The notes under the pieces were generated by a model. It made no database searches, was not told where the DNA came from, and saw nothing but the letters and a program-made list of their open reading frames with translations. DNA of 64,000 nucleotides from Sorex araneus. Its lineage: Eukaryota > Chordata > Mammalia > Eulipotyphla > Soricidae. A program made the position numbers and the translations under genes. Position 1 is the first letter of the stretch. Each line of letters starts with the position of its first letter. Of this stretch, positions 1 through 64,000 are shown in pieces. The stretch is from NCBI RefSeq assembly GCF_027595985.1, contig NC_073306.1:104892984-104956983 (forward strand). The letters run 5' to 3'.

Positions 1-180
1 GGAAAACTTGATCCCAAGTTGTTGGGTTCTAGTCATAGGCACAGTGACAATTTTGGGGTATCAGGAAGCCTGAAGGCACCATCTGGCTGATGATGCCCTC
101 GCCCTGCAGGTACAGATTGACCTGCAGGGGGGCACCATCCTCCCCTCCCCCCACCCCTCCACAGCCCTGCTCCAAGGTAT
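1..180 (-). mobile_element. Type C composite retroelement, partial, cut by the left window edge
   Basis: Read on the minus strand, roughly positions 1-155 match the 5' part of the element at 22114-23338 (shared blocks include CAGGTCAA, CTGTACCTGC and ATACCCCAAAATTG). The minus-strand frame is open in both copies, but the differences are mostly non-synonymous, so I do not read it as a coding region. The 3' part lies outside the window. Confidence 0.65.
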
Positions 181-335
181 TATTCTGAGAGAAGTTCTTT
201 CCATTAGTTACTTGCTCATGGAATGTTTTGACCTGTTTTGTCCTAATTCTATAAAGATTTGTTTTCTCCATCCAAATTTCAATTTGTTGCTCATCACTTT
301 TTCTACATTTTTAATTGTTTTTTGAGTGGGGGTAC
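181..335. other. AT-rich spacer, nothing recognised
   Basis: Low-complexity AT-rich DNA between the type C fragment and the duplicated segment; no repeat or coding signal seen. Confidence 0.4.
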
Positions 336-731
336 CTATGAAATTAAAAGAGATAAAAGATTAATATACAGGGGAGATTATGAAAGATAAAGGTAAAGAA
401 GTAGACGAGATTAAAAATTAAGTGCAGGAAATACCTAACATGTTGAAAGTAAAAAGTTTAAGAATGGAAAGAATTTGGGTGGAGGGGCTAGAGTGATAGC
501 ACAGCAGGTAGGGCATTTGCCTTGCATGTGCCTGACCCGAGTTAGATTCCCAGCATCCCATTTGGTCCCCTGAGCACTGCCAGGAGTAATTCCTGAGTGC
601 AGAGCAAGGAGTAACCCCTGTGCATCCCTTGTGCATCGCCTGGTGTGACCCAAAACGCAAAAAAAAAAAAAAAAAAAAAAAAAAGAAAGAAGAAGAATTT
701 GGGTGGAGTATTTAAAGATGGAAAGAAAAAA
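336..731. repeat. Duplicated 170-bp segment, copy 1 (split by a SINE)
   Basis: Starting at CTATGAAATTAAAAG and ending at GATGGAAAGAAAAAA, this A-rich segment is about 90% identical by eye to 1925-2097 once the SINE at 484-692 is removed. Flanks outside these limits do not match. Both copies end in an A-run, so they could be two retroposed copies of one A-rich sequence or a local duplication. Confidence 0.75.
484..692 (+). mobile_element. SOR-type SINE, short form with poly(A)
   Basis: Complete tRNA-like head (GGGCTAGAGTGATAGCACAG, box B-like GAGTTAGATTCCCAGC), SINE body and an A-tail of about 25 residues. Flanked by a perfect 15-bp TSD, AAGAATTTGGGTGGA, at 469-483 and 693-707. The body has a small internal duplication near 625-640 (CCTTGTGCATC repeated). 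The unoccupied target is preserved in the second copy of the host segment at 2058-2072. Confidence 0.92.
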
Positions 732-737
732 GAAAGT

Positions 738-1020
738 GGTGCTCAGGATGTTTCAGGGCACCTCCTTAAGATTTTTTGACTAACCAGGCTAGGAATTGAA
801 TGTGAGGGCCTGAGGATATGAAGATATGGTGGTGCTTGGGCCCTGTGGTGACAGGAATTACCTGGTCCACCATGGCAGTAATTGGGGCCACACCCAGCAG
901 TTTTGGGTGTGGTAAGTCTAAGGGATTTTTCCTGGATGCTTGGGGAACATACTGCAGCATTGTTCTGACCACTTGCAAGGTTTGTACTGTAACCCTGTAC
1001 TATGTCTCTATCCCCTATAC
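738..1020 (-). mobile_element. Old, diverged SINE of the shrew tRNA type (long body)
   Basis: On the minus strand the head (pattern ...TACAGGGTTACAGTACAAACC...) and a GTGCTCAGG motif at the other end follow the layout of the other diverged copies at 34490-34755 and 59125-59402. Divergence is high and both limits are approximate. Confidence 0.5.
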
Positions 1021-1353
1021 CCCTATTTTAACTCTTTGCATCTAAAAACAATAAGAAAGTATCTCCCCATAGCCGAACTAAATTACAGCAACATTACAGA
1101 ACCTCATTTATAATCCAAATAAATCAAGGTAACAAGAATCTACATATTTTCAGAAAGTTGAATGAATCAAGTGCATGAAAATTTGAGTTTATTATTTCGT
1201 GAGTTGTTCTGTCTCTCTACTCTGAATCCCCTTATAACTGGCCTGGTTAGTTTATGGGGGTGTGGTGTGATGTGGTAGAGTGGTAGGGTGTGGAGGAGGT
1301 GACTGTAAGGAAGATATAAGGTTGAGGAATAAGTAGAAAGTCTCCTAGATCCC
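1021..1353. other. Low-copy DNA, nothing recognised
   Basis: No repeat, splice-flanked frame or RNA gene signature seen. Confidence 0.4.
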
Positions 1354-1605
1354 GGGACTGGAGCCATAGCACATCGAATAGGGCATTTGCCTTGCATGCG
1401 GCTGACCCAGGTTTGATTCCTTTGTCCCTCTCGGAGAGCCTGGCAAGCTACTGAGTATCCTGCCTGCACGGCAGAGGCTGGCAAGCTACCCGTGGCATAT
1501 TTGATATGCCCAAAACAGTAACAACAAGTCTCACAATGAAGATGTTACTGGTGCCCGCTCAAGCAAATTGATGAACAACGGGATGGCAGTGCTACAGTGA
1601 TCCCA
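1354..1605 (+). mobile_element. SOR-type SINE, long form, tail without poly(A)
   Basis: Full-length: head GGGACTGGAGCCATAGCAC, box B-like GGTTTGATTCC, then the long-form body with GAGAGCCTGGCAAGCTAC, a second GGCTGGCAAGCTAC, ATTTGATATGCC, GTAACAACAAGTCTCAC and GATGGCAGTGCTACAGTG at the end. No A-run follows; the element stops in the GTGCTACAGTG repeat. I could not fix a TSD. Confidence 0.88.
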
Positions 1606-1924
1606 TGGTATGGTGGCACCACCTCTGTGTTGTGTCTTCTAACTAGTCATTGAGAATATAGAATATTTAAATATAGAAAATTACAAGGCAGTGAGAAGAG
1701 GAATAATTTTTTATGTTATGAACTGGGATCTCTATTTGGAAGATGAATAAAAAATTGAAAGTTCAGAGAAAAAATTAAATGAAAACATAAAAAAAGAACT
1801 TAAAGTAGAATACAATTCCAAATAAAGAAGAAAGGTTAGATATTAAAAATAATAAAAAGGTAAAGTGGATGAGATTTGAAATAAGTGAGAAAAGGCTAGA
1901 GGCCAATGAAATGAAAGGTTAAGC
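1606..1924. other. A-rich low-copy DNA
   Basis: A-rich sequence with no assignable repeat; it directly precedes copy 2 of the duplicated segment. Confidence 0.35.
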
Positions 1925-2097
1925 CTATGAAATTAAAAGAGATAAAAAATTAATATGCAGGGGAAAGGATGAAAGCTAAAGGTAAAGAAATAGATGAGAT
2001 TAAAAATTAAGTGCAGGAAATAAGTAACACGTTGAAAGTAAAACGTTTAAGAATAGAAAGAATTTGGGTGGAGTACGTAAAGATGGAAAGAAAAAAA
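1925..2097. repeat. Duplicated 170-bp segment, copy 2 (SINE-free)
   Basis: Pairs with 336-483 plus 693-731. Carries a single copy of AAGAATTTGGGTGGA at 2058-2072 where copy 1 has the SINE and two copies, so it records the pre-insertion state. It ends in a longer A-run than copy 1. Confidence 0.78.
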
Positions 2098-3855
2098 AAA
2101 CCCACATACATGAATTAGGTAACTAGAGGCATTGAAAGGGGTTGGGAGTAAGGACAGGTAATGACTGAGAAGCTGACTTCTTACAGTGGCGATTCCATGT
2201 GGAGGGATCCATGTGGAGGCACCTTGGCACAGGAGGGGAACAAGTGCTCCTCTGATTCTGCTGTTCATTACACAGTTACTTTTGTCTAATGCCAATCAAT
2301 GCTTCTAGACCAAGGCAACCAGACACTTTTGTATACTGAAAATAAGCCAGGCTTGTCTATATAGAATATAGAGAGTCCCTGAATTCATTTGATTTTTTTT
2401 GAGGGGGATTGTCTTTTATTCATGTCTTGAACTTTATAAGAAATATTTAAAACTAATCAAGAACATATATCTCTTTCACATCTCCAGCAGTTTGCACTGA
2501 TACTTTGAGGAACTGTGAAATTTGATGCTTGTTAACATACCAAGCTGTCCTCTGCTTATTTTATTTATTGAAGTTCTTTCTAAAAGGTAAAATCAAAGTA
2601 GAGAGGAAGTATGTAGCAGATATTTAGACAGCTGTCTTCATTTAAATGTCAACTTCACACTGAGATAAAATTTAACCTGCCTTCGCTATGGAAAAAAGTA
2701 TGTAATTGTCAATCCTCCACTGACTGTTTTAATTTTGACTTCTGAAGGATTATTCTTTTTTAACTGGAGCAGAGTTTGCTTTTGTCAAGGATAGTCCTCT
2801 CCCATGACAGGTAGGATGTGTTTATGTGCAGAAGGTTTGCTCACATTGAACTAAAATTTCTCAGTTTACTTCCAAAATTTTCTAAATATAAAATCTTATT
2901 AACTCATCTTGATCCAATTCTGGTTCAGGATTACAGATGGAATGGACTAGAATAAAGGTATTTAATAATGAGATATTAAAGAAGTATGAAGGAATGGGAA
3001 AACAAAAGGGACCAGGTTGAAAAAAAAACAACATTTTGAACAATTTTTTGGGACAATTCTTCCATATCTTCTTGAGTTAATTATATAATATACGACATTA
3101 TTATATATAACATATATATTATATAATGTATGTTACTGAGTTAATTATATATAAATATACTGTGTAAATGCCAGGGGGGATTTAAAAGATATGTGAAAAA
3201 TTCCCTAATATTTACTTATAGTTAAATGGGAGATGACTAGCAATGAAAAGACAGAAGGTAAAGAAAATAAATACCAAAACTACTTTTCAAAGTTAAGTGA
3301 AATTTTTGAAATTAAGGAATTTTTAGAATTGCTTAATAAGATGAATATGAAGTCTTTAAGAAGAGACAAACTTTATTTTGAATCTACAGAATCATTAGGA
3401 TTATGATTATTGGGCTTTGATGTGAACAATAAGGAAGAGGAAAGAAATGAACAAAAATATGAAAGCAAATCATTTAAATGTGGGAAAAAATAGCAAATGG
3501 TGACTTTATCTGAAAGGGAGAATTAGGCTCAAAATAGTAAATGGCCAGGCTTTTCTGGACTCACTTGGGTCAGATCATGAACGATATGAAATACAAGGGT
3601 AATGAATATGCAGTGTCAACCATTGAAAGTCTTTGAAGACTTCTAATTTGAAGAATTGATATAACCGATATTATCCTTTTATTGTCGTCTTATATTAAAG
3701 GAAGGTTATAAACAGGAAAAAAGAAATAGAAAAATCAGATAACTACTTTAAAAGTGACAGGCAGTTTATTTTAATTCATGTCCTCCAAACAGAATTTCAT
3801 TGAAATAATATAAAATGAATAGTTTCATAGAGCAATTGAAAACAAAAGTAGTTAA
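2098..3855. other. Low-copy AT-rich DNA
   Basis: No gene seen. A TA-rich run with local inverted repeats lies at about 3080-3160. Short open frames here lack splice context or recognisable protein similarity. Confidence 0.4.
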
Positions 3856-4057
3856 TTACTATCACTGTCACTGTCTTCCAGTTCATCAATTTGCTTGGGT
3901 GGGCGCCAGTAATGTCTCCATTCGTTCTTGTCTCGTGCTAGTATAGCCCGATAGTATATTGGGGGTTCTTTCAGGATAAGGGGAGTGAGGACTGTCGATG
4001 TTACTGTTTTTTCGCATAGTGAGTAGGCCACGGGTAGCTTGCCAGGCTCTGCCATGC
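3856..4057 (-). mobile_element. Long-form SINE, variant with the TTCTTTCAGGATAAGGGG block, 5' truncated
   Basis: On the minus strand it runs from a TGGCAGAGCCTGGCAAGC start through AACAGTAACATCGAC, a CCTTATCCTGAAAGAACC block and ends in GACAGTGACAGTGATAG. The tRNA head is absent. It shares the extra middle block with 36517-36793 and 53023-53234, marking a third SINE subtype. Confidence 0.8.
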
Positions 4058-4362
4058 AGTTAATTTGTATAGAAAGGGAAAAATTTGAATTTCAATGGAA
4101 ACTTTTGAGATATTGTTAAAAGATATTAGAGTGAAATCAGAAGAGGAAGACCAGAGGAATCTATACACAAAACACAACTAAGATAAGATAGCTATTGTGA
4201 TGGGAAAAATTGGCGGATGGCCGGAGGTTTCCAAGCCATATTAAAAGTGAAAAAAACATATAGTCTGACAAAGATGGACATATTAGAGGGCATGATAGAG
4301 GAGGTAAGATCTTTGCCTGGAATATGGCTGAGGCATCTGAGACCCTGGTTCAAAACCCCAGC
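4058..4362 (+). other. Low-copy DNA with a possible tRNA-like SINE relic
   Basis: Positions about 4288-4362 have a weak tRNA/SINE look (GGTAAGATCTTTGCCTGG... CTGGTTCAAAACCCCAGCAC), with a box B-like GGTTCAAAACC, and join abruptly to L1 sequence at ATGGGAATGCC. Too diverged to name. Confidence 0.3.
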
Positions 4363-4939
4363 ACTGATGGGAATGCCAACTGGTCCAGCCTTTTTGAAAA
4401 ACAATATGGATGTTTCCCCAAAAAACTAGAAATTGAGCTCCCATTTGACCCAGCAATACTGTTTCTATGAAAATATCGTGGAGATGGAAAAAAGTACAGT
4501 ATAAATGATATTTGCACTTGTATGTTTATTGCAGCACTATTTACAATAGCCATAATCTGGAAAAAACCCGAGTGCCTGAGAACAGATGACTGGTTAAAGA
4601 AACTTTGGTATAACATATTAGTCGATGGACATGGAGAGTATTATGCTAAGTGAAATGAGTCAGAAAGAGAGGGACAGACATAAAATGACTGCACTCATTT
4701 GTGGGATATAAAGTAACATAGTAGGAGACTAACACCTAAGGGCCAGGAGGATCGCTCCATAGCTTGAAAGCCAGCCTCACATGCTGGGAGAAAAGGCAGC
4801 TGAGATAGAGAAGGGACCACCACATAAATGATGCTTGGAGGGCTTGCTCAGAATGGGAGATGTGTGCTAAAAGTTGATTATAGACCAAACATGATGGCCA
4901 CTTAGTACCCGTATTGCAAACCAAACCATAACACCGAAA

Positions 4940-4997
<58 letters not shown>

Positions 4998-5262
4998 CAG
5001 ACAGAGAGAGAGAGAGGGAGAGAGAGACAGAGACACAGAGAGACACAGAGAGACAGAAAGAGAGACAGAGAGAGACAGAGACAGAGAGAGAGAAAGAGAT
5101 GGGGAGTGGTGGCGGGAGGTTTACTGGGAACATTGGTGGTAGAGAATGGGCACTGGTGAAAGGATAGGTACTTGATCATTGTATGACTGAAACGTAAGCA
5201 CAAAAGTTTGTAAGTCTGTAACTGTATTTCATGATGATTCATTTAAAAAAAAATCCCCAAAT
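4363..5262 (+). mobile_element. L1 3' end, type A (ORF2 C-terminus plus 3' UTR), 5' truncated
   Basis: Begins in the ORF2 C-terminal region (GGGAATGCCAACTGGT...; then LPFDPA-like and TIWKK/ DDWL-like codons with frameshifts) and continues through [11 protein letters not shown]-like codons into the type A 3' UTR and an A-rich end near 5262. Compared with the L1 at 26154-32029 it has indels in the coding part and a GA tract grown to about 158 bp. No coding capacity remains. Confidence 0.85.
4942..5099. repeat. (GA)n / (GACA)n microsatellite inside an L1 3' UTR
   Basis: About 158 bp of GA with interspersed CAGA units. The matching site in the near-complete L1 (31654-31665) has only a short GAGAGAGAGAG run, so the tract expanded after or during this insertion. 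The two long minus-strand frames here are simply the repeat read as Ser/Leu/Pro codons. Confidence 0.95.
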
Positions 5263-5339
5263 AAAGGAATGTAAGTGTACAGAATTTAGAAATAAATAGA
5301 CAATGATTTAAAAAAAACACACACCAAAAAATCCAGTAC

Positions 5340-5440
5340 TACATACAGTCCCCTGAGTCATTCCTGAGTGCAGAGCCAGAAATATTCTCTGAGCACCACT
5401 GAATATGGCTCAAACACTCACCCACCCAATCAACTAAACA
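5340..5440 (+). mobile_element. Short-form SINE relic, 5' truncated and diverged
   Basis: Matches the 3' half of the short form (GTCCCCTGAG, CATTCCTGAGTGCAGAGCCAG, then a diverged CTGAGCACCACTGAATATGG). Head and clear A-tail are missing. Confidence 0.6.
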
Positions 5441-5509
5441 AAAATGACGGACACACTCAGATTCTACTTTCCAGAGATCTAAAAAAAACCCACAAAAATA
5501 TTTTGAATT

Positions 5510-5717
5510 AGTAAAGTGAAAGTACATTGAAATTTACCAGTTACACATGTGGGGTGGGGGGCTGGGGAAGTGGGGGGAAGGGGGGAGGTATACCGTGATT
5601 CTTGGTGGTGGAATATGTGCACTGGTGAAGGGATGGGTGTTTGAGCATTGTATAACTGAGACTTAAACCTGAAACTTTTGTAACTTTCCACATGGTGATT
5701 CAATAAAAAAATTAAAA
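5510..5717 (+). mobile_element. Tail-only L1 insertion, type B 3' end
   Basis: 208 bp homologous to the last part of the type B 3' UTR at 44570-44769 (GTAAAGTGAAAGTA, TTACCAGTTACACATG, a G-rich run, TTCTTGGTGGTGGAATATGTGC, CATGGTGATTCAATAAAA) and ending in A-rich sequence. Flanked by a perfect 16-bp TSD AAAAATATTTTGAATT at 5494-5509 and 5718-5733. Confidence 0.92.
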
Positions 5718-5733
5718 AAAAATATTTTGAATT

Positions 5734-6569
5734 GATGCAAATAGATAGGTTTGGTGTAAACATAAGAGCTAAGGGGTCGCCAACATATTTCTTATGTAGG
5801 GGAAAACTATTTGTAGAAAGAGAAGAATGACATAGTATATTATAAGAGGAACTTCATTCCCTCAGCTTTCCAAGAGTCCTGGAACACTTGTCATTGGTTT
5901 CCTTGAGATACCTAGTGTCCCTCTCTAAAATAAGTTGAAGTTATTTTTTGTAACTTCTGTCCAAATACCAACAAAGTGAGCACAATGAGTTCTAAGTGAA
6001 CTGTTTCAAAAATGGATGACTATTACTTTTTTTGGGTGGCTGTTGGAAGATGGAGGATATGACGTTTGAGATTGTGTTGGAAGGTGTTAGAAACTAAGGT
6101 GACCTTGAAAGCAATTCATTTAATTCATCATAAATCAAATTAATGGTGTTTGATTGCATTGAAGAGAAAAAAATCTCACCGGAAAGCACTCTGTGACCTC
6201 TTAATTAATATTGGCTCATTCACTAATAGTCTGAGGTGAGTTCTAGTTTCATAGTCCATAACCTCAATCAGTCTGTTGAAAAACTTCTCTGGCTTAGTGT
6301 GCAGCTAGTGTTATATTGTTTCTTAAAATATAAATGGGCTTCATACTCTTTTTCCCATCTCCTTGAATTATCTTCTGCATACTTCTGATTCATTTTTCAA
6401 TGTGTCACCGAAATATCTAGATAATTCTTCAGTGTGCTTTATTCACTCTTAAATAGTATAAGAATTCTTTTTCAGACTATACTAAATTTTCTCACTTGGA
6501 AATCATGGTTCTATTGGATAAATTCACCTTTTATGAATTTATTCACAAGGGACAATAATTTTACTTTCT
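5734..6569. other. Low-copy DNA
   Basis: No repeat or gene recognised; no splice-flanked frame of note. Confidence 0.4.
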
Positions 6570-6580
6570 ACTAAGTTCTA

Positions 6581-7118
6581 GTAGAGTCTCTTGCCTGCAC
6601 GCCTGGCTGTCTTCCCTGGGGCTCCTTGGAGGGGATGGGCTCCAGCTTCCCTCCCAACCCCGAGCAGTTCCCAGCGGCCGAAGACCACCGGAACCTAGCT
6701 ACAGCCATGCTCGAGGCCCCTCTCCACATGTTCGGACAGGCCTCATGCATGAAGGTACTGGCAGAGGAACCCAGGTGTGTGTAATCCCATCAATGGCCAA
6801 CATCCAGAGACTTAAAAGCAAGCTCCCAGAAGCGATATCTTGTAGCCTACTTCTCCCTCTGGGAGAAACTGGGAAGCTTCTGAGAGTTTCCTGCCCACAT
6901 GGGACAGCCTCCCAAGCTTCCCGTGGTGTATTCATATGCTAAATCCAGTAACAAGCTGGCTCTCATTCCCCTGACCCTGAGAGAGCCTCCAGTGGGACAT
7001 CGTTAAGAGGGTTGAGTCCAGAGAAACTTCTATGATCTCAGGGAAAGGACAAATGGAGAGGTTACTGAGCCTGCTTGAGAAATGGACGATTAAATGGGAT
7101 TTCATAATCGTGATCGTG
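6581..7118 (+). mobile_element. Composite non-autonomous retroposon of about 538 bp, no poly(A)
   Basis: Second copy at 61969-62502. The 5' two thirds begins TAGAGTCTCTTGCCTGCACG and includes GGGGATGGGCTCCAGCTTCC, CCATGCTCGAGGCCCCTC and GTGTGTAATCCCATCAATGG. The 3' third is the long-form SINE end (CTCATTCCCCTGACCCTGAG ... GATCTCAGGGAAAGGAC ... GGGATTTCATAATCGTGATCGTG). There is no A-run; it stops in a short ATCGTG repeat. Bounded by a TSD, ACTAAGTTCTA, at 6570-6580 and 7119-7129. The short plus and minus frames inside are not shared as conserved proteins between copies. Confidence 0.9.
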
Positions 7119-7129
7119 ACTAAGTTCTA

Positions 7130-7493
7130 AGTTTTCACTTTGACCAGTTTTTTTTGAGAGAACTGGAATCACTAGCAAACAGTGGTTTTCATAGAGTGTT
7201 TTGTGCCATGATCCATGAATAACCATGACTGTGAGTAAAATTGTTAGGAAAACAGAAGTTCATTTTATAATTTATTTTTCCTTGTCAATTTCCTCCTTCA
7301 CTTAAAATTTTTCTATCCTCAAGCTTTCCTACATATATTGAGTGAGAAATTCATCTTCCCATGATAATTCTGTACTGGAGAGCTACTATAATTATATGTC
7401 ACCATTTACACTGCAAACATCCAAGTCCCCGACATGTGTGAAAAATATTTTGTTTCATGTTGAGTGGGAAATATATGTATAGTGTGACTTTTT
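7130..7493. other. Low-copy DNA
   Basis: AT-rich; possible very old hAT-like trace (CAAACAGTGGTTTTCATAG near 7177) that I cannot support further. Confidence 0.3.
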
Positions 7494-7655
7494 TGTTTGT
7501 TTGTTTTGGGTCATGCCCAGCAGTGCTCAGGCTCTGGCTCTGCATCTAGGGATCACTCCTAGCAGCCTGGGGGAACTTATGTGGTGCTGGGGATTGAACC
7601 TGATTGGCTGTGTGCAAGGAAAATGTCTTACTTTTTGTACTATCTCTAGGGCCCC
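7494..7655 (-). mobile_element. SOR-type SINE, short form, diverged
   Basis: Inverse orientation: T-run, TTTTGGGTCATGCCCAGCAG, CAGGCTCTGGCTCTGCATC, GGTGCTGGGGATTGAACC, TGTGCAAGG and a CTATCTCTAGGGCCCC head. Older than the 484 and 21162 copies. Confidence 0.85.
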
Positions 7656-7719
7656 AATTTTATATATCTGAAAGTGTCGTAAAATATTATTATGCTGTTA
7701 GAAAATTAATGTATATTTT

Positions 7720-8292
7720 TATTTAAAATGTTTTTAAATTTGTGAATCATTGTGAGGTACAGTTACAAACTTATGAACTTTCGTGTTTGCATTTCAGTCA
7801 TACAGTGATCGTTTATCCATCCCTCACCAGTGCCCATTCTCCTCCACCAATGATCCCAGTATCCCTCTCACCACCTCCACCCCATCCCCTACCACCCCAC
7901 CCTGCCTCTGTGGGCATTCCCTTTTTTTCTCTCTCCTTTTGGGTGTTGTAGTTTGCAATAGAGGTATTGAGTAGCCTTCATATTGGTCTATAGTCTACTT
8001 TCACTTTGCATCTTCCAACCTGAAAGGGTTCTCCCAACATCCTCTACTTGGTGTTCCCTTCTCTATCTCAGCTGTCTATTCCTTCAGCATGTGAGGCCAG
8101 TTTCCAAGCTGTGGGGCAAACCTCCTGGTTATTATCTCTACTACTCTTGGGTGTTAGTCTCTCACTCTGTTACTTTATATTCCACAGATGAGTGCGATCT
8201 TTCTATGTCTGTCTCTCTCTTTCTGACTCATTTCACTTAATATGATACTTTTCATGTTGATCCACTTATATGCAAATTTCATGACTTCATCT
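7720..8292 (-). mobile_element. L1 3' end, type A, inserted in reverse, 5' truncated
   Basis: Reading from the right: TTGCATATAAGTGGATC, AAGTGAAATGAGTCAGAAAG (end of ORF2), then the type A 3' UTR and an A-rich end on the left. Flanked by a 20-bp TSD with two mismatches, AGAAAATTAATGTATATTTT at 7700-7719 and AGAAAATTAATATACATTTT at 8293-8312. Open frames on the plus strand here are antisense shadows of the C-rich 3' UTR. Confidence 0.92.
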
Positions 8293-8312
8293 AGAAAATT
8301 AATATACATTTT

Positions 8313-8883
8313 AACAGAAGTCTTTAGTGTGTTAATAATGTGTTAATAATGAAATGATGGGAATCTTAGATCTGATTATAGATGGACAATGCAATGGGTT
8401 CATCCTTTGGGCAGATGTGGGCTTTGTGTGGACTACTTCTACCCAATAGGGCGCTAGCATATATGGGCTCTGACAGTCAGGTTCTGCTGTGTTTGTTTGC
8501 TACTCTCGTTTCACAGAGTAAACCACATCAAAACGCACAACAAATACAAAGTGGTCCAATGAGAGTCTTTCTCCAGAAATATGGAACTGGAGTAAAGAAG
8601 GAGTTCAACTTTATCATGTGAACCTGAAGACAGACCTGGGCAAATTACAGATGATTTGAGAAAGACAGTTTGAAGAGAGAGGATGTGGTACCTTTGTAGA
8701 GAGGGGCAGAGTGAAGTCTCATAGATTTATCCGATTCTTAGGTCTTACTGGGTTCAACCTTCCTCTGTGGGCCATTAGGTAGACTTGAAAAATAGTAAGG
8801 AAGGTTTTGGGCAATGGCATTTCTCAACTTCAAAATTCTCCTTCATCAACGTTTGTTCTCAACTTTAAAATTCTCTTTCATCT
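8313..8883. other. Low-copy DNA
   Basis: Contains a small direct duplication GTGTTAATAAT twice at about 8328-8350. Nothing else recognised. Confidence 0.4.
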
Positions 8884-8897
8884 TCCTGTTTTTATTC

Positions 8898-9237
8898 TTT
8901 TTTTGCCACTGATCTTCACTTTATTCTCTCTATACTTTGGATACATTCAATATTTCAACAGAGAACTGACTATTATTATTTGGAATATTCCCCCAACAAT
9001 CAGACCTGCTAAAACGGCAGCATTTGATAATTTGTTTTCCATGGCCGAGCATAAAGATTATAGGAGCTGTTGTGGCTGCTTGGTTTTGGATTTCTGTTGT
9101 TTTAGCTCAGTTTATAGTCTAGATGCATTTCTATGTCTCTGTGTGCTAAAATGGGTTAGTAGCCCTCCTGGATCATAGTCTTTAAGGAGCAGAGGGGCCA
9201 TGTTGTGCGCGGCTGCTCGGGATCTCATCTGGGCCAC
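8898..9237 (-). mobile_element. 340-bp retroposon made only of type B 3' UTR plus upstream block, internally polyadenylated
   Basis: Homologous to part of 20205-20916 but lacks the terminal L1 tail. Read on the minus strand it ends AATAAAGTGAAGATCAGTGG then a short A-run (T-run at 8898-8904), so poly(A) follows an AATAAA placed before the usual end. Flanked by a perfect 14-bp TSD, TCCTGTTTTTATTC, at 8884-8897 and 9238-9251. No coding capacity. Confidence 0.88.
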
Positions 9238-9251
9238 TCCTGTTTTTATTC

Positions 9252-9607
9252 CTAAGACTTGGTGATGATTTATGTCTGGCATACTGTGTGGAATGAGTAT
9301 TTCAATAAGCAATATATATTATTTATAGTAATCAGAATTATATTAATCAGAATTATATTAATCAGAGTTATAAAGGCTTGTAATAATCTCTCAGAAGAAG
9401 AGAATACAATATTGACTGAAGTATATAGTGTTTGGGTAGGGGGCTAAGATAATGTCCTGAAAACATTATCTTACATTTACATTGCCTGTAAACCAAAACA
9501 TCCAGTGTGGAGAAGATAATGTTTCAGTAGGCAAATAGCATTCAAAAGGTAAAGACTTGATTCCTCAATTAAATGGGCTCAGAGAAGATTCTAGAAGTAC
9601 CATCAGC
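9252..9607. other. Low-copy DNA with a small tandem array
   Basis: Holds the 15-bp array at 9329-9373; otherwise nothing recognised before the RAN pseudogene. Confidence 0.4.
9329..9373. repeat. Three tandem copies of a 15-bp unit
   Basis: Unit TAATCAGAATTATAT: two perfect copies (9329-9343, 9344-9358) and a third with two changes (9359-9373). Confidence 0.9.
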
Positions 9608-10167
9608 ATGGGTAATTAAGGAGAACCTCAACTCCATTTCAAACTTGTATTGGTTGGTAGTGGTGGTTCTTGGGAAAATGACAGTCATGAAGTGTCACTT
9701 GACTTGTGAGTGAGGAGAAAAATGGAGCTTAAGTGCATCCCTTGGTGTTTCATGCCAACAGAGGACCTATTAATATCAACACATGGGAGAATGCTATTCA
9801 GGAGAAATTTGAGGTCCTGAGAGATGGCTATTATATCCAAGAGTTCAAGATGTCATTATAATTTTTGCTGTGATTTCGAGAGTTATAAGAATGTGCCTAA
9901 TTGGTATGAAGATATCTCTGAAGATCTCCCTATTAAATGTTATGTGGCAACAAAGTGGATATTAAATGAAGGAAAGTTAAGGGAAAATCTGTTGTCCATC
10001 AAACCCACCAAAAGAAGAATCTTCAGTACTATGACAGTTCTGCAAAAGTAATGCAATTTTGAAAAGCCCTTCCCCTGACTTGCTAGAAAACTAATTGGAG
10101 ACACTAAGTGAAGTTTGTTGCCAAGTACGCTCTTGCCCCACCAGAGGTGATCACGGACTCAGCTTTG

Positions 10168-10793
10168 ATTTTTAAAATTTAAATTTAATTTATTTAAAAA
10201 TTTTTTTTTTTTGCTCTTTGGGTTACACCTGGTGGTGTACAGGGGTTACTCCTGGCTCTGCAATTAGGAATTACTCCTGGCAGTGCTCAGGGGACCATAT
10301 GGGATGCTGGAAATCTAACCCAGGTCGGCCGCGTGCAAGGCAAATACCCTACCCGCTGTGCTATTGCTCCAGCCATTAATTTAATTTTTTACTGAATGAC
10401 CGTTGAGATACAGTTACAAAACTTTCATTATTGAGTTTCAGTCATACAAATACAATGATCAAACCCCCATCCCTCCACCTGTACATTTCTCACCACCAAT
10501 GTCCCCAGTATCCCTCCCACCACCCCGACCCCACCCCACCTCCTCCCTTATGGCAGGCACTTTCCTTTTTACTCTTTCTCTACTTTTGAGCATTGTGGTT
10601 TGCAGTACAGATACTGAGAGGCCATCATGTTTGATCCTTTGTCTACTTTCAGCACACATCTCCCTCCCGAGCGATCCCTCTTATCATCATTGACTTAGTG
10701 GTCCCTGCTCTTTCCCAACTGCCTTCTCGCCCACAGCACATGGGGCAGGATTCTAACTGTGGAGCAGTCTTCCTAGCTCTTGTCTCTACTGAT
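10168..10793 (-). mobile_element. L1 3' end, type A, inserted in the RAN pseudogene
   Basis: Reverse-oriented type A 3' UTR (TTTCAGTCATACAA, CTCCACCTGTACATT, TGAGAGGCCATCATGTTTGA) with an A/T-rich tail on the left that hosts a SINE. Flanked by a perfect 13-bp TSD, GGACTCAGCTTTG, at 10155-10167 and 10794-10806; removing the insertion and one TSD restores the continuous RAN reading order. Confidence 0.92.
10200..10375 (-). mobile_element. SOR-type SINE, short form, nested in the L1 tail
   Basis: T-run then the inverse short form (GGGTTACACCTGGTGG, GGAATTACTCCTGGCAGTGC, CGGCCGCGTGCAAGGC, GCTATTGCTCCAGCC). Surrounded by AATTTAATTT-like L1 tail sequence on both sides, so the TSD cannot be placed exactly. 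Youngest of the three nested events here. Confidence 0.9.
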
Positions 10794-10961
10794 GGACTCA
10801 GCTTTGGCAGCACAATATGAGCATGATACAGAGTTTGCTCAGATAATGCTTTTCAGGATGAGGACAATGATCGATGAAAAGCTGAAGCTGAAGCCCAACA
10901 TCAGAAGTCCTGGTTGGTTTATAAGCATCCATCCGATGATGTCAGGGGTTCATTGTATTTG

Positions 10962-11040
10962 ATTATATAGTTAATTATATTATTAATTATTATATTATAT
11001 AATTATATATAATATAATATATAGCTTAATTATATAGTTA
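10962..11040. repeat. TA-rich tract in the RAN pseudogene 3' UTR
   Basis: Irregular, strongly palindromic ATTATATAATTATAT sequence where the RAN 3' UTR normally has a short TTATTATCTAGC-like stretch; flanking RAN 3' UTR (ACATGTGCTTAATC) resumes directly after it. Confidence 0.8.
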
Positions 11041-11312
11041 AGCACAACATGTGCTTAATCTTTGGGTTACTGAAAGAGATGAATGGGCTTTGCAGTGAAT
11101 GTGGCAGTTTACAAAATCAAATAAACAATCAAACAAAAAACCCTTCAAACTTCATTTTTAGCTGTTTGGGGAAGTAGTTGTTTCCTTTTTTGAGTTTCAC
11201 GTGTTAAGACTGCTGAACTCAATATTCAGTGTTGAAATCTAGATATCTGTCATCCCCCAGCCTTTTCAATAGAATCAAAATAAAGTTGCATTTCAACTAT
11301 CTAAAATAAAAG

Positions 11313-11727
11313 TTTAGACTTACAGTATAAAATGAATAAGTCCTAGACTATATTGTATACATAACTGTAGTCTTTGTAGTCAATAATATTGACAATTATA
11401 TTTTAAAGTTATTAGGACTATGGATCTGAAATTTCTCAATGCAAGAAGAATGATTTTAACCATGTGTGGTGATGAATATTAGCTAATTTTATTGTGGTTA
11501 TCATTTTGCAATACATGGAGATACTGAATCATTGTATTATAGACTTGAAACAAATGTATGTCAGTTATATTTCAATAATAAAAGAAAAAAGTCCTTCAAC
11601 ATGTAGGCTTCCCCTTTTGGGGCTGTGAGCAGCCTAATATATGAATTTTTTGTGCAAATAATAACTTTTCTTCAAAATTCATGTTATGAAGTTTTGGAAC
11701 CTCTCATTCTAAATAATTATTAAGATT
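11313..11727. other. Low-copy AT-rich DNA
   Basis: Follows the end of the RAN retrocopy; nothing recognised. Confidence 0.4.
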
Positions 11728-11872
11728 TGTTGGGGCACCCTAGTTCAGACACTTACCTTGTGTATGATTGACTTTAGTTTGGTCACTGAGCTGCATATGA
11801 TCCCCCAAGCACAGGGCCAGGAGTAAGCCCTGAGCATCACTTAGGTGTGGTCCAACCCCTGGTCCCAATTTT
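11728..11872 (+). mobile_element. SOR-type SINE, short form, old
   Basis: Diverged head (GGGGCACCCTAGTTCAGAC) followed by a better conserved end: GAGCTGCATATGATCCCCCA, GGGCCAGGAGTAAGCC, TGAGCATCACTTAGGTGTGG. Confidence 0.65.
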
Positions 11873-12774
11873 GAGTGTTTTCTATTTGCTTTACTTAAAA
11901 AAAAAACTTACTTAAATTTCAACAGAACCTCAAAATACTTAGTTCACAGATAAAAAAGAGCAAGATTCCATGGACTAAGTGATTTTCATGGGTTTTGGAG
12001 CTTAGACACAAACTGTATAGTAGTGTGACTGCCATGCTTTAAAGTACTACTTTATTTATCTCCCTTACTAAGGTCTGCTGAACAGCACCAGAGTCTAAGG
12101 AGAGAAAAGGGTGGCCTCACCGGGAAATTGCTAACTTGGCCCCTCAATTTGTTTACTCCAGTATCTTTCTTAAATGCATCAAGATCCTCCTAAGGCATTT
12201 TGCATACAACCCAGAGGATAGAGAATGCTCCAACATTGAAACAAAAGATTCTATAACCATTAAGTAATAAAAGTGAACTGATCTTTCCTTATTCCTGCCA
12301 AGGTGATTTACTGGTGATTTACTCTGTATCTGCCATTGATGGTCAAAGTTGAGCTACCCGATGGCAGGATGTACAAGCAGAAAGCAGTGTTTTGTTCTCT
12401 GCTACAATGGCAGATGACAGTTCTTGACAGTTGCTAATTATTTTTGTCATGAGAGAGTCTCATTAGTAACCTAATCATACGCCTCAAAATTATAACTGAT
12501 CAAGAGGCCTTTAATTATTCTGAAAAAGACTCTTTTTATCTTCCCCTCCACCCCTTACACACACACTTTCTTATTTTCTGGGTGAAAAGAAAACTACCTT
12601 TATCAGTTGTCTTTAAAGGTAATTGTGGATGGAAGGTAAGAGGGGCAGGATGTAGCAGTATCTGATACTTTGGCAATATAGACTGAGGTAAATCTATACA
12701 TATGAACCTCAGAACCAGAAAGCCTGAAAGCATGAGATTCAAACTGTAATACTAAAACCATACTTAAAAAATGT
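11873..12774. other. Low-copy DNA
   Basis: No gene or repeat recognised; a minus-strand 68-codon frame near 12536-12742 has no supporting signal. Confidence 0.4.
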
Positions 12775-12950
12775 ACCTGACAAGGAGGCAGAAAGGGTGG
12801 TGGGAGGGAAAGTGGGAATGTTGGCGAGGGGAGTTGACTACGGTGATAGGATTAATGCTGGAACATTATGTTCCTGAAACTCAACTATGGATAATTTTGT
12901 GAGTCATGGTGTCCTATAAAAAAACTGAGAAAAAAAGATAAAATAAAACC
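12775..12950 (+). mobile_element. Old L1 3' tail
   Basis: Follows the layout of the L1 3' ends here: G-rich run (GGTGGGAGGGAAAGTGG), GGAACATTATGTTCCTGAAACT, AATTTTGTGAGTCATGGTG, then an A-rich end. More diverged than types A and B. Confidence 0.55.
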
Positions 12951-12952
12951 TT

Positions 12953-13085
12953 TTTAGGGGCAGTTTGAACCACTCCCAGTAGTGCTCAGGGCTTACTCCT
13001 GACTTTGTGCTCTAAGATCATTCCTGGTAGTGCTCAGGGGACCATATGTGGTGCTGGCGATTGAACTTGGTCAGTTGTACTTGTT
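12953..13085 (-). mobile_element. SOR-type SINE, short form, old and head-truncated
   Basis: Inverse body: CCAGTAGTGCTCAGGGCTTA, CATTCCTGGTAGTGCTCAGG, GGACCATATGTGGTGCTGGC, GATTGAACTTGG. The head is lost. Confidence 0.75.
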
Positions 13086-13198
13086 AGTCATCAGGACAAA
13101 ACTGACACAATAGATGACATATAATCACCTTATTTAGGATTTTTGAAATATAATTCCAGCACAGCAGTTCTTTGTTTGCAAAGTATTATTGTTTATGT

Positions 13199-13224
13199 AC
13201 ATATATATATATATATATATATAT
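13199..13224. repeat. (TA)n microsatellite
   Basis: About 13 TA units abutting the 5' side of the next SINE, whose first bases are missing. Confidence 0.95.
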
Positions 13225-13442
13225 TCAGCATAGCAGGTAAGGCATTGGCTTTGCATGCAGCTGACCCAGGTTCGATTCCTTCTCCCCTCTAAGAGAGCCC
13301 GGCAAGCTACCACATGGCAGGGCCTGGCAAGCTACCCGTGACGTATTCTATATGCCAAAAACAGTAACAACAAGTCTCCCAATGGAGACTGGTGTCCACT
13401 TGAGCAAATCGATGAGCAATGGGAGGACAGTGACAGTGATAC
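13225..13442 (+). mobile_element. Long-form SINE, head slightly truncated
   Basis: Runs from AGCATAGCAGGTAAGGC through box B-like GGTTCGATTCC, GAGCCCGGCAAGCTACC, TATGCCAAAAACAGTAAC to GGGAGGACAGTGACAGTGAT. No poly(A). Confidence 0.88.
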
Positions 13443-16246
13443 ATTTTCTAATTTTGCAAAAATACCTAATTAATAGGGCTCAGGAAGGAAAATTTGGAGG
13501 TGAAAGTCAAACAATGGGATAATTGATCTGCATAACTCTGTATATGTGTGTGGGGGGGGTGTTGTACATAGGATACAATTATTAAAGTCTTGTAAATCAT
13601 AAAGCCTCAGTGATTTCTATCCTTCAGATTAGTTGGTCGTTCTGGTGAAGGCATGCTGCATGAAATCTTTGTAAATGGGCAGCAGAATACTTCTCTTCAT
13701 CCTGCTCTTACAGCTCTTACGGTGGAACTGGAGGGGATGTGACGAGCAAAAGGTAATCTAATTTACTTAATCCATCATTTTAATTCACCCTTGCCTGGTG
13801 AAAACATAGCCAGTCAAAATACTTTTTGTTTTTTACCCCCACCCCATGGGACAGCTGGAGATGGGAAGTAGTAAAATATAATGGCGCCATGGGTTACTCT
13901 TTGACATCACACTCTCTTCCGGAGGGATGGCAACTTCACTTTGACCCCTCACCTGTGTCAGTGCCCTCAGTAGGAAAACGGCCATTCTCACTCATGCAGC
14001 ACGTGGCTGTAGTACCAAGGAAAGCCAAGGGGAAAAAGAGCTGCTGGACTGTAGGCCTTGAGAGGTAAGTCTTGGAGCCCGAGTGACGACAATACAGTAT
14101 TAGCGGCAGATACTCTATAGTAGGAAGAGGAGCTCAGGAGATAGAGAACCAGAACAGACAAGGACAACAGATGTGGGGAACAGCGGGGCAACAGCATAAG
14201 GCTGGGCACACGACATAGGAAGATCAAAACTCTGTTCTTAAAGCTGTTAAATACAACTTTATGGGCAAATCCGACTGTGAATGCAAATTTTTCATACTCT
14301 ACTTCTGTATCCTCCCACTCACAATTGAATTCATTTTGACTGTGACTCGTATTAAAATAAAGTCACAGAGGTAGGGAATTCCAGCTTTGACATGGGGTTT
14401 GACATTATGTTTTCTACATTGTTTGTCCTTGGTGCACAGTGAGAATATGACTGATCTGTAAAAGTTTTTCAGCCTGTGATTGATTTTCCCCCTCTTTCCG
14501 AAAGCACAGCTATTACAAAAGAAGCATAACTGCTTTAGCCTATTCAAAATAGAATAATGACATTTCTTAGCAAGCGATTGTGGGAGGAAGTGTGAAGATG
14601 TTGAATTGGCTGTGCTCCAGAGGTGTTTTTTTTTTTAAGAACCAGAGAAAGGTCGTTCACCTCTTAAAAAGTGACAGTTGTGAAAACAAGCCAATTTTAG
14701 AATTTGTCATCTTGCGTTAACAGTGTACCCTTTTGTAGTTACTGATATCTGTCAGAGTAAATGTCAGCAGTAAAGAGTTCTGCTGCAGGCTTTGCTGAGG
14801 AGGTAAAAGCTTGTATTTTAGGTCTGGGTATATTTCCTTGGCTTGCTGGAGGCAGATGTGTTGGAGAAACTTTGGTTGGTTTGGAATCACAACTTTATCT
14901 TTCCTGACTACACACTGAGTAACTTCTTGATATTGTACTTCATGAATATTTTATTCACAGTTAGTTCCTTCATTTTTAACATGAGTTGGGCCAGGCCTTC
15001 TTCAATTTACCTTTGGAGTTAAATCTCTAGGTTGAAAAATCCTGTAATTCTAAGACCTAGATACTGCTGTGATTAACAAGATCTTTACATTAATAATATT
15101 ATGCTATTCTTCCATTTTTTTCAATCAAGTAGTTGACTCCTTAAAAGTTCTTGCCTAATTTTTAATCATGAAGAGTTGACAATTTTGATGGTGGCATTTT
15201 GGAAGCAAAGTTCCTGCTTAGCAGTATTTTCTCTATTTCTTCTTGGTTGTGCTCAATTCTTATCTTTGCATCTTGTCAGTGGGTCTATAAGCTGGTAACT
15301 TCTAAGCTCAAAGGTGTTCCATTGGGTTTGTATGTGCCTGGATATCAATCCGAAAAAGGTTAGTGTTTAGAATAATTGATATTATAATCTTAGCTTCTAA
15401 AAGCTACAAAGAAATAGCATTCCACTTGTGATTTGTATTGTGTTCCAACTTGGGTAGGCTATTGTTCATAGTTATTCAATCAAACAATTGAATAAGGTTG
15501 TTGTGAATTTATTTCATAGATGTGATTAGTCCTTTTAATCAGTTGACTCGAACTCAAGGAGATTATCCTCTGACCTTGGTGGGCTCGAAGGTTTTAGGGG
15601 CAAAACTAGGTATCCTGGAAGAAGAGATTCCTCATTCCAGGATGGTAGCTTCAGTCTGTGCCTGGATAGTACCAACTTGTCTTTTCTGAAGAACCAGTCT
15701 TGTGGAATTCAGATCTGCTTAGCTATACCTCACAACTGTGTCACCTAGTTCTTGTAATGCATCTCTTCCTGATGCTTCTATTTCTCAAATAGACTTCTGA
15801 CAGATAAAAACCTCTTACCTCATTTAACAAACCAAGTTATTGGTATTTAATTTTCAGAATTCACTAATGGTGAAGTTGTGTACCTTGACTACTATCCTTG
15901 GAATTTCACTAGAATAATCCTATTTTTATAGATACTAGAGTAGAGGGGTAAGGACCCCAGACTCCTGATTCCAGGCATCTAAATATAACTATTATGGCTT
16001 TGTCTATATGATCATCATTGTTTGTTTGCTTTTTGAATTACTGGGGATGCAATAGAGGGTGTTGCACATGCTCTACTGCTGAGCTATACTCAACCGGGAT
16101 CATGATTTTTAGATGGCTTTGTGTAACATTGAATGCCCTGATATAAATATAGTAACCATCACATAGTACCTATTGAATCTCAGAAACAAAATTACCTTAG
16201 ATTTTACAGAAGATCACCTGAGAAGCTGTAGAGAAATACTGGATAT
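13443..16246. other. Long low-copy stretch with a few exon-like features
   Basis: No repeat explains most of it. At 13616-13760 a pyrimidine tract plus AG (TTCTATCCTTCAG) precedes a 38-codon open stretch (GRSGEGMLHEIF, ending ELEGM then TGA) and an AAAAGGTAATC donor-like site. At 13826-14068 an 80-codon frame ends at a consensus donor, GAGAGGTAAGT. A tRNA-like old SINE trace lies at about 16040-16095 (GGGGATGCAATAG ... CTGAGCTATACTC, minus strand). I cannot assign a gene; a lncRNA or nothing are both possible. Confidence 0.3.
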
Positions 16247-16262
16247 TAGGAGAGTAATTTTA

Positions 16263-16628
16263 ATGAATTAACTAATTAATTAATTTTATTGAATCACGGT
16301 GAGATACAGTTACAAAACTTTCATGATTACGTTGCAGTCATACGATGATTGAGCACCTATTCCTCCACCAGTGCTCATTTTCTACTACCAATGTTCCTAG
16401 TATCCCTCCCACCACCCCCACCCCACCCCATCTCAGTCCCTGCCTCTGTGGCAGGTACATTCCTTCTTACTCTGTCTCTATTTTTGAGCATTATAGTTTG
16501 CAATTGAGATACTAAGAGGCCTTCATGTTTGGTCCTTAATCTACTTTCAGTATGCATCTCCCATACCAAGCCATCTCTTCATCCATCATTTACTCAGTGG
16601 TCCTTTCTTCATCCCAACTGCCTTTTCC
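16263..16628 (-). mobile_element. L1 3' end, type A, reverse, 5' truncated
   Basis: TTATTGAATCACGGTGAGAT at the tail side, then the inverse type A 3' UTR. Flanked by a perfect 16-bp TSD, TAGGAGAGTAATTTTA, at 16247-16262 and 16629-16644. Confidence 0.93.
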
Positions 16629-16730
16629 TAGGAGAGTAATTTTAGCAGCATGTGTGGGTCATAAAGTTCTAGCACAATAATTATTTGCTGTTTTGAAGCA
16701 GACTGAGATGCCTTAGGGAACTCTAATGTA

Positions 16731-16945
16731 GAGTTTCTCAACCTTGGCACTTTTGAAATTTTGGGTAGAGTCATTCTTTATTGTGAGAGATGCCTTATGC
16801 ACTATAGAATGTTCAAAACGTCTCTAGATCTTTATCCACTAGAAGCCAAAAGAGTCTTCTTAGTTGGGACAAACAAAAATATATCCAGATATTGTCAATG
16901 CTTCTGGAGGGTCAAATTACTCCAGCTTAAGAACCATTGATATAA
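16731..16945. mobile_element. MER5A-like non-autonomous hAT (Charlie) DNA transposon
   Basis: Matches the MER5A layout as I remember it: TTTCTCAACCTTGGCACT, GAAATTTTGGGTAGAGTCAT, TTCTTTATTGTGAG, CCACTAGAAGCCA, CAGATATTGTCAATGC and a terminal AAGAACCATTGA. An ancient mammal-wide element; terminal repeats are degraded. Confidence 0.75.
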
Positions 16946-17254
16946 GGGAAGCTAAAAAAAGAACATATATATGTTTTAAAAAATGCTAATAGCTCAGAGG
17001 TATTCTTGAAGCAATCAGAGTAAATTCTAGGTTTAGGTCCCATGCTTATCCTAGCATGGGTGTATTTTTATTAAGTTTTAGGGTATGCATACCTTCTCCT
17101 AAGTGGGCTGGAACAGAAAGGGGCATTATAAATATTGTTTTAGGATCATGTTTGCATCTTGATAGCATTCATTGAACTCACTGATTAGCTGGATACTCCC
17201 TGAGAGCATAGTGGTTCCTCCCTGAGAACAAATTTTCCTCTTTGGGAAGCAGTA
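16946..17254. other. Low-copy DNA
   Basis: Nothing recognised. Confidence 0.4.
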
Positions 17255-17690
17255 TAGTACAAGGGTTTAGAGTATAAATATACCCTGATCCCTGTTTCCC
17301 TCTCCCTTCACCCACCTTCAAAGAGATAGGAGCTTTGCAACTTACTAGTTATGTTGATTTTGGGCAAAGTTACCTGGTGTTTTTCAAAGTGAACAATACT
17401 GCTCTTCCTGGGAAAGTATAGAAACAATACAGGTTATTTTTTGGTAGTCTCAAATCTAATTGTGGAGGACTATTTTCTGTTTGCTTAAAGAATGTAAATT
17501 ACCAGGGGAGTGCCAACTAATTTTTTCCTGAAAGGGAGCAGAAGGTCCATTAAGTTTAGGAAAACCCTAGACCCTCTAAGCCTTAGGTCCTTATTTCTAA
17601 AATGATGACAATCATAAACGCATGGTCATAAAATTAGATGTTTATGGAAAGCATCTGACCCACATCTATTACCTACTGTTATTATTATTA
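17255..17690 (+). mobile_element. MIR, apparently split by about 200 bp
   Basis: MIR core-like CTTACTAGTTATGTTGATTT GGGCAAAGTTACC at about 17341-17373, and the downstream MIR part (GCCTTAGGTCCTTATTTCTA AAATGATGACAAT) at about 17580-17620. The 17375-17575 piece between them does not look like MIR, so it is an insertion or the two parts are separate relics. Confidence 0.55.
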
Positions 17691-17717
17691 TTATTATTGA
17701 TTTTTTTCGGGTGTTAC

Positions 17718-18020
17718 TTAAGATGAACTTGGTGGCCAGTCAGGTTTGGGAGACCCTGAAAGGAGAGCAGTGAGAGGTTTGCTGCTGTGGGTGGGGAGTT
17801 GCTTGGCTGAAATTGAATACAGAGAAGAGGACAGTTCATTTAGCTCCATGGTCTTCAGATCTCCGTTTGCAAAATTGGAGGCAGAGGATGCAGCTGGCCT
17901 CTGAGCCTCCGTCAAGTGGACCAGAAAGACTTCAGTGACTGAAATTGGTTTCTTAGGGTCATCGTAGAAGCGGAAGCAAACCCTTACTATTCTCAGGAGC
18001 AGCAGATAAACAGTATACAT
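17718..18020 (-). other. 100-codon open frame of unknown meaning
   Basis: Minus-strand frame starting MYTVYLLLLRIVRVCFRFYD and ending in a Pro/Ser-rich tail. The N-terminus could form a short hydrophobic helix. Codons favour C or G at the third position more than the AT-rich surroundings. An in-frame stop lies just before the ATG. I do not recognise the protein; 100 codons can arise by chance. Confidence 0.2.
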
Positions 18021-18689
18021 GTCCTAGCAGAAAAATGATAAAGCCAGAGTTTGTGCTCTGAAATAAAGTAGGGGCCCAGTTGCTCAGAATACACTATGAA
18101 CAGTTCTTCGGTGAATCCTAGAGGGACCCACAGTTGTATGCAACTGGGGTACTGTGTGAAATAGCTCCCTTCTCCCTTTTGGAAAAAGGGTGGCCTTTAG
18201 ACAAAGTGTACAATCCAGCCTCTGGTTTCTTCTGCCACTGATGTTCAAAAATGAGTTCCCTGCCAAATTACTCAGCTTTTGCGGAGATTGCTTTCATCAA
18301 GTCTTGTTAAGAGGGAAAATAACAGAATGTTCTCATTGCTTTCAGATTTACTTTCAAGCAAGCATTTATCGGCCAGAAGGAAATGTTTGTCTTTCCCTGA
18401 GCTTGGAGGTAGGTGAATCTCGGAACTAAGAGGTTATGTTTCTTCAAATACTGCTCAGTTCAACACCATCACTATTCCCTTTTCATTGCTAGAGATTAGC
18501 GGCTAGGAAAATGGAGACTCAATTTGGGCATACAGACAGAAAAGTGGTTGGTAAGAAAACTGTCAGATCTCAATCAGTGTTTAAAGATTCCAGGCTTAGC
18601 AAAGTGGCTTCTCTCTCCCTCCCATTCAGTATGCTGGGAACTAGAGACAGAGATGGAAAACTACTGCATGAACCTCCCTTAAGTGCTGC
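18021..18689. other. Low-copy DNA
   Basis: Nothing recognised; overlapping short frames on both strands lack support. Confidence 0.4.
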
Positions 18690-18814
18690 TTTTATTATGT
18701 AACTCTCTCCCTCAAAGGTTTTTATTGGCTCTCTACTTTTTACCAAACACTAAATTTCTCTGCCTGGATTTTAGGATGGTTCATTATCTGACCCCGTGCT
18801 ACCTCGCTGGATAC
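18690..18814 (+). mobile_element. LINE2 (L2) relic
   Basis: Resembles the L2 3' region: AAGGTTTTTATTGGCTCTCT, CAAACACTAAATTTCTCTGC CTGG, then ATCTGACCCCGTGCTACCTC. Homology stops at the loop of the hairpin described next. Confidence 0.6.
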
Positions 18815-18834
18815 AGGTAGCACGGGGTCAGATA
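18785..18834. repeat. Perfect 20-bp inverted repeat with a 10-base loop
   Basis: Arm 18785-18804 (TATCTGACCCCGTGCTACCT) is the exact reverse complement of 18815-18834; the loop is CGCTGGATAC. The left arm belongs to the L2 relic. The right arm is a new inverted copy of it. No T-run or RNA promoter motif was seen. Confidence 0.97.
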
Positions 18835-19875
18835 TTACAGATATTATAGAATGATGAATGAAAATAACTGGTATGTGGGAAGAATAATTATCTTCTACTA
18901 ATACTTTTTCTATTTTCAAAAGCTACTGCTTTTGTTTGCTCAGTACCAATCCATGATCTTTCGTTTGCAAGTAATGGTATCTTTATCTAAAGGAAAAAAT
19001 TCTGTTTTTCAGGTTAGAGATTAGTGGGGGAACTAGTGTTTCATCTCCCTAACCAAGAAGTTAGTTTGCAAATATATATCTGATTTAAATTGACTTAAAG
19101 AGACATCAATTTCTGGAATTTTCAAACAGGATCTATAAAAAAATATTGACCCTTCGTTTTTATTGAGTGTCATAACATTATATAGAACAGTTCTCATTTA
19201 ACTTTGTATTAAAATTTACAGGAAATATTTCAATATGAAACAGTTGTCATTGAACTCCTTTACTTGTTTTAATTTGTTTCTGGGCCACACCCTGTGATGG
19301 TCAAAATTTACTCCTTATCATAGAATTACTGGAAGGAGAGGAAAAAAGAGAAAGGGGAAGAAGAGCTAGCAGAAGAGACTCTAGCCAGTCTAAGGAGGGA
19401 AGTTTGTGCTCAGCTCAGGAGCCCCAGAGAGGGCAAAGGAAAAAAACTCAGAGCATAGGAAGGCACATTGTAATCACACTGGCAAGAACCAAAGTGAAAG
19501 ACCGATTAAAGTGGCAAGAGAATTGCTAAGGGATTGTATGCATTTTGACATTGAATTTTTGATGTTGATGTTTTTATTTACATCTGTAGATATTTTTATT
19601 ACTGATGAATGCAGACACTCAAGCATTTTCTATTATACATTTTCTTATAGAAAGTTAAATTATTGACATTTTCTTATATAAAGTTATTTCCTTTCTTAAA
19701 ATAAAAGACTCAGTACTTTTATAGCCGGATTCAGATATTCCCCTTTAAATTTTCTTAATTCTTTTCACTCTTACTAAAATTTAATTTGTAGGATTTACTT
19801 ATTTTATGTGAATTCTATTAGCACAGAATTATCTATGATATTCTTTAAATTTATATCTTGTAAAAGATTAACCTT
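18835..19875. other. Low-copy DNA with a small SINE relic
   Basis: At about 19268-19330 an inverse short-form SINE trace (GGGCCACACCCTGTGATGG, TTTACTCCTTATCATAGAAT). Otherwise nothing recognised. Confidence 0.4.
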
Positions 19876-20030
19876 TGAGTGGGAGGGATACTGGGATCAT
19901 CGGTGGTGGAAAGTGGGCACTGGTGGAGGGATGGATACTTGAGCATTGTATGACTGAAACATAAGCACGAAAGTTTGTAAGTCTGTAATTGTACCTAACT
20001 CTGATTCACTAATAAAAAATTTTAAAAAAG
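19876..20030 (+). mobile_element. L1 3' tail, type A, strongly 5' truncated
   Basis: About 155 bp: GGGAGGGATACTGGGATCAT, GGTGGTGGAAAGTGGGCACT, TTGAGCATTGTATGACTGAA, AGTTTGTAAGTCTGTAATTG, ending in an A-rich run. TSD not clear. Confidence 0.85.
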
Positions 20031-20113
20031 ATGTCTTTGAAAAATTATTTGATTTACAATTTTGCAAAATTTTAGATTAGCTCTATTCATCTATATAAGT
20101 ATAGGTGTCACCC

Positions 20114-20115
<2 letters not shown>

Positions 20116-20156
<41 letters not shown>

Positions 20157-20165
20157 CACACACAC
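20116..20165. repeat. (CA)n microsatellite
   Basis: About 25 CA units with one CG interruption. Confidence 0.97.
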
Positions 20166-20204
20166 CTGATCTCTCCTATGTGTGGGAAAAAGAAGCATAT
20201 GTAT

Positions 20205-20916
20205 ATTTTTTATTGAATCACCATGAAAAAAGTTACAAAGCTTTCAGGTTTAAGTCTCAGTCATACAATGATCAAACCCCCATTCCTTCACCAGTGCACA
20301 TGTTCCACCACCAAGAACCCCAGTATACCTCCCATCCCACCCCCACCCCCACCTGTGTGGCTAATGATCTTTACTTTACTCTCTCTATACTTTGATTACA
20401 TTCAATATTTCAACAGAAAGCTCACTACTATTATTTGGAATTTCCCCCCAACAAGCAAACCTGCTAAAAAGGCATCATTTGATAATTTGTTTTTCATTGC
20501 TGAGAATGAAGAGCATATGAGGTTTTGGATTACTGATATTTTAGTAATTAAGTCCAGAGAAATTTCTGCCAGAAGTTGCATCACTGCAAGCTTGTACCTC
20601 CGGTTAGTGGGCTCCATAAGATGGCGGTCGGCACACAGCCACCGCTGCTGCCAACACCACCACCTTGGAACAAAAAGGCTGAGAGAGAAAAAACTTTCCC
20701 CTCCCAGGGTGGCATGAGGTTGCTGCTCAGTTCACAATCTAGAGGCATTTCTGTAAGAAGCCACTGGGTGCTGAAAGTAGTTAGTAGGCCTCCGGGATCA
20801 TGGTCTTTTAGGAGCAGAGGAGCCGTTCCTGTGCAGCCAGTCTGGGTCCGTCTGGGCGAGAGCGCGCTGGTAACACCTCCCCATCCTGAGATCTCCCGAT
20901 TGCCAGTCACTGCCAA
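20205..20916 (-). mobile_element. ORF-less L1-derived composite: GC-rich block plus type B 3' UTR
   Basis: Read on the minus strand: about 300 bp of CpG-containing sequence (GCGCGCTCTCGCCCAGACGG near 20850), then GCCGACCGCCATCTTATGG (a YY1-like core, plus-strand AAGATGGCGG at 20619-20628), AGGTACAAGCTT, and the type B 3' UTR to a short A-run. The junction AGGTACAAGCTT is the point where the L1 at 41745-44769 joins this UTR after its ORF2 stop. TSD AAGCATATGTAT at 20193-20204 versus AAGCATATTTAT at 20917-20928. It has no ORF1 or ORF2 sequence; the minus frame of 123 codons is not supported. Confidence 0.82.
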
Positions 20917-20989
20917 AAGCATATTTATAGAATAGTAAATAGCCAAAATCATCCAAACTGAAGTTTTGTTTATTGAACTGTGCTTACAT

Positions 20990-21140
20990 GGACAAAGGGG
21001 GAGGGTATATGATAGGAGGGGCCATCAGTGGAGGGAAGCTGGTTCTTTTGAGACAGTTGCGGTATTGGAATGAAGTATACACGAGAAATGTAATTAATAT
21101 TATAAATCATGACAATTCAATAAAAATGGTTAAATAAAGT
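20990..21140 (+). mobile_element. Old L1-like 3' tail
   Basis: GGACAAAGGGGGAGGGTATA, GGGGCCATCAGTGGAGGG, AATCATGACAATTCAATAAA AATGG, in the order seen in the other L1 tails but diverged. Confidence 0.45.
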
Positions 21141-21161
21141 TGTAAGAAAAAAACTAAACCT

Positions 21162-21339
21162 GGGCTGGAGTGATAGCATAGCGGGTAGGGCGTTTGCCTT
21201 GCACGCGGCCAACCTGGGTTCAAATCCCAGCATCCCATATGGTCCCCTGAGCACCACCAGGAGTGATTCCTGAGTGCAGAGCCAGGAGTAACCCCTGTGC
21301 ATCGCCAGGTGTGACCCAAAAACCAAAAAAAAAAAAAAA
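21162..21339 (+). mobile_element. SOR-type SINE, short form, young and complete
   Basis: Best preserved short copy: GGGCTGGAGTGATAGCATAG, GCGTTTGCCTTGCACGCGGC, GGGTTCAAATCCCAGC, GGTCCCCTGAGCACCACCAG, ...CATCGCCAGGTGTGACCC, A-tail. Flanked by an A-rich TSD (AAAAAACTAAACCT) ending at 21161 and repeated after the tail to 21354. Confidence 0.95.
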
Positions 21340-21353
21340 GAAAAAACTAAACC

Positions 21354-22100
21354 TTAAGTTCAAGGGAAACATAAATTTCACAAAAGGGTTCTCACATGAA
21401 ATCTTGTAGGTAAAAAGAGAAAAGAATGGTATATTAAATGTACTGAGTAAAGAAAACCTTCAATCTAGAGTCCCTTATCTTCCAAGGCTGACACTCAAGT
21501 TTGAGAGGGGGATTAAAAACACTTTCAAACAAGAACTTAAGACTTTTTTTGTATCTGTACCAACAACGAGAAACCAATACATAGTGACTTCCCAAATGTT
21601 GCCCTTCCTGACAAGAGGGATAGCTTATACACGTGCTGTGTGCAGGATGCTCAGGATCAATGCCCTGCTGTGCATGGACCCCTAGAACTATTAGAACAGA
21701 CCCTAGAGCTGTATATCAGACCTTAGCACCAATATGACTTGTTCAAAACAGCAAAAAGAAATTTCTATCTTTCCAGATTTCTGTGTTCCAGGAGTTGCTT
21801 CAGATTACCTACTCATTTTTACAGAAAACAGCAGGTTTTCCTTAAATGATCGTTGCCATTTGGTTGCGTGGTGATAGAAATTGATTATGGACATAACTTA
21901 TTTCACCATTGTGATGACATCAGCTATCTGTGATAAACATATCTCTCATGTGAGTGAAAAGAAATATTATATATATAAATATGTATATAAATGTGAATGT
22001 GACAGATGTATACACATATTTATAAACACATTATTAGGTTAGAATAATAAGAGAACACATAAAAATTAAATACAATAACCCTTGAGCACTGACAATCAAA
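21354..22100. other. Low-copy DNA with a possible SINE relic
   Basis: At about 21625-21745 a weak short-form pattern (GCAGGATGCTCAGGATCAAT, CATGGACCCCTAGAAC). A TA-rich run is near 21965-22025. Confidence 0.35.
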
Positions 22101-22113
22101 TGTCCACTTCTTT

Positions 22114-23338
22114 GTTTTTTATAATGTAGGAGCATTGCTATTTATTCAGCCATTGATTAAGCTGATTGAATTGGGCATGAACTCCACATTACTTTTTAAA
22201 ATTTTTTAAAAATTTTATGTTAATTCAAAATGTTTGATTACATTCAATATTCAAACACCAATCCTACCACCATACACCTTCCCACCACCAAATTTGGGAT
22301 GTTTCTATCCCAAACCCCAATCCCTGTCCCAAAACACAACTGAAATAATATATTTCGCATTGTCTGTTATGAAGAACTACTGAATATGCTTACAAAAAAG
22401 TGTTTATATAGGAAACAGTGTGAAGATTGTTCTATTTTGGCAGGAGCCATTAAGACATTTTATAGGATATCACTAACATCTTGCTAAAGTTTGGGTGATG
22501 TCATCTTTGGTGTATATATCTGAAAATATGTATATGTGCATATATATTTCCCTCTATGATTTGTTGCCTACTATCTGAACTCTATCAAATGTGGTGTGGT
22601 AATTATGGGGAATGGGTAGGGAGTGTTTTATGATGTGTCGCGCAGCTGCTTTTGTGGCTGTGCAGTCCAGGAATGTGTTTACTCATATGAGAGGCTCAGC
22701 CCAAACGCTGGGGAGCGGCCTTGAGCGTGGCGGCAGTTGGGTTGTGGAGGTTTTTGGCTGCTAGAGCTGGGTCCCTTGGGGCAGGGAGGGCTCTCATCTG
22801 CCCCCTTTTGGGTGCCCCAGTGAAGACAGCCTGGCACGTGGCCAAGACATTCTGTGGCGCTCTCTTTTGGGAGTTTTAGTTTATAGTCCCTGGGTCTTTG
22901 CCATTGATGAGATTACATGGCACCGGGGGCAGTTTGTGGGTGTGACTGCCAAGTTACTGGAAAACTGGGGATCTTGGGGGAGGAGGCCCAGTCCCAATCC
23001 AAGTGGGTCTAGAGCTCTCATACAGGTTTCGTTCCCACCTACCTCTGCACTACAGGCCCTAACTGCGTCTTTTGATCTCTTTTGAGATTTATGGGTCTCT
23101 GAAATAAAGCCAATAATTGAGTCTATATAGCTAAACCAGAGATGGTTTGTGGGTGTGTCTCCCACATATCTAACTTTTGGACGTTTAATTTCTTGGTAAA
23201 CTTGGCCCCAAGTTATTGGGGTCTGGCCAAAGGCACAGCAGCAATTTTGGGGTATCTGGAAGTCTAAAGTCACCATCAGGCTGCTGATGCACTTGCCCCG
23301 CAGGTACAGGTTGACCTGCTGGCGCCACTATACTCCCC
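22114..23338 (-). mobile_element. Type C composite retroelement, complete, with a probable 3' transduction
   Basis: Flanked by a perfect 13-bp TSD, TGTCCACTTCTTT, at 22101-22113 and 23339-23351, which sets its limits at about 1.2 kb. Read on the minus strand: a 5' part shared with 1-155, a GC-rich middle, an L1-like 3' end (GGTGGTGGGAAGGTGTATGG, GAATATTGAATGTAATCAAA) and an A-rich stretch (about 22194-22216). A further 80 bp containing AATAAA (plus-strand TTTATT at 22141-22146) and a short A-run then precede the TSD. No ORF2; the 131-codon minus frame is not conserved in the other copy. Confidence 0.8.
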
Positions 23339-23351
23339 TGTCCACTTCTTT

Positions 23352-24100
23352 TTGTGTGATAATTCTATTGCCATGCAAGTCTGATTGAATTATATCTTTT
23401 ATGCATGTGTTTTAGATATAGATTAGAAAAATTCAGTTTAATAGCTTCAGAAAACTATTAACTTTAATAGGAATTATCTTTATGTTAATAGTGTGAAAAA
23501 ATAACATTTGACTTTACCAATTAAAAATAATTAATAGGGAGCACGTTAAATTATGTCAAGAAAAGTTGTGCACAGTGAAATTTATGACTGACAAATTTAT
23601 AAAAATTCTGTGCATATGTACAACAAACCACTGAAGAATATCAAATTATACAAGTAGATGAAAAGCTTGGATAAGGTTGAAGTAGGGAAAAAAAGTGCTT
23701 ATAATATGTTTCCAATGCTGTTGTGTGTCCCTCTGAGTGGGAACATCATTTCATCCAAGTTTTTACTAAGAGTACCATTCTTTGGGGATTAGATCTGATT
23801 AAATAACAAATTAGTTAGTTTCCCTCTAAACTGCCCTGAAAAACTGAGTCACCAATTTTGTCCTCTATCTTATTCTGCAATTTTTCTTTTTGCCCAGATC
23901 AAAAAAGAATCAATTATTCTCTACCAAAGAAAGTTAAAAAGGGGGAGAAGGGACAGTGGAACTATGCTGGTGCGGGGTTTATTGGCTCTTTAGGATTGGG
24001 AATGGTGAAGGAGCCTTGCAAGCATCAAATAATAATTTTATTATTATTTATACAATAGATATATTGTACTTCTCTTTATCAATAAAATCTGGGGAAAGGA
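23352..24100. other. Low-copy AT-rich DNA
   Basis: Nothing recognised. Confidence 0.4.
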
Positions 24101-24106
24101 TATATA

Positions 24107-24180
24107 TATATGCATACTTGTGTGGCATATATATATGGTACATTATATATATGCATATATATGTATATATATATATATAC
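24107..24180. repeat. TA-rich simple repeat
   Basis: Alternating TA and TGCATA units abutting the tail side of the inverse SINE. Confidence 0.9.
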
Positions 24181-24183
24181 CAA

Positions 24184-24416
24184 TGTCATCACTGTCATCC
24201 TCTTGCTTATCTATTTGCTCGAGCAGGCACCAGTAATGTTTCCATTTTGAGACTTCTTGTTACTGTTTTTGGCATATCGAATATGCCACGGTTAGCTTGC
24301 CAGGCTCTGCCGTGCAGGCGAGATACTCTCAGTAGCTTGCCAGGCTCTCCAAGAGGGGCGGAGGAATCGAACCCGGGTTGGCTGCATGCAAGGCAAATGA
24401 CCTACTGCTGTGCTAT
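24184..24416 (-). mobile_element. Long-form SINE, left arm of a head-to-head pair
   Basis: Inverse long form from GTCATCACTGTCATCC (tail) to TGCTGTGCTAT (head, first bases missing). Box B-like sequence is intact on the minus strand (GGGTTCGATTCC). No A-run at the tail. Confidence 0.93.
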
Positions 24417-24430
24417 ATAAATGAATATAT

Positions 24431-24683
24431 GGACTGGAGTGATAGCACAGAAAGTAGGGCGTTTGCCTTGCACACAGCCGACCCAAGTTCGATTCCTCCG
24501 TCCCTCTCGGAGAGCCTGGCAAGTTACCGAGAGTATTTGCCTGCAAGGCAGAGCCTGGCAAGCTACTTGTGGCATATTCAATATGTCAAAAACAGTAGAA
24601 ACAAGTCTCACAATGAAGACATTACTGGTGTCTGCTCGAGGAAATCGATGAACAAAGGGACGACAGTGCTACAGTGCTACTAT
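24431..24683 (+). mobile_element. Long-form SINE, right arm of a head-to-head pair
   Basis: GGACTGGAGTGATAGCACAG to GACGACAGTGCTACAGTGC. Only about 14 bases separate its head from the head of the previous copy, giving a large inverted repeat. Confidence 0.95.
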
Positions 24684-24689
24684 GCATCT

Positions 24690-25060
24690 TGAAGAACATG
24701 AAGCTATGCAATTCACTACAAATTAATGAAACTGCAGGGAATCATGCAAAGCAAATGAAGTCAGAGGGAGGACAAACCTGGATGACCTTAGTCATCTATG
24801 GAATATAGTGCAACAAAACAAGAGAAAAGAAAGTACCAAACAATGATAAATAAATCCTTAACCTTGAATTAAAATACTGATGGTCAAACAGTATTGGGTG
24901 GAGGGAATGGACAGAATAATTACTGGACAAGAGGTGATATAGGAAAGTGGTTGGAGGTTGTTGATACTTGGTGGTGGTGGGTACAATAACTTTGTACAAT
25001 ACAACATACTTTGGCATTAATATGATTATCTAATTCAAACTATAACAATTAAAAATATTG
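24690..25060 (+). mobile_element. Old L1 3' end
   Basis: Diverged end of ORF2 and 3' UTR: AATGAAGTCAGAGGGAGGAC, GATATAGGAAAGTGG, TACTTGGTGGTGGTGGGTAC, AACTTTGTACAATACAAC. Similar in layout to 57010-58180. Confidence 0.6.
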
Positions 25061-25894
25061 GGAAATTTTCTACCAATCACTTTTGACTGTGGTATTATGT
25101 GAAAGAAACTAATTATGAACATTAAAAACGTGGAGCATTGCAGTTAGTATATTTTAGTGATGCCTAGTTTATAGTTAAGTTCAGATGAAGCTCACCAAAT
25201 GATTAAAAATTTCTAGGTAAAAATCCAACAGAATTTCAAGTTTAACACTATTTTTTTTGGTGGGGAGAAAGGATTGGATGCTTGCAAAAACTTTTTCATT
25301 TTAAAAATCATAGCTGTACTATCACAGCTTTCAGAATTCCTCCATGAACTCTGATTAAGTTGTATCTGCTGGTATACAAATACACAGTGCCTTATAGTTT
25401 TCCTTTACAGTGCTCATCAAAGTTTGGAGGCAGCTATTTATTAGCCAGTGATTTGTGTGAATATTTGGGTTAAGTTAACTTCCTCTGTGTCCTACACCAA
25501 GTTTAAATAGAGTATTTTTTTTTACTTTAAACGAAAAGGAAAAGTACATAATAATGTGCAGGAAACAATAATTCAGAGTCTCAAGAGCAATTGAAGGAAA
25601 AACTAAACAATTTGACATCAGATCTAACTTCCAAAAAATGGTGTTCTTAGATAAACCCTGGATGAAGTTACAGAGAGACATAAGAGCAGCATTTAAAACA
25701 GGTTATAATCACTATTTTCCTACTTCATTTGTGTCCAAGCTTTTCACCCACTTACATAATTTAATATTTAGCATCTAAATATTAAAATGTTAATTAATTT
25801 AATTTAAGATTAAGGTTAATCATGTCTGGTACATGTAGGCACCCATAAAACTTTTTTGCAGTATGGAATCAGTGAAGAGAAATACTCTTGTTGG
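25061..25894. other. Low-copy DNA
   Basis: Nothing recognised beyond AT-rich unique sequence leading into the inverted-repeat arm. Confidence 0.4.
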
Positions 25895-26153
25895 TGAGAA
25901 AATAAAAATGATCTGAATCTTTTGAAACCAGAAAAGCTTGGTGATTTTACTCCCTGCTGCCTTGGAAGGCCTATTTTCTTGGTCATAATCAGAAAGATAA
26001 GCTGGCAAATAACTATCAAATGCAGCTGGTCTGAACTCTGGGAAACAACCTCTTGCAGACACATATCTCAGCCTCTAGTATTGCTTAAGTCCAAACATTA
26101 AACTTTGTAAATAGAGTGTGATGAGAAAAGTAGTGATTTAAATCAGAACAAGA
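25895..26153. repeat. Inverted-duplication arm A (continues at 32030-32067 past the L1)
   Basis: Reverse complement of about 33110-33372 at roughly 85-90% identity by eye. Matching blocks: TAATGTTTGGACTTAAGCAA TACTAGAGGC, TTATTTGCCAGCTTATCTTT, AATAGGCCTTCCAAGG and TTTTCTGGTTTCAAAAGATT, read from arm B. The L1 inserted at 26153/26154, and homology resumes after it (GAACAAGAAAGGAGTCAGA). Confidence 0.85.
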
Positions 26154-26607
26154 GGTCTGCATCCCCCGAGTTTCTGAAGCCACCCCCAGCCCGCCCTGTG
26201 CACCCCGTCTCCCGAACCGGCTCTGTAACTGCGCACGTCCTTCAGGTACGAGGACCATCCCTCGGCCACGCCCTTCCGTCCCCCCCCTCAACACGAAGAC
26301 ACTGGGGGCGTGGCCTGTGTCTTAGTGGGCATGGTCTCAAAGTGGGCGTGGCCTACTCTCGGAGCTGCGGCCGCTAACGCGACCGCAGTTATTCTTTGCT
26401 CCCTCAGCTCAATCGGTACTGTGTATTTCTTTGAAAATTCACTTTTACGATCTCAAACACTTATGCAAAATAGCCATTAGCTTAGGCTGACACTATAAAA
26501 GCTGTCAGTGAATAAGGGAAGTTTAGCACAATCGGAGCCCCTTCTTCCCACAAGAAGGAAGAGGAATAAATACTTACAAAGTTCCAACTCTATACTTTTG
26601 TAACAAT
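26154..26607 (+). promoter_or_regulatory. L1 5' UTR with GC-rich internal promoter region
   Basis: Starts GGTCTGCATCCCCCGAG right after the TSD, as expected for an intact 5' end. The first 250 bp are CpG-rich in an AT-rich setting and hold two GGGCGTGG boxes (about 26306-26313 and 26344-26351) and a related GGGCATGG between them at roughly 20-bp spacing, plausible Sp/KLF sites. The later half is AT-rich. Promoter role is inferred from L1 biology. Confidence 0.7.
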
Positions 26608-27559
26608 ATGAAGAAGCAGCGAAAATCCCCTCTGAGAAGAGAGGGGGAAGAAAAGATACCAGAAACCTCAACAGGGGCTACTCACATCTACGACCTCTCA
26701 GATAAACAATTCAGAGAGGAAATCTGGAGGAGAGTCGACCTACTCCAAGCAAATATGGAACAGACATCCAATAAATTAAGGGAGGAGATGTATGAAGCGC
26801 TGGAACGGTCCTCCAAGAAAATCAAGGAAGAAATAAGAGCGGAAATTTCAAACCTTCGAACGGAAGTGTCACAAATAAAGGAATCGGTAGATGAAATAAA
26901 AATCTCACTAGATGCCCTCAACAGTAGAATGACTATAGCCGAAGACAGAATCAGCAATCTGGAAGATGAGCTGCAGAAGGCTTATAGACAACAACAAATC
27001 ATGGCCTAAGACCTCAAAATGGCTATAGAGCGAATCAGAGCCCTGGGAGATGACTTCAAGAGGAACAACATAAGAATCATTGGAGTACCAGAACCACGGG
27101 GAAGTAACCCCAATGAAAAAAACACAGTCAAAGACATCATTGCTAAGAAATTCCCAGAGCTGGAGAAGGCAGGCATCCAGATACAAGGAGTACCGAAGAG
27201 TACCAGCAAAAAGAGACCCGAATAAAAAGACCCCAAGGCATATCATAGTCAGAATGACGGATATCATGGATAGAGACACAATTCTGCAAGCAGCAAGGTC
27301 AAGGAAGGAAATCACATACAAAGGAGCACCCCTTAGATTTACGGCCGATCTGTCAGAAGAAACCCTCCGAGCCCGAAGACAATGGTGGGACATAGTGAAA
27401 AAACTCAACGAAATGAATGCCTCACCAAGAATACTTTATCCGGCTAAACTCTCACTCAAACTCGAAGGAACCATACACTATTTCTCGGATAAACAACAGG
27501 TAAGGAACTTCATAGACTCAAAACCAATCTTGAAGGAAGGTCTAAAGGGGCTACTGTAA
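26608..27559 (+). pseudogene. L1 ORF1 (RNA-binding protein), broken by one stop and one frameshift
   Basis: ORF1p coats L1 RNA and is needed for efficient cis retrotransposition. From ATG 26608: basic N-terminus, then a long heptad coiled coil (about residues 35-128). An in-frame TAA at 27007-27009 ends the first part at 133 residues. The same frame reopens at 27019 with the RRM (NIRIIGVPEP, codons 27070 on). Between about 27180 and 27205 the frame shifts by one, and the rest (KRDPNKK.PRHIIVR, then the C-terminal domain ending GLKGLL) lies in the next frame to 27559. Full-length would be about 317 codons, near the usual ORF1p size. Two lesions make it non-coding for full-length protein. Confidence 0.92.
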
Positions 27560-27601
27560 GACAAGGAGGAGCCCCATAAGAACAACAAATCCCAAAGAAA
27601 G

Positions 27602-30600
27602 ATGACACAAAACCCCATCACAATAATCTCTCTCAATGTCAATTGCCTAAATGCACCCATCAAGAGACACAGAGTGGCAAAATGGATCCGGAAATTAAAC
27701 CCAACATTCTGTTGCCTGCAAGAAACACACCTGAACAAACAGAGTAAACATAGACTCAAAGTCAAAGGATGGAAAACAATCCTGCAAGCAAACAACCCCC
27801 TTAAAAAAGCTGGAGTGGCCATCCTGGTATCCGACAACATAAATTTCAGGATGAAAAAGATCAAAAGGGAAAGCGAAGGTCATTTTCTGTTTATCAAGGG
27901 ATATGTACAACAGGAAGAAATCACACTCTTAAACGTATACACTCCTAACGAACGACCGGTTAAATATTTAAAACAACTCCTAACAGACTTCAAAGAGGAC
28001 ATCACTAACAGCACAATTGTAGTCGGAGACTTCAATACGGCCTTATCGCCTCTAGATAGATCCACAAGAACAAAACTCAACAAGGAAACACTGACTCTGA
28101 AAGAAGAAACTGAAGAGAGAGGCCTAATAGACCTATACAGGGCCTTACACCCCAAAAAGAAAGAATACACATTCTTTTCCAGTGCACACGGAACATTTTT
28201 TAAAATAGACCATGTACTGGGCCGCAGAACATACCTCAATAGAATCGGAAAAATAGAAATTGTATCAACCATCTTTTCAGACCATGATGCGCTGAAGATA
28301 GAAGCTAACCACTCACAAATACGGAAAATCAAATCAAACACCTGGAAATTAAACAATTCAATTTTGAACAATGAGTGGGTCAGGAAGGAAATCAAGGAAG
28401 AAATCAAAAGATACTTAGAAACAAATAAGAATGAAGACACGAGCTACCAAAACCTATGGGACGCAGCTAAAGCCGTGTTAAGGGGAAAATTTATAGCTCT
28501 CCAAGCTTTCCTCAGGAAGGAAGAAAGGACCCACATAGATAGCTTGACTTCACGACTCAAGACCTTAGAAAAGGACCAGAAAAAGGAACCCAAACCAGAC
28601 CGAAGGAAAGAAATAATAAAAATTAGAGCAGAAATTAATGACATGGAAACCAAAAAAACAATCCGAAAGATCAATGAAACAAAGAGTTGGTTCTTTGAGA
28701 AAATAAATAAGATTGATAAACCGCTAGCAAGACTCACAAAGAAAGAAAGAGAGAAAACTCTAATAAATCGAATCAGAAATGAAAAGGGGGACATCATAAG
28801 AGAAACCAGTGAGACTCAAAAGATCATTAGAGACTACTTTGAAGGTCTTTACGCCACAAAAAAGGAGAACCTAAAAGAAATGGATGGATTCCTTGATTCC
28901 TACAATCTCCCAACACTGAAGAAAGAAGACCTGGAATACCTGAATAGACCCATCAATGTTAAGGAAATTGAAACTGTAATCAAAAACCTCCCCAAAAACA
29001 AAAGCCCAGGCCCAGATGGTTTCACTGGCGAATTCTTCCAAACATTTAAAGAAGACCTATTGCCTGTTTTCCTCAAACTTTTCCAGGAAGTTGAAAAAAC
29101 AAGAACTCTCCCAAACAGTTTCTATGAAGCACATATCTCCCTAATACCAAAAGCAAACAAAGACATCACTAAGAAAGAAAATTACAGACCAATTTCCCTG
29201 ATGAACACAGATGCGAAGATCCTCAACAAAATACTAGCAAATAGGATCCAACAACTCATCAAAAAGATCATACATCACGACCAAGTGGGATTCATCCCAG
29301 GGATGCAAGGATGGTTTAACATTCGGAAATCAATCAACATAATCCAGCATATCAACAAAAGGAAAGATAAAAACCATATGATCATATCAATAGATGCAGA
29401 GAAAGCATTTGACAAGATCCAACATCCTTTCATGATGAAAACCCTCGCCAAAATGGGGTTTGGAGGAACTTTCCTCAAGATAGTCGAAGCCATCTATCAC
29501 AAGCCTACGGCAAGCATTATCCTCAATGGGGAAAAACTAAGGGCCTTTCCTCTGAGATCAGGCACAAGACAAGGATGCCCACTCTCACCACTCCTCTTCA
29601 ATATAGTACTGGAAGTACTTGCGATAGCTATTAGACAAGAAAAAGAGATTAAGGGCATCCAGATAGGAAAGGAAGAAATCAAACTCTCACTATTTGCAGA
29701 CGACACGATACTATATCTAGAGAAGCCTAAAACCTCTACTAAGAAACTCTTAGAAACAATAGACTTATACAGTAAAGTTGCAGGCTACAAAATCAATACC
29801 CAAAAATCCATGGCCTTCATATATGCAAACAATGAGGCAGAGGAAAGGGACATGAAAAAAGCAATCCCATTCACAATCGTGCCCCAGAAAATCAAGTACC
29901 TCGGAATCAGCTTAACTAAAGAAGTAAAGGACCTCTACAAAGAAAACTATATAACTCTACTCCATGAAATCAAAGAGGACATGAGGAAATGGAAACATAT
30001 ACCCTGCTCGTGGATAGGGAGAATCAATGTTGTCAAAATGGCAATACTCCCTAAAGCATTATACAGATTCAACGCGATCCCTATAAGGATACCCATGACA
30101 TTCTTCAAAGAAATGGATCAAGCAATCCTAAAATTCATATGGAATAACAAACGTCCAAGGATAGCTAAAAAAATTCTTGGGAAAAAGACAATGGGAGGCA
30201 TCACCCTCCCCAACCTCAAGCTTTACTACAAAGCAGTAACAATGAAAACAGCATGGTACTGGAACAAAGGCAGAGCTGTAGACCAATGGAACAGGGTGGA
30301 ATATCCCTACACACAATCTCAAATGTATGATCATCTAATCTTTGATAAGGTAGCAAGAGATGTGAAATGGAGCAAGGAAAGCCTCTTTAACAAATGGTGC
30401 TGGCACAACTGGACAACCACATGCAAAAAAATGGGTTTAGACCTTGACCTGACACCATGCACAAAAGTCAGAACAAAATGGATTAAAGACCTCAACATTA
30501 GACCACAAACCATAAGGTACATTGAAGACAAGGTCGGCGAAACCCTCCACGATATTGAAGATAAAGGTATCTTCAAAGGTGACACGGAACTAAGCAATCT

Positions 30601-31420
30601 AGTAAAAACAGAGATCAACAAATGGGACTACATTAAACTAAAAAGCTTCTGCACCGCAAAAGATACAGTGACCAGAATCCAAAGACTATCCACAGAATGG
30701 GAAAGGATATTTACACAATACCCATCAGATAAGGGGTTGATATCAATGGTATATAAAGCACTGGTTGAACTCTACAAGAAGAAAATATCCAACCCCATCA
30801 AAAAATGGGGCAAAGAAATGAACAGAAACTTTACCAAGGAAGAAATACGAATGGCCAAAAGGCACATGAAAAAGTGCTCTGCATCACTAATCATCAGAGA
30901 GATGCAGATCAAAACAACCATGAGATACCACCTCACACCACAGAGACTAGCACACATCCAAAAGAACAAAAGCAACTGCTGTTGGAGAGGATGTGGGGAG
31001 AAAGGGACCCTTCTTCACTGCTGTTGCGAATGCCGACTGGTTCAGCCCTTCTGGAAAACAATTTGGACGATTCTCAAAAAATTAGATATTGAACTCCCAT
31101 TTGACCCAGCAATACCACTGCTGGGAATATATCCCAGAGAGGCAAAAAAGTATAATCGAAACGACATCTGCACATGTATGTTCATCGCAGCACTGTTTAC
31201 AATAGCCAGAATCTGGAAAAAACCCGAATGCCCCAGAACGGATGACTGGTTGAGGAAACTTTGGTACATCTATACAATGGAATACTATGCAGCTGTTAGA
31301 AAAAAGGAGGTCAAGAATTTTGTAGTTAAGTGGATGGGCATGAAAATTTTCATGCTGAGTGAAATGAGTCAGAAAGAGAGAGACAGACATAGAAAGATTT
31401 CACTCATCTATGGTATATAG
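27602..31420 (+). CDS. L1 ORF2 protein: endonuclease and reverse transcriptase, intact
   Basis: 1272 codons, the normal L1 ORF2p length. It nicks target DNA and reverse transcribes L1 or SINE RNA there (target-primed reverse transcription). Visible parts: apurinic-type endonuclease, residues 1 to about 235, with N12, E41 (CLQETHL), D143 and N145 (GDFN), and S226-D227-H228; a linker with coiled-coil-like charged sequence; reverse transcriptase at about 490-770 with D598 ([11 protein letters not shown]) and the FADD box at 698-701; C-terminal knuckle C1127-X3-C1131-X7-H1139-X4-C1144. All catalytic residues I can place are present. ATG 27602 is the first start and lies 42 bp after ORF1; in L1s ORF2 is usually reached by unusual reinitiation. 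The protein would be enzymatically plausible, but expression is unknown and ORF1 is broken. Confidence 0.96.
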
Positions 31421-31890
31421 GGTAACAGAGTGGGAGACTAACACCCAAGAACTCTAGAAATAAGTACCAGGAGGTTGACTCCATGGCTTCGAGGCTGGCC
31501 TCACGTTCTGGGGAAAGGGCAACTCAGAGAAGCAATCACCAACTATAATGTAGTCGAAGGCCATGCGGGGGAAGGGAGTTGCAGGCTGAATGAGGGCTAG
31601 AGACTGAGCACAGTGGCCACTCAACACTTTTCTTGCAAACCTCAACAGCTAATTAGAGAGAGAGAACAGAAGGGAATGCCCTGCCACAGTGGCAGGGTGG
31701 GGTCCGGGGGGAGATGGGATTGGGGAGGGTGGGAGGGATGCTGGGTTTACGGGTGGTGGAGAATGGGCACTGGTGAAGGGATGGGTTCCCGAACTTTGTA
31801 TGAGGGAAGTATAAGCACAAAAGTGTATAAATCTGTAACTGTACCCTCACGGTGATTCTCTAATTAAAAATAAATAAATTAAAAAAAAAG
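31421..31890 (+). other. L1 3' UTR, type A
   Basis: Follows the TAG stop. Contains GGTAACAGAGTGGGAGACTA, a short GA run (31654-31665), a G-rich stretch at 31693-31740 (GGGTGGGGTCCGGGGGGAGA) typical of L1 3' UTRs, and GTGATTCTCTAATTAAAAAT before an A-rich tail. This UTR type also occurs at 4363, 7720, 10168, 16263, 19876 and 44942. Confidence 0.9.
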
Positions 31891-32029
31891 ATAGAATGGT
31901 CAAGAAGAAAAGATAGTTTTTACAGTAGTATAGTCAGAAAAATATTAGAGAAATAAAAATTGTGGTGATGAGAAATGGTTGGATTCAATATTATACATAT
32001 TAAAATATATTTTTGAAGATAAAAAAAAA
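31891..32029 (+). other. Probable 3'-transduced flank with its own A-tail
   Basis: About 130 bp after the L1 A-rich end, not part of the L1 family consensus seen in other copies, ending in ATTAAA (31999-32004), 15 bases, then an A-run at 32021-32029 and the downstream TSD. This is the pattern left when transcription reads through the L1 signal to a downstream one. Confidence 0.82.
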
Positions 32030-32067
32030 TAAATCAGAACAAGAAAGGAGTCAGAGGGCAGTTTCCA

Positions 32068-32756
32068 GACTGTGAAGAAATCACATCATTCTTTCTTTAG
32101 GATTGCTATGTATAGACAGCTTTCCAGCCAGACCCTTGCCACACCGAGCAGCGTTACTATTGGACCGTCATAAATAAAAGGGGTGTCCAGAGGAGATTTT
32201 TCTGTTTTTCATTGAATCACTTATATTTCTTATAAATTGTATCTCAGAGGGATTTCTTCATGGTCCTGTTTTGTCTTCTCTTCCTTTGTCATAGCTTCTT
32301 ATTCCTCCCCTAGCTCCAGGCTCCAGCTCTTTTCGGGCTAGTTCCAAGTTCCTTGAGGTTTTTTAGAAGATGCCTAGTCGATTCTAATGAGTTCCTCTTA
32401 CGATTCTTCATATAGTTTCTTCAGATTCTTCATGGTTGAGAAGTCTTAAAATAATTTTTAAAATCATTCTTTTGTTAATTTTTATTCCTTTAATAATTGT
32501 AATTTTTTGTGAAATGTTCTGTAAGCAAAGTCTCTTTTCTGTCTTTAACTCTGCCTACCAGCTGGAAAATGTTGCATAGTTCCCAATAGTGGGATTTGTG
32601 GAATACAGTTTCAGGAGGTGTTTACTTCTTCACTTCTCAGCGGATATTGAGTTAAGAGCTACTCTGTGCCAGGTTCTGTGGATTTTAATTTGTGAATTTT
32701 TTATTTGAGATCTTTTTCACATACGAGACGTTTACAGTGTAAGGAGAACACACTGT
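32068..32756. other. Low-copy DNA between the inverted-duplication arms
   Basis: Nothing recognised. Confidence 0.4.
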
Positions 32757-33093
32757 CAAGTAAAGGCTAGCAATTTTTTTCCTGTAAGGAGATAGACAAT
32801 AATTTTTTGGATTTGTTTTCTTTTCAAACCAAATGGTCTTTGATTCAACTACAAAATTTGACTGTTGTAGAATGAAAAGCAATCGTAGACAATACATTAA
32901 TAAACGAGCATGGAGCATGGCTGTGTTCCAATAAAACTATTTATAGATCTTGAAATTTGAATCTCATGCAATTTTTCAATATCAAAAAATAGTGTTCATC
33001 TTATTTTTTTCCCAACTACTAACAAAAGCAAAGAATTCTTCTTGTAGACTATATAAAACAGTGGGCTGCACTTACTTTTTGGCTATTGTTTGC
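32757..33093. mobile_element. hAT-type non-autonomous DNA transposon relic
   Basis: Matches, from memory, a mammal-wide hAT element: TTTGATTCAACTAC, AGACAATACATTAATAAACG AGCATGG, GGCTGTGTTCCAATAAAAC, GAAATTTGAATCTCATGCAA and a degraded GGCTGCACTTACTTTTTGGC end. Family name not certain. It abuts the end of arm B. Confidence 0.6.
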
Positions 33094-33372
33094 AAAGTGC
33101 CTTCTGACTCCTTTCTTGTTCTGATTCAAATCACTATTTCTCAACAGACTATGCTTACAAGGTTTAATGTTTGGACTTAAGCAATACTAGAGGCTGAGAT
33201 ATGTGTTAGCAAGATGCTGTTTCCCCGAGTTCAGATAAGCTGCATTTGAGAGTTATTTGCCAGCTTATCTTTCTGATTATAAATGAGAAAATAGGCCTTC
33301 CAAGGAAGCAGGGAGTAAAACCACCCAGATTTTCTGGTTTCAAAAGATTCAGATCATCTTTATTTCCATCTT
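33094..33372. repeat. Inverted-duplication arm B, with the empty L1 site
   Basis: Inverse of arm A. CCTTCTGACTCCTTTCTTGT TCTGATTCAAATCAC at 33107-33141 is the uninterrupted counterpart of the L1 insertion site. Homology ends near the hAT relic on the left and about 33372 on the right. Confidence 0.85.
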
Positions 33373-34278
33373 TCAACTCCACAGGGTAAAGGAAAATATT
33401 CCTGAGGGAGAGAAGCTTGCTCTGAGATCTGAAATCTGACTAGGATAACATGGTAAGGTGGGAACAATGGTGATATCTGCAGTTAGTAGGCAAGAATCAC
33501 TTCAATATCAAAATGTTACAGAGAATAAAATCAAATCTATATAAAAGGGAGATATATTGTTTTATGGATTCTGAGAAGTTCCTGTATAAAAGAAATCTAT
33601 TTGATTTTGCTTAAACCAATGTTTCTTAATCCTATTTGCTCATAAAATCTTTCTTGGTTGAATACTTACTAACATCTACGGAACACATATTTGGAACTGC
33701 AAGTTCAGGGAATCTTTGGCTATGAAAGAACTCCAGAATATACTGAGGATTTTACTTCATAATTTTTTTTCCATTTGAATCATCTTAGAGTCCATGTAGT
33801 TCTTCTATGTGGGTTTTTTTGAGATTTTCCCCACTCTCTACTGAGGAATATTTTAGGCTAGAATTTGACATGACTGTTTTTTAAAACAGTTTAAGTGTGA
33901 ATTTTTCTGGGGGGTAAGGGGTGGACTGTGTGGCTCCCAGAGGTCCTTGTATGCCATTTAATGATGCCATTATAACTGCAAGAGAATTGAATGTATTTTA
34001 CCAAATGCTCAGTGGGGAAAACAATAACAGTGGATATTTAGCTGATGATGACATACAGCTTCTCTGGAGAGCTGTGAGAACCTATTGATTCTCACTTCAT
34101 AAAATGCTTATTTGAAAACTCTAATATCTGTGAGAGTTTGCCAAGTGCTGTTCCATTAATGTGTTTTTTTCCCAGAGTACTGAAGTGAAAAGCAACATTT
34201 TTTTCTCCTACATCCATATATCCTCAAATATCTGAACGAGGAAGTTAAATTTTCTACCATTCATTCAGTTATTTGATT
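33373..34278. other. Low-copy DNA
   Basis: Nothing recognised. Confidence 0.4.
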
Positions 34279-34466
34279 TTGGGGCTTGCAGGCCACAGAT
34301 GGCTGTTATCAGGGCTTAAACCTGGCCCTGTGCCCTGGAGTCATCACTACTTGCATTGAATGATGGGGGTGTTGGGAACATCACATGTGGTTTAAAGGAT
34401 CAAATTGGATTTGTCAAAGTCCAAGGCAATCTTCTGATCAATTGCTGTATTATCACCCTGGCCCTA
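34279..34466 (-). mobile_element. Old SINE of the shrew tRNA type
   Basis: Inverse, diverged: TTGGGGCTTGCAGGCCACAG at one end and CTGTATTATCACCCTGGCCC (head) at the other. Confidence 0.65.
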
Positions 34467-34489
34467 TATTCAGTTATTTAAATATACTT

Positions 34490-34755
34490 ATTTTGGTGGT
34501 TCACAAGAAGTGCTGAGGACCTCAGGACACCCTAGGGCCCCTTCTGGTGATTTGTCACCCACTGTTCTGTCAATTTTCAGCCAGCTGGGCCAGTAGTTCA
34601 ATATGAAGGCACAGAGGTGAGTGTTGCTCAGGTCTTTCAGAGCTTCTTCCAGGCCTCCTTGGTGACATTCAGGGGGATATGATGTCAGGAATTGAGCCTG
34701 GGTTAGTTCCATGCAAGACTGGTACCTTAACTCTGTACTATCTCTCTGACCCCTT
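34490..34755 (-). mobile_element. Old SINE, longer body
   Basis: Inverse: GAGGACCTCAGGACACCC, GGAATTGAGCCTGGGTTAGT TCCATGCAAG and a GTACTATCTCTCTGACCCC head. About 80 bp longer than the short form and similar in build to 738-1020 and 59125-59402. Confidence 0.6.
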
Positions 34756-34889
34756 ATTCAGTCATTTTGTTTATTGTGTACTTACCTAACATATGCATTA
34801 ATAATATGTTTGGTGAGCAAGGACAGTGTTCTCTCTCTGATTATTTTATAACTATCTTCCTTGGTATAGACAGAGAAAATGTTGCTAAG

Positions 34890-35073
34890 GATTTTTTTTT
34901 TTTTGGGTGCAGGGGGTTATACTTGGCAGTATTCAGGGCTTACTTCTGACTTTGTGTTCAGGGATCACTTATTTGTGTCAGGCTCAGGGGATCATATGAG
35001 GTGCTGGGGATTGAACCTGGGTTAGCTACTTGCAAGGCAAACTCTACCCACTGTGCTATCTTTTCACTCTATT
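34890..35073 (-). mobile_element. SOR-type SINE, short form, moderately old
   Basis: T-run, GGGTGCAGGGGGTTATACTT, AGGGCTTACTTCTGACTTTG, GGTGCTGGGGATTGAACC, CACTGTGCTATCTTTTC head. Confidence 0.88.
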
Positions 35074-36516
35074 AAGAATATTTTGATTGGCAATTTTCAA
35101 ATCCTGTTTATCTCTTGGTCTCTATTTGTCTTCTTGCAGCAGATATATGTTGCTATGCAGGGAATACTCATAAGTACAGAGAATTGGGTTGTCTAGGAAA
35201 CCAGTTGATCTACTATGAATTGTCAAATTCAAAAGAAACATCCCTGGCTACAACCAAGTAACCTGGTCTTTTTTTCTCCTGCCTCAGTTTCTTCCATTCT
35301 ATCTGGATCCTTTTCATTGCCATAAATCAGCCTTGGTTCAAAACAAGAGAGAAACAAGTATATAGTTAGAGTCTCTGCTCTTTCGTGCAGTGCTATTGCT
35401 GAGATAAATAAATGATTTGGGTGATTTTGTGGCACTTTTCCATTATACTTTCAGAGAAAGCAGTATTCATTATACATCAGAATGATTTGCTGTAAATGAG
35501 GTATTTATCTCATTTCTTTGAATCAAATTTAAATCTTCAGTTGGTCTCAGTGTAAATCTTTCTTAATGCCATAAAACATTAAGGTTGAAAGGACCTTACA
35601 AATTCTCAGCACGGACACTTCTCATCTGAGAAACCTGAGGTAATGGCAGAGCCAATGGTAACACCCAGTTCCAGTTTCCTATTCTGGGTCTGTTTTTAAT
35701 CCAGCTGCTTTGCACCGAGCACTTGCAACTCTCCTAACTTACTGTTGATGTCTTCTTTCCATTCAATTCTGTTAACACCCCCACAAATCTTAATATTACA
35801 AAGTAAGCAGACAAGATAAAGCAATGGTATTTTTTTCCTTTAGGAGAGATGCACTCATTTTGAGGTATGCAAAAATAGGACATGCCATTTGACTAAGCAG
35901 AAAGAATCGTGGAGATAGGCTGTATTTTATAAGAAGCAGATATGTGGTTGCTGAAACAAGCGGAGCACAAGTAATAAAGAAACTGTTTTTGCTCCCGTGT
36001 GCATATAGCTGGAGGAAGGGCAACCGATAAGGGACTGGTTACTGAGCGTTTTATGGCTTGTTTGCAGAGCATCTGTTTAAGGGGAGACAGTGGCTGGTGG
36101 AAGTAAGGCAATTGGAAAGGAAGAACTTAATTTAGGTGCTCTCTCTCTCTGTGTATGTGTGTGTGTGTTTTAAATTAATGTAAGAAGAGGGAAAAACACT
36201 TTTTTATGAACTTTTACTCTGTGGTTCTTGAGGGAATTGGTGTCCATTTATCATGAAGCATTTGAGAACACACTATATATATGGCACTGTGTCAGAAAAC
36301 TTGAGTGTGTAGGTCAAACAGACCTACTGTGTCCAGAGAGCTGAAGCTAATGGGTGATCACAGAACATGGATTAACATCTAATAGACACAAACATCTAAG
36401 AGACACAATAACCAGGACAATTAGAATGTTAGATAAACAACAAATACTTCTCAGTATGTGAACAGGTTCCAAATATTGCATGACACATGTTGGGTATGCT
36501 TTAATTTCTTTGTTTA
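35074..36516. other. Low-copy DNA with a MIR-like relic
   Basis: About 35578-35730 resembles an inverse MIR-type SINE (TCATCTGAGAAACCTGAGG ... CAGAGCC), weak. A CT/GT tract lies at 36141-36168. Nothing else recognised. Confidence 0.35.
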
Positions 36517-36793
36517 CTGTATCACTGTATCACTGTCATCCCGTTGTTCATTGATTTGCTCAAGCAGGCGCCAGTAACGTCTCCATTCATCCTAGCCATG
36601 AGATTTTAGCAGCCTCTGCTTACTTGTCCTTCCCAACAGTGCCGTATTGGAGGTTCTTTCAGAGTCGGGGGAATGAGACCAATTATTGATACTGTCTTTG
36701 GCATATTGTATACAACACGGGAAGCTTGCCAGGCTCTGCCATGCGGGAGGGATACACTCGATAGCTTGCTGGGCTCTCTGAGAGGGATGGAAG
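36517..36793 (-). mobile_element. Long-form SINE, third subtype, head missing
   Basis: Tail on the left is (GTATCACT)n, i.e. AGTGATAC repeats on the minus strand, with no poly(A). Body has the extra block shared with 3856-4057 and 53023-53234 (minus strand: CTCATTCCCCCGACTCTGAA, CTAAAATCTCATGGC). The tRNA head is absent on the right. Confidence 0.9.
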
Positions 36794-37408
36794 ATGTATA
36801 TAAGAGAATAAAAGCAAGTATGTTAAAACTAAACACATGTATGCTGCTTTAGGTACAACGGTGGGCTAGACTATAAGAGGTCATGCAGCGCTTTGGAAAT
36901 TTTTCTCATGGATGATAACTGAAAGTTTATAAGGTCCAGTGAATATTGAATCAGAACTGGAATGGATTAATTTTGAACCCTTTATTTTCTATGGAGAGAA
37001 GCTAGTCTTAGACAAGCTTACTGAATTTCTCTGGTTCATATAGTGAGCAAGTGGCTGAACTGATTATATGTCACCACATAATCACTGCAGATTTTATGCC
37101 AGCTTTTTATAAGCAAAAAGATGAGGGTAGAGCCATTATGTAAAACTTTAAATTATTGTGATGATATTACTTAAAATAGTTTATTGATATACTGGTACAA
37201 TAATATTGGGATGTATGGAATATTATGAAAATATGTTAAAATGTAATAATTCTAATTGATGCACATCATTTCTTTGTGAGAGTTTAGTGAATATATTTTT
37301 GGTGTGAAAAAAGTTAATACATTAGCTGTTATCAATTTGTGCATTAGAATAAAAATATTACACTGAACAAAATTTACTATAGCATTGCAAAATATTGACT
37401 TATAAAAT
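36794..37408. other. AT-rich low-copy DNA, possibly a 3' UTR relic on the minus strand
   Basis: If the coding-like relic at 37409-37850 is a retrocopy, this is where its 3' UTR would lie; minus-strand AATAAA occurs at about 37180-37185, but no A-run follows. Confidence 0.25.
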
Positions 37409-37850
37409 TTAATCTCCCATGTCAGAAGATTCTATTTCTGTTTTGTGATCTGATGCATCATCTTCAGGGCCACTCATATAAGGTGTGTTTACACTGTAGG
37501 TCTGCCACAGTGCATTATCTTCAGATGCATCCAGTACATCTGAAATTCTTGTCATTTTGAAGCTTTTGTAGAATGTTTATTGTAGTAAAAGCTCCCAACT
37601 CTTTATTACTTATGTGCGTTACAGTTCCAGGGACAAACACTCGATATTTTCTGTAGGGGTCAGTTAATGATCATCACTTATCATTGTCTCATGGTACAAG
37701 TGGTCTTTAAAGGGTTTACAAATACTGGCAACGTGCATGTACTCAGAATTCTAATCCTATGACTCACAGAGTGGAGAGAACAAATGCACATCAGTTGCCC
37801 ACTGGTGAATACTGCTCTGATGCTGCTCTATTTACTTTTTAAAGCAACAT
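37409..37850 (-). pseudogene. Coding-like relic of an unrecognised protein
   Basis: One minus-strand frame keeps coding character across about 430 bp with scattered stops. Recognisable runs include QWATDVHLFSPLCES, NSEYMHVASICKPFKDHLY HETMISDDH, then several TAA or TAG codons, and DNALWQTYSVNTPYMSG ending in an acidic tail, ESSDMGD, and TAA at 37409-37411. A second frame is also open across 37545-37670. I do not recognise the family; a retrocopy, a decayed exon (an AG acceptor-like CCCCTACAG lies at 37651-37659) or a transposase relic are possible. Confidence 0.35.
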
Positions 37851-39032
37851 CATGAATGGAATTATGCTATGCAACTATTATACAATAAAAGATGATAAAT
37901 AATTTTTTTGGATCAAAAAAAGGGTTACAATGATTATATGGTAAAATGTGGTAGGTCAGTTTTATAGCCCTTTGTATAATTAAGTACATTGATTTAGTTA
38001 GTAGAATGTGTATAATGGGTTGTGTGCTCAGGAAAGTTCTAGAAGAAACTGAAAAAAAAGAAGAAAAGTGAGATATTAAGAGCGTAGAATGCTTTGTGAA
38101 AGGTCTGTTGGTATAAAAGCAAATGTAAGTCAAGCTTTAAAGGCAGAAACACATTGTTATTTTTCAACAAAGAAAGAATTTTTGTCTTTTGTGGACTATA
38201 GATCAATCATTGACCAATAGATTCATTTTCAGGAGGAAAAAATATAGAATATTGAGAATCCATATTAGTTAGGAGTTATTTTGCATCACACCTTTGCTAC
38301 AAATATAAGATTTGGACTTTATTTGGAATGCCATAGGAAGCTGATATTAAAGGTAATGCCTGAACAAGTCAGGTCTTTATCAATAATGGTAATAATTTTG
38401 AAAGAGTTGCTTTTATCAGTTTAAATAGCATTTGGAATTCTAGAAGGTTGAATACTGCTCAGATTGTTAATATGACTACCTTCACACTTGTCATGTCTCC
38501 TTGGGAGGAAGAACTGTAATATCTCAATTTTCTTTAGAAAACGAAATATTAATGAAGCACAATGGGACTTCTTATGATTATAATCGGAGTTCATGTGGGG
38601 GAGGATGAAATATAGAACCTCTCTGTCCATGGTGTATGTGTGTACTAAGTGAAGTAACTACTTGAAATTTCCAGAGCAGAATGATCCAATCTCTGTCACA
38701 AAGGCGTTATTTAAGTCCAAAAGAATAGCTTAGTGATTGATATTATGAACAATTGTGATCCTCTTTTAAATTCTTATAGTAAGGAGTTTTGTGGGCATCC
38801 ATTAGAGTTAAAGGATTTGGCAGGACCTTTGAAAGAAACATAAAAACCAGGGATCCTTCAGTAAGTCTGATTGAATTAATAACCAGGAAGTAGATTTTTG
38901 GCTTTGTTTATGAAAGCTCATTAAATTTGCTAGTGTAGGAGAATTCTTCATAGCAAGGTAAACATAATTTCTGATCTAGTTTCCCAGGGGATGAGGACTG
39001 TTCAGCTTGAGGAGTAGAATAACTTAACAAAG
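37851..39032. other. Low-copy DNA
   Basis: Nothing recognised. Confidence 0.4.
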
Positions 39033-39044
39033 AAAAGCCTCTTT

Positions 39045-39103
39045 GTGCATGAGCCAGGAATGACCCCTGTGCATTGCCGGGTGTGACCCAAAAAGCAAAA
39101 AAA
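39045..39103 (+). mobile_element. SOR short-form SINE, only the last 60 bp
   Basis: GCATGAGCCAGGAATGACCC through CATTGCCGGGTGTGACCC and an A-tail, flanked by a perfect 12-bp TSD, AAAAGCCTCTTT, at 39033-39044 and 39104-39115. A clear example of a strongly 5'-truncated SINE insertion. Confidence 0.93.
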
Positions 39104-39115
39104 AAAAGCCTCTTT

Positions 39116-41727
39116 TTTACCTTCAGATGTTTTATATATATGTATATACATACATATATATATATATACTGATTAAAGAGATGTAAATTGTATAGATTGA
39201 AAGGAGAATCAATTACTTTTTAAAGTTAAAATATTTGGTTAAGAGGTATTGGGAAATATTCCTAATATGAATTTTTATGGAAGTAAAAGAGATATAGATG
39301 ATTATTATTTGCTTGGGAAAAGAACAAAAAGTAACTTGTAATTAAGCAGAGAGTATGGCAATGAAGGTCAATGGGAAGGAAGTTTAAATTGTGGAATGCC
39401 AACTCTGGTAATATAACAACTTTTTTTTTTTATTATGGGCACTGTTTCCCACCACCACCACCACCACCACCATCATCATGATGATAATGCAGTGTTCAAA
39501 TAGTATATGTTTTCTATTTCTAATCTCCAACGTTGTGCAGACTGGGCTCTGAGGTCGAACTTCACATGCCCAAATGACTACTTTCTCTGTGGAAGATTCT
39601 TAATTGGGTGGTGAAGGCAGGTGGTGAAATAAAGGATATTAAGGAGATGAGATTTTGAATAGATGCAGCTTGCATTCTGTTTTAAAAACTAGGTGGATTC
39701 CCTTAATATTGGATTTGACAGTAAGGAATAAACATAAGACACCCTGTTGCTGAGAAATATCCCAAACTGAACTCCTGAGAATCAGCATCTGCACATAATT
39801 ACTTAGGGCACATAATTCTTTTATGGGTGCTCACTTAGTAAAGCATTTACATTTACATTCACAGCTCATTAGGTTGCTTGTGGATTTGATTTGAACATTT
39901 TAAGTGGGATTGTTTTTAATCTTTGGAGGCACTATAAACCCACAGTCACGCTCAACTGCCACATACTGTTGGAAGGAAAACCATAACTAGCTCGTTTTGC
40001 TCCCTAGCAGGAATTTTCTAAGATAAGGACTGAACTGACCATGAATAATCTTAGGGAAGAGTTTTCCTTTTCTCATTCTGAGCCCAAGGCTTATGGAACT
40101 CTAGTGATCAAAAAGCAAAGTTACTTGAAACTCTGATGAAGAGAGAATGAAATTAAACGTGACTTTTGAGTTGTTATAAAAATCATAAAATAACAGATCT
40201 TTCAACCAGATGTTTAATTTTAAAGAGCAAACATTGCAGACTTTCTAGAGACTGTCAATGGTTTGAAAAACCAATTCAGTCTCTTCCCTTGGGCTCTTAC
40301 ACTGCCTGGTAATGAGCACGGTTGGTCTTTAGCAAAGCAGTTGCTATCAGCATACATTTGGAAGTGCACCATCTAATGAAAAAAATTTTTTTAGAAAACC
40401 AGATAGATTTTGCAATTTATTCATAGTGCCAGGTGTTCCTTAGCTGTGCACTTTGGGGCCTGAGCTAAGTGCCTGCAGTTTTCCTTTTTCATGGGAGAAA
40501 CGATAAAATGAGAGATTTTCTGTTGTGCCATGCTTGATGAAGGCAGTAGCTCCTGCTTGAGTGTCTGCAGGCATGTTTGATTTCAAATTCAAATGTAATC
40601 TCAAGGAGAACTTCTTTGCCTTGATATTTTAGTGAAGGCCTTGATATCATAGAGTAGATATGAATTGTAGTCTGATTTCAATATGTAGTAGAAAAGGCTA
40701 ATTAATCTCCTGCAATCTTGGAAATAATTTACTAGATTTGTGTCCAAATAGTATGTATTGTATGCTAATAACCCCAATAGTGTCTATTTGTATAATGGCA
40801 CGGGAAGAAAGTACTGGCCCAATATTCACATCATTTCTTATCCAAAAGTGGTGTTTTTACAATTTTTTACTAAGGTCCCTTATTGATATGGTGGTTATTA
40901 AGAAAATGAGATAGGCATTGCAGGAAACACTATTAACACAGCACACCTGTTTTATGCTGAAATGAAATGTCAGTAGTCAGACCACCATGAGATGCTCAGA
41001 AAAGCAGTAAAAGATGGAATCTTCTCTTATTCCTTTTACTGCACCAGCACATAGTGCATTCAGACCTGTCTTGTGGCACCGACCTCAGCTACAGTCGTGC
41101 CCTTTTTAACTGTCATGCTTTCTCTCTGGCTTTGCATTTGGTTCCTTTTGTGCTTAGACTTGAATACAACCCTCTGGAAATTATAATTTCCACCCTTTCT
41201 TCAGTTCTAGGTAGCACTCTCAATGGCAATTTCCTTTCCATAGAAATGAGTTCCTTAATAGGTACCCTCTCGAAGATGGGAGATATGTCCATGACTCTGG
41301 AATATCCTAGAATTCAGTTGAGACTTGTACAAATTTATTGAAATTCATTCCTTAATCTCCCAGATATTTGATTACTCCAATAAGGAATTGCTATTATCTT
41401 AATGGATTTCCTTCAGTTTCATAGCTGAAATCTTAACTCTTAAAGATTATGGTATTAGGATGAAGATGACTACTTATATCAGGATGGAATGCTAATGAAT
41501 GGTATTATTTATTTATGAAAGAAAGTCCCTAAACAGAGATCCCTAAACCTCCTTCATCCATCGGTGAACACAGTAAGAAGGTATCAACTATGAACCCAGG
41601 GGATGGTCCTGTGGATAATTATGATGCTGGTGTCTTGATCTTTTATTTGCCAGAGTTCAGGACTGTGAAAAATGAATTTTTGTTGTTTTTAAGCTTTCTC
41701 ATCCATGGCATTATGTTATAAATGCCT
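39116..41727. other. Long low-copy stretch
   Basis: A TA run at 39131-39169 and a (CAC)n/(CAT)n run at 39449-39479. The part 40200-40640 is free of visible repeats and moderate in GC, as conserved non-coding DNA often is, but I cannot test that. A 95-codon frame at 41054-41341 has no other support. Confidence 0.35.
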
Positions 41728-41767
41728 GAAAAGGTGAAGGTGGGCAAAACAAGAGAACCTAGAAGAA

Positions 41768-44307
41768 ATGGATAAATTCCTCGACTCCTATAATCTCCCA
41801 AGGCTGAACCAAGAAGACCTGGAGTACCTGAATAGTCCAATTAACATCAAGGAAATTGAAATGGTAATCAAAAGTCTTCCCAAAAACAAAAGCCCAGGTC
41901 CAGACGGATTCACTAACGAGTTCTTCCAAACATTTAAAGAGGACCTTTTGCCAGTCCTTCTCAAGCTCTTCCAGGAAATTGAAGAAACAGAAACCCTCCC
42001 TAACAGTTTCTATGAGGCTCCTATCTCCCTAATATCAAAAGCAAACAAAGACACCACAAAAAAAGAAAACTACAGGCCAATATCCCTGATGAACACAGAT
42101 GTGAAGATTCTCAACAAAATATTAGCAAATAGAATTCAACAACTCATCAAAAAGATCATACACCACGACCAAGTGGGATTCATCCCGGGGATGCAAGGAT
42201 GGTTTAACATCCGGAAATCAATCAACATAATCCATCATATCAACAAAAGAAAAGATAAAAATCATATAATCATATCAATAGATGCAGAGAAAGCATTTGA
42301 CAAGATCCAGCATCCATTTATGATGAAAACACTTGCCAAAATGGGTATAGAAAGGACCTTCCTCAATATTGTCAAAGCCATTTATCACAAGCCTATGGCA
42401 AGCATTATCCTCAATGGGGAAAAACTAAGAGCCTTCCCTCTGAGAACAGGGACGAGACAAGGATGCCCACTCTCTCCACTTCTGTTCAATATAGTACTGG
42501 AAGTACTTGCAATAGCGATTAGGCAAGAAAAAGACATTGAGGGCATTCAGGTAGGAAAGGAAGAAATCAAGCTCTCACTATTCGCAGATGATATGATACT
42601 ATACCTAGAGAACCCTAAAACCTCTACCAAGAAACTCCTAGAAACAATAGACTCGTATAGTAAAGTTGCTGGCTATAGAATCAATACCCAAAAGTCCATG
42701 GCTCTCCTATATGCAAATAATGAGAGAGAAGAAAGTGACCTGAGAAAAGCAATCCCGTTCACAATTGCGCCTCATAAAATCAAATACCTCGGAATCAGCT
42801 TGACAAAGGAGGTAAAGGACTTGTATAATGAAAACTATAAAACACTACTTCAGGAAATAAAAGAGGACACGAGGAAATGGAAAGACATCCCCTGCTCATG
42901 GATTGGAAGAATTAATATTGTCAAAATGGCAATTCTCCCCAAAGCATTGTACAAATTCAATGCGATCCCTATAGGGATACCCTTGACATTCTTCAAAGAA
43001 ATGGAGCAAGCGCTCCTGAAATTCATATGGAACAATAAGCCCCCACGAATAGCTAAAGCAATCCTTGGGAAAAAGAAAATGGGAGGAATCAACCTCCCCA
43101 ACTTCCAACTCTACTACAAAGCGGTAGTCATTAAAACAGCATGGTACTGGAACAAAGGCAGAGCGGCAGACCAATGGAACAGGGTTGAATACTCTGACAT
43201 ACACCCCCAAATATATGATCATCTAGTCTTTGATAAGGGAGCAAGAAATGTGAAGTGGAGCAAGGAAAGCATGTTTAACAAATTGTGCTGGCAAAACTGG
43301 ACGGCTACATGCAAAAAAATGGGCTTAGACCTCCATCTATCACCATGTACAAAAATCAGATCAAAATGGATTAAAGACCTCAACATCAGACCAGAATCCC
43401 TAAGGTACATTGAAGATAAGGTCGGCAAAACCCTCCACGACATTGAAGCCAAAGGTATCTTCAAAGCTGACACGCCACTGGCCAAGCAAGTGAAAACAAA
43501 GATAAATAAATGGGACTATCTCAAACTAAGAAGCTTCTGCAACTCAAAAGAAACAGTGACCAAAATACAAAGACAATCTACAGAATGGGAAAGGATATTT
43601 ATGCAGTACCCATCCAATAAAGGGTTGATAACAAGGATATACAATGCACTGGTTGAACTCCACAAGAAGAAAACTGCCAACCCGATCAAAAAATGGGCTG
43701 ATGAAATGAACAGAAACTTTTCCAAAGAAGAAATCCGAATGGCTCAGAGGCACATGAGAAAATGTTCAACATCACTAATCATCAGGGAGATGCAGATCAA
43801 AACAACAATGAGATATCATCTCACACCACAGAGACTGGCCCACATCCCCAAAAACAAAAGCAACCGGTGTTGGCATGGATGTGGGGAGAAAGGGACTCTC
43901 CTTCACTGCTGGTGGGAATGCCGACTAGTTCAGCCCTTTTGGAAAATAATATGGACGATTCTCAAAAGTTAGAAATTGGGCTCCCATTTGACCCAGCAAT
44001 ACCACTCCTGGGAATATATCCCGGAGAGGCAAAAAGGTATAGTAGAGATGACATCTGCATTTCCATGTTCATTGCCGCTCTGTTCACAATAGCCACAATA
44101 TGGAAAAAACCAGAGTGCCCGAAAACAGATGATTGGCTAAAGAAACTCTGGTATATTTACACAATGGAATACTATGTAGCTGTCAGAAAACATGAAGTCA
44201 TGAAATTTGCATATAAGTGGATCAACATGGAAAGTATCATGCTGAGTGAAATGAGTCAGAAAGAAAGAGACAGACATAGAAAAATTGCACTCATATGTGG
44301 AATATAA
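41768..44307 (+). pseudogene. L1 ORF2 fragment, RT and C-terminus, one frameshift
   Basis: 734 codons open from 41768 to 43972, covering the reverse transcriptase ([21 protein letters not shown]) and the C-terminal knuckle ([18 protein letters not shown]). At about 43960 a run of six A in the intact copy is shortened here, shifting the frame and giving a stop after TILKS. The last 110 codons continue in the next frame ([15 protein letters not shown] to LICGI, stop at 44305-44307). No endonuclease domain. Confidence 0.95.
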
Positions 44308-44769
44308 AGTAGCTGAAAGGTACAAGCTTACAATGTTGTGATTCCTGGCAGACATTTCACTAGACTTAGTTACTAAAATACAGAAATCCAAAACTATGCT
44401 GCTGCTAGTGCGGCCTCCGGACCTCATATCTCTTCAATCTCAGCAATGGAAAACAAATTACCAAATGCTTTCTTTTCAGCAGATCGACTTTAGGGGGGAG
44501 AAACTCCAAATCAATAATAGTGAATTTTTTGATTGAAATATTGAATGTAATCAAAGTAGAGTGAAAGTAAAGTGAAATTTACCAGTTACACATGCGGGGT
44601 GGGGGGCTGGGGAGGTGGGGGGGAGGGGGGATGTATATCGTGATTCTTGGTGGTGGAATATGTGCGCTGGTGAAGGGATGGGTGTTTGAGCATTGTATAA
44701 CTGAGACTTAAACCTGAAAGCTTTGTAACTTTCCACATGGTGAATTAATAAAAGAAATTAAAAAAAAAA
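44308..44769 (+). other. L1 3' UTR, type B
   Basis: After the ORF2 stop: AGTAGCTGAAAGGTACAAGCTT, then GACTTAGTTACTAAAATACAG, GAAATATTGAATGTAATCAA, a G-rich run (44596-44632), GCATTGTATAACTGAGACTT and an A-tail. From AGGTACAAGCTT on it matches the ORF-less elements at 20205-20916 and, partly, 8898-9237 and 46400-47652. Only the final 150 bp resemble type A. Confidence 0.88.
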
Positions 44770-44786
44770 GAAAAGGTGAAGGTGGG

Positions 44787-44941
44787 AATTTTTAGTATTA
44801 GAGACATTCCAGTTTTGGAAAGTGCTAAAGTTAATACGATATTGTGATTTATAATAATAAATTAATAATAAATTTTATTAGAGCCTGGCAAGCTACCGAG
44901 AGTAACTTTTTTTTTTACTTTTAGGACTTCTTTTTTTTAAA
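44787..44941. other. Spacer with a 26-bp SINE scrap
   Basis: AGAGCCTGGCAAGCTACCGA GAGTA at about 44880-44905 is an exact piece of the long-form SINE body, with TAA repeats before and T-runs after it. Confidence 0.6.
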
Positions 44942-45812
44942 AAAAAATTTTAAAATTTTATTGAATCACCGTGAGATAGTTACAAGCTTTCATGTTTGGG
45001 TTACAATCTCACAATGATAAAACACCCATCCCTCCACCAGTACACATTCCCCACCACCAGTATCACGGGTATACCTCCCTTTCCCACCATCCCCCTGCCT
45101 CCATGGCAGACAATATTCCTCACACTCTCTGTCTACTTTTGGGCATTATGGCTTGCAACACAGACACTGAGAGGTCATCATGTTTGGTCCATTATCTACT
45201 TTTGGCATGCATCTCTCATCCCAACTGATTCCTCCAGCCTTCATTTTCTTAGTGATACCTTCTCTATTCCATCTTCCTTCTCCCCTCCACTTATGAAGCA
45301 GTCTTCCAGCTATGGGGCAATCCCCCTGGCCCTTGTATCTACTGTCCTTGGATGTCAGCCTCATGTGATGTTATTTTATACTCCACAAATGAGTGCAATC
45401 CCTCTATGTCTGTCTCTCTCTTTCTGACTCATTTCACTTAGCATGATACTCTCCATGTTTATCCACTTATAAGCAAATTTCATGACTTCATCCTCTAACA
45501 GCTGCATAGTATTCCATTGTGTAGATGTACCAAAGTTTCTTTAACCAGTCATCTGTTTTAGGTCACTCAGGTTGTTTCCATATTTTGGCTATTGTGAACA
45601 GTGCTGCAATGAATATATAGGTACAGTTGTCATTTCTACTGTGCTTTTTCGCATCCTCAGGATATATTCCCAGAAGTGGCATTGCGGGGTCATATGGAAG
45701 CTCAATTTCTAGTTTCTGAAGGACTGTCCAATTGTTTTCCAGAAAGGCTGGACCAGTCGACATTCCCACCAACAGTGAAGGAGTGTCCCTTTTTCCCCAC
45801 ATCCACACCAAA
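44942..45812 (-). mobile_element. L1 3' end, type A, reverse, about 870 bp
   Basis: Read on the minus strand it begins in the ORF2 C-terminal knuckle region (GTGGGGAAAAAGGGACACTC), passes WKQPE- and MEYYAA-like codons with stops and ends in the type A 3' UTR and A-rich tail at 44942. Together with the preceding forward L1 it makes a tail-to-tail pair. Confidence 0.92.
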
Positions 45813-46263
45813 AGCTCAACCTTTTAAGCTTTGTCTCTGCCCAAGGTTGTATGTAGATCTCATCTAGGGATGTTGCATTGGTTACCAGAAAACCAACTTA
45901 GTGATTTGGAGACATGGCTTAGACCTCTTCATCAATTTGGAGGGCAAAGTTCCTGGGAGTCAAATAATTGTCATTGGCCAATGATTTAATGAGCCATAAC
46001 TGTATAATGACACCACCATAAAACCTCAGCAGTATAAGGTTTTGAGTGCTTGGAAATGGTGAAAATGGAGTTTTCAGGGAAGACATACATGGTGAGAGCA
46101 TGGGAGGTCCATATGTTTTTCCTATAGCCTGTCCTTATTTATATCCTTTTATAATAAACAGTAGTGAAGTAAAGTAAAATGTTATTTCTGAGTTCTGTGA
46201 GCTGCATTAGCAAACTAACAGAATGCAAGGAGGGGATTGGAACAACCTTTTATTTAAGGCAGT
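45813..46263. other. Low-copy DNA
   Basis: Nothing recognised. Confidence 0.4.
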
Positions 46264-46392
46264 AGGGGATGGAGTGATAGCACAGTGGGTAAGGCATTTG
46301 CCTTGCATGCCACCGACCTGGGTTTGATTCCTCTGTCTTTCTCAGAGAGCCCAGCAAGCTATCGAGAGTATCCCACCCGCATGGCAGAGCCT
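46264..46392 (+). mobile_element. Long-form SINE, 3' truncated at the next repeat
   Basis: GGGATGGAGTGATAGCACAG to CCGCATGGCAGAGCCTG, then an A-rich join to the composite repeat. The 3' half is missing, which is unusual for a retroposed SINE and suggests a later deletion or insertion at this point. Confidence 0.88.
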
Positions 46393-46399
46393 GAAAACA

Positions 46400-47435
46400 A
46401 ACCAAAAAAGATGGTTATTTCCCGTCATTATCCGGCGTGGGGCTCTGGCTTAGTTGATAGTCTGGTAGAATGTCTGCAAGCAGTTTCTGGAACCAAAAGT
46501 AGTGCGCTGGTATCGGCCCCGGCTCGAGATTCCACCAGCGTCCCGCTGTTTCCATGTACATAATAATTTATTCCCTTGTATCCCATTCCCACGCCACCAG
46601 GTCCGTGTCAACTTAATGGACATCATACTATGGTTAACGCCACGCCGCGTTTCTTCCCGAGAAAGAAGGATATTTCTTCTCAGCCGGCGTGGGGATATGG
46701 CTTAGTTCAATCTAGAGAGATGGCTACCACTTTGATTGCCTTCAATATTTCAACAAAAGACTTACTATTCTTGTTAGGATTTCCACCAAAATCCGACCCA
46801 TTAAAAAGGAACCATTTCATATTGGTGATGATTAGATGATATTAGGTCGCGGCCACGGCAGCGGCCGTGCGGTTTTGGGTTTCTGTATAAAGCCCAGGGA
46901 AAGTACAGCCAGAAATTACACGTCACTACAAACTTTTACCCTTTTTTGGTCCCCCCAAAGTCCAACCCGTTACTAAGGAACCATTTCATATTGCTGATGA
47001 TTAGATGACATTAGACCGCTGCCGCGGCCGTGCGGTTTTGGGTTTCTGTATAAAGTCCAGGGAAAATTCCGCCTGAAATTCTATCACTACAATCTTTTAC
47101 CCTTTTATGGTGCTCATAAGATGGGAAAACCTAGAGAAATACCGGGCCCCCACAGGGGCAGCCTGGCGGAAACGCTCAGTTCACATACTGCAAGTTTTTC
47201 AGTGGGCTGCTGGTGTCCAAAGTAGCTCTTTTGGCCTCCTCGGTCATACTGGAGCGGTGGGCGTGGCGAGTGGGAAGCCCACGTGGCCCCACTGTCCTTA
47301 AGTGTCGGCGGTGGGCGGAGACCAGTACTTCCCCGCCCCGCGATCTCCAGCAAGCCGCGCCGCACATTTGGGTCCATGTCTCCATTTTGTGCTCAGAGAA
47401 GTGGGGTGGAGGCTGTGCTGTGCCCAGGAGGGGTT

Positions 47436-47467
<32 letters not shown>

Positions 47468-47652
47468 GACAGAGAGAGACAGAGAGAGACAGAGAGAGAG
47501 ATTAAAAAAAAGAGGAACGCCGGGCCCCCGCAGGGGCAGCCTGGCGGAAATGCTCAGTTCACATACTGCAAGTTTTTCAGTGGGCTGCTGGTGTCCAAAG
47601 TAGCTCTTTTGGCCTCCTCAGTCATACTGGAGTGGCGGGCGCGGCGAGTGGG
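46400..47652 (-). mobile_element. GC-rich composite repeat with internal duplications, related to type B elements
   Basis: Three internal direct duplications are visible: about 46420-46475 with 46672-46735 (shared CCGGCGTGGGG...GGCTTAGTT); 46740-46920 with 46930-47105 (shared AGGAACCATTTCATATTG and GTGCGGTTTTGGGTTTCTGT); 47141-47274 with 47518-47652 (about 95% alike by eye, shared GCAAGTTTTTCAGTGGGCTG). A minus-strand TTGAAATATTGAA followed by GGCAATCAAAG links it to the type B UTR. CpG density is high. No credible coding frame. Confidence 0.75.
47434..47502. repeat. (GA)n / (CAGAGAGA)n tract
   Basis: Simple repeat lying between the third pair of duplicated modules. Confidence 0.95.
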
Positions 47653-48003
47653 GTGTATGAGATTCCTTTTAGGTACATTCTCTAATTTAGTTAGATTAAA
47701 ACTTGTAGAAATTAATCAGACACTAAGGAGAATGTGGAAGCAACAGGTGAGTTTACCTGTGTCAGAGGTTGACCTTACACTGTTTACTTCAGTAACCTAG
47801 GAGAAGCCATTTTCAAAACATGAATGTAAATGTAGCCTTCTCAGAGTTGCGTTACTGTGGCAGAATTAGGAGTCTTGGCAAATGGATTTTCAAAATGTTT
47901 TATCACACAGACTCTAAGCATCTTGAGCACAAGCCCCAGAGTCCTTATAAGACTTAGCATAATGCGTTGCATAAACCATGTGTTTATTAAAAATTGGTTG
48001 ATG
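47653..48003. other. Low-copy DNA
   Basis: Nothing recognised. Confidence 0.4.
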
Positions 48004-48165
48004 GTATGAGTGATAGTACTGAAGGTCTATGGTTACAGTGGTTGCAACACTGGTTTGGATTCTCGGGACCACATATGGTCAGTCCCGAACATAGAGGCAG
48101 AAATACCTTCAAACTCTGTAAGAGGTGACCCCAACCTTCACTGCCTCCTACCCCCTAATAAAAAA
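48004..48165 (+). mobile_element. Very diverged shrew-type SINE
   Basis: GGTATGAGTGATAGTACTGA and GATTCTCGGGACCACATATG GTC follow the short-form order; the rest is poorly matched. Confidence 0.4.
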
Positions 48166-48273
48166 TTATTTGAACGAATGAATTGAAGTATGCTCTGGGC
48201 AGGAAAAAGACAACAAACATAAAAAGTTGTAAAGGCTAAAGAGAAGTTGATTATTTTTTTTACACCCAACACT

Positions 48274-48430
48274 TGGAGGAAGAAGACCTAGATTCAAGCT
48301 ATAACTCTAATATTTACTAGCTCTGTGCCTGACCTCTATTTCCTTCTGTGTAAAATGAACACAAAAATTACTGCTTCCTATCTCAGAGGGTTATTGAGGG
48401 ACTCAGATAACATAATAAATGTATAGTAGT
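48274..48430 (+). mobile_element. MIR
   Basis: Follows the MIR order: GACCTAGATTCAAGCTATAA CTCTAATATTTACTAGCTCTG, CTATTTCCTTCTGTGTAAAA TGAACAC, TCTCAGAGGGTTATTGAGGG. Confidence 0.82.
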
Positions 48431-50989
48431 TGATTTAGAGGATATTTTCCTGGTTCAAGCTGGTTCATTCTCAGAAATGGGACTCTATCATGTTTGTTGA
48501 CTGTGAAGGAACACCTGCTTGAAAGTCGGGGTTTGGAGTGGTGGAACTTGACCTCAGCTGGACCACTCTAAATCCCTGTCCCGGAAATCTGGATATGGGC
48601 AGGAGACAGTCAGTCTTCATTGTCTGAGAGCATACCCGGGGAACCCAAGACACAAAACAACCCTCTTCTTCTAGCCGCAAAATAATTAAGTAGCAGAAAA
48701 ACGCTGATTCTTTAAGAAATAGGAAAGAAACAGATGTGTGAAAAAAGAGTAAAAACTATGCAAAATTATTCTCTGGGTTCCAGAGATCTTGCTGCATTTT
48801 TGCTGTTGGAAAATCTGAACTAGTCTTGTATCTTTGTAATAAATCCTCATTTTATTCCTTAGCCAAATAAAGCTGTCTTAATTTGGCCTGACTTGCTTTG
48901 ATTCTCTCAATCAAAGCATTATAAATTTTTGTGATGCAATTTTGAATATAGTAGTTTCCTTTAATAGACAAACACAGCCAGTTTTGAGCAGAGCACCAGA
49001 ATTTCTAGCTATGCCACTGTCTCTTATCTTTTTCTCGAGGGAACAGGCATCCAAAATTTAGTCTCAGTCTCCGTGGTAATCAGGAGTTCCCTGTAGTATC
49101 TGCCTGGTGAGGGCCACACAGAGTCCAGGACAGACGTGTATATCATGCTGAACTAGTACTGTGGGAAAGTGTTAGGAAAAGAAGCCAGGCCACTGAAGGT
49201 TTTTTTTTAAATGTAATTAATGACTTTCATTTTTGCCTACCTTTTTTCCAGTGCAACAGAGCAAGGTGCAGAAAGCTGCTACAGAAAATTAGTTATAATT
49301 TAGGTAGTATCGTGAATGCCCTGTCAGTCACTTGATTATGTGATTGAAAGGAACATTTCATTTGGAGATTTGCAATTTTCTGGTGCTATTGGCATTACAC
49401 AATTACGTTCCCTGTCATTTATCACATTGTGGAATACCAAGACAAATTTGCTTCTCCTTACATTTATCATATTACTGGGAAATATAGAGACAGATTTAGC
49501 CAATTGCTTTACACCAAATGATGGCTCTTGTTATCGGGGGACATTCAGTAGCTTTTCTGTTCAAAGGTCTCTTGGAATTATTCAGCACCAAGAGGATTTC
49601 CCCCCCAATTACTTTGAAATTGAGATTTTCCCCTTTCCTTCAGCACTGCTCTTCACAAGGAGGAGCGAGGCCTATCTGCCCTTTGCAGCAGGCGCAGAGT
49701 CAGCTGAGAATGACAGGATTGCAGAGGGGCACCCTCCTCCTTGGGAATCTGGGAGCAGTGCTGCCAGGGTGGGGACCTTGAGGCATTATGCTACAGGATC
49801 GCTTTAAATATTCTTTAGGGACTGTTTTGCTTTGGTCATCTTTAGAATGAAAAGTTTCACTTTTATACAAAGCTATCTTAAATATTAATTTGGGAAAAGG
49901 TAGAGCCGGTAGAAACATGGATACATGAAATTTTCTGCAGGAAGGTTGGTATTCTTTAGCACACAGACTGACCAGATGATGCTTTTCTGGAAAATAAAAT
50001 GGAGAGGGTTTTTTTTTTTAAAGTTCAATATATGACCCTTGGCTTAATTGAGAATTGACTAGTTTGTGTCTATCTGATACCCACATTAGAAATTTGTCCT
50101 TTTCAAAAATACCTACACTCACAAACCTTAGCCTAAAATGATAGAACTTTATGGGGCAGAGAAATCTGCATTTTGAGAAAAGGTTAGAGGGGGTTGTTTA
50201 GCATGCTAAACTACTAGATACTCATTAATCCTGGGAGATTTTGAAATTTCTGATACCCTGGCTACTCTGACAAATCAGACAGATAAAATTAAAGCTTTCG
50301 GGACTAGAACTCAGATATCAGATTGTTTTAAATCTCTCTAGATATTTCCAATGTGTAGCCAGCCATGCCTGCGAAGTCATTAAACTATAGCAAAGTCACT
50401 ATTAAAAAGTCATACACCTATATTCTGGCCCTCAAGAGTGTCCCAAGACTTATCTGAGTGCCTCTGACCACTAGGTACAGATTTTGGACCCAGGGAGGAC
50501 CACTAAAACTGTGGTCCTATTTGTAGTTTGAGAACAGCTGGTTCAATCTGTCAGGATGATGGAAATTGTATCAATTTTATGGGATCTGGGCAGGAAATAA
50601 AGGAAAACAGTGTCACAGATGGGGTAAGTAAAAATGGAAGTCCCACAGCTATGGAAAAACTGACTTCCAAAGATTTCTGGTCTCTGGAATATAGATAAAT
50701 TTTACACTCTTCCTTTGGTGAGCCTGGAATCCCCCATTATTGGCAGAGCCTGCTTCAGTAATATACAAGTGAGAACATTTGAGTTTTCCTGCTGCAGGGA
50801 ATCAATATCTCTAGCTGGACTGAGATGGGGTGGAAATATGGATGGGTAATTGCTGTTCTCTGTCACCCTAAATAGAGAATCTTTTCTTGGTCAACTAGAT
50901 GCACATCCTTAAGGCCTTAAGGCATTCATATGAACTTGACACCTGACATTTAGCAAATAGTTTTCCTCTCCCAGTTTCATAGCTTATTT
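48431..50989. other. Long low-copy stretch; candidate conserved non-coding DNA
   Basis: The part 49200-49700 lacks visible repeats and has TAATTA-type homeodomain core sites (for example near 49215) and long stretches without simple repeats. It happens to be open for 163 codons (49316-49807), but the product is unrecognised and no splice or start context supports it. A weak hAT-like end (GTTTGAGAACAGCTGG) lies near 50530. Confidence 0.35.
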
Positions 50990-51160
50990 TCTTTTTGCTT
51001 TTGGCCCACACCTGGCAATGTTCAGGGCTTACTCCTAGCTCTGTGTCCAGGGATCACCCCTGGAAGACTCAGGGGACCATATGTGGTGCCAGGAATCGAA
51101 CCCGAGTCAGCTGCATGCAAGGAAGCACCCTACCCACTGTACTATCACTCTGATCCCAAG
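50990..51160 (-). mobile_element. SOR-type SINE, short form
   Basis: Inverse: TTTTGGCCCACACCTGGCAA, AGGGCTTACTCCTAGCTCTG, GGACCATATGTGGTGCCAGG AATCGAACCCG, ATGCAAGGAAGCACCCTACC, TATCACTCTGATCCC head. Confidence 0.9.
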
Positions 51161-52609
51161 AGTTTTATAGTTTTTATTCTTTAATAGAGTTGCCTTTGGG
51201 TTAGAAAGCAAATGAGTTCCTTTAGTATTAAAATTGATATTAAATAAAAGTAAATTATTTTCTTTTTTATTTTCATTGCCTCTAGGCAACGCTAATCACA
51301 TTAAAATGTGATTTTAAAATTAAGCTTTTTTTCCCCAGTATGCTGCATTTCTATGGCTCTCTTCTCTCTCTCTTTTTTTTAATTTGTAACTGCTATTTTG
51401 ACACATTCTATGTGGTGGCTGATGCCAAATCTTGCAAGACTTAGTTGTTAAGCACTTAATTGTTAGCATATATCCTAATAACCAGACTGATTTCTGATAA
51501 ATCATTTATCTTTATGAAACTCTTACTATGTCTCAATTACTGTCCTAGAAAATGAGTTTGTGAAGAAAAAGGCACTCCTTGATCTCAAATCGTTTGCTAT
51601 ACGATACATATATGTAAATAGGTGGAGTATAAAAATTATTCTGAATTAACATAAAATACCATGCAAAATCTTCCCCACACATGGTTTAATTTGATCACTT
51701 ATTATCATGCATGAGGGAACATCATTTATACATGGGGAAAATTAAGGCTCATATGAGTGAATTAAAGCTTATACTTCAGGTTTCTTTTTATAAAGGGGCA
51801 AAGACAGGATTACCAGTCAGGACCCCTAAATCTAACTCTGATAAACTCGCAACACACTCAAGTAGCTCAAAATCTCATCCATCAGGCACAACCATCTAAA
51901 GTAAAACCCCTTTAGTTTTAATGTCATGAATATTTAATAAGTGGTCATTTCTGGAGGATGGAGTTATTGGTCAAACATTCTGCATATTTCTCTTGCCAGA
52001 ATTTCAAAGGAACTCATTCTAGAGCTAATAACAGACCTGGTTCTCTATTCCTCAGTGAGATGGTGTTTTGGTAGAAGCAGCTGGGATTCATCCAGGGCTC
52101 AGTCTGGCCATCTGGCCAGGTGTTTGAGTGTCAAGGTCCACAGAACCAGATCTTGGAACTATCACCAGAAGTAAAGTAAGAACTTCTGCTCTCTGGAGAA
52201 TACTGCCTGCCAGAGAGGAAAAGTAATTACTTGTCCCTGCTAATTGAATTCTGAACTTTAAAGTAGACGTTCTGACTTAGGTTAACGTGACATGGGTCAA
52301 TTTAAAATTTTAAATTAAAGAAAAAACCAGCAGTGGATTTCAGTGCTTGGAATGCATAGCTGAAGCTCCTGAGGGCTGAAGTCAATTTTCACAACTTTTG
52401 CAGGTGCTGGCCTCCTGTGGAATTGTCTTCAGCGTGCCCTGCTTGTAACCTTGGCTAATGCAAAAAGGGTTACATTACTGTAAGGCAGGAAATTACTTCA
52501 GTCAATTTCATTCTGTGGACTTTTTTTGTCCTCCTTGAAATTCCCATGCTTATTTTTGGAGCTGCTTTTTAAAAATTATAAATTTTTATTTACCACCTTT
52601 GAGTAATAA
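51161..52609. other. Low-copy DNA
   Basis: Repeat-poor, nothing recognised; 52300-52560 again looks unique and moderately complex. Confidence 0.4.
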
Positions 52610-52825
52610 GAATGATATAACTAACATTCCTAGAAGAGTGAGCTATATATTGGGCATGGTTCTGAGATCTTCAGTCACCCTTATGAGATAGACATTGTTC
52701 TCTCCATTCAGCAGCTGAGTTAATGAAGCCATGGAGGGGTCAAGTAATTTGACTCAAGCCACAGAGTTAGGAAGGTGACAAAGGCAGATTTTGAGCTCGT
52801 TAAGACTGGTACTCTTTGTGTTCAG
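52610..52825 (-). mobile_element. MIR
   Basis: Inverse MIR: CCCTTATGAGATAGACATTG TTCTC, CAGCTGAGTTAATGAAGCC, GTCAAGTAATTTGACTCAAG CCACAGAGTTAGGAAG, GGCAGATTTTGAGCTC. Confidence 0.85.
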
Positions 52826-53022
52826 CCTCTCAAGATATGTCCAAATTCTATGTGACATTCCCTACCAAAGATATTTAGAGTGACTCAGTGGCCTGGATCA
52901 AGCTGGACTCCAGTTTAAAAAAAATCCTTTTGTTGGCTGACTGCAAAGTGTCTCACTTGAGTTTGGTATACTTCCTCCTAGACTGGGATACAGATGATTT
53001 CTGTAAGATACCACTTAAGATC

Positions 53023-53234
53023 GCATGGACAGCGCCTGGCAAGCTCCCTATGGCGTATTTGATATGCCCAAAACAGTAAGGATAGGTCTCATTCCTCTGA
53101 CCCTGAAAGGGCCTCCAATCGTTGGAAAAGACGAGTATGGAGAGGCTGCTAAAATCTCAGGGCTGGGAGGAATAGAGATATTACTGGTGCCTGCTCGAGT
53201 AATTCGACAAGCAACGGGATGACAGTGATACAGT
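53023..53234 (+). mobile_element. Long-form SINE, third subtype, 5' truncated, TSD present
   Basis: Starts at GCATGGACAGCGCCTGGCAA, passes GGTCTCATTCCTCTGACCCT G and CTAAAATCTCAGGGC, ends GGGATGACAGTGATACAGT without poly(A). TSD of 16 bp with one mismatch, GATACCACTTAAGATC at 53007-53022 and GATACCATTTAAGATC at 53235-53250. The TSD begins with GATAC, which overlaps the tail repeat. Confidence 0.92.
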
Positions 53235-53250
53235 GATACCATTTAAGATC

Positions 53251-54005
53251 AAACACTCTAATCTTGGGGGAAAGAATTGATATCAGGTTATTGTGTGAAA
53301 GCATCACTGTTGTCTTCTGGTCAGGTTTTCCATGTATTTCTTCATGTATTGGTACTGATAGGACTTGGCCTGAAATAATGATTATTTTTACCTGTAGGCA
53401 TAACCAAAGAGAGGGTAACACTGGGTCTGTTGTCAAAGGCAAGCAAAAGTTCCCCAGAAAATTTCTGCAGTCTATGAGAGCAGACTTTAGGGATTTCAGA
53501 ACAGGTCTGCACTTGTGCAGAAATGGTAATACATTCTGTATATTTTTGTGCTCTTGGTAACAAAGAGGTAAGGCCCAGACCTTACCTGGGGTGAAATAAT
53601 CAAGCAGAAGACATGATTGACTTCTTCCCTGGGGTCCAAGTGATGACAGTTGCAATGGTACCTGTCAGAGAACCATGTGCCTATGAAGAAGCTCCTTCTT
53701 GCAGGCATGAATTGAGGGGCAGGGAGCAAGTGTCCAGAGCAAGTGTCCATAGCTGATGGAACCTTTTATTATTAAATTTATGTTTCAGTAGTAGTGGCAA
53801 GGACAATTAGGCCTGCCTGTACAATATAAGTAAATACCATCGAGGCTTCTGCATGAGTCAGATGTGGGTAGTTTAAGGGGAAGATTGGACTCACTATTAA
53901 TTTAGAGACTGGAGTCAGAATATTTTCACTATCAAATATCACTAAGGGTGACAGTGCATATTTTCAAAATAAGCATGTAGGATATGCAGGACTTTTTTCA
54001 ACTAT
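53251..54005. other. Low-copy DNA with an exon-like segment
   Basis: 53397-53567 is flanked by an acceptor-like TTTTTACCTGTAG and a donor-like AGAGGTAAGG and overlaps open frames on both strands; no protein recognised. Confidence 0.25.
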
Positions 54006-54017
54006 AATGATTTGAGA

Positions 54018-54261
54018 GGGGGCTGGAGTGATAGCACAGCGGTTGGGCATTCGCCTTTCACGCGGCTGACCAGAGTTCGATTCCTCTGCCCCTCTCTGAG
54101 AGTCCGGCAAGCTACGGAGAGTATCAAGCCTGCATGGCAAAGCCTGGCAAGCTACCCGTGCATATTGGATATGTCAAACACAGTAACAATAAGTCTCTCA
54201 ATGAGAGATGTTACTGGTGCCCGCTCAAACAAATCGATGAGCAATGGGATGACAGTGACAG
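54018..54261 (+). mobile_element. Long-form SINE, complete, TSD present, no poly(A)
   Basis: GGGGGCTGGAGTGATAGCAC to GGGATGACAGTGACAG, immediately followed by the TSD: AATGATTTGAGA at 54006-54017 and AATAATTTGAGA at 54262-54273. The absence of any A-run between body and TSD is clear here. Confidence 0.93.
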
Positions 54262-54273
54262 AATAATTTGAGA

Positions 54274-55244
54274 ATGGTCAAAGTACATTGATACCGGTGG
54301 CCGGGTTTGTCACTGAGTTTGAGTTTAATGACCATCCTCGGAAATGTTATGACTTTGTTTGAAATATGCTGTGAGGAAGCTAAAGATCTTGGAGTGAAGC
54401 AGACTCTGGCAACAATAATACCTTTTTATTCTGAGGAAAAGTATGTTCTTTAAGGAGAATCTTTATTTTTGGCATTATTTGGCCTTCTGGCAGAATTTCA
54501 GCTATTTTTCCATAAAAAAAAATAGACCTTGATTGTAAAGTTCTGAATGAATACTCATTGTTGGTAGTTACTGAAAGACTTTTAATAAGTAAATAATTAA
54601 TTTCTTGGATCTTCTATTTCTTACCTGTAAAATGGTGGTAATCGTAAGCTCCCTCTGGAATTATATGGAGTACCCAATCTCGGTTTGATTTTCAAATAAA
54701 AAGAATATTTATCTATAACTAGAAGAATATTGTAACATTTTCATTGTAACATTATCATCCTAGACAGTAGTCCTTGTAATTTGGCCTCATTTGCAACATT
54801 TCCATCCTCTTAAGTACTGTTTCTTCATTCTGGCAATCTGAATAGGTTCAGTTAGACACAGAGATGTCTCTGAAGGCCACAGGGCTATTAATGCCTAGGC
54901 TTAATTAAATGCCAAGTCCAATTTTGACAATACTGATTTACTTGCTGTGGGAAAAGTGCCAAACCTGAAGTTTAATTGAATTCAAGTGTTTATTCATCAT
55001 CTACCAAATTTCTCTCTCTCTCCCTTGCTCTCTCTCTCTTATGTAGGGGTAAATATACATTCATTAAAACCTACATAAGTATAGTGTAGCAATATTTATG
55101 TAGCTCAATTTAGAACACTTTTTTTTTTTTTGCACATTGCTATGCTGTTTTAGTCCAAGATTTTCGCCTCAAACTGCTGGTGGCAGCAGAGACTTGGGAA
55201 ATATCTTCTGTGCAATTCATATGACTTTTGATATAAACCTCCTG
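54274..55244. other. Low-copy DNA
   Basis: Short CT runs near 55010-55040; nothing recognised. Confidence 0.4.
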
Positions 55245-55345
55245 ACTTTAGCTGTGGTCGAGGTATCCACAGATCACAGGATCAGAGGACTCCATTACAT
55301 TTTGTCTTTCTGAGATGGACAGGATCAGGGGAATTTCTACTTCTT
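55245..55345. repeat. Local duplicate, copy 1
   Basis: Pairs with 55857-55957 at roughly 80% by eye (GACTTTAGCTGTGG, CAGGATCAGAGGACTCCAT, GATGGACAGGATCAG). Family unknown. Confidence 0.7.
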
Positions 55346-55616
55346 ATGTACATTAATGGCAAGAAATTATTGTATTAAGTAACAAGTAAATTGGATCTTC
55401 ATGTTTGAACTATAATTTTTTGAAGTAATTTTTTATCTCATACTTGAGGTCTAAAGTAGTGAAAAAGTGCTGTGGTTGGGGAACCTCACTGACTGTTATC
55501 TTTTAAAATAGGCTTTTTATTATTGTGGGTCAATAACCTTCCCTTTATGGGAGACCACAGGCACTATCTAGGGAGTCTCTTTTTCCTTTTTATTCCTTTT
55601 TTATTCTTTTTTTTTT

Positions 55617-55700
55617 TTTAGTGCTAATTCGATTTTTATCGAACTCAGGGCTCACACATGCAAGACAAGTACCACAGCATGGAGCCACACCCACAGTATG
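55617..55700 (-). mobile_element. tRNA-like SINE relic of a different type
   Basis: T-run, then GATTTTTATCGAACTCAGGG CTCACACATGCAAGACAAGT ACCACAG and GAGCCACACCCACAG, an inverse tRNA-derived pattern (box B-like GGGTTCGAT variant) that is not the SOR head. A similar trace is at 16040-16095. Confidence 0.4.
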
Positions 55701-55856
55701 GAATTCCTTTCTTTTGATGATTTCCTGTACCTTATGTGTGATCACTGGGCTTCCAGATTCCTTTGCAACCCCCAAATGTGTACTAAAGCTAATGGCAGAG
55801 GACTGTATTCAACTTGACTTAGCCCTTGATTTCCTTGTACCTGGGTCTGTGTTCCT

Positions 55857-55957
55857 GGCTTTAGCTGTGGCCAAGGTCTCCACACACCCCAGGATCAGAG
55901 AACTCCATGACATTTTCTCTGCTGAAGATGGACAGGATTAGAGGCATTTCTGCTTAG
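55857..55957. repeat. Local duplicate, copy 2
   Basis: See 55245-55345. It lies 612 bp downstream in the same orientation. Confidence 0.7.
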
Positions 55958-57009
55958 CCTCTAATGCTAATTTTGAAAAGAAAGAGGCATCTGGACATGG
56001 AAGTCCACTTTTCACCCACTATACTCCATGAGCCATAGAATAGCAGATAATATTTATTTGAATGGTAGCCAAGAGTAAGAAGAAAGAAAGAAGGATGAAA
56101 AATATAAAATAAAATACCCCCCTTACATACCTCTGGAAGTCCTGGAAGCCATGTGCTCCTCACTGCCCAGTTGCCTCCATGTTGACTCACCCACCAGCTC
56201 TGCTCTACTTACTCTACTATTCTACTTAATGCACACCAGGCAGCTAATAATTAATGGAAACACCAGTCCCTTCAGCTGCAAACTCTCGGGCACCCTTGAG
56301 AGGTGGATGGGCTGAATACTCACCCTGATGAAGCCCTCGCAGCTACACCCATACCCCAACACTGTAGCCAAGCCAAGGATTCAACTCCACCACATTGAGA
56401 ATATTCTCTGTATAGATGCAAACTGCAAATAATCTCAGGTACCCCAATGCCCAGGCTAGAACTCTGGGGTCTTCTCAGAGTCAGACTAAATACCCTGTCC
56501 TTACCCTCTTTGCTCCCAGAAGCCCCGACAGCCACACCTTCCTCCCAGAACCACTGTCCAGGCCACAGATCCTGAAGTTTCTTGACACATCCTAATTCCT
56601 CAATACTGAAATTCCAGAAGGAATGCATTAATTAGATGAGAAAATAACACAGAAGCCAACTAAACTCAACAAACAAAAACTATAACACAGAAGGCTCAGC
56701 TATCAACAAACAGCTTAATAAATTCTTAGACAAAAGCTTGACAAACTCATGATCAGATATAACAATTTTCACATTAAAATTATTTTTTCTTATGCTTATT
56801 GATTTTAATATGAGAGTTTTATTATCTAATCATTTTCAACTCTAGAATTGTATCAACAGTTGTGGCTTTTGTCTACATTAAAATAAATTTTAAAAATAAT
56901 TTAAAAGAAGAAAAATGAAAAGAGCTTGCATACAACTACATATATATATAATGATTTCATTTGTGTAAAAATTCTGTGTCTGGGTGTGACATATACATAA
57001 AGGGATTAG
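55958..57009. other. Low-copy DNA leading into an old L1
   Basis: C-rich, repeat-like prose at 56260-56600 is not assignable; from about 56600 it becomes A-rich. Confidence 0.35.
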
Positions 57010-58180
57010 AAGAAAATTTAAGAATCAGAATCTGTTGAGGAAAACATGGGTAGAACTCTCCAGCATATGGACTTCAGAAGTGTCTTCAATGATTTGACTC
57101 CACTAGCAAAGAAGATAAATACAAACATAAATGGGACTACATTATTCTATAACATTATTTTCATTACAAAAAACTGGGCCGAAATAAAAAGACATCCCAC
57201 TAAATGGGAGAAAATATTTGTAGCATCATATATCAGATAAAGGGTTAGTATCTAAGACATATAAAGAATTTACAAAGCTCAATGGCAAGAAAAACAACAA
57301 AATAATCCCATCCAAAAATGGGGAGAGGGGATGAACAGACACTTCCCCAAAGAGTACATACAGATGGCTAGTGGACACATGAAAAATTGGTCTTTTTTTC
57401 TTACTATCAGGGAAATGCAAATTGAAATGACAATGAGATATCATTTCAAACCAGTGTGAATGGCATACATCAGGAAGTTAGGAAACAACCTGTCAGAAGG
57501 AATCTGGTGAAAAAGAAGCCCTTCTTTCACTGTTAGTAAGACAGTTACAACTTCTATGTAAATTAGTAAGGAGACATTTCAAAAACTAAGAGAACTTCTG
57601 TATTACCCAGTGCTTCCACTGCTTGGTATCTACCCCAAACACAAAAACATTAATTCAGAAATATATATGTACACATATGTTAATTGTGGCACCAAATATA
57701 ATAAGTAGGATATGAAAATTATCCAAATGTCCAATGACAGATTAGTGGCTAAAGAAGTTATTGTACATATATGCAATGGAATACTACTACACTATAAGAG
57801 AATAACTGAAATATTGCAGTTCCCTACAACCTGGATGGAAGTGGAGGGTGTTACATTAATCAAAATAAGTCAGAGGATGAAGCACATGTTTTCGATGATC
57901 TCCCTTATCTGTGGCATATAGAGAAACAAAACAGGAGTATAAGTAGTATCAAATGATAACAAGCCCTTGACCTTTGGTTATAAAACTGAGATTACCAAGG
58001 AGTGGAAGGATTTAGTTGGGAGGAAGAAAAAAGTGAGCTAGAAGTGACATTGACAGTGGTGGATAGTTGTGGACACATTGGTGGTGGTAAAGCTTGCAGT
58101 AACTTTGTACATCAAAACCATAAACATTAAAACTATTGTAACCATGTCACCTAAACATCAATGAGAATTTAAAAAAAGAA
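57010..58180 (+). mobile_element. Old L1 3' end (ORF2 C-terminus and 3' UTR)
   Basis: Diverged ORF2 codons in many frames: LNGTTLFYN-like, [20 protein letters not shown]-like, QMASGHMKN-like, NNLSEGIW, CIYPKHKNINS-like, MEYYYTIRE-like, SVRG... then a 3' UTR with ACACATTGGTGGTGGTAAAG and an A-rich end. Frameshifts and stops throughout; much older than the two L1s at 26 and 41 kb. Confidence 0.82.
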
Positions 58181-58294
58181 TTAGAATCTATAAAGTCTTA
58201 ATTGATTTATTCTTTGGTACAGAACCAATTTGTATATTGAGTTTGAGTCTACTTAGGGAAAATAAAATGATTATACACACATACCCACACACAT

Positions 58295-58304
<10 letters not shown>

Positions 58305-58340
<36 letters not shown>

Positions 58341-58352
58341 TGTGTGTGTGTG
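58305..58352. repeat. (TG)n microsatellite fused to a SINE tail
   Basis: About 24 TG units with one GG interruption, continuous with the CACTGTC tail of the inverse SINE. Confidence 0.97.
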
Positions 58353-58480
58353 TCACTGTCATCCCGTTGCTCATCGATTTGTTCGAGTGGGTACCAGTAA
58401 CGTCTCTCATTGAGAGATTTATTGTTACTGTTTTTGGCATATCCAATATGCCATGGGCAGCTTGCCAGGCTCTGCTGTGG
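58353..58480 (-). mobile_element. Long-form SINE, 5' truncated, inverse
   Basis: CACTGTCATCCCGTTGCTCA to GGCAGCTTGCCAGGCTCTGC; the head is replaced by a TA-rich run at 58480-58508. Confidence 0.9.
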
Positions 58481-58508
58481 TATATATATGTATATATATA
58501 TATATATA

Positions 58509-59124
58509 AACACTTAGATAAATGAGAATAAAGGTCAGAAGAGATACTTTGTACTATGGTTGTTGGGATAAAGGAAAAAGCTAGGTGGGGTAGGGGTAAC
58601 TCTGGAAGTGCTGGAGAGATGACTAGATTTTCATATAGAACTTTTTGGTTTTGATTTTGTAGAAACTTACAGATTGGTTTTATCATGTGAAAAATCAACA
58701 CTAAAAAAGCCCGCATCACTCATGTGATGAGTTGATGCAAGCTTTTCATTTTTAGTACAAGAGATTTATAAGACTTCTTGAAAACAGACTGACAGTGTCT
58801 TCTGGATAGAGTGAACTTTCCCTCCCCAAACCAAGTGAGTAGTTTACTATTCACTTGGGTTGATGCAAATCTCCTCAATTTCCTTGCAATTTATTATCCT
58901 TGATTTTTCCACATTAGATTGGCTTGTACAGAGCTATCTCTTTAATGATTGCCCATAGTAACAAGGTTTTATTGATCATATTTATTTTTCTCTCCAGGTA
59001 CAGTTCTTTTGATTTTATAGATATACATGTTTCCATAGATGTTTATAGATATTTCTAATTTGGGGGTTATCTTACGAACAAATAGAACAAACTTGTCAAA
59101 TAATTTGATTCTGCCTCCTTTACC
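58509..59124. other. Low-copy DNA
   Basis: Nothing recognised. Confidence 0.4.
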
Positions 59125-59402
59125 TTTATGTCTGTTTTCTGGTGGTGTTGGGGAGTCTCCCAAACAGGACTCAGGGGCTCTACTCCTGAAGATACTTGGC
59201 CAATCTGGGGCCAATGCTGGGGCCTGAGGGTATGGTACTCCTCAGTGCCTGAGTTGCGGGTGACCACCAGGGTCAACATAGCAGTGCTCAGGGGCCTCTA
59301 GGAATACAATTAACAATGCTCTGGGGTCCATGTGGAACTGGGAATTGAACCTACATTCAGCAAGGCATGTGCCTTACCCCTGTACTATCTCCATGGCCCT
59401 TC
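59125..59402 (-). mobile_element. Old SINE, longer body
   Basis: Inverse: GCAGTGCTCAGGGGCCTCTA, GGAACTGGGAATTGAACC, GGCATGTGCCTTACCCCTGT ACTATCTCCATGGCCC head. Confidence 0.7.
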
Positions 59403-59519
59403 TTTATTATTCCTAAACTTTTATTAAAAACTATGAGCCAAACACTGTGCTAAAATGCAGATACTTTTACTGGCATTTCCTTGATTATGTTTAGGGTTAG
59501 GAGAGGGCACTTTCTTTTT

Positions 59520-59830
59520 TTAATTTAATTTTATTTTTATAAAAAGTTGCTTACAATAACTTATTACATTTACTATTCTAACACCAATACCACCAACATT
59601 ACACCTTCCCACCACCATATTTTGAGTATTTCCACCCCGACTTCCAAAGCCTGCCCTCAAAGCAGGAGCCAAATAATTTATTTTGTACTGCTTGTTATGA
59701 ATAATCCACTAAAACGGATCCCAAAAAGTTTCCTTAGAAGAAAGTGTGTGAAGATTGTTGTGTATCGAGAGGGTGCTTTTTTGTTCATGTTCTCATTAAT
59801 GTTGCCTCTTTCAGCCACACACTGAAGACC
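59520..59830 (-). mobile_element. Type C retroelement 3' end
   Basis: Shares with 22195-22450 the order ...CCAATACCACC, TACACCTTCCCACCACCA, CTGCTTGTTATGAA, GTGTGAAGATTGTT. Only the 3' 300 bp are present. Confidence 0.75.
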
Positions 59831-61009
59831 ATACTTCTCATCTTAGACATGTTGCTTCTTTTCCTACCTCTGCGACTGAAGTCTTATAGGTGAGACCTAC
59901 TCACTACCCAAGCAGAGACTCAGCTGTTATCATTTACGAAACGATCATCACTAAAAGGGGGGCGGGGGAAGAAACTGCCTTGTGCTGTAAAACTGGGCTG
60001 CACTGTGCATTTTGTTCTCTGTATAATCCTGCATAATCCTGCAGCATAATCCAGTTTATACTTCTCTGCTTAGGGGACAAAGCTTTCTCTTTCTCCCATA
60101 CCACAAATTCTGTTCTGCTTCGATCTTACCACCTCTGTTTACCAGCGTGCAAATTAATTATATTTCAGCCCTAGGTGCTATACACACACACACATATATA
60201 TACACATATATACATACTATATATAATATATGTCATACTATTTTTCCTGTTGTGGAATATTATTAGTGAATTTTATCAGCACACCAGCTAATGCCAACAA
60301 GATTTTGTTTGTTTCTTTTCCAAATGACCTTTCACTCAGTTCTCTACTTCCAAGGACAGAAAGTGAGACTTGAAGATTAGTGAAATTTTGTATCAGAGGA
60401 CATCATTTTGCTTCAGGAATCCACTAGCTTAGCCTAAGCTGGTGCCGTTTTATTTTCTCTTTAGTCAATACTCCTGTGTGCTTCCAATTTTCTCCACTGA
60501 TAGAGTTCAGAGAATAGAGAAAAATAGTTTGGACTGTAAGGTTCAGGAAAAGCTACAGGAAAGAGATAAGACCAAGATTTGGCTTTGAGGATGAAAGGAT
60601 TTAGATTCTAGGCTAACTTAAATTATAAATATAATAGTTTTATGACTTATTTAAGAGGGGAAGCAGTTATTCTCTTTGAAAACTCAACATTGCTAGTCTT
60701 CCAGAAGTCAAGTGCTATTTTTGATGGTCTGTCAGGGTCCTGTGTTTGCCTGAGTGAATGCATCATTCTGGTAAAGACTCCATTATGTGATGGCAGGGTT
60801 GGTGATTCTGTAAATGCATCAGGCATCTAAAGAGAGAAATCGAGCTGATGTTCAAATTTAGGTTATCTGTCATTCCATCTTCCTTTGTTTCCCTTCTGAC
60901 TTGTGAATTCTAGTTGTAAATCAATTCTGACTTAGGTTAAAAAGTGGAAACACCACACATTTTCCAGCTAGTTGTGAACAATGACTTCCATGAAATTCTA
61001 AAGATATCG
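59831..61009. other. Low-copy DNA
   Basis: A CA/TA run lies at 60181-60235. Nothing else recognised. Confidence 0.4.
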
Positions 61010-61181
61010 AAAAAAAAAAGATACATCATGATCCTATATCTCAAACTGTACTATCAAGACACAGTGAAAAAAAAGCTCATAGTATTGGAATAAAAACAGA
61101 CATATAGACCCAGGGATAAGAATTACAAAGAGAAAAGGAAGTAACAAAAAAACTTAAAAAAAAACCCAGATAGGCACAAAC

Positions 61182-61256
61182 AAAATAATGAAAATAATTA
61201 ACAAAATAATTAACAAAATAATTAACAAAATAATTTTGTTAAAATAATTAACAAAA
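61182..61256. repeat. 12-bp tandem array in the old L1
   Basis: Unit AAAATAATTAAC: three perfect copies 61191-61226, a variant with AAAATAATTTTGTT, then another perfect copy 61241-61252. Confidence 0.92.
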
Positions 61257-61479
61257 AATGAACTAAAAATTTGAAATAAGACATGAAGCCTCCCGCCAAA
61301 AAACAACACAGAAGCAAACAGATAATAGGCTCCTTAATGAAGGCCTTGGTGATGTTTTTGTGAATTTAACTTCATACAAATGAAAAGAATAAAAACCAAA
61401 ATAAACAAATAAACTGTATCATACTAAAAAGCTTCTTTACATTGAAAGAAATACTCATCAAAATAAAAATTCTGAGATA

Positions 61480-61645
61480 ATACAGGGTGAAAGCATTTAC
61501 CTTCTATGTCGTCAACCTCACTTCTATCCCCAGAACTGCACGTGGTCCACTGGCCACTTGCAGAAGTGATCCCTGATCACAGAATCAGAAGTAAGCCTTA
61601 AGAATCACTGTGAATGGCTCCAAAACCAAGTAAGAAAAAAAATGA
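61480..61645 (+). mobile_element. Short-form SINE, old, nested in the L1
   Basis: GTGAAAGCATTTACCTTCTA TG, CTATCCCCAGAACTGCACGT GGTCC, AAGTGATCCCTGATCACAGA ATCAGAAGTAAGCC, A-rich tail. Confidence 0.7.
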
Positions 61646-61968
61646 GGAAAAGAAATCTAATAGATGGGAGATGATATTCACAAATCATACAACTCTCTAG
61701 GGGGTGCTACCTAAACTATATAAAAAAACTCATAAAGCAACAGTAGAATAAGTATCCAATTTAAAAATGAACAGAAAATAAGAATAGACTCAACTAGTGA
61801 AAACATGCAGATATCCAACTGGCACATCAGAAAGAGTATAACTTCTCAGAAGTGAAAACCCAAACCAAAATGGGATGTCGATGTCATCTCTTATTCAAGT
61901 GACTTATCACAAAGACAGAAAATAACAAACATTAAGAATTTAAATTAATATTTATTAAAATACCATAG

Positions 61969-62502
61969 AGTCTCTTGCAGAGTTTCTTGCCCGCATGCCT
62001 GGCTGTCTTCCCCGGGGCCCCTTGGAGGGGATGGGCTCCAGCTTCCCTCACCACCCTGAGCAGAGCTCCCAGAAGCTGAAGACCACGGAACCTAACTACA
62101 GCCATGCTCGAGGCCCTTCTCCACACATTCGAACAGGCCTCATGCATAAAGGTACAGGCAGAGGAACCCAGGTGTGTGTAATCCCATCAAAGGCCAACAT
62201 CCAGAGACTTAAAAGCAAGCTATCTTGTAGCCTACTTCTCCCTCTGGGAGAAACTGGCAAGCTTTTGAGAGTTTCCTGCCCACATGGGACAGCCTTGCAA
62301 GCTTCCCATGGTGTATTCATATGCTAAATCTAGTAACAAGCTGGATCTCATTCCCCTGACCCTGAAAGAGTCTCCAGTGCGACATTGTTGGGAGGGCAGA
62401 GTCGAGAGAGACTTCTAAGATCTCAGGGAAAGGATGAATTGAGAGGTTACTGAGCCCGCTCGAGAAATCGACGATTAACGGGATTTCATGATCGTGATCG
62501 TG
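61969..62502 (+). mobile_element. Composite non-autonomous retroposon, second copy, no poly(A)
   Basis: Collinear with 6581-7118, with a small deletion near 62219. Flanked by a perfect 12-bp TSD, AAAATACCATAG, at 61957-61968 and 62503-62514. Ends GATTTCATGATCGTGATCGT G directly against the TSD. Confidence 0.95.
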
Positions 62503-62514
62503 AAAATACCATAG

Positions 62515-62770
62515 TGATGACTAGAGCAATAGCACAGAGTATAGGGCGTTTGCCTTGCACGTGGCCGACCCAGGTTCAATTCCTCTGTCCCTCTTGGAGA
62601 GCCCGGCAAGTTACTGAGAGTATCCTGCACACATGGCAGAGCCTGGCAAGCTCCTCATGGCATATTTGATGTGCCAAAAACAGTAACAAGTCTCACAATG
62701 GAGATGTTACTGGTGCCTGCTTGAGCAAATTGATGAACAATGGGACACCAGTACTACAGTGCTACAGTAG
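62515..62770 (+). mobile_element. Long-form SINE, directly after the composite element
   Basis: GATGACTAGAGCAATAGCAC to CCAGTACTACAGTGCTACAG. Starts right at the downstream TSD of the composite element. No poly(A). Confidence 0.92.
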
Positions 62771-63280
62771 CTATTCTCCTTCTATATAGTTATCTGAAGA
62801 ATATAAAAACTCTAATTTGAACAGATACATATACCATTATGCTTATTAAAGCATTATTTTCAATAGCCAAGGGTTGGGACAATTTAAATGACCACAGAAA
62901 TTTAGATGGGTAATATTCTACTCATAAAGATTAAACCTTGTCATTTTAAATAACATAGATTGAACTAGAGAGTATTATGCTTAGTTAAATATGTGGTCAG
63001 ATAGAGAAAGATAAACACCATATGGTTTGATATCAATGCATATATAGAATATAAATATAAACAAAAAGAAAACAATATTCTGAGATCAGTATGGTGGTTA
63101 CCAGAGGAAAGGGGAACGAAAAAAGTGTAAAATATGTAAAGGTGTTTAATTGTATATTGTTAGTGAAAATTAGACTTTTGGTGGTGACTGTAATATGATA
63201 GATACAAAAATAAGAATATAATACACACCTGAAACCTATTAAGGTCAGAAATTTATGTTACTTTAGTTAACATAAAAGAA

Positions 63281-64000
63281 AACAACTAATGATACTATTT
63301 ATATCAGGCTAGTAGAGAATGAGGGTGTTGGCATGGTGTGGGAAGAGAGAAGAGTAAAATGCAGTAAGCGGAGGTGGAAGAAAGAATAAGGACTCCTCTG
63401 GGAAAAAGTATATATTATTTCCTTTTTTGCAGGCCTGTCATGACTGGGTCTCATAGAGAATACCTTTCTTGAATAATGTTCTCTAATACACTTTGTGTGG
63501 TTCTTGGAAGAAATATTATCATCTCGTCATTCATTCCCAGTTGACGATTGTAGATTTAGTCCCGTATCTTGGGCTTATCCTCGGGTATGTACTCACCGAG
63601 TACAAAGGCAGATGGAGCCCTTGCATTATATAAATTGTGATTTTTCTCTCTTGATACTTCTTTCTGCCAAGTGCATATTGTTGATTTTGTACAAATGAAT
63701 TTGTATTTGATTCATTTCCATTTTAATCAGTTTACAAAGTGGTCCTTATTTTGATTTTAGTGTGTGTGTGGGGGGATTTTATTGAGTCTTTTGAGAAATT
63801 GTGGAAAACTGTGCCATCTATTCTTTAGAAAAGTATACCTATGCATCATATTTTTCAGTGCATCCACAGTCCACTTGTAGACTTTCATACTGAGAATTTT
63901 TTCAGAAGAAGGAAGGCTTTTTTTTCTATCTGGATTTATGAGAATGGAGGGAGCAGATGGAGTGCCTCAGCCATGACAGATGCTGGTGCAATAGGTAAGG
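63281..64000. other. Low-copy DNA to the window end
   Basis: Nothing recognised; short TG/G run at about 63760. Confidence 0.4.

Follow-up and report, generated by a model that had tools for sequence, protein, structure and literature searches.

A 538-bp retroposon family of Sorex araneus with a promoter-like 5' module, very probably derived from an RTE-clade LINE

Results

Two copies of a composite retroposon in the window

The window, meaning the whole 64,000-nucleotide stretch of Sorex araneus DNA analysed here, contains two collinear copies of one composite retroposon. They are located at 6581..7118 (+; copy 1) and at 61969..62502 (+; copy 2, whose own 5' end is briefly repeated ahead of the usual start). 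Copy 1 is flanked by the TSD ACTAAGTTCTA at 6570..6580 and 7119..7129, and copy 2 by the TSD AAAATACCATAG at 61957..61968 and 62503..62514. Perfect TSDs of 11 and 12 bp and an ATCGTG end had been claimed in a sequence-only reading of this DNA, and re-reading verified them together with the insert ends. The two copies are identical at 478 of 525 aligned bases (91%; K2P 0.096) and have the 3' terminus ATCGTGATCGTG in common.

Within copy 1, the 5' module at 6583..6846 (+) consists of block B followed by block A and shows neither tRNA similarity nor pol III boxes. The TATA-like box TTAAAA lies within block A at 6812..6817 (+); in copy 2, TTAAAA is at 62209. The module is followed by a body at 6847..7045 (+; ends approximate), which matches the 5' UTR of an RTE LINE, and by a 3' end at 7046..7118 (+), which comprises the RTE ORF end and the RTE 3' end with an (ATCGTG)n tail. 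The ORF-deletion junction is near 7045.

When copy 1 was aligned with the SINEs of the window, the match to the long-form SINE body and tail started at about 6847. The 3' third had been described as the long-form SINE end; the SINE-like part is real, but it measures 272 of 538 bp, which is half of the unit. The statement that the 5' part is unrelated to the tRNA head was borne out, and the first 264 bp failed to match that head in the same alignment. A coding unit was also considered and rejected: a frame is open across the 5' halves (127 and 122 codons), with zero Pfam matches at E values up to 1. This frame runs at 6559-6939 and 61959-62324, and its translations are similar between the two copies. 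A short-form SINE is found at 62519-62765, a few bases downstream of the 3' TSD of copy 2.

A high-copy family with a common 5' end

Copy 1 was used as the query against the 2.41-Gb genome, which gave 8,134 first-look candidates, mostly unscored. All 40 scored copies are near full length (match spans of at least about 515 of 538 bases), and a chance resemblance between the two window copies is therefore excluded. Copy 1 itself begins at its base 1 and the other 39 of the 40 scored matches begin at its base 2-5, so the common 5' end expected of such a unit was recovered. The 538-bp repeat is a real, high-copy retroposon family.

Twenty-eight of the 40 scored copies (L001-L008 and L029-L048, L001 being copy 1) were examined together with copy 2, giving 29 loci. 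The median K2P distance from the majority sequence was 4.9%, and 2.8% outside CpG, for the 28 loci; this divergence is biased low because they were chosen as the best matches to copy 1. In 14 of the 29 copies, the flanks share a direct repeat of 9 nt or more beside the 5' end, compared with 5 of 812 mismatched flank pairs. In four further copies (L008, L045, L046, and L048), which have an extra 5' block, a wider, uncontrolled search found a repeat of 9-13 nt on the upstream side of that block. The remaining 11 of 29 lack a flank direct repeat of at least 9 nt.

The tails of the 29 copies carry ATCGTG in 13 cases, ATTCGTG in 9, and neither in 7. AATAAA was found in none of the 29, and a poly(A) tail is absent. 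The genome has 546 occurrences of the strict tail pattern (some places double-counted) and 0 of the reversed control. Neither of two patterns was found in IMG/VR contigs, a collection from which entries for this genome or a close one may have been excluded. No description of the 538-bp unit was found in the open-licence literature, as judged by titles and the starts of abstracts. At L047 (601-1803), two composites lie about 50 bp or less apart, the second of which is interrupted.

The RTE LINE of this genome

An RTE reverse-transcriptase bait gave 49,861 first-look candidates, some of them perhaps from other LINEs. Of these, 130 were scored, and all 130 matched with 44-49% identity over nearly the whole length of the bait. 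Pfam RVT_1 matches one open RTE stretch with an E value of 1.8e-11. By similarity to the bait and to RVT_1, the parent LINE is probably a member of the RTE clade.

The RTE 5' UTR of L076 was also used as a query, and 40 of 40 scored matches, out of 8,207 candidates, were near full length. By eye and non-exhaustively, three of its matches end 372, 376, and 386 bp before a same-strand RTE ORF match, two lie 1,615 and 1,842 bp upstream of a same-strand RTE match, and one further match besides L076 is inverted. The intact RTE 5' end was not reached among the RTE stretches read. The RTE copies L075 and L077 are truncated upstream of the body. In L073 and L076, the RTE 5' UTR and the ORF have opposite orientations, as twin priming would produce. 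In L078 (3-751) and L079 (about 1-690), an antisense RTE ORF piece abuts the sense 5' UTR, and the two joins fall at nearly the same point of block B. Twin-priming 5' inversion was dropped as an account of these two loci because of this arrangement.

The 3' half as an RTE 5' UTR joined to an RTE 3' end

About 190 bp of the composite matches the RTE 5' UTR directly upstream of the ORF, and the last 60 bp or so matches the RTE ORF end and tail. A profile built from the 29 composites matched RTE 5' UTRs with E values of 1.7e-28 (L075), 1.4e-25 (L079), 4.4e-24 (L078), and 2.4e-22 (L077). In all four loci, the body lies immediately upstream of the RTE ORF start MIVCTF. The same profile matched the RTE 3' ends at 8 of 8 loci, with E values from 1.8e-6 to 0.006; the best E value among 280 shuffled sequences, used as the control for body and tail, was 0.2. 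Similarly, the last 60 bp or so of the long-form SINE is 79-86% identical to the RTE 3' end at 8 of 8 loci.

The deletion junction is alike by eye in all 8 aligned sequences (6 long-form and 2 composites), and likewise in L056, a long-form copy that bears a tRNA head. A CAGGGAC match flanks the join on both sides in the RTE (the 5' UTR of L077 and the 3' ends), the pattern that a single deletion at a short repeat would leave. The profiles and the junction together demonstrate, at the level of sequence similarity, that the 3' half of the composite is an RTE 5' UTR joined to an RTE 3' end with the protein gene lost. The earlier picture of an unrelated module placed on a SINE end has to be revised, since the "SINE end" is itself this joined RTE remnant. 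The composite body is 69-74% identical to the RTE and 69-75% identical to the long form. These similarities are about equal, and the immediate parent is therefore not fixed by them.

Long-form and short-form SINEs

The A-less body and tail had been noted to work with different 5' parts, and this was confirmed across 10 long-form loci. Upstream of the body, parts of the module (B, U, or A) are present in 6 of the 10, a tRNA head in 1, and neither in 3. In the window, a long-form body and tail at 36538..36787 (-) has neither a recognised module nor a recognised tRNA head, and another at 53027..53220 (+) is 5'-truncated. The short-form SINE at 54025..54260 (+; ends approximate) consists of a tRNA head, a shortened RTE body, and the tail; we take this tRNA-headed form to be probably the Sor SINE. 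One ORF deletion is probably ancestral to both the 538-bp unit and the tRNA-headed SINE, which probably gained its tRNA head on the same ORF-deleted RTE remnant. The A-less 3' end of the SINEs of this genome is explained because that end is a gutted RTE.

Tail repeats of the RTE and of the composite

By eye, the end of the RTE ORF leads into a tail of the (ACAAGTGAT)n type in 8 copies, six or seven of these being the clearest cases. In the genome, ACAAGTGATACAAGTG comes after one RTE anchor 1,264 times (some places double-counted) and ATCGTGATCGTG comes after it twice; both of the latter places carry the composite signature CTGAGCC. An RTE subfamily with an ATCGTG tail was therefore rejected as a candidate, the exact pattern being limited to these two places. 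This exact-pattern genome search, which covered tails of the ATCGTG form, did not detect that repeat on the RTE itself. This mismatch, 2 occurrences with ATCGTG against 1,264 of the ACAAGTGAT type, weakens this RTE as the present partner of the composite. A tail repeat shared with the partner RTE is a supporting and not a defining feature of bipartite RTE derivatives. The mismatch could be explained by another RTE subfamily or by drift of a short, slippage-prone tail.

Relatives of the 5' module

A profile of the module was made from the two window copies, with block B at profile positions of about 3-173 and block A at about 196-255. It identified a third locus in the window at 22945-22666 (-), with E values of 6e-5 for block A and 1.5e-13 for block B. 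The order there is A then B, the reverse of the composite order, as if the module had been cut from a tandem array. This locus belongs to a poly(A)-tailed retroposon, here called F3, which carries blocks A then B at 22108..23337 (-), with a TATAAA at 22885-22880 (-). A second F3 piece is present in the window at 144-1 (-).

The genome search with F3 gave 12,452 first-look candidates, 40 of which were scored, and internal repeated blocks were seen. F3 is about 1.2-1.6 kb long in the fetched loci with definable limits (sample L009-L028). It begins GGGGGTATGGTGCC, has AATAAA and an A-rich tail at most loci, and contains a U part preceding block A. Flank repeats of about 8-15 nt were recognised at 10 of 14 F3 loci with both ends, by eye and without a control. 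In 12 of 14 F3 loci, block B is preceded at a distance of about 30 nt by TATAAA.

The module profile also gave four matches to RTE 5' UTRs, with E values of 4e-5 (L078), 0.011, 0.012, and 0.15. These are confined to profile positions 22-196, and the best of 280 shuffles reached an E value of 1.5. F3 compared with the RTE at L078 gave an E value of 6e-15. Block A with its TATA-like box was undetected in any RTE stretch read. The idea of a simply unrelated module is not supported: relatives of it occur in the 5' UTR of this RTE, where the likeness is weak, and in F3 with its poly(A) tail.

In the composites, TTAAAA is present in block A in 28 of 29. It lies 30-33 nt before the usual start in all four composites with an extra 5' block, and in L033 a TTAAAA lies 40 nt upstream, in the flank. 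Box A was found in 0 of 29 composites, strict box B in 0 of 29, and a permissive box B pattern in 2 of 29. No tRNA was called in either window copy. A pol III head hidden in the 5' module was rejected on these results. TTTT, a possible pol III stop, is internal to 6 of 29 composites.

The 5' UTR of an L1 was likewise considered and rejected as the source of the module, since no resemblance was seen by eye upstream of the window L1; the window matches listed for the module profile include none upstream of it. This L1 lies at 26527-31417; its ORF2-like frame at 27560-31417 is uninterrupted over 1,286 codons and is preceded by two open frames.

Discussion

Origin and mobilisation of the composite

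The composite is very probably a non-autonomous derivative of an RTE-clade LINE, with a gutted-RTE core and RTE-type mobilisation. Insertion with TSDs, a common 5' start, and the absence of poly(A) were observed among the composites examined. We infer that the unit is bipartite and TATA-driven and is copied in trans by the RTE machinery, the promoter and the trans-mobilisation both being deductions from its structure. Transcription, most likely by pol II, would start about 30 nt downstream of the TATA-like box that an upstream copy of the module carries in its block A. The predicted capped start of the transcript is GCAGAGAGTC, in block B. The RTE endonuclease and reverse transcriptase would then recognise the composite RNA via its RTE-like 3' end, and insertion may proceed by target-primed reverse transcription.

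The module itself is, on balance, better read as a diverged copy of RTE promoter blocks that is common to F3, to judge by the profile matches. A possible account, with less than an even chance, is a chimera of the SVA kind, in which the gutted-RTE core was fused to a foreign promoter from F3 or from a common third source. The likeness of block B to the RTE 5' UTR would then be a later or separate borrowing. This account contests the RTE origin of the module, yet it holds the same gutted-RTE core. It would explain why the module matches F3 (E 1.5e-13) better than the RTE (best E 4e-5), and why F3 has block A with its TATA-like box, which was undetected in the RTE stretches read. However, the RTE 5' UTRs of L078 and L079, which continue into the ORF, have F3-like pieces ahead of the body, as does the inverted L076, and parts of B, U, and A are found upstream of the body in 6 of 10 long-form copies. 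With such pieces in both the RTE 5' UTRs and the long forms, a foreign origin is therefore not needed for block B. A wider proposal seems somewhat unlikely: that one promoter cassette of tandem TATA-type blocks is common to the RTE LINE, to an RTE-tailed non-autonomous family, and to a poly(A)-tailed family of L1 type, with promoter and partner exchanged independently and the ATCGTG family now on an RTE-like partner other than the RTE that left its remnant in it.

The TATA-like box at about -30 could also be the external promoter of an unusual pol III element that is transcribed in the manner of a SINE. Two pol III RNA genes need TATA-like boxes at -31/-24, according to the accessible part of PMC10137851, and the composite is short and apparently non-coding. 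This reading is decidedly unlikely in view of the lack of box A and of strict box B in all 29 composites, the internal TTTT in 6 of them, and the AATAAA and A-rich tail, a pol II hallmark, at most loci of F3, which shares the blocks. A fusion of a SINE with an LTR or solo-LTR fragment as the 5' half is scarcely credible. The A-B order with a TATA about 30 nt before block B did resemble U3-R at the window F3 locus. However, F3 starts with GGGGGTATGGTGCC and has an A-rich tail rather than TG..CA ends, and its flank repeats of about 8-15 nt (10 of 14 loci, by eye, uncontrolled) are not duplications of 4-6 bp. An LTR origin of the module is disfavoured by these F3 ends. The reading preferred here remains the non-autonomous RTE derivative.

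Comparison with known systems

In hagfish, SINE1-1_EBu and SINE2-9/10_EBu consist of an RTE 5' UTR and 3' end with the middle deleted, and the available text of PMC7245038 describes bipartite derivatives, both on their own and beneath small-RNA heads, as common for RTE. Such bipartite derivatives have already been described, and the composite therefore belongs to a known kind. Like the hagfish elements as described there, it is an RTE 5' UTR plus an RTE 3' end with the middle lost. Unlike them, the shrew form without a tRNA head also has a promoter-like module, which is repeated in some copies, and it carries a tail repeat other than that of the RTE identified here. A promoter-like half held in common with a poly(A)-tailed family seems uncommon.

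Bov-A2 and Bov-tA of ruminants depend on RTE, as stated in the accessible part of PMC8620236. The shrew is like the ruminants, so far as that account goes, in having more than one RTE-dependent SINE family in a mammalian genome, on a different RTE. Bov-A2 is not known to have a promoter-like 5' half. SVA has a poly(A) terminus and depends on L1. Unlike SVA, the composite lacks poly(A) and has an RTE-like 3' end. Like SVA-type elements, which are treated as composite retroposons in the portion of PMC13174262 consulted, the composite joins a 5' part with promoter character to a borrowed 3' end. The Sor SINE of shrews is a T-minus SINE in the available text of PMC11240701; on that description, it differs from the composite in having a tRNA head and a shorter body.

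RTE1_Sar is an abundant RTE-clade LINE of Sorex araneus, and horizontal transfer between nematodes and the common shrew has been proposed for it (PMC6542046). The words SINE, UTR, promoter, and non-autonomous are absent from the main text of that paper. RTE1_Sar is a plausible parent of the composite, judged by name and host. Should the RTE prove to be RTE1_Sar, its high-copy derivatives would serve as markers for testing the date of RTE entry into the shrew lineage. The TATA-type blocks in both RTE-tailed and poly(A)-tailed families also provide a case for studying promoter exchange among non-autonomous retroposons.

A minor feature was seen at the 5' junctions of copy 2 (61969-61980), L003, and L004, where short repeats of the element 5' end or of the target are present. 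These look as if the reverse transcriptase had jumped.
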